Origin: an uncultured archaeon
GTDB taxonomy: Archaea; Nanobdellota; Nanobdellia; Woesearchaeales; CAIVOO01
Direction of reading: 5' to 3'
NCBI GenBank assembly: GCA_903904885.1
Contig: CAIVED010000016.1
Span: forward strand, 1 to 33,755
Length of the DNA stretch: 33,755 nucleotides
The position numbers were made by a program, and so were the translations under genes. Shown here one piece after another: positions 1-33,755 of this stretch. The notes under the pieces were generated by a model. That model had not been told where the DNA came from. It was given only the letters and a program-made list of their open reading frames with translations, and searched no databases. Positions within the stretch are counted from its first letter, which is position 1. Every line of letters starts with the position of its first letter.

Positions 1-3000
1 CTCCCCGCCATTAGGATAACTCAAATTAGACTGATTAACCTCCCCAGTCTGAATAACAATAGGCGTATCAGAAACAAAACTCAAACTGCCATAACCAACA
101 CTGCCCCTAACAACAATACTGAAATTCCCAGGACCCCAAGTCTCATGAGTAAAATTAACAGGAATATCAACCCAACCATAAGCATCAGCAGTAGCATTCC
201 CAACCAAACCACCAGTCGAATTATAAACACGGACATTAGCGCCAGAATGATTGCCCCCAGTGCTATTCAAAACATGAATAGGGAAATAACGGGTAGCATT
301 GGTGCTGGTGCCAAGAGAACTCCATTCTCTAACAGATTTGGTAGTAATATTAAGCGTTCCACTGATAACAAGATTGCTGCCGGCAGTTAAGTTCTTCCCT
401 ATGCGCTCGAAAGAGAAAACAGTTACATTAGTTGCACTCAAATTAGCATAGCCAGACATGAAAAGAAGGATAAAACTTCCATTATTACCGTAGGTAACTG
501 AATTGCCATACAATTCCAGGTTTGGACTGGACGTACCTGAAACATAATTCACAGAATTGCCCCAGAATGAACTTGGGGATGCTGTGTAGGTGCAATTAGA
601 AATATAAGAAGTTCCTCCAGAATGCTGCGAATAAGCAATATCGCTGTTATTGGCCAAAATAGTTCCTGCTAAAACGTAGGTTGCAACTCCGGTTGCATTG
701 GATCCTGAAAAATTAACCAGATAACCCATGGAGCCATTAGCAATTACTCTGTCATAATTCTGATTTGCCCTGAAATCATTAAACTCAATTGTCTGGCCAG
801 CCAGGTTAGAATATATTGTAAATGTTGAGAAAGATGAATTTCCGGCCCAAACAGAAGAATTTTGTCCTGATGCAAAAGTGATTATTGATGAATTCTCCAC
901 AATTCCTGTTGAAGAATTGGTGTTTATCGATGCAGATGTAAAGAGAGAGTTATTAAAAATCGTAGTTGTATTGAACGCTCGTTCAGAATGAAATATTGAA
1001 TAAGGTGTGGTAAAATTAGAGAAATTAGCATAAAACCCTCCTGAACTGTTCACAACAGTGCTAAACCACTGGCCGGTTCTGAAGCCATCCACAACAAAAA
1101 CTGAATCTGCAAAAGTATTGTACATATAAAACGTTGATACTGAGCTGTTAATGAAATAAGCTCTGACGTTTGAGTTCAAACGGAACTGGTCTAAAGATAT
1201 GTTAGTGTTAATAATCGCTATTTTTTGGTTCCCCATATATGTTGGGAAAACCCCTTCATATAAGGGCATAATCGTAACCCCTGTACTTGCATCTATCTGC
1301 CTGTTCTTGCAAACAACAGTGAGATTTGGGATATCTTGGTAGAACCAACTCGAGCCAGTCGCATTAGGGGTTATGTTGCACATTCCAATCCAGAACTGGC
1401 CATCGGAAGTGTCAGGTGTGGCATTAGAAACACCATCGCTGGCAGTTACCCTTAATGTGTAATTGGTGCCCTCATTAACACCCAGGGACTTGCTGATATT
1501 AACCTCCAGGTAAGTGCTGGCAGTATAAGCCAAAGGAAGCCATGTGGTGCCTGAATCATTCGAATAATCCAGATAATAATTGCCCCCATCAGACTGAGTC
1601 CAGGTAGCATTCACTATTTCGCCGGTATTAGCCCCGGACTCATTGTAATTCATGAAGAACTCCCCGCCATTTGGATAGGTAAGGTTTGATTGCGATACTG
1701 CATCGCTCTGCAGTATCCCGTATGTGCTCTGGGGAACCAGATTTGCTGCACTCAAAGTATCCAAAGAGGTGTCCAAGGTTGCAGGAAGCCTGGACCAGCT
1801 GCCATTGTACTTCCAAAGACCAAATTGATTTTCATTATACAACCCAGACTCCGAATCCAGCCAGGACCAGGTAATGGAGTCTATGGAAACCAGACCGGAA
1901 ATATTTTTTATGTCTACAAACTTGTTCTCAAAGCTCGAACGGTTTACAGGAAGGGCAGAATTATTAACAGACCAGTTAATATAGTAAGCATTGCCTGCAG
2001 TTACAGAGTCCAAAATACTGAGAACCGTGTAATTGTATAAAGTCCCCAAGGGATTAAGGAAAGACGTGTTGGTCATGTTAAGCAAAAATGAGCCTGAGGT
2101 TGAGTTCACAAGAACGTCCATAGTGTTATTAAAAACAATGCTCCCAATCAAAGTGCTGTTAGAATTGATTGCATTAAATCCTGCAAGGCTGCTGCTGAAA
2201 GCGGTGTTATTGGACAAAAAGCTGCTTGAATTCCGCAATAAAAATCCCCTGGAATTGTTATAAGCCAGGTTATTCAGCAAAAAATTTCCCGAGGAATTGA
2301 AAATGCTGAATCCTGAACTGCTATTAAAAACAATGTTGCTGTCAAACGTGTTATTTGAAGCCCTCAGAATGCCAAAACCCGTGGGATTGCCATAGGCAGT
2401 ATTGTTAAGCACGTATGAATTATTTGACCTGGTAAAGTTAAACCCTGCGCGCGTATTGTTGAAAGCGACATTGTTGGAAATTTTGTTGCCATAGGCATTT
2501 TCTGAAAAAAAGCCGTATGTGCTGTTGTAAAATGAGTTGTTAAAGAATGTGTTGTTGCTGGAGTTTAATGTGATATATGCGCCATAGCCATTGTTAAACA
2601 AAAGGTTATCTGACACCAGATTATTTTCGGACAATACATTGTCGCCTGTGAGATAATGATAGGCGCTTTCAAAAAATAGCCCGTTAGTATTATTAAAGAC
2701 AATGTTTCCGGTTAAATTATTTCCCGAAACCCCTTGCAGTACAAAGCCATTGGTGTTTGAATACACCGTATTGTTGAAAAGGACATTATTGCTGGTAGAA
2801 CCCCCATATGACAGGAGTTGAAATCCGCTACCACTCCCATAGACAATATTATTTGAAAGAGTGTTACTTAAAATCTCATTAGATCCTGTCCCCCACAGGT
2901 AAAACCCTACGCCGCAATTGAAAACGACATTTCCGGTTAAATTATTATTATCAGAAGCCGATTTCATATAAAAACCATCGGCAAAATTTGACACAGTATT

Positions 3001-5481
3001 GTTAATAAAATTATTGTATGATGACTGGATAACCAAAAAACCAAAGTCGCCGGTTCCATTGACCGTGGTGGCATTGTTGCCCGCAAGCAATGAATTGCTA
3101 AGCCCGCCCAGGCTAAAGCCTACTGTATTATTATCAACACGCACAAAGTTATTGTTAAGAAAAATACTTTTCGTGCCATACAGGGAAAAACCAGTACCAC
3201 CTCCATTTAAACCAACGCTAGACACAGAATTGCCGGTTAGATTAGCCTGGTTTGAAATGACAGTTATTCCTGTTGCGCTTTCAGTTATGGTGTTGTTAAA
3301 CACCGTTGCGTTATCGCCAGCGATATAAATCCCTGATGTAAAGTTAGCGACAACGCAGTTCTTAATTGTAACGTTTTTATTGCCAGCGAAAATTCCCTCA
3401 GCCCCCGAGTATATGATATCCTTCATCGTGTCAGAACCTGAAATTTTGTACCCTTGGCAATCAATGGTAATGTCTGAAGCATTGGAAAAAATCCCGTTTC
3501 CAATGCAATCGAGGTCTCCCGGCAATGTGTAATCAGTGTTTAATGTGAGGCAATGCTGGTTGCTCATTATCAGATATGCCTTGCCGGAAATGGGAACATT
3601 TGAAACGCCGATAAAATTATTGGCTGTGTCCGGGGTTGTGTTAAGCACTGCGTAACTGCTGCCATCAACTCTTAACAGCCCAAAATTGCTCTCATTAAAA
3701 AGGCCAAGAGAAGATTCATTCCAATAGAAACCAAGAGAATCTATTGAGGTTACACCTGAAATATTGACAATAACCAATTGCGGGGTAGGAGACGAATACG
3801 GCGGTAAAGTTAACGGAAACGGAATCCATGTGGCGATTTGGGGGCCAATTCCGGATGTTCTATTAATAGCATAGGCCGTTCCGGGCTCAACAGAATCGCT
3901 AAGGGAAATCATCAATCCAGTATATGGATCTGCAGTAAATGAAACATTCTGCAAATTGACTGCCTGATTTGAAGCTCCTGGATTCTCTACAAAAAAGTCA
4001 GCGCCCCCAACAGGACTATCCAACTTGCCCAAAACAGAACTCAGGTTAGAACTGTTTAGGTAAACACTGTATTTATTACTAATCGCATTAACCTGAGAGG
4101 TGTTAATGCTGGAATTCTCAGCATAGATGCCATACATATTCTGAGTCGCATTTGCATTAAAAATTGTTACGCCGTTGGAATTCTTAATCTGGAATCCCAT
4201 TGACCCCGTCTCAAGATTATTGGAAATAAAATCATTTGTAAGATTTATGTCATGCGAATCGCTGACAACAAATCCTGTAATATTTTCAGTGCCTATACCC
4301 GAAGCAGAAAATAGGTTGCAATTGCTTATTGTGATGTTGCTCTTCCCGCTGATATTAAAACCGCGGGATGAATTGCCGCTAAGGTATATGTTGTGGTTCT
4401 GGCAGTCGAAGGCAACATCCGAAGAATTGATGAAAATTCCTGTTTCATTGCAGTGGAGATCATTGTACAGAATGTCGTTTTTGTTCGCATATCCCCCGCA
4501 GTAGGATGACCCGTTGTTAAGCAGCACCCCGTATAATCCCGGCTTGGTTAAAGTTCCAGAAAAGTAAAAATTTGAGTCCTCATCAAGATAGGGGTTATTT
4601 TGCACAAATTCCCAGCCTGTCCCATTATAAACCCAAAGGTCAATTACATTTGAACTATACCCTGAAAGGTCTGAAGGCGTTAAACGCCATTCAACATCAT
4701 CAATGCTTAGCGCGCCTGTTTCATTGGTTATTTGAACATACTTGTTATTAAAATCGATTCTGTCATCGGGGAAAGGATAAGAATTTGATACCCAGCTGAT
4801 AGAATATTGGGCGCCGCTTTTCACATCGTCAAGAATGTAAAGCCTGCTGTAATTTTCCAAGGTTCCTGAAGGGTTAAGGAAATATGTGTCGTCCATGAAA
4901 AAACTGGGGTTTAGCCCCAACAGATTGCTCACAAACAGGTCCTTCAGATTTCCGTAGAGCATGTTTGAGCCCCAATTTGCTGAAGCGCTTTCAATAAAAA
5001 AACCATAGGAATTGTTATAGGCAGTGTTATTGTAGAGCCTGCTTGAAACCAAGCCTGCTGGCGAACTTTCAATAAAAAAACCATAGGAATTGTTATAGGC
5101 AGTGTTGTTTGTGAGGTTTAGGTTGTTTGAAGCATTTGCCCAGATGCCATAGGTGAAATTGATAAGCACGCAATTTACTATTTTAACATCTGTCCTGCCG
5201 GAGATATTGATTCCTGCCCCATTGCCTGTCCCGATTATGGAGTAGCCCTGGCAGTCAAGGATTTTATTTGACGCATTAATTATGAGGCCATTGTCTGCGC
5301 ATCCCACTATATTGCCCGCCAGTGTGCTGCTCTCATTTACATAGGAGCTGCAATTGGTGGCTGTGCCGTCCCCATAAACTGCAAATCCTGTGAAATTCAT
5401 GTCAAGAAAGTTGAGGGCTATAAATGAAGTAATTGCGATGGCTAAGACTGCCAAAACGCTTATACTGGCTTTTTTGTTCAA
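1..5481 (-). CDS. Giant beta-helix surface protein, C-terminus beyond window
   Basis: I read this frame line by line and found no stop from 5481 to position 1, giving at least 1827 codons. The start is a TTG, supported by GAGGTG at 5487-5492 and a TATA box upstream. Residues about 5-26 are one hydrophobic segment after two lysines, a signal peptide or membrane anchor, followed by the segment NFTGFAVYGDG. The body shows parallel beta-helix (PbH1/NosD-like) repeats rich in N-x-S/T sequons. They form three modules, each opening with a Cys pair and a DCQG-like strand, near residues 55, 325 and 640. A separate module (GTLENYSRLYILDDV near residue 202, GTLYNYTVLSILDSV near 1144) occurs twice. Ig-like domains beginning YPNGGE appear near 1267 and again at the window edge. 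It is probably an exported, glycosylated, cell-surface or adhesin-like protein. Its ligand cannot be told from sequence. Confidence 0.9.
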   Translation of the reverse strand, partial: MNKKASISVLAVLAIAITSFIALNFLDMNFTGFAVYGDGTATNCSSYVNESSTLAGNIVGCADNGLIINASNKILDCQGYSIIGTGNGAGINISGRTDVKIVNCVLINFTYGIWANASNNLNLTNNTAYNNSYGFFIESSPAGLVSSRLYNNTAYNNSYGFFIESASANWGSNMLYGNLKDLFVSNLLGLNPSFFMDDTYFLNPSGTLENYSRLYILDDVKSGAQYSISWVSNSYPFPDDRIDFNNKYVQITNETGALSIDDVEWRLTPSDLSGYSSNVIDLWVYNGTGWEFVQNNPYLDEDSNFYFSGTLTKPGLYGVLLNNGSSYCGGYANKNDILYNDLHCNETGIFINSSDVAFDCQNHNIYLSGNSSRGFNISGKSNITISNCNLFSASGIGTENITGFVVSDSHDINLTNDFISNNLETGSMGFQIKNSNGVTIFNANATQNMYGIYAENSSINTSQVNAISNKYSVYLNSSNLSSVLGKLDSPVGGADFFVENPGASNQAVNLQNVSFTADPYTGLMISLSDSVEPGTAYAINRTSGIGPQIATWIPFPLTLPPYSSPTPQLVIVNISGVTSIDSLGFYWNESSLGLFNESNFGLLRVDGSSYAVLNTTPDTANNFIGVSNVPISGKAYLIMSNQHCLTLNTDYTLPGDLDCIGNGIFSNASDITIDCQGYKISGSDTMKDIIYSGAEGIFAGNKNVTIKNCVVANFTSGIYIAGDNATVFNNTITESATGITVISNQANLTGNSVSSVGLNGGGTGFSLYGTKSIFLNNNFVRVDNNTVGFSLGGLSNSLLAGNNATTVNGTGDFGFLVIQSSYNNFINNTVSNFADGFYMKSASDNNNLTGNVVFNCGVGFYLWGTGSNEILSNTLSNNIVYGSGSGFQLLSYGGSTSNNVLFNNTVYSNTNGFVLQGVSGNNLTGNIVFNNTNGLFFESAYHYLTGDNVLSENNLVSDNLLFNNGYGAYITLNSSNNTFFNNSFYNSTYGFFSENAYGNKISNNVAFNNTRAGFNFTRSNNSYVLNNTAYGNPTGFGILRASNNTFDSNIVFNSSSGFSIFNSSGNFLLNNLAYNNSRGFLLRNSSSFLSNNTAFSSSLAGFNAINSNSTLIGSIVFNNTMDVLVNSTSGSFLLNMTNTSFLNPLGTLYNYTVLSILDSVTAGNAYYINWSVNNSALPVNRSSFENKFVDIKNISGLVSIDSITWSWLDSESGLYNENQFGLWKYNGSWSRLPATLDTSLDTLSAANLVPQSTYGILQSDAVSQSNLTYPNGGEFFMNYNESGANTGEIVNATWTQSDGGNYYLDYSNDSGTTWLPLAYTASTYLEVNISKSLGVNEGTNYTLRVTASDGVSNATPDTSDGQFWIGMCNITPNATGSSWFYQDIPNLTVVCKNRQIDASTGVTIMPLYEGVFPTYMGNQKIAIINTNISLDQFRLNSNVRAYFINSSVSTFYMYNTFADSVFVVDGFRTGQWFSTVVNSSGGFYANFSNFTTPYSIFHSERAFNTTTIFNNSLFTSASINTNSSTGIVENSSIITFASGQNSSVWAGNSSFSTFTIYSNLAGQTIEFNDFRANQNYDRVIANGSMGYLVNFSGSNATGVATYVLAGTILANNSDIAYSQHSGGTSYISNCTYTASPSSFWGNSVNYVSGTSSPNLELYGNSVTYGNNGSFILLFMSGYANLSATNVTVFSFERIGKNLTAGSNLVISGTLNITTKSVREWSSLGTSTNATRYFPIHVLNSTGGNHSGANVRVYNSTGGLVGNATADAYGWVDIPVNFTHETWGPGNFSIVVRGSVGYGSLSFVSDTPIVIQTGEVNQSNLSYPNGGE
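4988..5106 (-). repeat. Two identical 41-bp direct repeats inside the giant gene
   Basis: Positions 4988-5028 and 5066-5106 are identical over 41 bases, offset by 78 bases (26 codons). They encode the same beta-helix rung, NTAYNNSYGFFIES. The other rungs are similar only at protein level, so this copy looks like a recent in-frame duplication of one or two rungs. Confidence 0.9.
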
Positions 5482-5513
5482 ATAAACACCTCAGCGAGGT
5501 TTAAAAACATCAT

Positions 5514-5525
5514 TATATTTAAATA
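5514..5525 (-). promoter_or_regulatory. TATA box of the giant surface-protein gene
   Basis: TATATTTAAATA is nearly palindromic and centred about 39 nt upstream of the TTG start. Initiation about 26 nt downstream would leave a leader of roughly 13 nt containing the GAGGTG site at 5487-5492. This differs from most first genes here, which appear leaderless. Confidence 0.6.
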
Positions 5526-5664
5526 TGATGGTGGAATAACCTGCTCCTAGCCCTTAGAAACACGCTCATGAAACACTCTTATTTATGGCTGCCAGTTTCA
5601 TGGTTTGCGCCTTCTTAGCAGAAATTAAATATTAGGATACCACGTATAAGTGATAAAAATAGTA

Positions 5665-5675
5665 AGCTTTAAATA
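5665..5675 (+). promoter_or_regulatory. TATA box for the 162-aa unknown gene
   Basis: AGCTTTAAATA lies about 27-29 nt before the ATG at 5699, so the transcript is probably leaderless. The rest of the 217-base gap 5482-5698 shows no gene or RNA that I recognise. Confidence 0.5.
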
Positions 5676-5698
5676 GGTCATGCCTGAAAAAACACGAA

Positions 5699-6187
5699 AT
5701 GGATGTAAAACTCTTTGAGGAATATGAAACGCCAGTGATAGAATGCAGAATCAAACTGCCGGAAATAATAGCGTTCCATTCAAGAGGCTGCGGCCTCTCT
5801 CTGGGGTGCTGGGTGCAAAGTGAGCAAACAATATTCGGATACCCCACAAAAATTGATGACTGCCTATGGAACGCATTATGTGATTTGCAGCGCACAGGAA
5901 CTGCAGCAGAACTGGCTGAAAGGCCGAGGCTGGACTATGACCCGGAAACAGGGATTTCAAGATATATTATCACTGCAATAGGCCCGCGAAGAAAGCTAAC
6001 GCTTGAGGATTTAAACCGAATGTATCCTGAAATCGCAATTAACACCTGCATGCACAGATATGGCCTGCATGTCAAAACAGACGGGACCGTGAAAATACCC
6101 GGGGCACTTAAGCCCCAGCAAAATTGCATTGCAAGAGTTAGCAGCCGAAGCTACAGGATGTTCATAACCTATCTGGACCAGGAATAA
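5699..6187 (+). CDS. Unknown protein, 162 aa
   Basis: I do not recognise this protein. It is soluble with no signal peptide or membrane segment. Cysteines are scattered (around residues 16, 31, 37, 55, 61, 116 and 143) without a clear CxxC zinc motif. The middle contains a Pro/Arg-rich stretch ending in a YIITAIGPRRKLTLEDL segment. The start is chosen because a TATA box sits about 27 nt upstream, fitting leaderless initiation. The stop lies two bases from the end of the convergent VWA gene, so the two transcripts must overlap at their 3' ends. Reality is supported by the full-length open frame, the promoter geometry and the tight convergent packing. Function is open. Confidence 0.7.
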   Translation: MDVKLFEEYETPVIECRIKLPEIIAFHSRGCGLSLGCWVQSEQTIFGYPTKIDDCLWNALCDLQRTGTAAELAERPRLDYDPETGISRYIITAIGPRRKLTLEDLNRMYPEIAINTCMHRYGLHVKTDGTVKIPGALKPQQNCIARVSSRSYRMFITYLDQE

Positions 6188-6189
6188 TC

Positions 6190-7404
6190 CTACATAACAC
6201 TCTCATAATCTTCTAATACTATCCGGTCTATGTCTTCTGTGTTCTTTGCAATGTATAATTTCCCTTCCCCCAATTCTGCTATTTTCATCCCCAGCTCCTT
6301 GCCTTTTTTGTCCAGATTTATGCCTACAATCGAGATTGTTATCCCTCTTGCCCTCGCCTCTGCCGCTGCCTCAAGCGTCTCTTTTTCAGGATGCTCTCCG
6401 GAGGTCGGCAAAACATCGGTTATCAGAACCAGATGCTTTGTGCAGCCATCAGCTTCAAACAGCTCTGAAGCATTTTTAATTGCAACAACTATGTTTGTTT
6501 CCCTTGATGCTGTTATTTTTGTAAGCTTTTTCAGCAAAAGAGTGAAATCATCAGTGGGCGGAATTGAATCCTTGATTTTGTCTCCGAAAATAACCAGCCC
6601 GACCTTGTCTTTCTCATTTATCGCCTTGTAGGCCAGCGCAACCCCCGCCCTTTTGGCAGCATCAATCTTCCTGCCTTTCATAGAGCCAGAAGAGTCCACG
6701 GCATAGATTATTTTGACCATTCCTTTTTGCATCCGCTCAAACGCCCGCAGGTCGGTTTTCTCAATTTTTTCGTGGCCTCTTCTTATTGCTGTCTTGACAG
6801 AGCGCTTTACAGCTATGTCCCGGTATCTTACCCCCTTTTTGTAAAGCTTATAATCTTCCTTCTCGCCGTAGATGCTTGATTTTTTGTGCACCCTTTCTCC
6901 CAGATAGCCCTTGGGGATTATGTTTTCCAGCTCCTCTGCAGCCATTACTACCATGGCGAGCTCTGCCCCTACATCAGTTATTTCCTCGTTTTTATCCAGA
7001 ACTTTGTCTTTTTTCAGCTGGCTTATTTTTTCCTCAACTGCCTTCTTCAGCAAATTCTTGAATTCCGGCACAGAAATGTTTTTTTCAATATAGGAAGGGT
7101 CATATCCAGTGAGCAGGCGTATCATCGTTTCCCCGTACAATTGCTTTGCAAGGGAAAAATTCTTCACAAGATTCTCAAACATCGTTGAAGGCGTGAATGA
7201 CGAAATTCCCGCATTGTACGCCTCCTTGATTAATTTGCCCTCGTCAATGGTATTCTGGTCATTTTCCATGACAGAGCGCATCAGCTTCTTTGCCTCATCG
7301 CTGATGTTAAGCTTGCCTGTCAGCTCTTCAATTTCAGAGAATTTCTTCACATCAACATTCTTGTCTTCTGACTCTTCTTCAGAAGTGTCAGGTAAAACCA
7401 CCAT
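6190..7404 (-). CDS. VWA-domain protein, partner of MoxR ATPase
   Basis: The 404-aa protein has an acidic, helical N-terminal half and a von Willebrand factor A domain from about residue 228 to the end. The MIDAS metal site is visible as DSSGSM at 236-241, with the follow-on threonine in RETN near 303 and ITDVLPTSG near 329. This resembles the D-subunit half of magnesium-chelatase-like and MoxR/VWA systems, where the VWA protein is a cofactor or substrate adaptor for the AAA+ partner. Its start codon lies inside the end of the upstream MoxR gene (17-base overlap), so the two are translationally coupled. The AAA+ module found in true ChlD/BchD is absent, so a metal-chelatase role is not implied. 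The target of the pair is unknown. Confidence 0.9.
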   Translation of the reverse strand: MVVLPDTSEEESEDKNVDVKKFSEIEELTGKLNISDEAKKLMRSVMENDQNTIDEGKLIKEAYNAGISSFTPSTMFENLVKNFSLAKQLYGETMIRLLTGYDPSYIEKNISVPEFKNLLKKAVEEKISQLKKDKVLDKNEEITDVGAELAMVVMAAEELENIIPKGYLGERVHKKSSIYGEKEDYKLYKKGVRYRDIAVKRSVKTAIRRGHEKIEKTDLRAFERMQKGMVKIIYAVDSSGSMKGRKIDAAKRAGVALAYKAINEKDKVGLVIFGDKIKDSIPPTDDFTLLLKKLTKITASRETNIVVAIKNASELFEADGCTKHLVLITDVLPTSGEHPEKETLEAAAEARARGITISIVGINLDKKGKELGMKIAELGEGKLYIAKNTEDIDRIVLEDYESVM

Positions 7405-8410
7405 GCTCCGAGGGCTTGAACGTCTTAATGAAACTCTTAAGCTCCTCTTTCACGAAATCAGCAGGGCTTTGCGAATACTCTGCCGCTGGCTTTAGCCGGA
7501 TTCTGTGAGATAGAACAGAAATCATTGCATCCTCAACATCCTCAAATGATACTTCTTTCTTGTTTTTCAGGAATGCATTTGCCTGGGCACGCTCGTATAA
7601 TCCTATTGATGCCCTCACGCTTGGAACCTTGTCCAGCTTTTTGTTTTCCCTTAAAACCCTGATAAATTCAATTGCTGTGTCTAAAACTGAATTTGGGAAA
7701 ACAACATCGATTTTCTTTCCTTTTTGCTTTACAATATCCATTTCTATTTCCGCTGTTTCAGGGTAATGCATGTAAACAACATCAAACCTGTCGAGAAGAA
7801 CATCCGATAAACGCTCCGTGCTTGTGTCTTTTGGATTCATTGTTGCGATGAAAATGAAATCTGCCTTGATGTCCACATCATAGGCGCCGATTGTTGCAAC
7901 GCCTTCCTGCAAAACCTGCAATAGGGCATTTTGAAGCTTTTCCGGGCAGCGGTTCAGTTCATCGAAGAATAAAATTCCGTTGTTTGCCTTGAAAATCTTT
8001 CCGGGAGTGAATGCTTCTATTGAAAGTGGCCCGAATTTCATCGCCTTGATTGGGTCAATGTCTCCAATTAGGTCTTCGGCGGTTAGGTCTGGGGAGCCTT
8101 GTATTCTCACAAACCTTTCTTCGCCAGAGATTTTCCTTGTGCCCTTTGTTTTTTTTGCTGTGCATTCAGGGCAGACAGGATTTTCCGGCAGGCAGTGGTA
8201 TGAGCAGTTGTTTACCGTGATTTCGGGCAGAATCTTGGCAATATTCTTTGCCAAGGTTGTCTTCCCGACACCCGGCGGGCCAAGGATTAGGATATGCCGA
8301 TTGACCAAAAGAGCTGATTTCAGCTGCTTCTTCGTTGATTCCTGCCCAAGAATGTCTGAAAACGGATCCTTGTTCTGCGAAAAGATTTGCTGAAAGGTTT
8401 TGGCTTGCAT
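7388..8410 (-). CDS. MoxR-type AAA+ ATPase with a Cys-rich insert
   Basis: The 340-aa protein is an AAA+ ATPase of the MoxR/ChlI type. The Walker A motif is GPPGVGKT at 44-51, Walker B is ILFFDE ending at 151, and ATMNP near 189-193 is sensor 1. Between Walker A and B are C69, C73, C80 and C83 in an arrangement that could bind zinc. The C-terminal part carries the usual helical lid with an R-rich sensor 2 segment (SVRASIGLYERAQ). Such ATPases work as hexamers that remodel or activate client proteins together with a VWA protein, and the VWA gene follows directly with overlap. A TATA box at 8433-8444 puts the transcript start close to this ATG, so it heads a two-gene operon. Confidence 0.92.
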   Translation of the reverse strand: MQAKTFQQIFSQNKDPFSDILGQESTKKQLKSALLVNRHILILGPPGVGKTTLAKNIAKILPEITVNNCSYHCLPENPVCPECTAKKTKGTRKISGEERFVRIQGSPDLTAEDLIGDIDPIKAMKFGPLSIEAFTPGKIFKANNGILFFDELNRCPEKLQNALLQVLQEGVATIGAYDVDIKADFIFIATMNPKDTSTERLSDVLLDRFDVVYMHYPETAEIEMDIVKQKGKKIDVVFPNSVLDTAIEFIRVLRENKKLDKVPSVRASIGLYERAQANAFLKNKKEVSFEDVEDAMISVLSHRIRLKPAAEYSQSPADFVKEELKSFIKTFKPSEHGGFT

Positions 8411-8432
8411 AGAAGCGCTGTAAGTGTAATGG

Positions 8433-8444
8433 ATGTTTAAAAAG
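8433..8444 (-). promoter_or_regulatory. TATA box of the MoxR–VWA operon
   Basis: On the minus strand CTTTTTAAACAT is centred about 28 nt upstream of the MoxR ATG at 8410, predicting a leaderless message. It lies just upstream of the stop of the neighbouring HD gene, whose 3' end is at 8453. Confidence 0.5.
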
Positions 8445-8452
8445 GTTTGGAT

Positions 8453-9028
8453 TCAAAACCCGACATCCTTCGCAATCGATTGCACCGCTTTAATTGCAAT
8501 ATCCAGAAACTCGTCCAAAGTCAGGCCAATCTGCTCGCATTCCATTATAATATCCCGATTTATTGCAGCTGCGAAGTGCTTGTCTTTCATTTTCTTTTTC
8601 AGGCCTGAAACTTCCATTCCATCCAATGTTTTCCTCATCAAGCCGTAGGCATGAATCAATCCGGTTAATGTTTCTGCTGCAGCAAGCGCATGCTCAGTCT
8701 TTTCTGTTCGTTTTTTGTCCTGCAATCCAGCACATTCAAACCCATAACCGTGAGAAACAACAATGCAGATGAATTTGTCATCAAAACCAGCTGATTTCAG
8801 GATTTCGGGGGCTTTTGTCAAATGTTCAACACTATTATTCTTTGTTATCCCCCAGTCAACATCATGCAGAAGCCCGAGCATCTTCCAGTATTCCTCGTCC
8901 TCCCCCAATCTTTTTGCCAAAGCGCCCATGATTGCCTCGCTTTCAAGATAGTGATACATGTCAAAAGCATTATCATCATACTTTTTTATCAATTCAATTG
9001 CCTGGTCTCTTGTTATTGGAAGTGTCAT
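8453..9028 (-). CDS. HD-domain metal-dependent phosphohydrolase-like protein
   Basis: This protein of 191 aa starts at the ATG at 9028. A TTG at 9046 would add six residues but lies only about 22 nt from the TATA box, too close for normal initiation. The HD motif is visible in WKMLGLLHDVDWG, preceded by a conserved-looking HYLESEAIMGALA helix and followed by VSHGYGFEC, as in small HDIG-type hydrolases. The family acts on phosphate esters of nucleotides or related compounds, using divalent metal ions. The substrate cannot be assigned. It is probably transcribed alone, with its own TATA box upstream and the MoxR promoter immediately after its stop. Confidence 0.85.
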   Translation of the reverse strand: MTLPITRDQAIELIKKYDDNAFDMYHYLESEAIMGALAKRLGEDEEYWKMLGLLHDVDWGITKNNSVEHLTKAPEILKSAGFDDKFICIVVSHGYGFECAGLQDKKRTEKTEHALAAAETLTGLIHAYGLMRKTLDGMEVSGLKKKMKDKHFAAAINRDIIMECEQIGLTLDEFLDIAIKAVQSIAKDVGF

Positions 9029-9062
9029 TTTACCCAAACCTAACAAAAACTTTTTTTTATTT

Positions 9063-9072
9063 GTTTATATAT
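9063..9072 (-). promoter_or_regulatory. TATA box of the HD-domain gene
   Basis: ATATATAAAC on the minus strand is centred about 40 nt before the ATG at 9028, so a short leader of about 14 nt is expected. It is embedded in a very A/T-rich spacer (9050-9080). Confidence 0.5.
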
Positions 9073-9080
9073 TTTATTAA

Positions 9081-9704
9081 TTAAAAATACTGTTTTGTTG
9101 GCCTTTCCCAGCTATCAGAACCTTCAGGAAGCACAAAACCCATTCGCGCAGGCAGTTCATTGTATCTTCTTCTAAAGCGTTTCTGGTGATCGCCCATTTT
9201 TCCATTCAGACACACAGGATGCGTAAACCACTTGTTATTCTCTGCCCGCAAGATTTGCATTTTTTCAAGGCCTAGCTGCTCAGAGAGATGGAATAATGCA
9301 TCATACAAAAACCTGTCCCACTCAATGAACTTAAGAGTTCCTTTTCCATGCTTTAATCCCTGATTTTGTGTGGTTAAAACATATTTTTCTCTGAATTCAA
9401 AAGTGAGCTTTGCAACAGGAGCGGGCATTTCTTGCAAAACCATAAGCCTCAATACATATTGGTTATCAAACTGATAGAAATCTTCTTCCGAAAATGTGCC
9501 ATCCATATGATCAAGCAACAAAAATAAATTTGAGCCAAAATTATCAGGCGCCCATGGCCGGACATATTGTCTTACAATATCTGAAACCTCAACCGCCCGT
9601 GCTGGAACAAAAAGCTGATAAAAAAAATTATCATCCTTATTACCTTCTGAAAATCCCTGCTTCAGAAAAAATTGCCAGTCTTTTGTTATTTTTCCATCAA
9701 ACAT
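9081..9704 (-). CDS. Unknown protein, 207 aa
   Basis: I do not recognise the family. The protein is soluble, rich in aromatic residues and lacks membrane segments or cysteine clusters. The C-terminal third has basic patches (QKRFRRRYNELPARMGF) and a final tail with WERPTKQYF. The start fits a TATA-like GTTTAAAAAAC centred about 26 nt upstream at 9730, which would make the message leaderless. It stands between the HD gene and the phosphorylase gene, each with its own promoter, so operon context gives no clue. The full-length open frame and promoter geometry support a real gene. Confidence 0.72.
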   Translation of the reverse strand: MFDGKITKDWQFFLKQGFSEGNKDDNFFYQLFVPARAVEVSDIVRQYVRPWAPDNFGSNLFLLLDHMDGTFSEEDFYQFDNQYVLRLMVLQEMPAPVAKLTFEFREKYVLTTQNQGLKHGKGTLKFIEWDRFLYDALFHLSEQLGLEKMQILRAENNKWFTHPVCLNGKMGDHQKRFRRRYNELPARMGFVLPEGSDSWERPTKQYF

Positions 9705-9724
9705 AGATTAAAAAAGGCAGAAAA

Positions 9725-9735
9725 GTTTAAAAAAC
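9725..9735 (-). promoter_or_regulatory. TATA box of the 207-aa unknown gene
   Basis: GTTTTTTAAAC on the minus strand is centred about 26 nt before the ATG at 9704. It abuts the stop codon of the upstream phosphorylase gene, which ends at 9735. Confidence 0.5.
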
Positions 9736-10499
9736 TATTTTATCAGCACATTCTTCGCAATCTCAAAAACATTCTGAAATCCTTTTTTGAATTTATCCGA
9801 ATGGAACTTCGGCGTCCATTCAAGTCCGTAATGCAAATCGCTTATTGCAAATATCGCAGCAATTTCAACTTTTCTGTATTTTGCTACGGAAAACAATGCA
9901 GATGCTTCCATCTCGATTGTCAAAACTCCTTCCTTCCGGTAATACTCCGCCTCTCCGACTGTTTCCCTGTAAAATGCATCGATTGTCCAGCTCGGGCCGA
10001 TAAAATATTTTTGTCCTGATTCATCAAGGAATTTTTTTATTTTTGCAAGCATTTTTTCAGAAGGATAAGCATATTTTGCATATTTGAAATAATGATATGA
10101 TGTTCCTTCATCTCTTATTGCTTTTTCGCACAAAACAATATCGCCAATTTTCAGATTCTTGCTCAATGTTCCTGCTGCGCCGATTGTTATGAATTTTTTA
10201 ACCCCAAATGCGATTAATTCTTCCAAAACCACTGCTGCAACAGGCGCTCCGAATCCGAAATTTCCTACAACCCCGATTTTGTCATCAATTAAATAAAAAT
10301 CCCCGCATATGAACCTGAATTTTTTGGGTTTATATCTCTTAACAATATAATCAATCAGGCTCTTTTCATAGCAGATGATTGCTCCTTCAGGGGCTTTGCA
10401 CCTCGGATGAATTCCAAGAATCTTTTTGTAGCGGATTGCATAATCCGGAGAAATCAAAGCATCCTGCAGATGCTTGTTTTTGAAGTTTGGGAACGGCAT
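9735..10499 (-). CDS. Nucleoside phosphorylase (PNP/UDP family)
   Basis: This 254-aa protein is counted from the ATG at 10499. An upstream in-frame TTG at 10514 would fall before the predicted transcript start. Family hallmarks are visible: a glycine-rich FGFGAPVAAVV segment, ITIGAAGTL (phosphate/ribose-binding region), GVLTIEMEASALF with the catalytic Glu pair that contacts ribose, and an AISD segment near the C-terminus where the family has the base-contacting Asp. The enzyme would cleave a purine or pyrimidine nucleoside with phosphate to free base and ribose-1-phosphate, for salvage in the cytoplasm. The sequence looks closest to uridine phosphorylase-like members, but base specificity cannot be fixed by eye. 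It is predicted to be leaderless. Confidence 0.9.
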   Translation of the reverse strand: MPFPNFKNKHLQDALISPDYAIRYKKILGIHPRCKAPEGAIICYEKSLIDYIVKRYKPKKFRFICGDFYLIDDKIGVVGNFGFGAPVAAVVLEELIAFGVKKFITIGAAGTLSKNLKIGDIVLCEKAIRDEGTSYHYFKYAKYAYPSEKMLAKIKKFLDESGQKYFIGPSWTIDAFYRETVGEAEYYRKEGVLTIEMEASALFSVAKYRKVEIAAIFAISDLHYGLEWTPKFHSDKFKKGFQNVFEIAKNVLIK

Positions 10500-10520
10500 A
10501 TCAAGAATTAGCAATTATGC

Positions 10521-10529
10521 TTTAAAAAC
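10521..10529 (-). promoter_or_regulatory. TATA box of the nucleoside phosphorylase gene
   Basis: GTTTTTAAA on the minus strand is centred about 26 nt upstream of ATG 10499. This decides for that ATG over the upstream TTG at 10514. Confidence 0.5.
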
Positions 10530-10549
10530 TTAACCATTCGCCGGCAGCA

Positions 10550-10561
10550 GGTTTATATTTC
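10550..10561 (+). promoter_or_regulatory. TATA box of the radical-SAM-like gene
   Basis: GGTTTATATTTC is centred about 35 nt before ATG 10590, giving a leader of about nine nt that carries a G-rich CGGGGG run close to the start codon. Confidence 0.45.
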
Positions 10562-10589
10562 TTTCTGATTTTAGAAATCCGGGGGTTTT

Positions 10590-12035
10590 ATGAAATCAAT
10601 TGGAGCAGTATTTCGAACAAACTCTGGAACTTTCGTTCATCTTTATACTGATGTCCCGGAATACAGGCACGCTTTTCCTGGCGGAGATGAAAAAAGCTCC
10701 AGATATGTGGGGTATGCAGTTTACAGAAAAGGCCTTGGAGGGCAAAAGCGGAGACTTGACATATACCGGGTATCAAAAATTCCCTTTGAATCCCTTGACG
10801 TGCGGAGAGATTTGGTATTCAACGAATCCATGAAACTTGGCAAAGAATATGATTTAAAAAAATCAATTTTCTATTTTCTGCCAAAAGGGCTTGATAAAAA
10901 AACAATAGCCCAAATCAGGAAAAATGTAAGGGCCGATGTAGACATATACTCTGCCGATAAAACAAACGCAACAACAAAGCCTGGCGACAGCATTGACTGT
11001 TTCTGCGACACTCCTCAAATAATTGAATCCCTTGCAAAGATTACAGGAGGAAAAGCAGATTTTAATACCCTGTGCCTGACCGGCCAGTATAACCTTGACT
11101 GGTCTTTTTCATGCATAAGCCATCTTGTTCCACCTACAGCAGAATATCCTCACCTTAGCTGGAGCCCTAGCCAGCAGTGCTCCTACTGCTATGCAGCGAG
11201 GAGCAACTGGCCACCGTTAAGGATAAGGGCATTTGATGGAAAATTTCTTGAAGAAAAAATAACACAGGAAGGCATCAGGATAATAAGGGTTGGAAAGGTT
11301 GCTGACCAGGGCCACAGATTTTTTTACGAGCACAATATGCAGCTTCTCCAGCTGGCTGAAAAACTTGATTTCCGGGTTTTGATTGTAACAAAATTCCTGG
11401 ATTTTGATAAAAACATGGCAAAGATGCTCAAACGAACAAATTCAACAGTGCAATTTAGCATTGGCTACGATTCCATGGAACCCGGAGCTGCAGTCTGGGG
11501 ATGCACAAATGGTTTCAGAATTGAAAATGCATTAAGATACAAAGATTCAGGTGTGAACGCTGTTTGCAGGCTTGTAAGAGAAGCGCCAATTGCTCCGGAT
11601 ACCAAAACATTAGAAATTATTGCAAATTTAAATGCACACAGGATTCCTGTCCTCTTCACTCCGCTAAGAATGCCAAGCAGAGGTGTTGCAGAGCAGATGG
11701 GCAGGGTTTGGACAACATTAAAAATGAATCCGCGCCAGCTGAATTTTTTCGGCCAACCCTCGGATCAGGGAACCTATATGCAGGAAGGTTCAAATTCACT
11801 CTTGCCAAGCATCATTCATCCCGATTATGAAACTAGGGTGGGGGATAATAATTCAGAATTATTCAGGGTCTGCGGGCATATTGGGGATGATGTCCTCTGC
11901 GGAAGCTGCTTCATGGCCAGCGGAAAAATGTCTGATGCAGAATCCACCAGAAGACCGGTGAACTACTCAAAGAAACCTAACATTAGAAATAGAAAAGACA
12001 GAAAACAAAAAAAACTTCCTTTTGGCAAGGAATAA
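10590..12035 (+). CDS. Radical-SAM-like barrel protein lacking the first canonical cysteine
   Basis: The 481-aa protein has an N-terminal domain of unknown type (1-135) with C137 and C139, then a region resembling spore-photoproduct-lyase-like radical SAM proteins. It contains SPSQQCSYCYAARSN (C197, C200), IIRVGKVADQGH, VLIVTKFLDFD, VQFSIGYDS and RIPVLFTPLRMPSR, which read as successive barrel strands. The usual CxxxCxxC needs a cysteine four residues before C197, but that position is proline. A C-terminal cluster, C428, C437 and C440, may supply a ligand or bind a second metal centre. The tail is strongly basic (NRKDRKQKK). Function is unknown. If it is a radical enzyme, it would use S-adenosylmethionine and an iron-sulfur cluster. 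It appears to be a single-gene transcript between divergent and convergent neighbours. Confidence 0.75.
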   Translation: MKSIGAVFRTNSGTFVHLYTDVPEYRHAFPGGDEKSSRYVGYAVYRKGLGGQKRRLDIYRVSKIPFESLDVRRDLVFNESMKLGKEYDLKKSIFYFLPKGLDKKTIAQIRKNVRADVDIYSADKTNATTKPGDSIDCFCDTPQIIESLAKITGGKADFNTLCLTGQYNLDWSFSCISHLVPPTAEYPHLSWSPSQQCSYCYAARSNWPPLRIRAFDGKFLEEKITQEGIRIIRVGKVADQGHRFFYEHNMQLLQLAEKLDFRVLIVTKFLDFDKNMAKMLKRTNSTVQFSIGYDSMEPGAAVWGCTNGFRIENALRYKDSGVNAVCRLVREAPIAPDTKTLEIIANLNAHRIPVLFTPLRMPSRGVAEQMGRVWTTLKMNPRQLNFFGQPSDQGTYMQEGSNSLLPSIIHPDYETRVGDNNSELFRVCGHIGDDVLCGSCFMASGKMSDAESTRRPVNYSKKPNIRNRKDRKQKKLPFGKE

Positions 12036-12039
12036 AAAA

Positions 12040-12330
12040 TCACTTCTTCGCCAGCGTTATCTCAATTGAGGAAACCCTTACAGTCTTGTCTTCCCGGTTC
12101 TTGAATTCCTCAGAGTCAATCTTGATTTCTTTCACATCAACCTGGTCTGCAAGGAAACGTTTTCTAACAACTTCAGCAACGTCAACTGCCCGGTAGATGA
12201 ATTTCCCCCTGGCTTTTATCACAACTTCGTTCACTCCCTTGGTGGTGAACTGCATCACAACACCTGTAACGTAATTCATGAAGGGCTTTACCCCTATCAT
12301 CATTGAACTGTCCCTTCTTTCCTCTGACAT
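12040..12330 (-). CDS. albA: Alba, archaeal chromatin / RNA-binding protein
   Basis: The 96-aa protein has the Alba fold signature. It includes IGVKPFMNYVTGVVMQF (residues about 12-28), the KARGKFIYRAVDVAEVVRKRFL helix and loop used to contact nucleic acid, and a C-terminal VSSIEITLAKK strand. Alba dimers coat DNA and bind RNA in many archaea. The start is set at ATG 12330 because GAGGTG lies six nt upstream, at 12337-12342. Longer in-frame extensions run back through the eS17 gene end. It is the last gene of the glutaredoxin–eS17–Alba operon, and its ribosome binding site overlaps the stop codon of eS17. Confidence in the family is high. Confidence 0.95.
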   Translation of the reverse strand: MSEERRDSSMMIGVKPFMNYVTGVVMQFTTKGVNEVVIKARGKFIYRAVDVAEVVRKRFLADQVDVKEIKIDSEEFKNREDKTVRVSSIEITLAKK

Positions 12331-12340
12331 TGTAGCCACC

Positions 12341-12532
12341 TCACATCTCTTTGAACTTTGCAAGCCTGGTCAGATAGCCTGCAATTATATTCCTTATCTT
12401 GTTTGAGCGGATTTCAGCAATGCTGTTAAGAAACTCCTTGTTTTTCACATAATCCCTTGTTATCCTGTCCCCAAACTTCTCGAATATTTCACGTGTATCC
12501 CTTTTGACTGGCAATGTTTTAACTCTTCCCAT
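12341..12532 (-). CDS. rps17e: 30S ribosomal protein eS17
   Basis: The 63-aa protein matches archaeal eS17 along its whole length: an N-terminal MGRVKT, a central FGDRITRDYVKNKEFL and the conserved RSNKIRNIIAGYLTRLAK. It belongs to the small ribosomal subunit and is shared with eukaryotes but absent from bacteria. The start follows a GAGGT site nine nt upstream, which overlaps the stop codon of the glutaredoxin gene. The stop codon in turn overlaps the ribosome binding site of albA. This arrangement indicates one message with coupled translation. Confidence 0.96.
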   Translation of the reverse strand: MGRVKTLPVKRDTREIFEKFGDRITRDYVKNKEFLNSIAEIRSNKIRNIIAGYLTRLAKFKEM

Positions 12533-12541
12533 TTTGATACC

Positions 12542-12793
12542 TCATATTTTCAATAGTTTTTTCAGCGCCTCTTTGTCAAAGCCGACTATTAACTTGCTGC
12601 CGACTTCAATGACCGGAACGCCCATCTGGCCTGATTTCTCCACCATTTCCTTTGCCTTTTCCCTGTCCTTGGACACATCTATGTCCTCAAATGCTACCTT
12701 ATTCTGCCTTAGGAAATCCTTTGCCATATGGCAATAGGGGCAGGTTGGCGTTGAATAGACCTTTACCTTTGCCGCTTCTTTTTTGGAGGGCAT
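12542..12793 (-). CDS. Glutaredoxin-like thiol-disulfide oxidoreductase
   Basis: The 83-aa protein is counted from ATG 12793; a TTG two codons upstream (12799) lies too near the promoter. It has the thioredoxin fold of small glutaredoxins. The active site is the STPTCPYCHMAKDFL segment with a CPYC pair near residues 18-21, the cis-proline segment is MGVPVIEVG, and VGFDKEALKKLL closes the fold. It would reduce protein disulfides or transfer electrons, and is cytoplasmic. It is first in an operon with eS17 and Alba, a grouping that looks like co-expression with growth rather than a shared pathway. Confidence 0.93.
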   Translation of the reverse strand: MPSKKEAAKVKVYSTPTCPYCHMAKDFLRQNKVAFEDIDVSKDREKAKEMVEKSGQMGVPVIEVGSKLIVGFDKEALKKLLKI

Positions 12794-12813
12794 AGGCAAT
12801 AAAAACGCACCTG

Positions 12814-12823
12814 CATTATAAAA
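12814..12823 (-). promoter_or_regulatory. TATA box of the glutaredoxin–eS17–Alba operon
   Basis: TTTTATAATG on the minus strand is centred about 25-26 nt upstream of ATG 12793, predicting a leaderless first gene. The two downstream genes each have a GAGGT-type ribosome binding site instead. Confidence 0.55.
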
Positions 12824-12887
12824 CTTTTGCTTCCGGGGTTTTTGTTTATATAGAGAGGTATATGCCTGGGCTGCTTCGTCGAAACCT

Positions 12888-12897
12888 TTATAAATAA
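12888..12897 (+). promoter_or_regulatory. TATA box of the eL41 gene
   Basis: TTTATAAATA is centred about 24 nt before ATG 12916, consistent with leaderless initiation at that codon. This supports the 34-residue form over one starting at the inner ATG 12955. Confidence 0.55.
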
Positions 12898-12915
12898 CCT
12901 ACAAACTTTTCATAT

Positions 12916-13020
12916 ATGAAGCGTAGTTCGCGACGCTGGAAGAAAAAGGGCCAAATGCGCTGGAAATGGCAGCGCAAGAGGATGAAAAAGGAAAAGAGAA
13001 GGAGAGCGCAAGCTCGATAG
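12916..13020 (+). CDS. rpl41e: 50S ribosomal protein eL41 (34 aa)
   Basis: A very short gene ending in TAG. From residue 14 it reads MRWKWQRKRMKKEKRRR, which lines up with the eL41 pattern of a Met-Arg-x-Lys-Trp start followed by an unbroken basic helix. Of 34 residues about 20 are Arg or Lys. eL41 normally has about 25 residues and bridges the two ribosomal subunits in archaea and eukaryotes. Here an N-terminal extension of 13 residues (MKRSSRRWKKKGQ) is predicted. The TATA box at 12888-12897 places the message start at the outer ATG. It sits about 165 bases upstream of the 16S gene, on the same strand. Confidence 0.88.
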   Translation: MKRSSRRWKKKGQMRWKWQRKRMKKEKRRRAQAR

Positions 13021-13028
13021 ACTTCTAG

Positions 13029-13052
13029 TTTGTATATTTACTTATATACAAA
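13029..13052 (+). promoter_or_regulatory. Probable rRNA operon promoter inside an inverted repeat
   Basis: TTTGTATA at 13029-13036 and TATACAAA at 13045-13052 form an 8-bp inverted repeat with an 8-base loop. The right arm overlaps a TATA-like ACTTATATA, from which transcription would start near 13072, about 115 bases before mature 16S. The hairpin might instead end eL41 transcription. I cannot separate the two roles. Confidence 0.45.
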
Positions 13053-13135
13053 ACATTTAAGAAGAGCCCATTTTTCAGCGAACGTTTATCACCACCTATG
13101 CAAAAAAAACATGTATGCTTAACAGATTTGTTAAG

Positions 13136-13160
13136 TATGAATTACTGAGTTTTTGGATAC
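13136..13160 (+). other. 5' arm of the 16S processing stem
   Basis: This 25-base arm pairs with 14786-14809, with one unpaired base on the 5' side (near 13142-13143). The resulting helix of 24 pairs would enclose the entire 16S precursor. A 7-bp hairpin (CTTAACA / TGTTAAG) lies just upstream, at about 13118-13135. Confidence 0.85.
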
Positions 13161-13185
13161 TGAAGCAATTAAGCCTTGCTTTTTT

Positions 13186-14746
<1,561 letters not shown>

Positions 14747-14785
14747 TTTTACTTATCTTTCAACAGAAAGTAAAATAAAAATTAT

Positions 14786-14809
14786 GTATCCAAAAACTCA
14801 GTATTCATA
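14786..14809 (+). other. 3' arm of the 16S processing stem
   Basis: The arm GTATCC…TTCATA is complementary to 13136-13160 apart from one bulged base. It lies about 40 bases after mature 16S and 27 bases before the tRNA-Ala gene. Confidence 0.85.
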
Positions 14810-14836
14810 TTTTTTCAAAATAAAATATGATCACAT

Positions 14837-14910
14837 GGGCCTGTAGCTCAGCCCGGTAGAGCACCGCTCTTGCAAAGCGGGGGTCCCGGGTTCGAATCCC
14901 GGCGGGTCCA
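14837..14910 (+). tRNA. tRNA-Ala (anticodon TGC)
   Basis: The 74-base cloverleaf is complete. The anticodon arm is CCGCT-CTTGCAA-AGCGG with anticodon TGC, and the T arm is CCGGG-TTCGAAT-CCCGG. The acceptor stem GGGCCTG pairs with CGGGTCC and includes the G3·U70 pair that marks alanine tRNAs. The discriminator base is A, and CCA is not encoded beyond it. Its position between 16S and 23S is typical of many euryarchaeal and DPANN rRNA operons. No intron is present. Confidence 0.97.
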
Positions 14911-15038
14911 GTTAAAATCACATCAATGTTTATGCGAGTCGGGATTATGACGCATTCATCACAAATCACATTCACAAAATTCATGTGAAGTGGTTCGATA
15001 ATTAACCAATATCGGATCATGGCTTTAGAAATTAGAAA

Positions 15039-15062
15039 CGCAAAAACAACTAGGCTTTTGCG
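15039..15062 (+). other. Hairpin in the tRNA–23S spacer
   Basis: CGCAAAA at 15039-15045 and TTTTGCG at 15056-15062 form a 7-bp stem with a 10-base loop in the spacer. I see no gene in 14911-15127; the spacer otherwise holds the 23S stem arm and a CAACAA/TTGTTG hairpin at about 15107-15125. Confidence 0.5.
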
Positions 15063-15079
15063 AACTCATTTTCATATTG

Positions 15080-15103
15080 AAAGCCGCGTACATCGGATGA
15101 TTC
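15080..15103 (+). other. 5' arm of the 23S processing stem
   Basis: This arm contains CCGCGTACATCGGATGATTC and pairs with 18015-18037, with one bulged base and one G·T pair over about 23 pairs. It encloses the 23S precursor. Confidence 0.87.
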
Positions 15104-15127
15104 ACTCAACAAAAAAAAATTGTTGTA

Positions 15128-18010
15128 ATTAAGCTATTAGGTGGATGACTTGGCTCAGACGCCGAAGAAGGACGTGGCAAGCTACGATATGCTCCGGCGA
15201 AGCGCATGCATCTATTGAACCGGAGATTTCTCAATGAGAACTCTCATTAGGCCCGAAAGGGCAGGGAACTGCGTGAATTGAAACATCTTAGTAACGCAAG
15301 GAAAAGAAATCAACCGAGATGCCGTTAGTAACAGCGAGCGAAAGCGGCAAAGGACAAACTGAATCTGGTGCAGCAATGCATTAGAGATGTGGTGTTAGGC
15401 ACTGTCTTTTAGTCCGATTCTTCCGAACCAAAGTCTGCTGGAAAGCAGCGCGACAAAGGGTGATAGCCCCGTAGGTGAAGGGAGAAGGATGTGACAGGAT
15501 GCTGACTACTGCTCATCGGATATTGAGCAGGAATTCGGGGGCCATCAACCTCCAATCCTAAATACGTTCTGAGTCCGATAGCGTACGAGTACCGTGAGGG
15601 AAAGTTGAAAAGAACCCCTAGCAGGGATTCAAAAGAACCTGAAACCTAATAGCCATGGTGGGATAGGGCTCTAAGGAGTTCTATCGTGCGTTTAGAATAA
15701 CGCGCCAGGGAGTGCATTTTAGTGGCGAGGATAATCTCTAAATGAGTATCCGAAGGGAAACCAATTTGGCCGCAGGCAACGAGGGCCAAGCTTGCGAAAG
15801 CGGGCACAGTCACTGGGATGCTACCCGAAACTGGGTGATCTATTCCTGGGTAAGGCGAAGTGAGGGTAAAACCTCGTGGAGGCCTGAAGAGGTTCTGCGT
15901 GCACGCGTTCTTCTAACCTGGGAATAGGGGTAAAAAGCCAATCGAACTCGGTGATAGCTGGTTCCTGCCGAAGTTGGCCGTAGTCAAGCCCCAGCAGAGA
16001 CAGTCAAGAGGGTAGAGAGACGGATCTGGGATTTAGGGGGAGAAATCCTTCGGTCCCTTGTCCAACTCCGAATATCTTAGACGTCGTAGAAGCTGGGAGA
16101 CGGGGCCCCGGGGTAAGCTTGGGGCCCGAGAGGGGAACAACCCAGACCAAAGTTAAGGTCCCTAATACTGACCAAGTGTGAACGGGAAAGAGTGTGCACA
16201 TCCCAAGACAGGAAGGAGGTAGGCTCAGAAGCAGCCATCCTTTAAAAAGTGCGTAACAGCTTACTTCTCAAGGGTGTGTGCCTCGAAAATGGACGGGGCT
16301 AAGTCAGTTACCGATACTTTGGACAACTTCCAAAAGTTGTGATAGGCAGGCACTCCGTGAGGGCAGAAGCTTCTTCGAGAGAAGATGTGGACCTTGCGGA
16401 AATACGTATCCTGGCGGTAGTAGGATCATAGCAGAGTTAGAATCTCTGCCGCCGAAAGGGCAAGGGTTTCTTGGCAATGCAAATCAGCCAAGAGTTAGTT
16501 AGTCCTAACTTCAGTTCTTAACTGAATTTGAGGGAAAGGGAAACAGGTTAATATTCCTGTACTAATGAGATATGCGTGGCAACACAAGCCCTGTTGCTGA
16601 CGCTTCTGGCTAGGCAGACAATGACCGTCGTTATTGTCAACCTTAACAAATCAGGGGAGTATTGTAATGATGAGAACCTGATTAAAGAGGGACGAGCATC
16701 CCGTATGGGGTGTTCTGCTAATGCCCGGAGCCCATGAAAAGGGAACAGGGAAAAATTCTCATTATCTATACCCAGAACCAGCACAGGTGCCCCTAGGTGA
16801 GAAGCCTAAGGTGTGAGGGAATAATCCGAGCAAGGGAAGTCGGCAAATTAGCTCCGTACCTTCGGTATAAGGAGTCCCTGCTGATGTGTGCTTAGCATGC
16901 GTTTGCAGGGTTCAATAACTAGGGGGGCCCGACTGTTTAACAAAAACTTAACCTTTCGCGAGTCCGCAAGGATGTGTATGAAAGGTGACGCCTGCCCAGT
17001 GCCAGTATCTCAAACTTCTGTTCAAGGAAGCTAAGGACTGGTAAACGGCGGGGGTAACTATAACTCTCTTAAGGTAGCGAAATACCTTGTCGCTTGATTG
17101 ACGACGCGCATGAATGGCGTAACGAGGTCCCCACTGTCCCTGCTTGGAATCCCCTGAACACTATTTTCTGGTGCATAATCCAGAGACTCCTAGTGGGAAG
17201 TGAAGACCCCGTGAAACTTTACTGTAGTTTGTTGTTGTGGCGTGAGCGATGGTATGTAGCGTAGGTGGAAGTCATTTGAAACCTGGCCGTCAGGTCAGGC
17301 GTAGACGCCAATGAAACACCACTTGCTGTTGCTCGCGTTGCTAACTTTCGAAAGAAAGAACAGCAGCAGATGGACAGTTTGGCTGGGGTGGCACACTCTT
17401 GAAAGAATATCAAGAGTGCCCAAAGGTTGACTCAATCCGGTCGGAAATCGGATGTAGAGTGCAAGGGCAAAAGTCAGCCTGATTGGATTTTCACTAACCC
17501 AAAATTCAAACACAAAAGTGTGGCCTAGCGATCCTCTATGGCTCCTTGGTGGGGCCTAGATGTGACGGAAAAGTTACTCCGGGGATAACAGAGTGGTCGC
17601 GCCCGAGCGCTCATAGCGACGGCGCGTCTTGCTACATCGCTGTCGGCTCTACCTATCCTGGGCGTGCAGAAGCGTCCAAGGGTGGGGGTGTTCACCCATT
17701 AAAAGGTATGTTAGCTGGGTTCAATACGTTGTGAGACAGTATGTGTAATATCTACTAGGAGTGTTCATTGTCTGAGGGGAAGGATCATTTAGTACGAGAG
17801 GAACGGTGATTCGGCGCCTCTGGTCTGCCTGTTATCTGACAAGGTACGCAGGGCAGCTACGCGCTACGGGATAAATGCTGAAAGCATCTAAGCATGAAAC
17901 CTTCCGTGAAGAAGAGACAATACGAACACCCGTAAAACACGGGTTTGATAGAGTTGGTGTGTAAGTGCGAAGGCAACGACGCATTCAGCATGCAACCACT
18001 AATCGTTCGG
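15128..18010 (+). rRNA. rrl: 23S ribosomal RNA gene
   Basis: Conserved blocks are present in order: the 5' TTAAGCTATTAGGTGGATG region, AACTATAACTCTCTTAAGG near 17056, the peptidyl-transferase ring with GGGATAACAGAGTGGTCGCG near 17581, and the sarcin-ricin loop TTAGTACGAGAGGAACGG near 17790. The size of about 2.88 kb is on the compact side for Archaea. I saw no extra insertion at the universal blocks that I checked, but small changes in variable helices cannot be excluded by eye. The 5' end looks shortened by several bases relative to the usual sequence. Ends are approximate. Co-transcribed with 16S and tRNA-Ala. Confidence 0.96.
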
Positions 18011-18014
18011 AACT

Positions 18015-18037
18015 GAATCATCTGATGTACGCGGTTT
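18015..18037 (+). other. 3' arm of the 23S processing stem
   Basis: GAATCATCTGATGTACGCGG and the next three T bases pair with 15080-15103. The stem immediately precedes a T-rich terminator-like run. Confidence 0.87.
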
Positions 18038-18057
18038 TTTTCAATATTTTTTTCTTT
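18034..18057 (+). terminator. T-rich terminator of the rRNA operon
   Basis: Two runs of seven T residues separated by CAATA follow the 23S stem arm. Oligo-T tracts are the usual archaeal termination signal. No 5S gene follows. Confidence 0.55.
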
Positions 18058-18114
18058 GATGTTATTCTGGTTAGATGAAGCTATAAAAAAATAATTTCAT
18101 TAATGGCCAGTCTT

Positions 18115-18723
18115 TTATTGTAGTTTTTCCAGCCAGAAAAACATTCCCAGTGCGGGATTTATTCTCAATACGCTGTCCTCGTAAATCAGACGCGTCTTGT
18201 TGCTGAGATTTACAAAAAATTCATAAGGAACATTAAACAAAAACCTTCCATATGTCCTGGGGAAATATATTTTGGATTTTAAAAGTTTAAATCCTTCCAT
18301 TTTTCTTGTATAAGTTATAGCATCAGTTGAAAAAGGATTTTCTATATACTCTCTTATGCTCCACATATTGCAAAAATTATAATAATGGTCGTTCAAAAAG
18401 AAACAATTACTCGTGAAATGAGGACAGCTCATAAATAAAACTCCTCCTTTTTTTAAAATCCTATTTAGTTCCCGCATTAAACCATCAATTTTTTCCTTAG
18501 GTATATGCTCAAGAACATTTTCAGCTAGTATAAAATCAAAATAATTTTGCTTAAATGGCAATGGAAATTTAGTCAAGTCATGCACGACATCCACCCCCTT
18601 GAAAGGTTCAATGTCAAGATTTATTGCTCCTTTTACTATTCTTTTGCTGCTTCCTAAATTTAGACAAGTGTAGCCATCCTTAGCCAGCAAAGAAAGTTCC
18701 TGTGCGCTTGATATTTCTAACAT
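18115..18723 (-). CDS. SAM-dependent methyltransferase (class I)
   Basis: This 202-aa protein starts at ATG 18723, which has GGGTG four bases upstream; another ATG at 18735 would add four residues. The fold reads as a small class I methyltransferase: CLNLGSSKRIVKGAINLDI for the SAM-binding loop and acidic second strand, YFDFILAENVLEHIPKE for motif post-I/II, and LNRILKKGGVLFMSCPHF for the following strand. Such proteins near glycan genes commonly modify sugars or lipid-linked intermediates; the substrate here is unknown. It is A/T-rich compared with neighbouring glycan genes. It is divergent from a ribbon-helix-helix regulator gene, and the shared promoter region has perfect inverted repeats. 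Confidence 0.85.
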   Translation of the reverse strand: MLEISSAQELSLLAKDGYTCLNLGSSKRIVKGAINLDIEPFKGVDVVHDLTKFPLPFKQNYFDFILAENVLEHIPKEKIDGLMRELNRILKKGGVLFMSCPHFTSNCFFLNDHYYNFCNMWSIREYIENPFSTDAITYTRKMEGFKLLKSKIYFPRTYGRFLFNVPYEFFVNLSNKTRLIYEDSVLRINPALGMFFWLEKLQ

Positions 18724-18740
18724 TTTCACCCGCATGTATA

Positions 18741-18793
18741 GTGTACAGGTACATGAAAAAGCTCATATATAAAACTATCGTTCACCTGTACAC
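18741..18793. promoter_or_regulatory. Divergent promoter flanked by perfect inverted repeats (probable operator)
   Basis: GTGTACAGGT at 18741-18750 and ACCTGTACAC at 18784-18793 form a perfect 10-bp inverted repeat separated by 33 bases. Each arm contains the self-complementary TGTACA. Between them lies CATATATAAA (about 18764-18773), which can serve as the TATA box of the RHH gene about 26 nt downstream and of the methyltransferase on the other strand. The layout fits repression by the adjacent ribbon-helix-helix protein. Confidence 0.65.
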
Positions 18794-18794
18794 A

Positions 18795-18935
18795 ATGAGG
18801 AAGAAGTACACCAACATCGCAATACCTGAAGAATTAGCTAAATATATTGATGATTATGTTAAAAAGAGCAAACTTGGTTTTCGTTCTAGGGCTGAATTTG
18901 CTATTGAAGCTATAAGGCAGAAACTAAAGAAGTAA
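18795..18935 (+). CDS. Ribbon-helix-helix (CopG/Arc-type) transcription regulator, 46 aa
   Basis: The 46-residue protein starts MRKKYTNIAIPEELAKYID. It has a short basic beta strand (YTNIAIP), a first helix (EELAKYIDDYVKKS) and a second helix after GFRSRAEFAIEAIRQKLKK, the complete ribbon-helix-helix core. Dimers insert the paired strands into the major groove at inverted-repeat operators. The start at 18795 is preferred over an upstream in-frame start because the TATA box sits 26 nt upstream, making it leaderless. The inverted repeat 18741-18793 borders the start, so self-regulation and control of the divergent methyltransferase are plausible. No toxin partner is seen next to it. Confidence 0.88.
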   Translation: MRKKYTNIAIPEELAKYIDDYVKKSKLGFRSRAEFAIEAIRQKLKK

Positions 18936-18955
18936 ATCATAGAGAGAAACAAACA

Positions 18956-19960
18956 TCAAAACTTCTTCTCGCTCCACGTCTTAGGAGTCTTTTCATTGAT
19001 GATTTCAAGAGGAATGTGGTATGTGAATTTCTTAGCGCCCCGTTTCTTTATGTGGTCAATCATTTCCTGAAGCCCCTGCTTCAGTGTGTATTTGGTTGTG
19101 TAGCCGAACAGTTTCCTTGCCTTGTCTGCAGAGCATGTTGCAAGCTTGACCTCCTGGGGCCTGTCCGGGTAATACTCAGGCTTTAGCTCAAATTTCAAGA
19201 GCCCTGCGATTGTTTTCGCAAGCTCGTTGATTGTCACAAATTCCTCGTCGGGGCCTATGTTGACAATCTGGCTTTTTGCTTTTTCATCAAAAGCCATTTT
19301 TTCAAGAACGTCAACGCAGTCCTGGACAAAGCTGAAGCATCTCTTCTGCTCTCCGTCTCCGTAAATTATCGGCTGCCTGCCCTGGAGCATCATGTTAATC
19401 ATTATGCTTGCAACATTCCTGAAAGGGTCGTCATATTTCTGCCTTGGGCCTATAATATTGTGGGGGACTGCAATAACCCATTCAACGCCGTGGATGTCGC
19501 AGAGAAGCTTTACCTGCATTTCCCCGGCAACCTTTGCAATCCCATAGGGGTCCTGGGGCCTTGGCTCCAGGTCCTCTGTAAAAGGAACCCTGTTTTTCCC
19601 GTATCTCGCCATGCTTGAGCAGTATACAAATCTTTTTACCCTGTTCTGTATTGCTGCTGAAAGAAGTGAAACAGTATTCTGGTAAACATTCTTGCTTACA
19701 ATGTTCGGGCTGAAAACGCTCAATCCCTCATATGCAAATGCAGCAGTATGGTAAACTATGTCAACGCCTTTTGTAAGTTTAAGCATTGCCTCAAAATCGT
19801 TGCAATCGACTTTGTGAAAATCGACCTTTGGGTTAACATTATCCTTGTATCCGCCTTCAAGGGTGTCGTTGCCTATTACAGAATGGCCGTTTTCAATCAT
19901 CCTGTCAGCCAGATGGCTCCCGAGAAAACCCGCGACTCCGGAAATGAATATCTTTGCCAT
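18956..19960 (-). CDS. NAD-dependent sugar epimerase/dehydratase (extended SDR)
   Basis: The 334-aa protein is an extended short-chain dehydrogenase. The NAD-binding GVAGFLGSH is at residues 8-16, YHTAAFAYEG follows the fourth strand, CSSMARYG carries the catalytic Ser region and DPYGIAK the Tyr-x3-Lys pair. The C-terminal half has PHNIIGPRQ, YGDGEQKRCFSFVQDC and VNIGPDEEFVTINEL, typical of UDP-glucose 4-epimerase and related nucleotide-sugar enzymes. It would convert a nucleotide-activated sugar for surface glycan assembly. A TATA box at 19981-19991 is centred about 26 nt before the ATG, so the message is leaderless. It sits between the RHH gene and the 5S gene. The exact sugar cannot be read from sequence. 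Confidence 0.92.
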   Translation of the reverse strand: MAKIFISGVAGFLGSHLADRMIENGHSVIGNDTLEGGYKDNVNPKVDFHKVDCNDFEAMLKLTKGVDIVYHTAAFAYEGLSVFSPNIVSKNVYQNTVSLLSAAIQNRVKRFVYCSSMARYGKNRVPFTEDLEPRPQDPYGIAKVAGEMQVKLLCDIHGVEWVIAVPHNIIGPRQKYDDPFRNVASIMINMMLQGRQPIIYGDGEQKRCFSFVQDCVDVLEKMAFDEKAKSQIVNIGPDEEFVTINELAKTIAGLLKFELKPEYYPDRPQEVKLATCSADKARKLFGYTTKYTLKQGLQEMIDHIKKRGAKKFTYHIPLEIINEKTPKTWSEKKF

Positions 19961-19980
19961 GGATGAAAGTTTTAATGCGC

Positions 19981-19991
19981 GGTTTATAAAT
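19981..19991 (-). promoter_or_regulatory. TATA box of the epimerase gene
   Basis: TTTATAAACC on the minus strand is centred about 26 nt before ATG 19960. Confidence 0.55.
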
Positions 19992-20072
19992 TTTGCCGAT
20001 GCATATTTAAGCCGCCGGTTAAAACAGGGCTATGCTGATTTTTAGGGGGTTTTAGCCTGCGGGCAAATAAGA

Positions 20073-20094
20073 TTAAAAAAATACAGAAAAATAA
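20073..20094 (-). terminator. T-rich terminator after 5S rRNA
   Basis: On the minus strand, downstream of the 5S 3' end, the sequence reads TTATTTTTCTGTATTTTTTT, a strong oligo-T terminator. It separates 5S from the epimerase promoter. Confidence 0.6.
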
Positions 20095-20096
20095 GG

Positions 20097-20209
20097 CGCA
20101 CAGCTTTCTCCATTTTCCGCGCGGAGCGCAGTACTCAGGAGAACGTTGACCTGCTTGGCTTCTGTGTTCGAAATGGGTACAGGCATATCCAGGCCACTAT
20201 GACCGTGCT
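20097..20209 (-). rRNA. rrf: 5S ribosomal RNA gene, unlinked and opposite to the rRNA operon
   Basis: Read on the minus strand, the gene has the 5S core: GCACGGTCATAGTGG at the 5' end, CCTGTACCCATTTCGAACAC in the loop A–helix III region, AAGCCAAGCAGG, and GAGTACTGCG of helix IV–V. The terminal helix pairs GCACGGT with GCTGTGC using two wobble pairs. The length is about 111-113 bases. It is on the strand opposite to 16S/23S, about 2.1 kb beyond the 23S end, inside a glycan gene region. Ends are estimated to within two or three bases. Confidence 0.93.
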
Positions 20210-20230
20210 GGATAGAGTGAATTTAGAGGT

Positions 20231-20241
20231 TATTTATAAGG
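20231..20241 (-). promoter_or_regulatory. TATA box of the 5S rRNA gene
   Basis: CCTTATAAATA on the minus strand is centred about 27 nt upstream of the estimated 5S 5' end, giving 5S an independent promoter. Confidence 0.65.
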
Positions 20242-20250
20242 TTTTTCATT

Positions 20251-20260
20251 AAATTTATAA
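20251..20260 (+). promoter_or_regulatory. TATA box of the plus-strand glycan operon
   Basis: AAATTTATAA is centred about 28 nt before ATG 20284. It lies only some 15 bases from the divergent 5S TATA box, so the two promoters share one short control region. Confidence 0.55.
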
Positions 20261-20283
20261 ACCGCCATTTGCGCCCTTTCTTC

Positions 20284-21816
20284 ATGACCCAGTATACCAA
20301 AAAGATGGTTGGAGGGGTGGCAATTGTCTTCCTTGCAGGGTTTTTCACAGCCCTGGTGGCCTATCTTGTGAGGATTCTGCTTGCCAGAAACCTGAGTGCA
20401 GATAATTTCGGGCTAATCTACGCGGTCCTTGCGGCCTTCGGGCTGCTTTCAGTGTTCCAGACTCTGGGGCTTAACGAGGCCCTTGTAAAATATGTTTCAG
20501 AATTCCTTGCGAAAAACAAACGCGAGGAGATAAAGTTTTCCATTGTTTTTGTGGTTCTGTTCCAGCTCATCGGGGCCATTGCCATAGCGCTGGTTTTTTT
20601 CTTTTTTTCAGATTATCTTGCAATCCATTACTTCAAGGATGCGGCTGCGGTCCCCATAATAAGGCTGATTGCGCTGTCAATAGTTTTCTCACCCCTTGAG
20701 ACAATTTTCCTTTATTCTTTCCAGGCATTCCAGAAAATCGGCTACTATTCGCTTGCAACATTCAGCAGGCAGGCATTCCTGCTGGCAATCACTTTCTGGC
20801 TTCTGTCTGCGGGATTTAATGTCCTTGCCTACCCAATAGCATTTGTTGCGGTTTATGTGCTTACATTCATTGTCTATTTCCCGATTTTCATAAAGAAAGT
20901 GTTCCCTGATTTTTTCAGCATAAAGACAAGGTTGAGAAAGGACATTGCAAAAAAGCTTGTCCATTTCGGCATTCCGGTTATCCTGACTGCATCCGCAACA
21001 ATAGTCCTTTCCTACACCGATACGCTTATGATTACATATTTCCAGACGCTTAAGGACGTGGCCTATTACAATGTTGCTGTGCCGACTGCAAAGGTGCTCT
21101 GGATTTTCAGCACATCAATAGCAACAGTCCTTCTGCCGCTTTCATCAGAACTATGGATCAGCCAGAAAAAATACCTGCGCAGCGGCGTAAGGCTCATCAG
21201 CAGGATATCAGCAATGCTGATTATCCCGGCATCATTTGCAATGTTTGTTTTCTCAAAGGGAATACTGAACATACTTTTCGGAACAGAATATGCAACCGAT
21301 TCCGCTTCATTTGCGCTTAAGATGCTCTCAATCGGGGCGATTTTTGTGACGCTGAACCAGGCAAACATGTCTGTAATCTCCGGAATTGGAAAGCCGAAGT
21401 ACAACAGCATGACTGTCTGGAGCGGGGCGATTCTTAATTTTGGGCTTAACCTGTTTCTCATACCGAGATGGGGAATAGAAGGCGCTGCAACTTCAACAAT
21501 GATTGCATTCGGGCTAATGTGGCTGATTTCCCACATAAGGCTGAAAAAACTCCTAAAGGCGAAGGAAGACATCTGGGGCCTGCTGAGGATACTGGCCTGC
21601 GCCTTTGCATTCATAGCAATCCTTTTCCTTCTGAGGGAAACCCTGAAAATCGGGATCTGGCCAAAGATGATAATCTCGCTGATTGCAGCAGGAATTGTCT
21701 ACATCGGGTTGCTGTTTTTGACAAGGGCGCTCAGCGTCCATGAAGTTAAAATGCTTTTGGCAAGGGTTTTCCACAAAAAGATGCTCGGAGGATTTTTAGA
21801 GGGGGAGAAAGAGTAA
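20284..21816 (+). CDS. Polysaccharide flippase (Wzx/MATE-like)
   Basis: This 510-aa integral membrane protein starts at ATG 20284; an in-frame TTG at 20269 lies before the predicted transcript start. It has about 12-14 hydrophobic segments. Family features include the N-terminal KKMVGGVAIVFLAGFF helix, VRILLARNLSADNFGLIYAVLA, ALVKYVSEF and a second-half LFGTEYATDSASFALKMLS segment, as in oligosaccharide flippases of the MOP superfamily. It would move lipid-linked sugars across the cytoplasmic membrane. It heads a six-gene operon with glycosyltransferases and methyltransferases, and its stop is one base from the next start. The basic tail (FHKKMLGGFLEGEKE) is cytoplasmic. Confidence 0.94.
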   Translation: MTQYTKKMVGGVAIVFLAGFFTALVAYLVRILLARNLSADNFGLIYAVLAAFGLLSVFQTLGLNEALVKYVSEFLAKNKREEIKFSIVFVVLFQLIGAIAIALVFFFFSDYLAIHYFKDAAAVPIIRLIALSIVFSPLETIFLYSFQAFQKIGYYSLATFSRQAFLLAITFWLLSAGFNVLAYPIAFVAVYVLTFIVYFPIFIKKVFPDFFSIKTRLRKDIAKKLVHFGIPVILTASATIVLSYTDTLMITYFQTLKDVAYYNVAVPTAKVLWIFSTSIATVLLPLSSELWISQKKYLRSGVRLISRISAMLIIPASFAMFVFSKGILNILFGTEYATDSASFALKMLSIGAIFVTLNQANMSVISGIGKPKYNSMTVWSGAILNFGLNLFLIPRWGIEGAATSTMIAFGLMWLISHIRLKKLLKAKEDIWGLLRILACAFAFIAILFLLRETLKIGIWPKMIISLIAAGIVYIGLLFLTRALSVHEVKMLLARVFHKKMLGGFLEGEKE

Positions 21817-21817
21817 G

Positions 21818-23218
21818 ATGGTAAACGTGCTTCTTGTCCAAACAGTCAACAGCGCGAGGAATCTCGATGCAAACGACACCCCGCTTGGTTTGGCGTACCT
21901 TGCAGGCTATCTCAGGGTGCACATGAAAGATGTTTCAATCAATATCATCTCAAGCGATGAAAAACTGGATTTCATGAAATACAAACCAGACATTGTTGGC
22001 ATGACATCAGTCAGCCAGAATTTCAACATCGCAAAGGAGCTTGCAGCAATGATAAAAAAAGAAAAAAACATCCCGATTGCAATCGGGGGCCATCACATAA
22101 GCGCATTGCCACATCTTCTTACTAAAGACATGGATGTTGCGGCAATCGGAGAGGGAGAGCAAACATTCCTGGAAATTGTTGAGCTTGTTAAATCAAAAAA
22201 ATTCTCAGCTGCGAATTTGCATAATGTAAAGGGAATCGCTTTCAGGGAAAACGGAAAGATGGTTTTCACAGGGCCGAGGGAAAGGCTTTAGCTTGATGAA
22301 ATCCCGTTTCCTGCAAGGGATTTGCTGAAGAATGCCGGGGCGCATATTCTCTCCTCAAGGGGCTGCCCGTACAAATGCGTTTTCTGCTCCTCGTCCCATT
22401 TCTGGTCAAACATAAGGTTTCATTCGCCTGAATATGTGATAAAAGAGATTAAAGAGGTTATCAAGCAGTACAATCCGAAAACAATCGCCTTCTGGGATGA
22501 CCTTTTCATAGCAGACAAAGCAAGGGTTAAAAAAATAGTCGGGCTGATAAAAAAAGAGGGCATAAACAAAAAGGTCTCATTTTCAGTTCTCGCAAGGACA
22601 AATCTCATTGATGATGAAATCTGCAAGTTGCTTAAGGAGATGAACACCTCGGCAGTCATGTGCGGCTTTGAGTCAGGAAGCCAAAAAGTTCTTGACTATC
22701 TTAAACGGGGGACGACAACCGTTGAAAAAAACCAGAATGCAATCAATCTGCTGAAAAAATATGGATTCAATTTTGCCGGCACATTCATAATCGGCTCTCC
22801 TGAGGAAACAATGGAGGACATGGAGAAAACCCTCAAGTTCATCAGAAAAAATGATTTCCAGAACGGAGATACTTATGTTCTGACACCTCTTCCGGGAACT
22901 CCCCTCTGGCAGTATGCCGTGGAAAAGGGGCTTGTGAGGGAAGATGAAAAGATGGACTGGAGCATTCTCAACATTGACTTTGAGAAAAACATGGACAGGG
23001 CGGTGATTGTATCGGAAAAACTGAGCAGGGATGAGATTAAAAAAATGTATTTCCGGTTCAAGAAGGCCTGGGAAGAGAAGGATGCGAAAAAGAGGTCTTT
23101 CACGGGCATGCTCAAAAGATTTTCAATAAAAGACCTTGCCAAGATGGGGCTGTACAATCCAAGAAAGGCATTTTCATATGCAACAAAAAGGATAAAATTT
23201 CTGGTGACCGGAAAATGA
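21818..23218 (+). pseudogene. B12-binding radical SAM protein with an in-frame TAG at codon 158
   Basis: One uninterrupted reading frame spans 466 codons except for TAG at 22289-22291. The first part (157 aa) is the cobalamin-binding fold: MVNVLLVQTVNS, DTPLGLAYLAGYLR, DIVGMTSVSQNF, AIGGHHISALP and IGEGEQTFLEIV. After the TAG the frame continues LDEIPFPARDLLKNAG, the linker usual in this family, then the radical SAM core SSRGCPYKCVFCSS (CxxxCxxC intact), GFESGSQKVLDYLKRG and FIIGSPEETMEDM. The stop falls in a variable linker position where one base change from AAG, GAG or CAG would give TAG. It may be a recent nonsense mutation, a sequence error, readthrough, or a functional split. The second half lacks a clear ribosome binding site (only a TTG at 22322). 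The family does methylations and rearrangements of lipids or sugars. Confidence 0.85.
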
Positions 23219-24150
23219 AAAATCCAAAAGTTTCGGTTCTTATTTCTGCCTACAATGAAGAGAATTACATTGGAAAATGCATCGGGAGCTTACTAAAGCA
23301 GACTTACAAGGATATGGAGATTGTTGTCATTGATGACGGAAGCAGGGACAAAACACTTGAGATTGTTAAAAAATATCAGTCTGTAAGGGTTGTGAGGCAG
23401 AATCATCTTGGTTTGGGAGCTTCAAGAAACACGGGAGCGAGGAATGCACGAGGGGACATCATTATTTTCGCAGATGCTGACTTGGTTTATGACAAAGATT
23501 ATGTTAAAAATCTGATAAAGCCGATTTTGGAAGGCAAAAGCATAGGAACCTGCCACATGGTTGAGAAGGTTGCAAATGCAGACAATATCTGGGCAAAGAA
23601 CTGGGGAGTTACAAGGCTGCCTGAGAAACTGCCAAAGAAACTTGGGACATTCAGGGCTGTTCTGAAAAAGGAATTCCTAAAAGTGGGAGGCTGTCCAACT
23701 GACAAGGGCACTTTCGCAGACGCGCTCCTGTGCAATAAACTGGGGCTTGCTGACGGTGTTGAGAATGCAGTCTGCTATCATCATAATCCTACACATTTGG
23801 GGGAGATATTCAGGCACGTCGCATGGATTGGAAGTTCATTTGTGCTGAACAAGGAGGCAAGGCAGAGGCACGCAAAAAAAAGGGTTCCCCTGCTGATAAT
23901 CGGGATTATTGCCCTTATTTTGATTATAATTCTTTTTATTACAATTCTGTTTAGCACAATCGGGTTAATAATTGCGTTGCTCCTGCTTTTTGGCCTGTGG
24001 CGGGCGATTAGGACAAATGATGCAAGAATGATTTACGCTGCTCCTGTTTACAAAACAGTTTGGTTCAGCGGATTTGCATACGGGATTGCCAGGCAGATGA
24101 TTAAGAACTTTGGCAAAATGATTCAGGGAAAGAAAACAGAGAACTACTAA
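23215..24150 (+). CDS. GT2 glycosyltransferase with C-terminal membrane segment
   Basis: The 311-aa protein has a GT-A family 2 catalytic domain: VSVLISAYNEENYIGKCI, VVIDDGSRDKT, LGASRNTGARNARGDIIIFADADL with the DxD-type metal site, and FADALLCNKLG in the acceptor region. A hydrophobic stretch at about 222-262 (LLIIGIIALILIIILFI and on) anchors the C-terminus to the membrane. It would transfer a sugar from a nucleotide or lipid donor to a growing glycan on the cytoplasmic face. Its ATG overlaps the TGA of the previous gene (ATGA), so it is coupled to it. Donor and linkage are unknown. Confidence 0.92.
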   Translation: MKNPKVSVLISAYNEENYIGKCIGSLLKQTYKDMEIVVIDDGSRDKTLEIVKKYQSVRVVRQNHLGLGASRNTGARNARGDIIIFADADLVYDKDYVKNLIKPILEGKSIGTCHMVEKVANADNIWAKNWGVTRLPEKLPKKLGTFRAVLKKEFLKVGGCPTDKGTFADALLCNKLGLADGVENAVCYHHNPTHLGEIFRHVAWIGSSFVLNKEARQRHAKKRVPLLIIGIIALILIIILFITILFSTIGLIIALLLLFGLWRAIRTNDARMIYAAPVYKTVWFSGFAYGIARQMIKNFGKMIQGKKTENY

Positions 24151-24151
24151 A

Positions 24152-24811
24152 ATGCTGGGAGTAATACAACGATACAAGCCTGTAATTGACCTGCTCAGGA
24201 AAGAAGGCAGCAGGCTGAAGATTCTTGATGTTGGAGGCGGAAATGAGAGCATTCTCCCGTTTGTTCCCAGAAAAGATTATGACATAACAAGCGCTGATGT
24301 CTGGTTCAGGGGAAAGAAGAAGGTTAAAACAGTGAAGGCAAGCGCTGACCGGCTGCCGTTCAGGGACAATTCATTTGATGTTGCAATATCAGTGGATATG
24401 ATGGAGCATATTCCTGGATCAAAAAGGAAAAAGGCAATTGCTGAAATGATTAGGGTTGCTTCAAAACTGGTTGTCATTGCCTGCCCCTGCGGAGAAGAGG
24501 CAGGAAGATATGAGAGAAGGATGATAAGATTTGCAGAGAAATTCGGAAAAAAACTTCCCTGGCTTGAGGAGCACCGGAAAAACGGGCTTCCTGATGAAAA
24601 CGGGATTTTGAAAATGATTTCAGCTAAAAATGTCAGGGTTATGAAAAACGAGAATCTTTCCTGGGCATTTATCCTGAATTTTATTGAATTCGGCACAAAT
24701 CCCCTGCAAAAGCTTATTGGAGCAAGGGGCATGATGGCAATTTACGGGCCAATAAGCAAAATATTTAACTTCGGGAAGTGCTACAGGAGGATATTCGTGA
24801 TAGAAAAATGA
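24152..24811 (+). CDS. SAM-dependent methyltransferase (type 11-like)
   Basis: The 219-aa protein shows motif I as ILDVGGGNESILPF, the acidic strand-2 end in YDITSADVW, ASADRLPFRDNSFDVAISVDMMEHIP for motifs II/III, and LVVIACPCG for the following strand. This is the class I Rossmann methyltransferase pattern of the UbiE/type 11 kind. It starts one base after the preceding stop and its own TGA overlaps the next start codon. In this operon it may methylate a glycan or its lipid carrier, but this is inference from position. Confidence 0.88.
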   Translation: MLGVIQRYKPVIDLLRKEGSRLKILDVGGGNESILPFVPRKDYDITSADVWFRGKKKVKTVKASADRLPFRDNSFDVAISVDMMEHIPGSKRKKAIAEMIRVASKLVVIACPCGEEAGRYERRMIRFAEKFGKKLPWLEEHRKNGLPDENGILKMISAKNVRVMKNENLSWAFILNFIEFGTNPLQKLIGARGMMAIYGPISKIFNFGKCYRRIFVIEK

Positions 24812-25866
24812 AAGTTTCAATAATAATACTGAATTACAAGCAGAAAGAGCTGACTGTGAATTGCCTGAAGTCGGTTCTTTCACAGGATTATAAGGATTTT
24901 GAGATAATTCTTGTTGACAATGCCTCCCAGGACGGCTCTGTTGAACTTTTCAAAAAGGAGTTTGGGCCGGATAAAAAAATAAAGATAGTTGAGAGCAAGG
25001 AAAACACCGGCTATACCGGCGGGAATAATCTCGGCTATAAATATGCAAATGGAAAATATGTTGCTGTCCTGAACAATGACACGATTGTTGACAAAAAATG
25101 GCTTGTTGAGCTGATTGCGGGGCTTGAATCCGGCGAAAATGTCGCCATGTCAACATCGGTTGTGATAAATGTCCCTTCTCTTGACAATCTATCCCCGTAC
25201 AAAAAGCAGGTCGAGCAGAGAAAAATGTGGACAACCACCCTGCTGGAATATCCTGCAGTCCTTGATAAAAAAGAAAGATTTGCAAAGACATTCGCTGTTC
25301 ACGGTGGGTCGTTTATTTTCAAGCGCAAAATTGTGAAAAATCTCTTTGACCCAGATTACTTCATCTATGCAGAGGAAACAAAGCTCAGCTGGCTGACAAG
25401 GATAAGGGGCTTTGAAATAGTGCAGTGCAGGAATTCAATATTTTACCATCTTACAAATGTGGTGAAGAAAAGCAGCGGAAAAATCAACAAGCATTTCACA
25501 TTTCTCGGGGAGAGAAACAGGATTTTGAATTATTTCACGTTCTATTCGCCGCAGAATATAATACGGGCGCTTCCCCTGCTGATAATAAATGTGATAATCC
25601 TGAACATATTTGAGATAAGAAAGCTGCCCTATAGGTTCAAAAGCTATTTCTGGGTGCTGTTCCATCCGGGGTTTTTGTCCAAAAAGCGAAAAGAGGTCCA
25701 GAGACAGCGAAAGGTGAAAGACAAAGAGATAATAAAATATATGAGCCATAAACTGTACCAGGAAAATGAAAAAGGGGTTTCGAGAATCATTTTGAAAGTT
25801 ATAAATGCAGTATTCAAGGGCTATTGCTTTTTGGTAAGGCTGAAGGTAATAAGGAATGGAAACTAA
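24808..25866 (+). CDS. GT2 glycosyltransferase (rhamnosyltransferase-like)
   Basis: This 352-aa protein is counted from ATG 24808, which overlaps the previous TGA (ATGA). An upstream in-frame GTG at 24778 would lie inside the preceding gene. Domain signs are VSIIILNYKQKELTVNCLKS, EIILVDNASQDGS, ENTGYTGGNNLGYKYANGKYVAVLNND with its metal-binding Asp pair, and FIYAEETKLSWLTRIRG, matching the rhamnosyl/dTDP-sugar type of GT2. A hydrophobic stretch at about 252-270 may associate with membrane. It would add one sugar in the operon's glycan. The donor is not determined. Confidence 0.92.
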   Translation: MKVSIIILNYKQKELTVNCLKSVLSQDYKDFEIILVDNASQDGSVELFKKEFGPDKKIKIVESKENTGYTGGNNLGYKYANGKYVAVLNNDTIVDKKWLVELIAGLESGENVAMSTSVVINVPSLDNLSPYKKQVEQRKMWTTTLLEYPAVLDKKERFAKTFAVHGGSFIFKRKIVKNLFDPDYFIYAEETKLSWLTRIRGFEIVQCRNSIFYHLTNVVKKSSGKINKHFTFLGERNRILNYFTFYSPQNIIRALPLLIINVIILNIFEIRKLPYRFKSYFWVLFHPGFLSKKRKEVQRQRKVKDKEIIKYMSHKLYQENEKGVSRIILKVINAVFKGYCFLVRLKVIRNGN

Positions 25867-26584
25867 AAAGTTTTACGAGCACAAAACAGAGGAGGTCGGC
25901 GAAGAGAAATATTATGAAATACATGAACCTCTCCTGAAGCAGCTGAAGGACAAGAGGATTGAAATTGTCAAAAAGGCCATTGATGAATTTGCAGGGGGAA
26001 AGGTTATTGTTGATGTGGGCTGCGGCGAAGGTTACATAACGCTTAATTATGCAAAGAAAGTTAAAAAAGTTGTTTGTTCTGACATTTCTGAGAATGCTCT
26101 AAGGAAAGCTGCCCGGAATTTCAAGGAAAAAGGGATAGCGAATTTTGAGATTCATCCTGCCGATGCGGCTGCAACAGGTTTGAAGGGTAATTTTGACGCA
26201 GTGCTCTGCTGTTCTGCCCTGGACCATGTGCCTGACCCTTTGAAAGTTATTAAAGAGCTTTCGAGGCTTGCAAAAACAGGGGGATACGTGCTTCTTGAGC
26301 TGGACAACGACATAATGCACCCTTTCTCGGGCATAAGGATAAACAGAAAAATGCTTGACAGGCTGGGCCATTTCAACAGGATAACCGTCGGCAAGCTTGG
26401 GAAAATGATAAGATTGACAGGCGTTCCGCTTAAAAGGGTTAAAGTTTATTCCTGGGGAAGCCCGTTCAGATTCTATTACAGGCTTGTAAAGTATTTCCCG
26501 TTTTCAAAGGGGCTTATGGATGCAATCGGCAGAAGATTCCCTTCATTATGCTATGAATATCTAGCGGTTTACAGAAAGATATAG
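25856..26584 (+). CDS. SAM-dependent methyltransferase, last gene of the plus operon
   Basis: The 242-aa protein has a clear class I methyltransferase core: VIVDVGCGEGYITLNYAKKV (motif I), VVCSDISENALRKAARNF, NFDAVLCCSALDHVPDPLKVIKELSRLAKTGGYVLLEL. The C-terminal half is aromatic and basic. It overlaps the upstream glycosyltransferase gene by 11 bases. Its end overlaps the end of the converging GT4 gene by 24 bases, so the two operons meet tail to tail. It ends in TAG. The substrate is unknown; a glycan or polyprenol-linked intermediate is plausible. Confidence 0.9.
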   Translation: METKKFYEHKTEEVGEEKYYEIHEPLLKQLKDKRIEIVKKAIDEFAGGKVIVDVGCGEGYITLNYAKKVKKVVCSDISENALRKAARNFKEKGIANFEIHPADAAATGLKGNFDAVLCCSALDHVPDPLKVIKELSRLAKTGGYVLLELDNDIMHPFSGIRINRKMLDRLGHFNRITVGKLGKMIRLTGVPLKRVKVYSWGSPFRFYYRLVKYFPFSKGLMDAIGRRFPSLCYEYLAVYRKI

Positions 26585-27760
26585 GTCAATTATTTTCTTC
26601 AGGTTTGATTCTGGTTTGTAGATGCTGAAATTTTGATGAGTCTGAATTTTTAGCATCTTTTCCGCCAGCTCTTTTTCATTTTTGAAGATGAATTTGTCCG
26701 GCAGGTCAAGATTCCCGCCTATTGCAGATGCAAGTATCGGCTTTTTGAAGAAAGCTGCCTCCATGGGCACCCTGCTGAATGGCTCAGGCCACAGCGAAGG
26801 GAGAAGTATGATGTCTGAATTTTTGTAGATGAACGGGATGTATCTCTGGTCGATTTTGCCGAGGAAAATAACCTTATCTTTTATTTTTAATTCCTCTGCC
26901 AACGCAATTAGCCTGGATTTTTCAGGGCCTTCGCCTGCGATTAGGAGAACAGCATTGCCTTTTATTTTTGAAAATGCTTTTAGGGCAACATCAACGCCTT
27001 TTATTTTATCCAGTGTCCCTATTGTTGAGATTACTTTTTTGTTTTTCAGTTTCAGCCCTTTGATTTCAAGATTGTTGTTCGGAATTTCAGCAATATTGTA
27101 GATTTTTGCGATTTTTGAAGCAGGAACGCCGTGCTTCATTAGTATTCCCTTCACAAAATCGCTTATGGCTATGAATTTGTCAACTGATTTGAGCGCATTT
27201 CTTCGGGCAACATAGGGAAGGTATATTGCCGCCCAGAAAATCGGATTGTATTTGAGCCAGCCTATCCTGCTTTTGCCGACATATTGGGAATTTACTATGC
27301 AGCTCATGAATTTTGCAGGGTTGCAGCCATCACAGGCAGATTTTTCTTTGTAAAACAGATTGTTTTTCGGGCAGAAAGGGGCATAGCCGTTTATTGTTGC
27401 GAATTTTTTTGCCTTTGTTTTGATTTTTACTATGCTGGTTGTGTTCAGGAAATGGATTATATCAAAGCCTTTCAACTTTCTTGTTTCCTTTCTCACAGAT
27501 TTCCTGAAAAAAAGCATTCTCTGGAGATTGCTGAAAACTGAACTGGGGTTTTTGCCTGTTTTTAATCTCCTGTAAATTTTAATTCCATCTCTCTCCTCAA
27601 AATCCTTCAATCCCGGGAATTTTGAAGACAAAACAGAAACATCAATCCCGCTCTTTGCAAGGTTTTTAGCGAGCAGATACGCTGAAATCTCCCCTCCGCC
27701 GAATATTTTCGGGGGGAAATACTCGCTTACAAGCAAAACTTTAGGATTTTTCATTTTCAT
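26561..27760 (-). CDS. GT4 (GT-B) glycosyltransferase
   Basis: The 399-aa protein has the GT-B fold. The N-terminal half has VLLVSEYFPPKIFGGGEISAYLLAKNLAK and a Cys-rich CDGCNPAKFMSC segment, seen in a subset of GT4 enzymes. The C-terminal half has VISTIGTLDKIKGVDVALKAF, LLIAGEGPEKSRL, VIFLGKI and the catalytic EPFSRVPMEAAFFKKPILAS (E-x7-E). It is a retaining transferase using nucleotide-sugar donors. It is the last gene of the minus-strand operon and overlaps the upstream nucleotidyltransferase gene by 20 bases (14 if the second ATG, 27754, is used). Confidence 0.94.
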   Translation of the reverse strand: MKMKNPKVLLVSEYFPPKIFGGGEISAYLLAKNLAKSGIDVSVLSSKFPGLKDFEERDGIKIYRRLKTGKNPSSVFSNLQRMLFFRKSVRKETRKLKGFDIIHFLNTTSIVKIKTKAKKFATINGYAPFCPKNNLFYKEKSACDGCNPAKFMSCIVNSQYVGKSRIGWLKYNPIFWAAIYLPYVARRNALKSVDKFIAISDFVKGILMKHGVPASKIAKIYNIAEIPNNNLEIKGLKLKNKKVISTIGTLDKIKGVDVALKAFSKIKGNAVLLIAGEGPEKSRLIALAEELKIKDKVIFLGKIDQRYIPFIYKNSDIILLPSLWPEPFSRVPMEAAFFKKPILASAIGGNLDLPDKFIFKNEKELAEKMLKIQTHQNFSIYKPESNLKKIIDLYLSVNR

Positions 27761-28226
27761 TGATTTTTATTATCCTGTTTATTATCTGGGTTGTTGAGAT
27801 ATTTAGCTCAAACGGCATGAGAACAACCTTTCCGCCGTTTTTCTCAACAGCGTCCTTTTCAATTATCTCTGACATCTTCCTGTCAGCGCCCTTTACATGG
27901 ATGTCCGGCTTGATTGCCCCAAGAAGGCTGCTCGGCTCGCTCTCGTTGAAAATAACAACATAATCAACAACCTCCAGGGCTGCAAGCATTCTCGCCCTGT
28001 TTTTCTCATCAACTATCGGCCTTAAAGGCCCCTTGACCTTTCTCACAGAATCGTCGCTGTTCAGCCCGATTATCAGAACATCTCCCAAAGCTTTTGCCTT
28101 TTCCAAGGAATCAACATGGCCGGCATGCATTAGGTCAAAGCAGCCGTTTGTGGTGACTATTTTTTTGCCCTTCTTTTTTAATTCTGCAGATATTTTTTCA
28201 ATTTCCGCCCTTGTTTTGATTTTCAT
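27741..28226 (-). CDS. rfaE2: RfaE domain-II-type heptose-1-phosphate nucleotidyltransferase
   Basis: The 161-aa protein starts at ATG 28226, overlapping the stop of the upstream heptosyltransferase-like gene (ATGA); longer in-frame starts lie inside that gene. It carries TTNGCFDLMHAGHVDSLEKA with the HxGH nucleotidyltransferase motif, IIGLNSDDSVRKVKGPLRPI, VDYVVIFNES and the late ISTTQII segment (ISTTxxI), all typical of the adenylyltransferase half of bacterial HldE/RfaE. It would activate a heptose-1-phosphate, probably as ADP-heptose, though CDP cannot be excluded. The kinase half of HldE is absent from the window. Pairing with a GT9 gene supports a heptose or heptose-like sugar in the glycan. 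Confidence 0.88.
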   Translation of the reverse strand: MKIKTRAEIEKISAELKKKGKKIVTTNGCFDLMHAGHVDSLEKAKALGDVLIIGLNSDDSVRKVKGPLRPIVDEKNRARMLAALEVVDYVVIFNESEPSSLLGAIKPDIHVKGADRKMSEIIEKDAVEKNGGKVVLMPFELNISTTQIINRIIKINENEKS

Positions 28227-29320
28227 TTTAGTTTTTCCACTGCTTTCAGCACTTCGGCAACAGATATGTCCTTCATGCACTGCTGATAAACCTTGTTGAA
28301 GCATTTTGGCATTTTTCCCTTTGCATTGTCTATGCACGGGCTGCACCATGGCGGATGGTAGATTGAAATGTTCTTTGCCCCGTAAGGGCCCCAGAGTGTT
28401 GGAATGTTCGGGCCGAACAGCCCTATTGTTTTCACGCCCTGGGCAGCGGCTATGTGCATCGGGCCTGTATCATTGCAGATGTAGATTTTGCATCGCTCTA
28501 TAAGATTAAAAACCTCTCTTATTGAAACATCTCCCATTGCAATTATTGGCCTATGCTTCATCATATTCGCTATTTTTTCAACCTCTGCCTTGTTTGCAGG
28601 GCCATCAATCAGGATTATCTTTGCTTTGTATTTGCTGGCTATTTTATCAGCCAGCTCTGCCATCCTTTCAAGGGGCCACATTCTTGTCTTGACTGATTCC
28701 GCAACTCCCGGTGTGATTCCGACAATGAAATCTTTTGATAATATTTTGTTTTTCTTCAGGAACTTTTCAACAGCATCCTTTTCGTTCTTTGTTGTTTCCA
28801 GTTTGATTAACTTGTCTGTATTGTATTTCATTCCGACTGACCTAATCATGTCCAGATAGTTCTGCACCATGTGCTGCTTCTTGCTGAATTTGACTCTTTT
28901 CTTGTAGAGCAATGAGCGCACTCCGTGGCTGAAGCCGATTCTGTATGGCGCGCACCACCAGCTTATCAAAGCAGAAACATTGAGATACGGTTCTGTATCT
29001 ATGCACAAATCATATTTCCTGAATAATTTTATCACATTTGACAAATTGAAGTCAACAATATTGCTTATGTCTTTGTTGTTCATGAACGGCGCCCTGTTCC
29101 TCTTGTGGGCGAGAACGTCTATTTCTGCTTTTGGCAGATTTTTTCTTAATCCATGAATCATTGGCAATGAGACAACTGAATCACCCAGTGCCCAGAGCTT
29201 TATTATGAGAATTTTATTGGTTTTCATCCTTTTTGGGAAGATTTTTGAGATTATTCCTATTATTGCGCAGAGAATGGAGAGGAAAATCCTGTCAAAAATC
29301 CTTACAAGCGGAACATTCAT
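28223..29320 (-). CDS. GT9 family (ADP-heptose:LPS heptosyltransferase-like)
   Basis: The 365-aa protein opens with a hydrophobic or basic anchor region (ILCAIIGIISKIF) and then the GT9 domain: ILIIKLWALGDSVVSLPMIHGLR, CIDTEPYLNVSALISWW, IVGITPGVAESVKTRMWP and the donor-binding CNDTGPMHIAAAQGVKTIGLFGP. A late CSPCIDNAKGKMPKC cluster resembles the cysteine segment found in many bacterial WaaF/WaaC-type enzymes. It would transfer an ADP-heptose-type sugar. It overlaps its upstream neighbour by four bases and its downstream neighbour by four, so the operon is tightly coupled. The organism has no lipopolysaccharide in the bacterial sense; the acceptor is inferred to be an archaeal lipid or surface glycan. 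Confidence 0.9.
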   Translation of the reverse strand: MNVPLVRIFDRIFLSILCAIIGIISKIFPKRMKTNKILIIKLWALGDSVVSLPMIHGLRKNLPKAEIDVLAHKRNRAPFMNNKDISNIVDFNLSNVIKLFRKYDLCIDTEPYLNVSALISWWCAPYRIGFSHGVRSLLYKKRVKFSKKQHMVQNYLDMIRSVGMKYNTDKLIKLETTKNEKDAVEKFLKKNKILSKDFIVGITPGVAESVKTRMWPLERMAELADKIASKYKAKIILIDGPANKAEVEKIANMMKHRPIIAMGDVSIREVFNLIERCKIYICNDTGPMHIAAAQGVKTIGLFGPNIPTLWGPYGAKNISIYHPPWCSPCIDNAKGKMPKCFNKVYQQCMKDISVAEVLKAVEKLK

Positions 29321-29652
29321 TTTTTCTTTCCCTTGCTGATTGCAATCTCCCTAACAAGTTTCGTGACTTCCTTTTCCACGTTGTCTATCTTAACATACAG
29401 CCTGAATACCAGGTAGAACAGCGCTATTATGCTGATGTACACTACAAAGTCAGCGCCTCTCTGTATTCCCAGCAGGTTTGCGAAAAAGAAGCTTGTGCCG
29501 GGCAGGAGGATAACCACAATTGCCGCAATCCACAGCGCGCTCCAGAGCCCGAAACTCATGGCAGCGATTTTCCTGTCTTTAAATCTCAAAAATGCCCTGC
29601 TTATGGCAAAAACCGCAAACGCAACCACAATTATTTGTAAAATTGTTACCAT
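29317..29652 (-). CDS. DUF2304-like small membrane protein
   Basis: The 111-aa protein has three hydrophobic helices (ILQIIVVAFAVFAISRAFL, SALWIAAIVVILLP and YISIIALFYLVFRLYV), then a charged C-terminal helix DNVEKEVTKLVREIA. Size and layout match the DUF2304 family, commonly next to polyprenyl-phosphate glycosyltransferases of the GT2 type, as here. The role is not established; a scaffold for the glycosyltransferase is the usual suggestion. Start and stop overlap or abut neighbours in the minus operon. Confidence 0.84.
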   Translation of the reverse strand: MVTILQIIVVAFAVFAISRAFLRFKDRKIAAMSFGLWSALWIAAIVVILLPGTSFFFANLLGIQRGADFVVYISIIALFYLVFRLYVKIDNVEKEVTKLVREIAISKGKKK

Positions 29653-29655
29653 TTT

Positions 29656-30330
29656 TCACCTCGTTAGCTTGTGCAATAAAAATTTTGATGCTATCTTCAG
29701 GCTGTTGAATATGCTCTGGCCCTTTGCCATCGAATATTCGCTGTAAACTATTGTTACAGGAACTTCCCTGAATTTGATGTGCTTTCTCGCAATCTCGTCA
29801 ATAATCTCGGATGCATGCTCCATCCTGTCCTGGGTTATCTGGATTTTCTCGGCTGCTTTCCTTGAAAATGCCCTGAATCCGTTGTGGGTGTCTGTCAGCT
29901 TTATGCCAGAAAAGATTCTTGTGAAAATGATTCCTGCCTTTAATGTGAGTTTTTTAAAGAATGGAACCTGTGTTTTTTTGTCCAGGAATCTTGAGCCAAG
30001 AGTTACCTCTGCTTCGCCTTTTTCTATTGGAGCTGTAAGCCGCTTTATCTCATCTGCCCTGTGCTGGCCGTCTGCGTCAAATGTGACTATTATTTCTGCT
30101 CCGTTCTGCAGGGCGTAATCAATGCCGGTCTTTAATGCAGCTCCCTGGCCCCTGTTGATTGAGTGCTGAAGCGCGATTACGTTTTCCTTCTTGCATACTT
30201 CATATGTGTTGTCTTTGCTTCCGTCATCTACCACTACGATATTGCTGTAGCCTTCCTTCTTTAGGGATTTGATTACATTGGCTATGCTTTTTCCCTCATT
30301 ATAGGCTGCAATCACAATGAAAGTCTTCAT
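29656..30330 (-). CDS. GT2 polyprenyl-phosphate sugar synthase (DPM1/DPG-like)
   Basis: The 224-aa protein has the short GT2 form: TFIVIAAYNEGKSIANVIKSL, NIVVVDDGSKDNTYEVC, INRGQGAALKTGIDYALQNGAEIIVTFDADGQH with the DxD motif, and a late LTDTHNGFRAFSRKAAEKI region, as in dolichol-phosphate mannose or glucose synthases. It would load a sugar from a nucleotide donor onto a polyprenyl phosphate at the membrane. The next gene is the DUF2304 protein, and the previous two encode SMR-type transporters that may flip the product. There is no C-terminal membrane helix. Confidence 0.92.
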   Translation of the reverse strand: MKTFIVIAAYNEGKSIANVIKSLKKEGYSNIVVVDDGSKDNTYEVCKKENVIALQHSINRGQGAALKTGIDYALQNGAEIIVTFDADGQHRADEIKRLTAPIEKGEAEVTLGSRFLDKKTQVPFFKKLTLKAGIIFTRIFSGIKLTDTHNGFRAFSRKAAEKIQITQDRMEHASEIIDEIARKHIKFREVPVTIVYSEYSMAKGQSIFNSLKIASKFLLHKLTR

Positions 30331-30671
30331 CTTATGGTTGTTAATGCAATTCCTCCGATTATCAAGAACACCCCAACCCAGTTCAGGAGGCTGACTTTCT
30401 CCTTTAATAAAGTTTGTGAAAGAATGGCAACCCAGAGATAGCTGAATGCATACATTGGATAGACTATTGACAAATCCCCAATTTTAAGTGCAGAAACAAG
30501 GGTTATTGTGGCTGTGGCGTAGAGTACTAAACCGAGGATAACTCGCCAGTTTGTTATCCAGTCCATTATCTTGAATGAAATCTTCTTTGAGCCCAGCTTG
30601 AAGAACAGCATGCCTGTTGCTCCGAGAATAGAGCTTATGATTACAAGTATGACCATTAGCGCGCTTATCAT
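30327..30671 (-). CDS. SMR/EamA-like half transporter, copy 2
   Basis: The 114-aa protein has four hydrophobic helices typical of small multidrug-resistance or ArnE/ArnF-type half transporters: ALMVILVIISSILGATGMLFF, VILGLVLYATATITLV, VYPMYAFSYLWVAIL, and VGVFLIIGGIALT. It overlaps the next gene by four bases. It resembles the preceding 117-aa protein along its whole length, so the two probably pair as a heterodimer, as ArnE and ArnF do. A role in flipping a polyprenyl-phosphate sugar made by the adjacent GT2 is inferred from position. Confidence 0.86.
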   Translation of the reverse strand: MISALMVILVIISSILGATGMLFFKLGSKKISFKIMDWITNWRVILGLVLYATATITLVSALKIGDLSIVYPMYAFSYLWVAILSQTLLKEKVSLLNWVGVFLIIGGIALTTIR

Positions 30672-31021
30672 CTTTTTATTGAGGTTAACGAAACCCCTCC
30701 GATTATCAATAAAAACCCAATCCAGTTTGTCCAGATTAGCTGCTCTTTAAGTATGAAAATTGACATTAAAGCAACCCAGATGTAGCTTGTTGCAACAACA
30801 GGGTAGAGCAAAGAGAGATCTGCTTTCTTGAGTATAAGTATGAAGATTATTGTTGCCAGGCCGTAGAAGATTACGCCTGCGATTACATAAAAATTGAGAA
30901 TCCAGGACAGGATGTTGAATGAAACATTTCCTGCCCCAAGCTTGAAAAGAAGCTGTCCCAGGGCCCCGAAAACAGCGCAGAGTATGGCTATCAGGATGTA
31001 CTTGAACTTGCCCTTCTTCAT
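30668..31021 (-). CDS. SMR/EamA-like half transporter, copy 1
   Basis: The 117-aa protein has the same four-helix plan as its neighbour (YILIAILCAVFGALGQLLFKLG, NFYVIAGVIFYGLATIIFIL, LYPVVATSYIWVALMSIF, WIGFLLIIGGVSLTS), with shared GxxLFKLG, YP and NWIGFLLIIGG segments. It is first in a seven-gene minus-strand operon. Its ATG lies 25.5 bases from the centre of a palindromic TATA box shared with the divergent GT2 gene, so it is predicted to be leaderless. Confidence 0.87.
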   Translation of the reverse strand: MKKGKFKYILIAILCAVFGALGQLLFKLGAGNVSFNILSWILNFYVIAGVIFYGLATIIFILILKKADLSLLYPVVATSYIWVALMSIFILKEQLIWTNWIGFLLIIGGVSLTSIKR

Positions 31022-31040
31022 GGCAGGTTTAAAACAAAAG

Positions 31041-31052
31041 CTTTATATAAAG
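31041..31052. promoter_or_regulatory. Palindromic TATA box shared by two divergent leaderless genes
   Basis: CTTTATATAAAG is a perfect 12-base palindrome. Its centre lies exactly 25.5 bases from the first base of both start codons: ATG at 31072 on the plus strand and ATG at 31021 on the minus strand. One TATA element therefore seems to serve both directions. Confidence 0.75.
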
Positions 31053-31071
31053 ATTTCTATTGTTATCGCCC

Positions 31072-31752
31072 ATGGATTACTCTGATACGACAGTCATTGT
31101 ACCTACTTTAAACGAGGAAAAGAACATAGGCAAGCTTATCGATTTGGTGAGGAAAAACGCTCCCGGAGCCTATGTAATTGTTTCTGATGACGGTTCCAAG
31201 GATAAAACAAAAGCAATTGTTGAGTCTAAAAAAGCCTACTTTCTTGACAGGTCGCGTGAAAAGGTCAAGGGCCTGACTGCCAGCGTTAATGACGGGGTTA
31301 AGAAGGCAAAGACAAAGTTCATGGTTGTAATTGACGGCGACCTGCAGCATCCTCCTGAGAAGATTCCTGAGATTGTGCGTAAGTTGAGAGAAGGGTTTGA
31401 TGTGGTTGTAGGCACAAGGGAGAAGGTTGCCAGCGAATGGGCATTCCACAGGAAAATCATGTCCAAGACTGCGATAGTGATGGGGCAGCTTCGGCTTTTG
31501 CTCAAGGGAATCTGGGTTAGGGATGTTGTTTCCGGATTCTTCGGCGCGAGGACAGAACTCTTTAAAGACGCTTTGCGAAGAGCAGAAGGCAAGTTCGAAC
31601 CCCGCGGGTATAAGGTATTGTTCGATTTCCTCAAACAACTCAAGAAGCCGAAGATAGGCGAAGTGTATTACGTGTTTGGGTTACGAAAAGGTGGGACTTC
31701 TAAGATTAGCAAGACGCATATTTGGCTGTATTTTAAGAGCATGTTTAAGTGA
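31072..31752 (+). CDS. GT2 dolichol-phosphate-sugar synthase-like
   Basis: The 226-aa protein starts at ATG 31072, chosen because the palindromic TATA box is about 26 bases upstream; an in-frame TTG at 31060 is too close to it. It shows TVIVPTLNEEKNIGKLIDLV, YVIVSDDGSKDKTKAIVES, LTASVNDGVKKAKTKFMVVIDGDLQHPPEKI with DxD, FDVVVGTREK and WVRDVVSGFFGARTELF, all hallmarks of DPM1-type synthases. It would charge a polyprenyl phosphate with a sugar. It differs from the GT2 at 29656-30330 and may use another donor. A four-base gap separates it from the converging HEPN gene. Confidence 0.92.
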   Translation: MDYSDTTVIVPTLNEEKNIGKLIDLVRKNAPGAYVIVSDDGSKDKTKAIVESKKAYFLDRSREKVKGLTASVNDGVKKAKTKFMVVIDGDLQHPPEKIPEIVRKLREGFDVVVGTREKVASEWAFHRKIMSKTAIVMGQLRLLLKGIWVRDVVSGFFGARTELFKDALRRAEGKFEPRGYKVLFDFLKQLKKPKIGEVYYVFGLRKGGTSKISKTHIWLYFKSMFK

Positions 31753-31756
31753 AGAT

Positions 31757-32242
31757 TCATCCAAGCTCTTTCCTGAACCTTTCTCTTATTTCTTCAATTT
31801 GGGTAAGCTTGAGGCTGTTTTTATAGGCGCCTATTTCCAATATAAATCGATCTGCCGTGCTAATCAGTTCCTGCGCTGATCTGTCTGTGACTGGCTTGTT
31901 TTGCCTTGGGGTAACATAATACTGCTTGTCAATTCTTTCTTCCTTTGCATCTGAAAAGATTTTGTATATTTTAGGCAAGACAAAAATTCTTTTTAGCAGC
32001 ACCGCAGCTGCTCCGTGGCTTTCGCATTTTATCCCGCATCTGAAGAAAAGCGACTGAATGGAATTATAAATTGAATAATATGCTTCTCCCACCGCATTTT
32101 CATATAGCGCTGCCTTGAATATCAGTTTTGCAGCCTGAAGGCAGTTCCCTGATTTTTTCTCATAGGACAGTGCAATTTCATCCGAAGGGTCAACCAGCTC
32201 CAGTTTCCCCTCATTCTTCAGATTATCCAAAAAGTTCCGCAT
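31757..32242 (-). CDS. HEPN-domain protein
   Basis: The 161-aa protein is all-helical. The HEPN hallmark region is LQAAKLIFKAALYENAVGEAYYSIYNSIQSLFFRCG followed by ESHGAAAVLLKRIF, with a later RFILEIGAYKNS helix. HEPN proteins pair with MNT nucleotidyltransferases in toxin–antitoxin or defence-related modules, where the HEPN partner may be an RNase. The canonical RNase RxxxxH motif is not evident to me, so it could be a substrate-binding or inactive HEPN. It overlaps the end of the MNT gene by 20 bases and is co-transcribed. Confidence 0.85.
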   Translation of the reverse strand: MRNFLDNLKNEGKLELVDPSDEIALSYEKKSGNCLQAAKLIFKAALYENAVGEAYYSIYNSIQSLFFRCGIKCESHGAAAVLLKRIFVLPKIYKIFSDAKEERIDKQYYVTPRQNKPVTDRSAQELISTADRFILEIGAYKNSLKLTQIEEIRERFRKELG

Positions 32243-32771
32243 AATATTTCTCCCCCCCGCTTATTATTATGTGGTTCTTCATAATTTCCTGTATCAGCAG
32301 ATTGTCCTTGTCAAATTCTCCTATTTTAATGCTTAGTTTGCCATTGATTTTTTTGATTTCCTCTTTAAGCTTATTTTCTGATGTTTCTATGTATATGTCT
32401 ATGTCGCTGTTTTCCTTTGGGCTGAATTTGGCATAGCTCCCGAAAAGAAGAATCATTCTGTCCTTGCATTTTTTGGTTATTTCCATGAAAAGGGGTTCCA
32501 GGAAAGCATATTTTTTAAGCAGCTTGAAAAGCTTGTAATTTTCCGCACTCAGGACAAATGTTTTTGCAACAAGATTCTTCTTGATGAAATATATGTGGTT
32601 TTTTCCGATTTTTTTGTAGTCAATCGCATTATTGTCCCTTAGGTCATTGAGCACTGATTGTGTTTTTGTAAGGGATGTTTTAAGCTCCTTTGCAATTTCC
32701 CTGCCGTGGGCTTCCTTTTTTATGAGATAAAGAATCACTTCTGCAGTGTAATTGACTTTTTTTTGGTTCAT
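32223..32771 (-). CDS. MNT-type nucleotidyltransferase with N-terminal HTH
   Basis: The 182-aa protein starts at ATG 32771, which has a TATA box AGGTTTAAATA about 28 bases upstream. An in-frame ATG at 32816 would add 15 residues and has its own TATA box in the repeat at 32840-32872. Residues up to about 65 form a winged-helix-like HTH (AEVILYLIKKEAHGREIAKELKTSLTKTQSVLNDL…). The C-terminal part has the minimal nucleotidyltransferase signature LLFGSYAKFSPKENSDIDIYI with GS and DxD residues. MNT proteins can add AMP to a HEPN partner to block its toxicity. The next gene, overlapping by 20 bases, encodes HEPN. Confidence 0.86.
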   Translation of the reverse strand: MNQKKVNYTAEVILYLIKKEAHGREIAKELKTSLTKTQSVLNDLRDNNAIDYKKIGKNHIYFIKKNLVAKTFVLSAENYKLFKLLKKYAFLEPLFMEITKKCKDRMILLFGSYAKFSPKENSDIDIYIETSENKLKEEIKKINGKLSIKIGEFDKDNLLIQEIMKNHIIISGGEKYYAELFG

Positions 32772-32793
32772 ATGAACTAAAAATAAATCAATA

Positions 32794-32805
32794 GTATTTA
32801 AACCT
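32794..32805 (-). promoter_or_regulatory. TATA box of the MNT–HEPN unit
   Basis: AGGTTTAAATAC on the minus strand is centred about 28 nt before ATG 32771. The identical AGGTTTAAATA also occurs in both 33-bp repeats. Confidence 0.5.
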
Positions 32806-32839
32806 TTCTGTTCCATGACTCAGCTGAGCTGAAAACGCG

Positions 32840-32872
32840 TATTTAAACCTTGCACGTGGCTTCAGAGACGGC
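32840..32872 (-). repeat. 33-bp promoter-containing repeat, copy A
   Basis: It matches 33723-33755 at 30 of 33 positions in direct orientation, 883 bases apart. Read on the minus strand it ends in AGGTTTAAATA (TATA box) and carries CACGTG upstream. It is about 24 bases before the alternative MNT start at 32816. Confidence 0.85.
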
Positions 32873-32915
32873 GTAGGGTTAAATTATAGAATGATGCCAT
32901 AAAAATTTAAGACAA

Positions 32916-33068
32916 TTAATCAATTATCCGGGCCTGCTGGGAACTCCACTTCTTGTTTTTGCTTTTTTTCATCCAATCTGCATACTTGTCAATGAAGTCC
33001 AGCCTTTCCTTGAAATTCTCCCTTTTTGCTTTTTTTAGCTCTTTTAGGTCGATTTTTGGAAGTTTCAT
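32916..33068 (-). CDS. Small basic protein (50 aa) coupled to the nucleotidyltransferase
   Basis: The ATG at 33068 overlaps the TGA of the upstream nucleotidyltransferase gene (ATGA), and the frame stays open for 50 residues to TAA. The protein reads MKLPKIDLKELKKAKRENF, then KERLDFIDKYADWMKKSKN, then KKWSSQQARIID. It has a charged N-terminal helix and a Trp-containing segment, with no cysteine or membrane segment. I do not recognise a named family. The tight coupling suggests a partner or antitoxin for the nucleotidyltransferase, by analogy with two-gene modules of this type. Confidence 0.78.
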   Translation of the reverse strand: MKLPKIDLKELKKAKRENFKERLDFIDKYADWMKKSKNKKWSSQQARIID

Positions 33069-33700
33069 TTTAAATACCTGTTAAATGCCTTTTCTATATT
33101 AAGTTTTCGGTTAAATTCAGATAATAACCCCAAGTCAAGCTTATCCTTAAATAGTCTATACAAATGCCTTGCATCTTCTATATCTTTCTCGCTTCCCAGG
33201 AAAAGTTTGAAAGGGATCTGCAGTTCCAGAGGCGAAATGAATAAGGTTTTTCCATTAAGCAAAACCTCTTTCCTGTTTTTGACTACCCACAAATCTAAGT
33301 CTATCTTTGGGAACTTTATCTCCATATTTGGGACATATTCCTTTTTTCTTGAAAATCTTATGGCATGGCCAGTAAGGAGATATTCATTATACGCTGATTC
33401 TGAATCATCTGTCATTATGCATTCAAATTCTTTCAGCTTTTTCCATAAAATCTGGAATTCCTGCAAGCCAATCTTTTCAATGATTATGTCAATATCTTCA
33501 GAACTCCTGCTTCTGCCAAAAAGGATGGAAACATAGCCAGATATTACCACATACTTTAATTTCAGCTTATTAAGAACCTCAGCAAAGTCTATTATAAATT
33601 TATCCAGGGAATTAAGCTCCTTTCGAAGCTCAATCTTGTCTTTTGCAAACCTGATTTCCATGCCATTTATGATGATTATTTCACTTTTAAAGCTTTCCAT
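33065..33700 (-). CDS. Nucleotidyltransferase-fold protein (AbiEii/DUF6036-like)
   Basis: The 211-aa protein contains the nucleotidyltransferase signature YVVISGYVSILFGRSRSSEDIDIII (near residues 49-73), with a G…G then D-x-D pattern, followed by a KIDLDLWVV strand that may hold the third acidic residue. A C-terminal helical region contains SEKDIEDARHLYRLFKD, typical of AbiEii-like proteins. It is probably part of a toxin–antitoxin or regulatory module. Its start fits a TATA box in the repeat at 33723-33755 about 27 nt upstream, making it leaderless. The downstream 50-aa gene is coupled by ATGA overlap. Confidence 0.84.
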   Translation of the reverse strand: MESFKSEIIIINGMEIRFAKDKIELRKELNSLDKFIIDFAEVLNKLKLKYVVISGYVSILFGRSRSSEDIDIIIEKIGLQEFQILWKKLKEFECIMTDDSESAYNEYLLTGHAIRFSRKKEYVPNMEIKFPKIDLDLWVVKNRKEVLLNGKTLFISPLELQIPFKLFLGSEKDIEDARHLYRLFKDKLDLGLLSEFNRKLNIEKAFNRYLK

Positions 33701-33722
33701 AAAGACAGGCGGGTTTAATTGC

Positions 33723-33755
33723 TATTTAAACCTTCCACGTGGCGTCTGAGACGGC
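33723..33755 (-). repeat. 33-bp promoter-containing repeat, copy B
   Basis: On the minus strand this copy contains GCCGTCTCAGACGCCACGTG and then AAGGTTTAAATA. CGTCTCAGACG is an 11-base palindrome and CACGTG a second one. The TATA part is about 27 nt before ATG 33700. The window ends at its outer edge, so the true length is unknown. Confidence 0.82.

Follow-up and report, generated by a model that had tools for sequence, protein, structure and literature searches.

A 22-bp element upstream of TATA boxes may define a stress-type regulon in an uncultured Woesearchaeales archaeon

RESULTS

Two copies of R1 and the genes behind them

The window analyzed here, a stretch of 33,755 bp, is the entire contig C16 (G000:C16) of an uncultured Woesearchaeales archaeon, whose genome comprises 44 contigs with 1,310,209 bp and is 98.73% complete. 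At one end of the contig, two minus-strand units are each preceded by a copy of a repeat, designated R1. The features of this region, all on the minus strand, are as follows.

31757..32242, minus strand: HEPN toxin (PF05168)
32223..32816, minus strand: MNT antitoxin with a winged-helix-like N-terminus and a Polbeta/NTP_transf_2 domain (PF18765/PF01909)
32795..32802, minus strand: second TATA-like box, downstream of copy A and ahead of an alternative MNT start codon (32769-32771), from the sequence
32838..32878, minus strand: copy A of R1, model match of 39.2 bits, including the 33-mer 32840-32872
32840..32847, minus strand: TATA box TTTAAATA of copy A, from the sequence
32916..33068, minus strand: open reading frame for a 50-aa protein without family match, overlapping the end of the 211-aa gene
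33065..33700, minus strand: 211-aa protein, probable nucleotidyltransferase by motif alone, with a copy on contig C42
33722..33755, minus strand: copy B of R1, 28.3 bits, cut off by the contig end
33723..33730, minus strand: TATA box TTTAAATA of copy B, from the sequence, 23 bp ahead of the start codon

A first-pass annotation had described R1 as a duplicated 33-bp element upstream of the two units. Both 33-mers were confirmed (A, 32840-32872; B, 33723-33755); they lie 883 bp apart, are identical at 30 of 33 bases, and each precedes a minus-strand unit as claimed. When the first 21 bases were searched with up to three mismatches, A and B were the only matches in the window and shuffled sequences gave none; a profile search of the window likewise gave good scores for these two copies alone. 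The length of 33 bp did not hold for this real repeat: copy B stops at the last base of the contig, so that the 33 bp cover only part of a longer motif, which extends about 6 bases beyond, and this truncation accounts for the lower score of copy B. The palindrome CGTCTCAGACG, to which attention had been drawn in copy B, falls within the variable middle of the motif and occurs at 0 of 12 other aligned sites, and it was rejected as a conserved part of the element. A tRNA or known-RNA origin of the repeat was also rejected, as the tRNA-Ala at 14836 is the sole ARAGORN match in the window and Rfam found nothing there beyond this tRNA and rRNA, which is archaeal.

Behind copy A, the earlier assignment of an MNT–HEPN unit was borne out by Pfam for both proteins, and the overlap of the MNT (32223-32816) and HEPN (31757-32242) genes gives them the adjacency of a predicted HEPN–MNT toxin–antitoxin module. 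Behind copy B, the protein previously named a second nucleotidyltransferase (211 aa) contains a G...D-I-D motif, which we take to be a hint of such an enzyme, but no Pfam (even at E 10), NCBIfam, PHROG or PADLOC match, no match among PDB sequences and no viral relative was found, leaving the name supported by the motif and not by any family or PDB-sequence match. Its predicted structure was uninformative (mean pLDDT 34.7). The 50-aa protein likewise had no match in Pfam, NCBIfam, PHROG or PADLOC. The TATA boxes of copies A and B are located 23-24 bp ahead of the start codons at 32816 and 33700, a spacing that would be compatible with leaderless mRNAs.

Elsewhere in the window, a 60-bp direct repeat (30324-30383 and 30668-30727, 77% identity) sits at the 3ʹ ends of two neighboring genes whose products, of 114 and 117 aa, are similar small membrane proteins; the gene pair apparently arose by tandem duplication.

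R1 is a multi-site family in the genome

Searching the genome with the 33-mer, with its three variable positions left free and three mismatches allowed, revealed a third copy on C21, and loosened searches with the core indicated that the 33-mer represents one variant of a broader motif. The consensus on the promoter strand, which is the minus strand in the window, is RCGCCGTCnCnnnCGCCACGTCTAAARTTTAAATA; the window copies end in GTGCAAGG or GTGGAAGG where the consensus has GTCTAAAR. R1 is thus described as a 22-bp core at a fixed distance from a TATA box, with base-specific conservation at fixed positions and free N positions. A sequence-only profile model trained on 12 sites matched 21 sites across the whole genome at E<0.002, of which 12 were the training sites; extending the limit to E 10 added five weaker matches. 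The first-pass annotation would have given up its proposal if the two copies had been alone, and these 21 sites answer that point. They are spread over 11 contigs in both orientations; three of them lie in direct orientation inside 3.3 kb on C21, as do A and B relative to each other. Rfam gave no match in the loci L080, L083 and L087, and no tRNA was found in L087.

R1 keeps a fixed distance to the TATA box and points toward gene starts

To exclude the TATA box from the pattern, a half-site of 13 bases was searched with at most one mismatch in 287,800 bp, made up of 15 stretches around sites plus the window. In all 17 matches, a TATA-like octamer followed at an unchanged distance (exactly TTTAAATA in 10 and variants in 7, judged by eye); most of these half-sites were previously known, and the initial core searches had also omitted the TATA box. 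The reversed-pattern control gave three matches, with a TATA box at that distance in none of them. A start codon was located no more than 170 bp away in the promoter direction at 19 of the 21 sites; the other two, C21:5442 and C1:35606, have no convincing gene close downstream. These properties, namely a fixed distance upstream of BRE/TATA and an orientation toward the gene start, are those of a putative activator-type element.

On the opposite side of the core, a TATA-like box was present at 6 of the 18 sites listed, one of which, copy B, lacks sequence on that side, compared with 3.9% of random 22-mers, and in four of the six it was exactly 4 nt from the core, suggesting that the R1 core can be flanked on either side by TATA boxes of divergent direction. 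In several toxin units, a second TATA box is found downstream of R1 and ahead of the start codon, as at 32795-32802 in the window. At such units R1 may not be the main promoter and, as the second box lies nearer to the start codon, may supply a regulated start in addition to a basal one.

Two R1 sites have a common stretch, CCGCCGCCTAACCGGCAGCAACAGGTTGA, behind them, at C3:16245 and C1:35767 (L094 and L087). It follows an A-rich run and lies at distances of about 70 and 160 bp, respectively, counted from where R1 starts. It is possibly a small RNA or another repeat, and it had no Rfam match in L087.

Toxin, nuclease and repair genes behind R1

The first units in the promoter direction of the 21 sites are as follows.

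MNT–HEPN: C16 (window) and C21:55916
DUF2683-like protein (below the cut-off) and ParE
Small protein and PemK/MazF
PIN: C27
MazE-like protein (just under the cut-off) and PIN: C21:51177
NYN: C21:71402 and C21:67831
113-aa protein and DUF2283
211-aa protein: C16 and C42
Bro-N protein, a relative of DNA-damage-inducible protein D (far below the cut-off of that model)
Rad51/RadA operon, continuing into a PIN gene
Remaining 8 of 21 sites, without a toxin, nuclease or repair link: TctA, a lamin-tail protein, four units with uncharacterized proteins, and two sites lacking a convincing gene

Among the divergent genes beside R1 are those for RadC, for a tyrosine recombinase and for two HNH endonucleases. 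Upon annotating the whole genome with Pfam, we found 2 HEPN, 2 NYN and 8 PIN genes, of which 2, 2 and 3, respectively, lie within 1 kb of an R1 site. The total of 7 of 12 exceeds the 0.37 expected (binomial p 2e-8), a p value that flatters the case because the families were picked after the contexts had been seen.

On C1, one R1 site begins at the stop codon of a gene for a 731-aa protein with sigma-70 regions 2 and 4 (L086:7108-9303). Sigma-70-like genes have been reported as prevalent in Woesearchaeota (PMC8204110). This protein was considered as the R1 factor solely owing to that position, and the idea was dropped for want of support.

Homology from the window to other R1 sites is mostly confined to promoters

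The sequences of the two MNT–HEPN pairs behind R1 sites were compared. The two MNT proteins were 34% identical over 90 aa and the two HEPN proteins gave no usable alignment; the promoters of the pairs showed 74% identity over 94 bp. As the pairs have diverged, recent duplication of one cassette does not explain their common promoter. The exception is the 211-aa gene: C42:1-667 (L085) is 92.4% identical to window positions 33078-33744 over 667 bp, and this near copy has its own R1 motif. Contig C42 begins inside the copy of the gene, and beyond the motif an HNH_3 gene diverges. The copy is a true duplicate or a strain variant, and its presence probably explains why contig C16 ends at copy B. 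Apart from this duplication, homology from the window to other R1 sites was restricted to promoters.

R1 appears confined to its own lineage

With three mismatches allowed, the motif was found in 1 of 60 genomes, its own; the 59 relatives without it include two of the same family and none of the same genus. At E<=0.1, the model matched 9 of 99 genomes of the order, with 21 sites in its own genome and a single marginal match in each of eight others (best E 0.015). In 81 loci from relatives, there was no model match at E<=1. Poor conservation in relatives, which the first-pass annotation had listed as an outcome speaking against its reading, was therefore indeed encountered, in the form of absence: none in the 59 relatives by pattern, and only the marginal matches in 8 of 98 genomes of the order. 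Exact R1 patterns gave no match in viral contigs and the 211-aa protein had no viral relative, so R1 was rejected as a virus-borne element. Among 84,980 named genomes, in a scan that may omit the window's own records, exact patterns matched 11 times, each a single match in a bacterial record, which we took as chance and not as R1 in other organisms. As far as seen, R1 is specific to this genus or species. The half-site CGCCACGTCTAAA was found in none of the open-access papers covered by the search.

A second box at radA is shared across the order

In the genome itself, the radA operon and the Bro-N gene carry, besides R1 and just downstream of it, a separate box, CACTGGACA (the ACTGGAC box). 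This box occurs singly here, at radA, at the Bro-N gene and at one further gene, with three occurrences in 287,800 bp: C15:22303 (L093:7303), C21:54664 (L083:2664) and C27:28320 (L090:14320). In relatives, it is often tandem (CACTGGACACTGGACA) and located about 13-18 bp ahead of a TATA box, upstream of radA or of a preceding gene of about 100 aa. Of 29 radA loci, 16 were parsed, one of them without upstream DNA, and in 14 of the 16 the box, with one mismatch allowed, preceded a TATA box, compared to 2 of 16 in the opposite-strand control.

The tandem box was found with one mismatch in 22 of 40 genomes (one match with the reversed control), and the exact 16-mer CACTGGACACTGGACA in 34 of 148 genomes of the phylum, that is, 34 of 104 from the same order and 0 of 44 from other orders (reversed control, 0). 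Genes preceded by the tandem box include radA operons, two Bro-N genes (one product 71% identical to the Bro-N protein of the present genome), MCM, a helicase, two tyrosine recombinases, LAGLIDADG and HNH_repeat endonucleases, and a Schlafen-type protein. The sequence CACTGGACA occurs in 344 open-access papers, of which the 10 listed were all unrelated, and neither box was described among the matches listed for archaeal SOS-like regulation, Woesearchaeota toxin–antitoxin promoters or DPANN promoter motifs.

DISCUSSION

Our results point, with fairly good probability, to R1 as a lineage-specific upstream transcription-factor site that defines a stress-type regulon of about 20 units. The 22-bp core would be a protein-binding site directly upstream of the BRE/TATA of these units; a lineage-specific transcription factor probably occupies this site, at about -35 to -57 relative to the predicted start, and would recruit TFB/TBP, at some places in both directions. 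Toxin–antitoxin pairs and RNases would then respond to a stress jointly with the radA operon and a small number of secreted or membrane proteins. The proposal starts from four observations made in a single genome: the site family, the fixed TATA spacing, the placement before genes, and the concentration near toxin and nuclease genes. From these we infer the factor, the inducing signal and the sign of regulation, activation being suggested by the position of R1 upstream of BRE/TATA. The first-pass annotation had left the choice between a shared operator and a site that recombines cassettes, and the first option gains from the 21 sites with their fixed spacing and mostly unrelated genes behind them.

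Under the second option, R1 would be acted on by a site-specific recombinase or a cassette system, and the promoters would travel with it. The direct orientation of A and B and of the three C21 sites within 3.3 kb would suit it, as would the frequent mobility of toxin genes, the tyrosine recombinase and HNH genes divergent beside three sites, and the one true duplication, on C42, that ends near the motif. However, homology from the window to the other sites ends with the promoter, barring that duplication, and the core varies internally at a fixed TATA spacing; several of the sites front chromosomal genes, including the single-copy radA, the set is spread over 11 contigs in both orientations, and the two MNT–HEPN pairs have diverged. 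We consider such a system very improbable. That R1 is species-limited, multi-copy and intergenic would also fit a passive REP- or MITE-like repeat, dispersed and with a TATA box by chance, and C3:16174 and C1:35606 have more than 22 bp further downstream in common. A repeat of that kind would not be expected to point toward a nearby gene start at 19 of 21 sites, to be enriched near toxin and nuclease genes, or to show base-specific conservation with free N positions as in a binding site, and it seems improbable to us. We also give little credence to R1 being a general strong-promoter element, a variant core promoter without a dedicated regulon: it abuts BRE/TATA and has ordinary membrane proteins among its targets, but only about 21 sites exist in the 1.31 Mb, and they show enrichment at toxin and nuclease genes.

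The transcription-factor site that we favor is new in detail and of a known kind, the archaeal upstream activator-type promoter element. TrmBL1 of Thermococcales represses from downstream sites, and its binding upstream of BRE/TATA activated two of the three templates tested (PMC4706686). Like R1, its TGM is a genome-wide multi-site element, one site of which may serve divergent genes, and the position upstream of BRE/TATA goes with activation; the TGM is a clear palindrome with sugar-metabolism targets, whereas R1 has a different sequence, is at best weakly dyadic and has other targets (PMC4706686). In UV-inducible Sulfolobus promoters, a motif upstream of the BRE is essential (PMC5817253). 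This A(N)TTTC motif resembles R1 in being non-palindromic, in lying just upstream of the BRE and in belonging to a stress regulon, a proposed one for R1, but it is 6 bp long, AT-rich and found at ups/tfb3 targets, whereas R1 has 22 bp, is GC-rich and precedes toxin, nuclease and radA genes; a UV response has been demonstrated for the Sulfolobus motif (PMC5817253), whereas for R1 a stress response is a prediction. The tandem ACTGGAC box has its closest counterpart in kind at Halobacterium radA1, where a tandem motif, TTTCACTTTCA, of different sequence occupies the same place (PMC2556686). In the available portion of that source, no toxin–antitoxin units are among the named targets of the Halobacterium motif, unlike those of R1 (PMC2556686).

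The tandem ACTGGAC box is perhaps an SOS-like box. The bacterial SOS/LexA regulon combines a recombinase, Bro-N/DinD-like genes and toxin–antitoxin systems, a mix similar to the targets of R1; R1 differs in serving archaeal TBP/TFB promoters from a site upstream of the TATA box. The gene kinds common to R1 and the ACTGGAC box are the radA operon, the Bro-N gene, a tyrosine recombinase, an HNH_repeat endonuclease and PIN toxins. This overlap leads to a tentative and somewhat unlikely further reading, in which R1 would be a lineage-specific DNA-damage box that overlays or is replacing the order-wide ACTGGAC box, in an SOS-like regulon joining recombination repair with toxin–antitoxin dormancy. 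Candidate targets of such a damage regulon are the radA operon and the Bro-N/DinD-like gene behind R1, with RadC and a tyrosine recombinase in divergent position; however, radA and the Bro-N gene also have the separate ACTGGAC box, and for 8 of the 21 units a link of this kind is lacking.

The coordination of DNA repair with toxin–antitoxin systems in archaea is poorly known, and what has been described so far in the sources at hand are small motifs in Halobacterium (PMC2556686) and Sulfolobus (PMC5817253). By joining many toxin–antitoxin units and radA in one uncultured archaeon, R1 offers a concrete regulon to test, and the order-wide radA box, which is more conserved, provides another way to approach an SOS-like response that archaea may possess.
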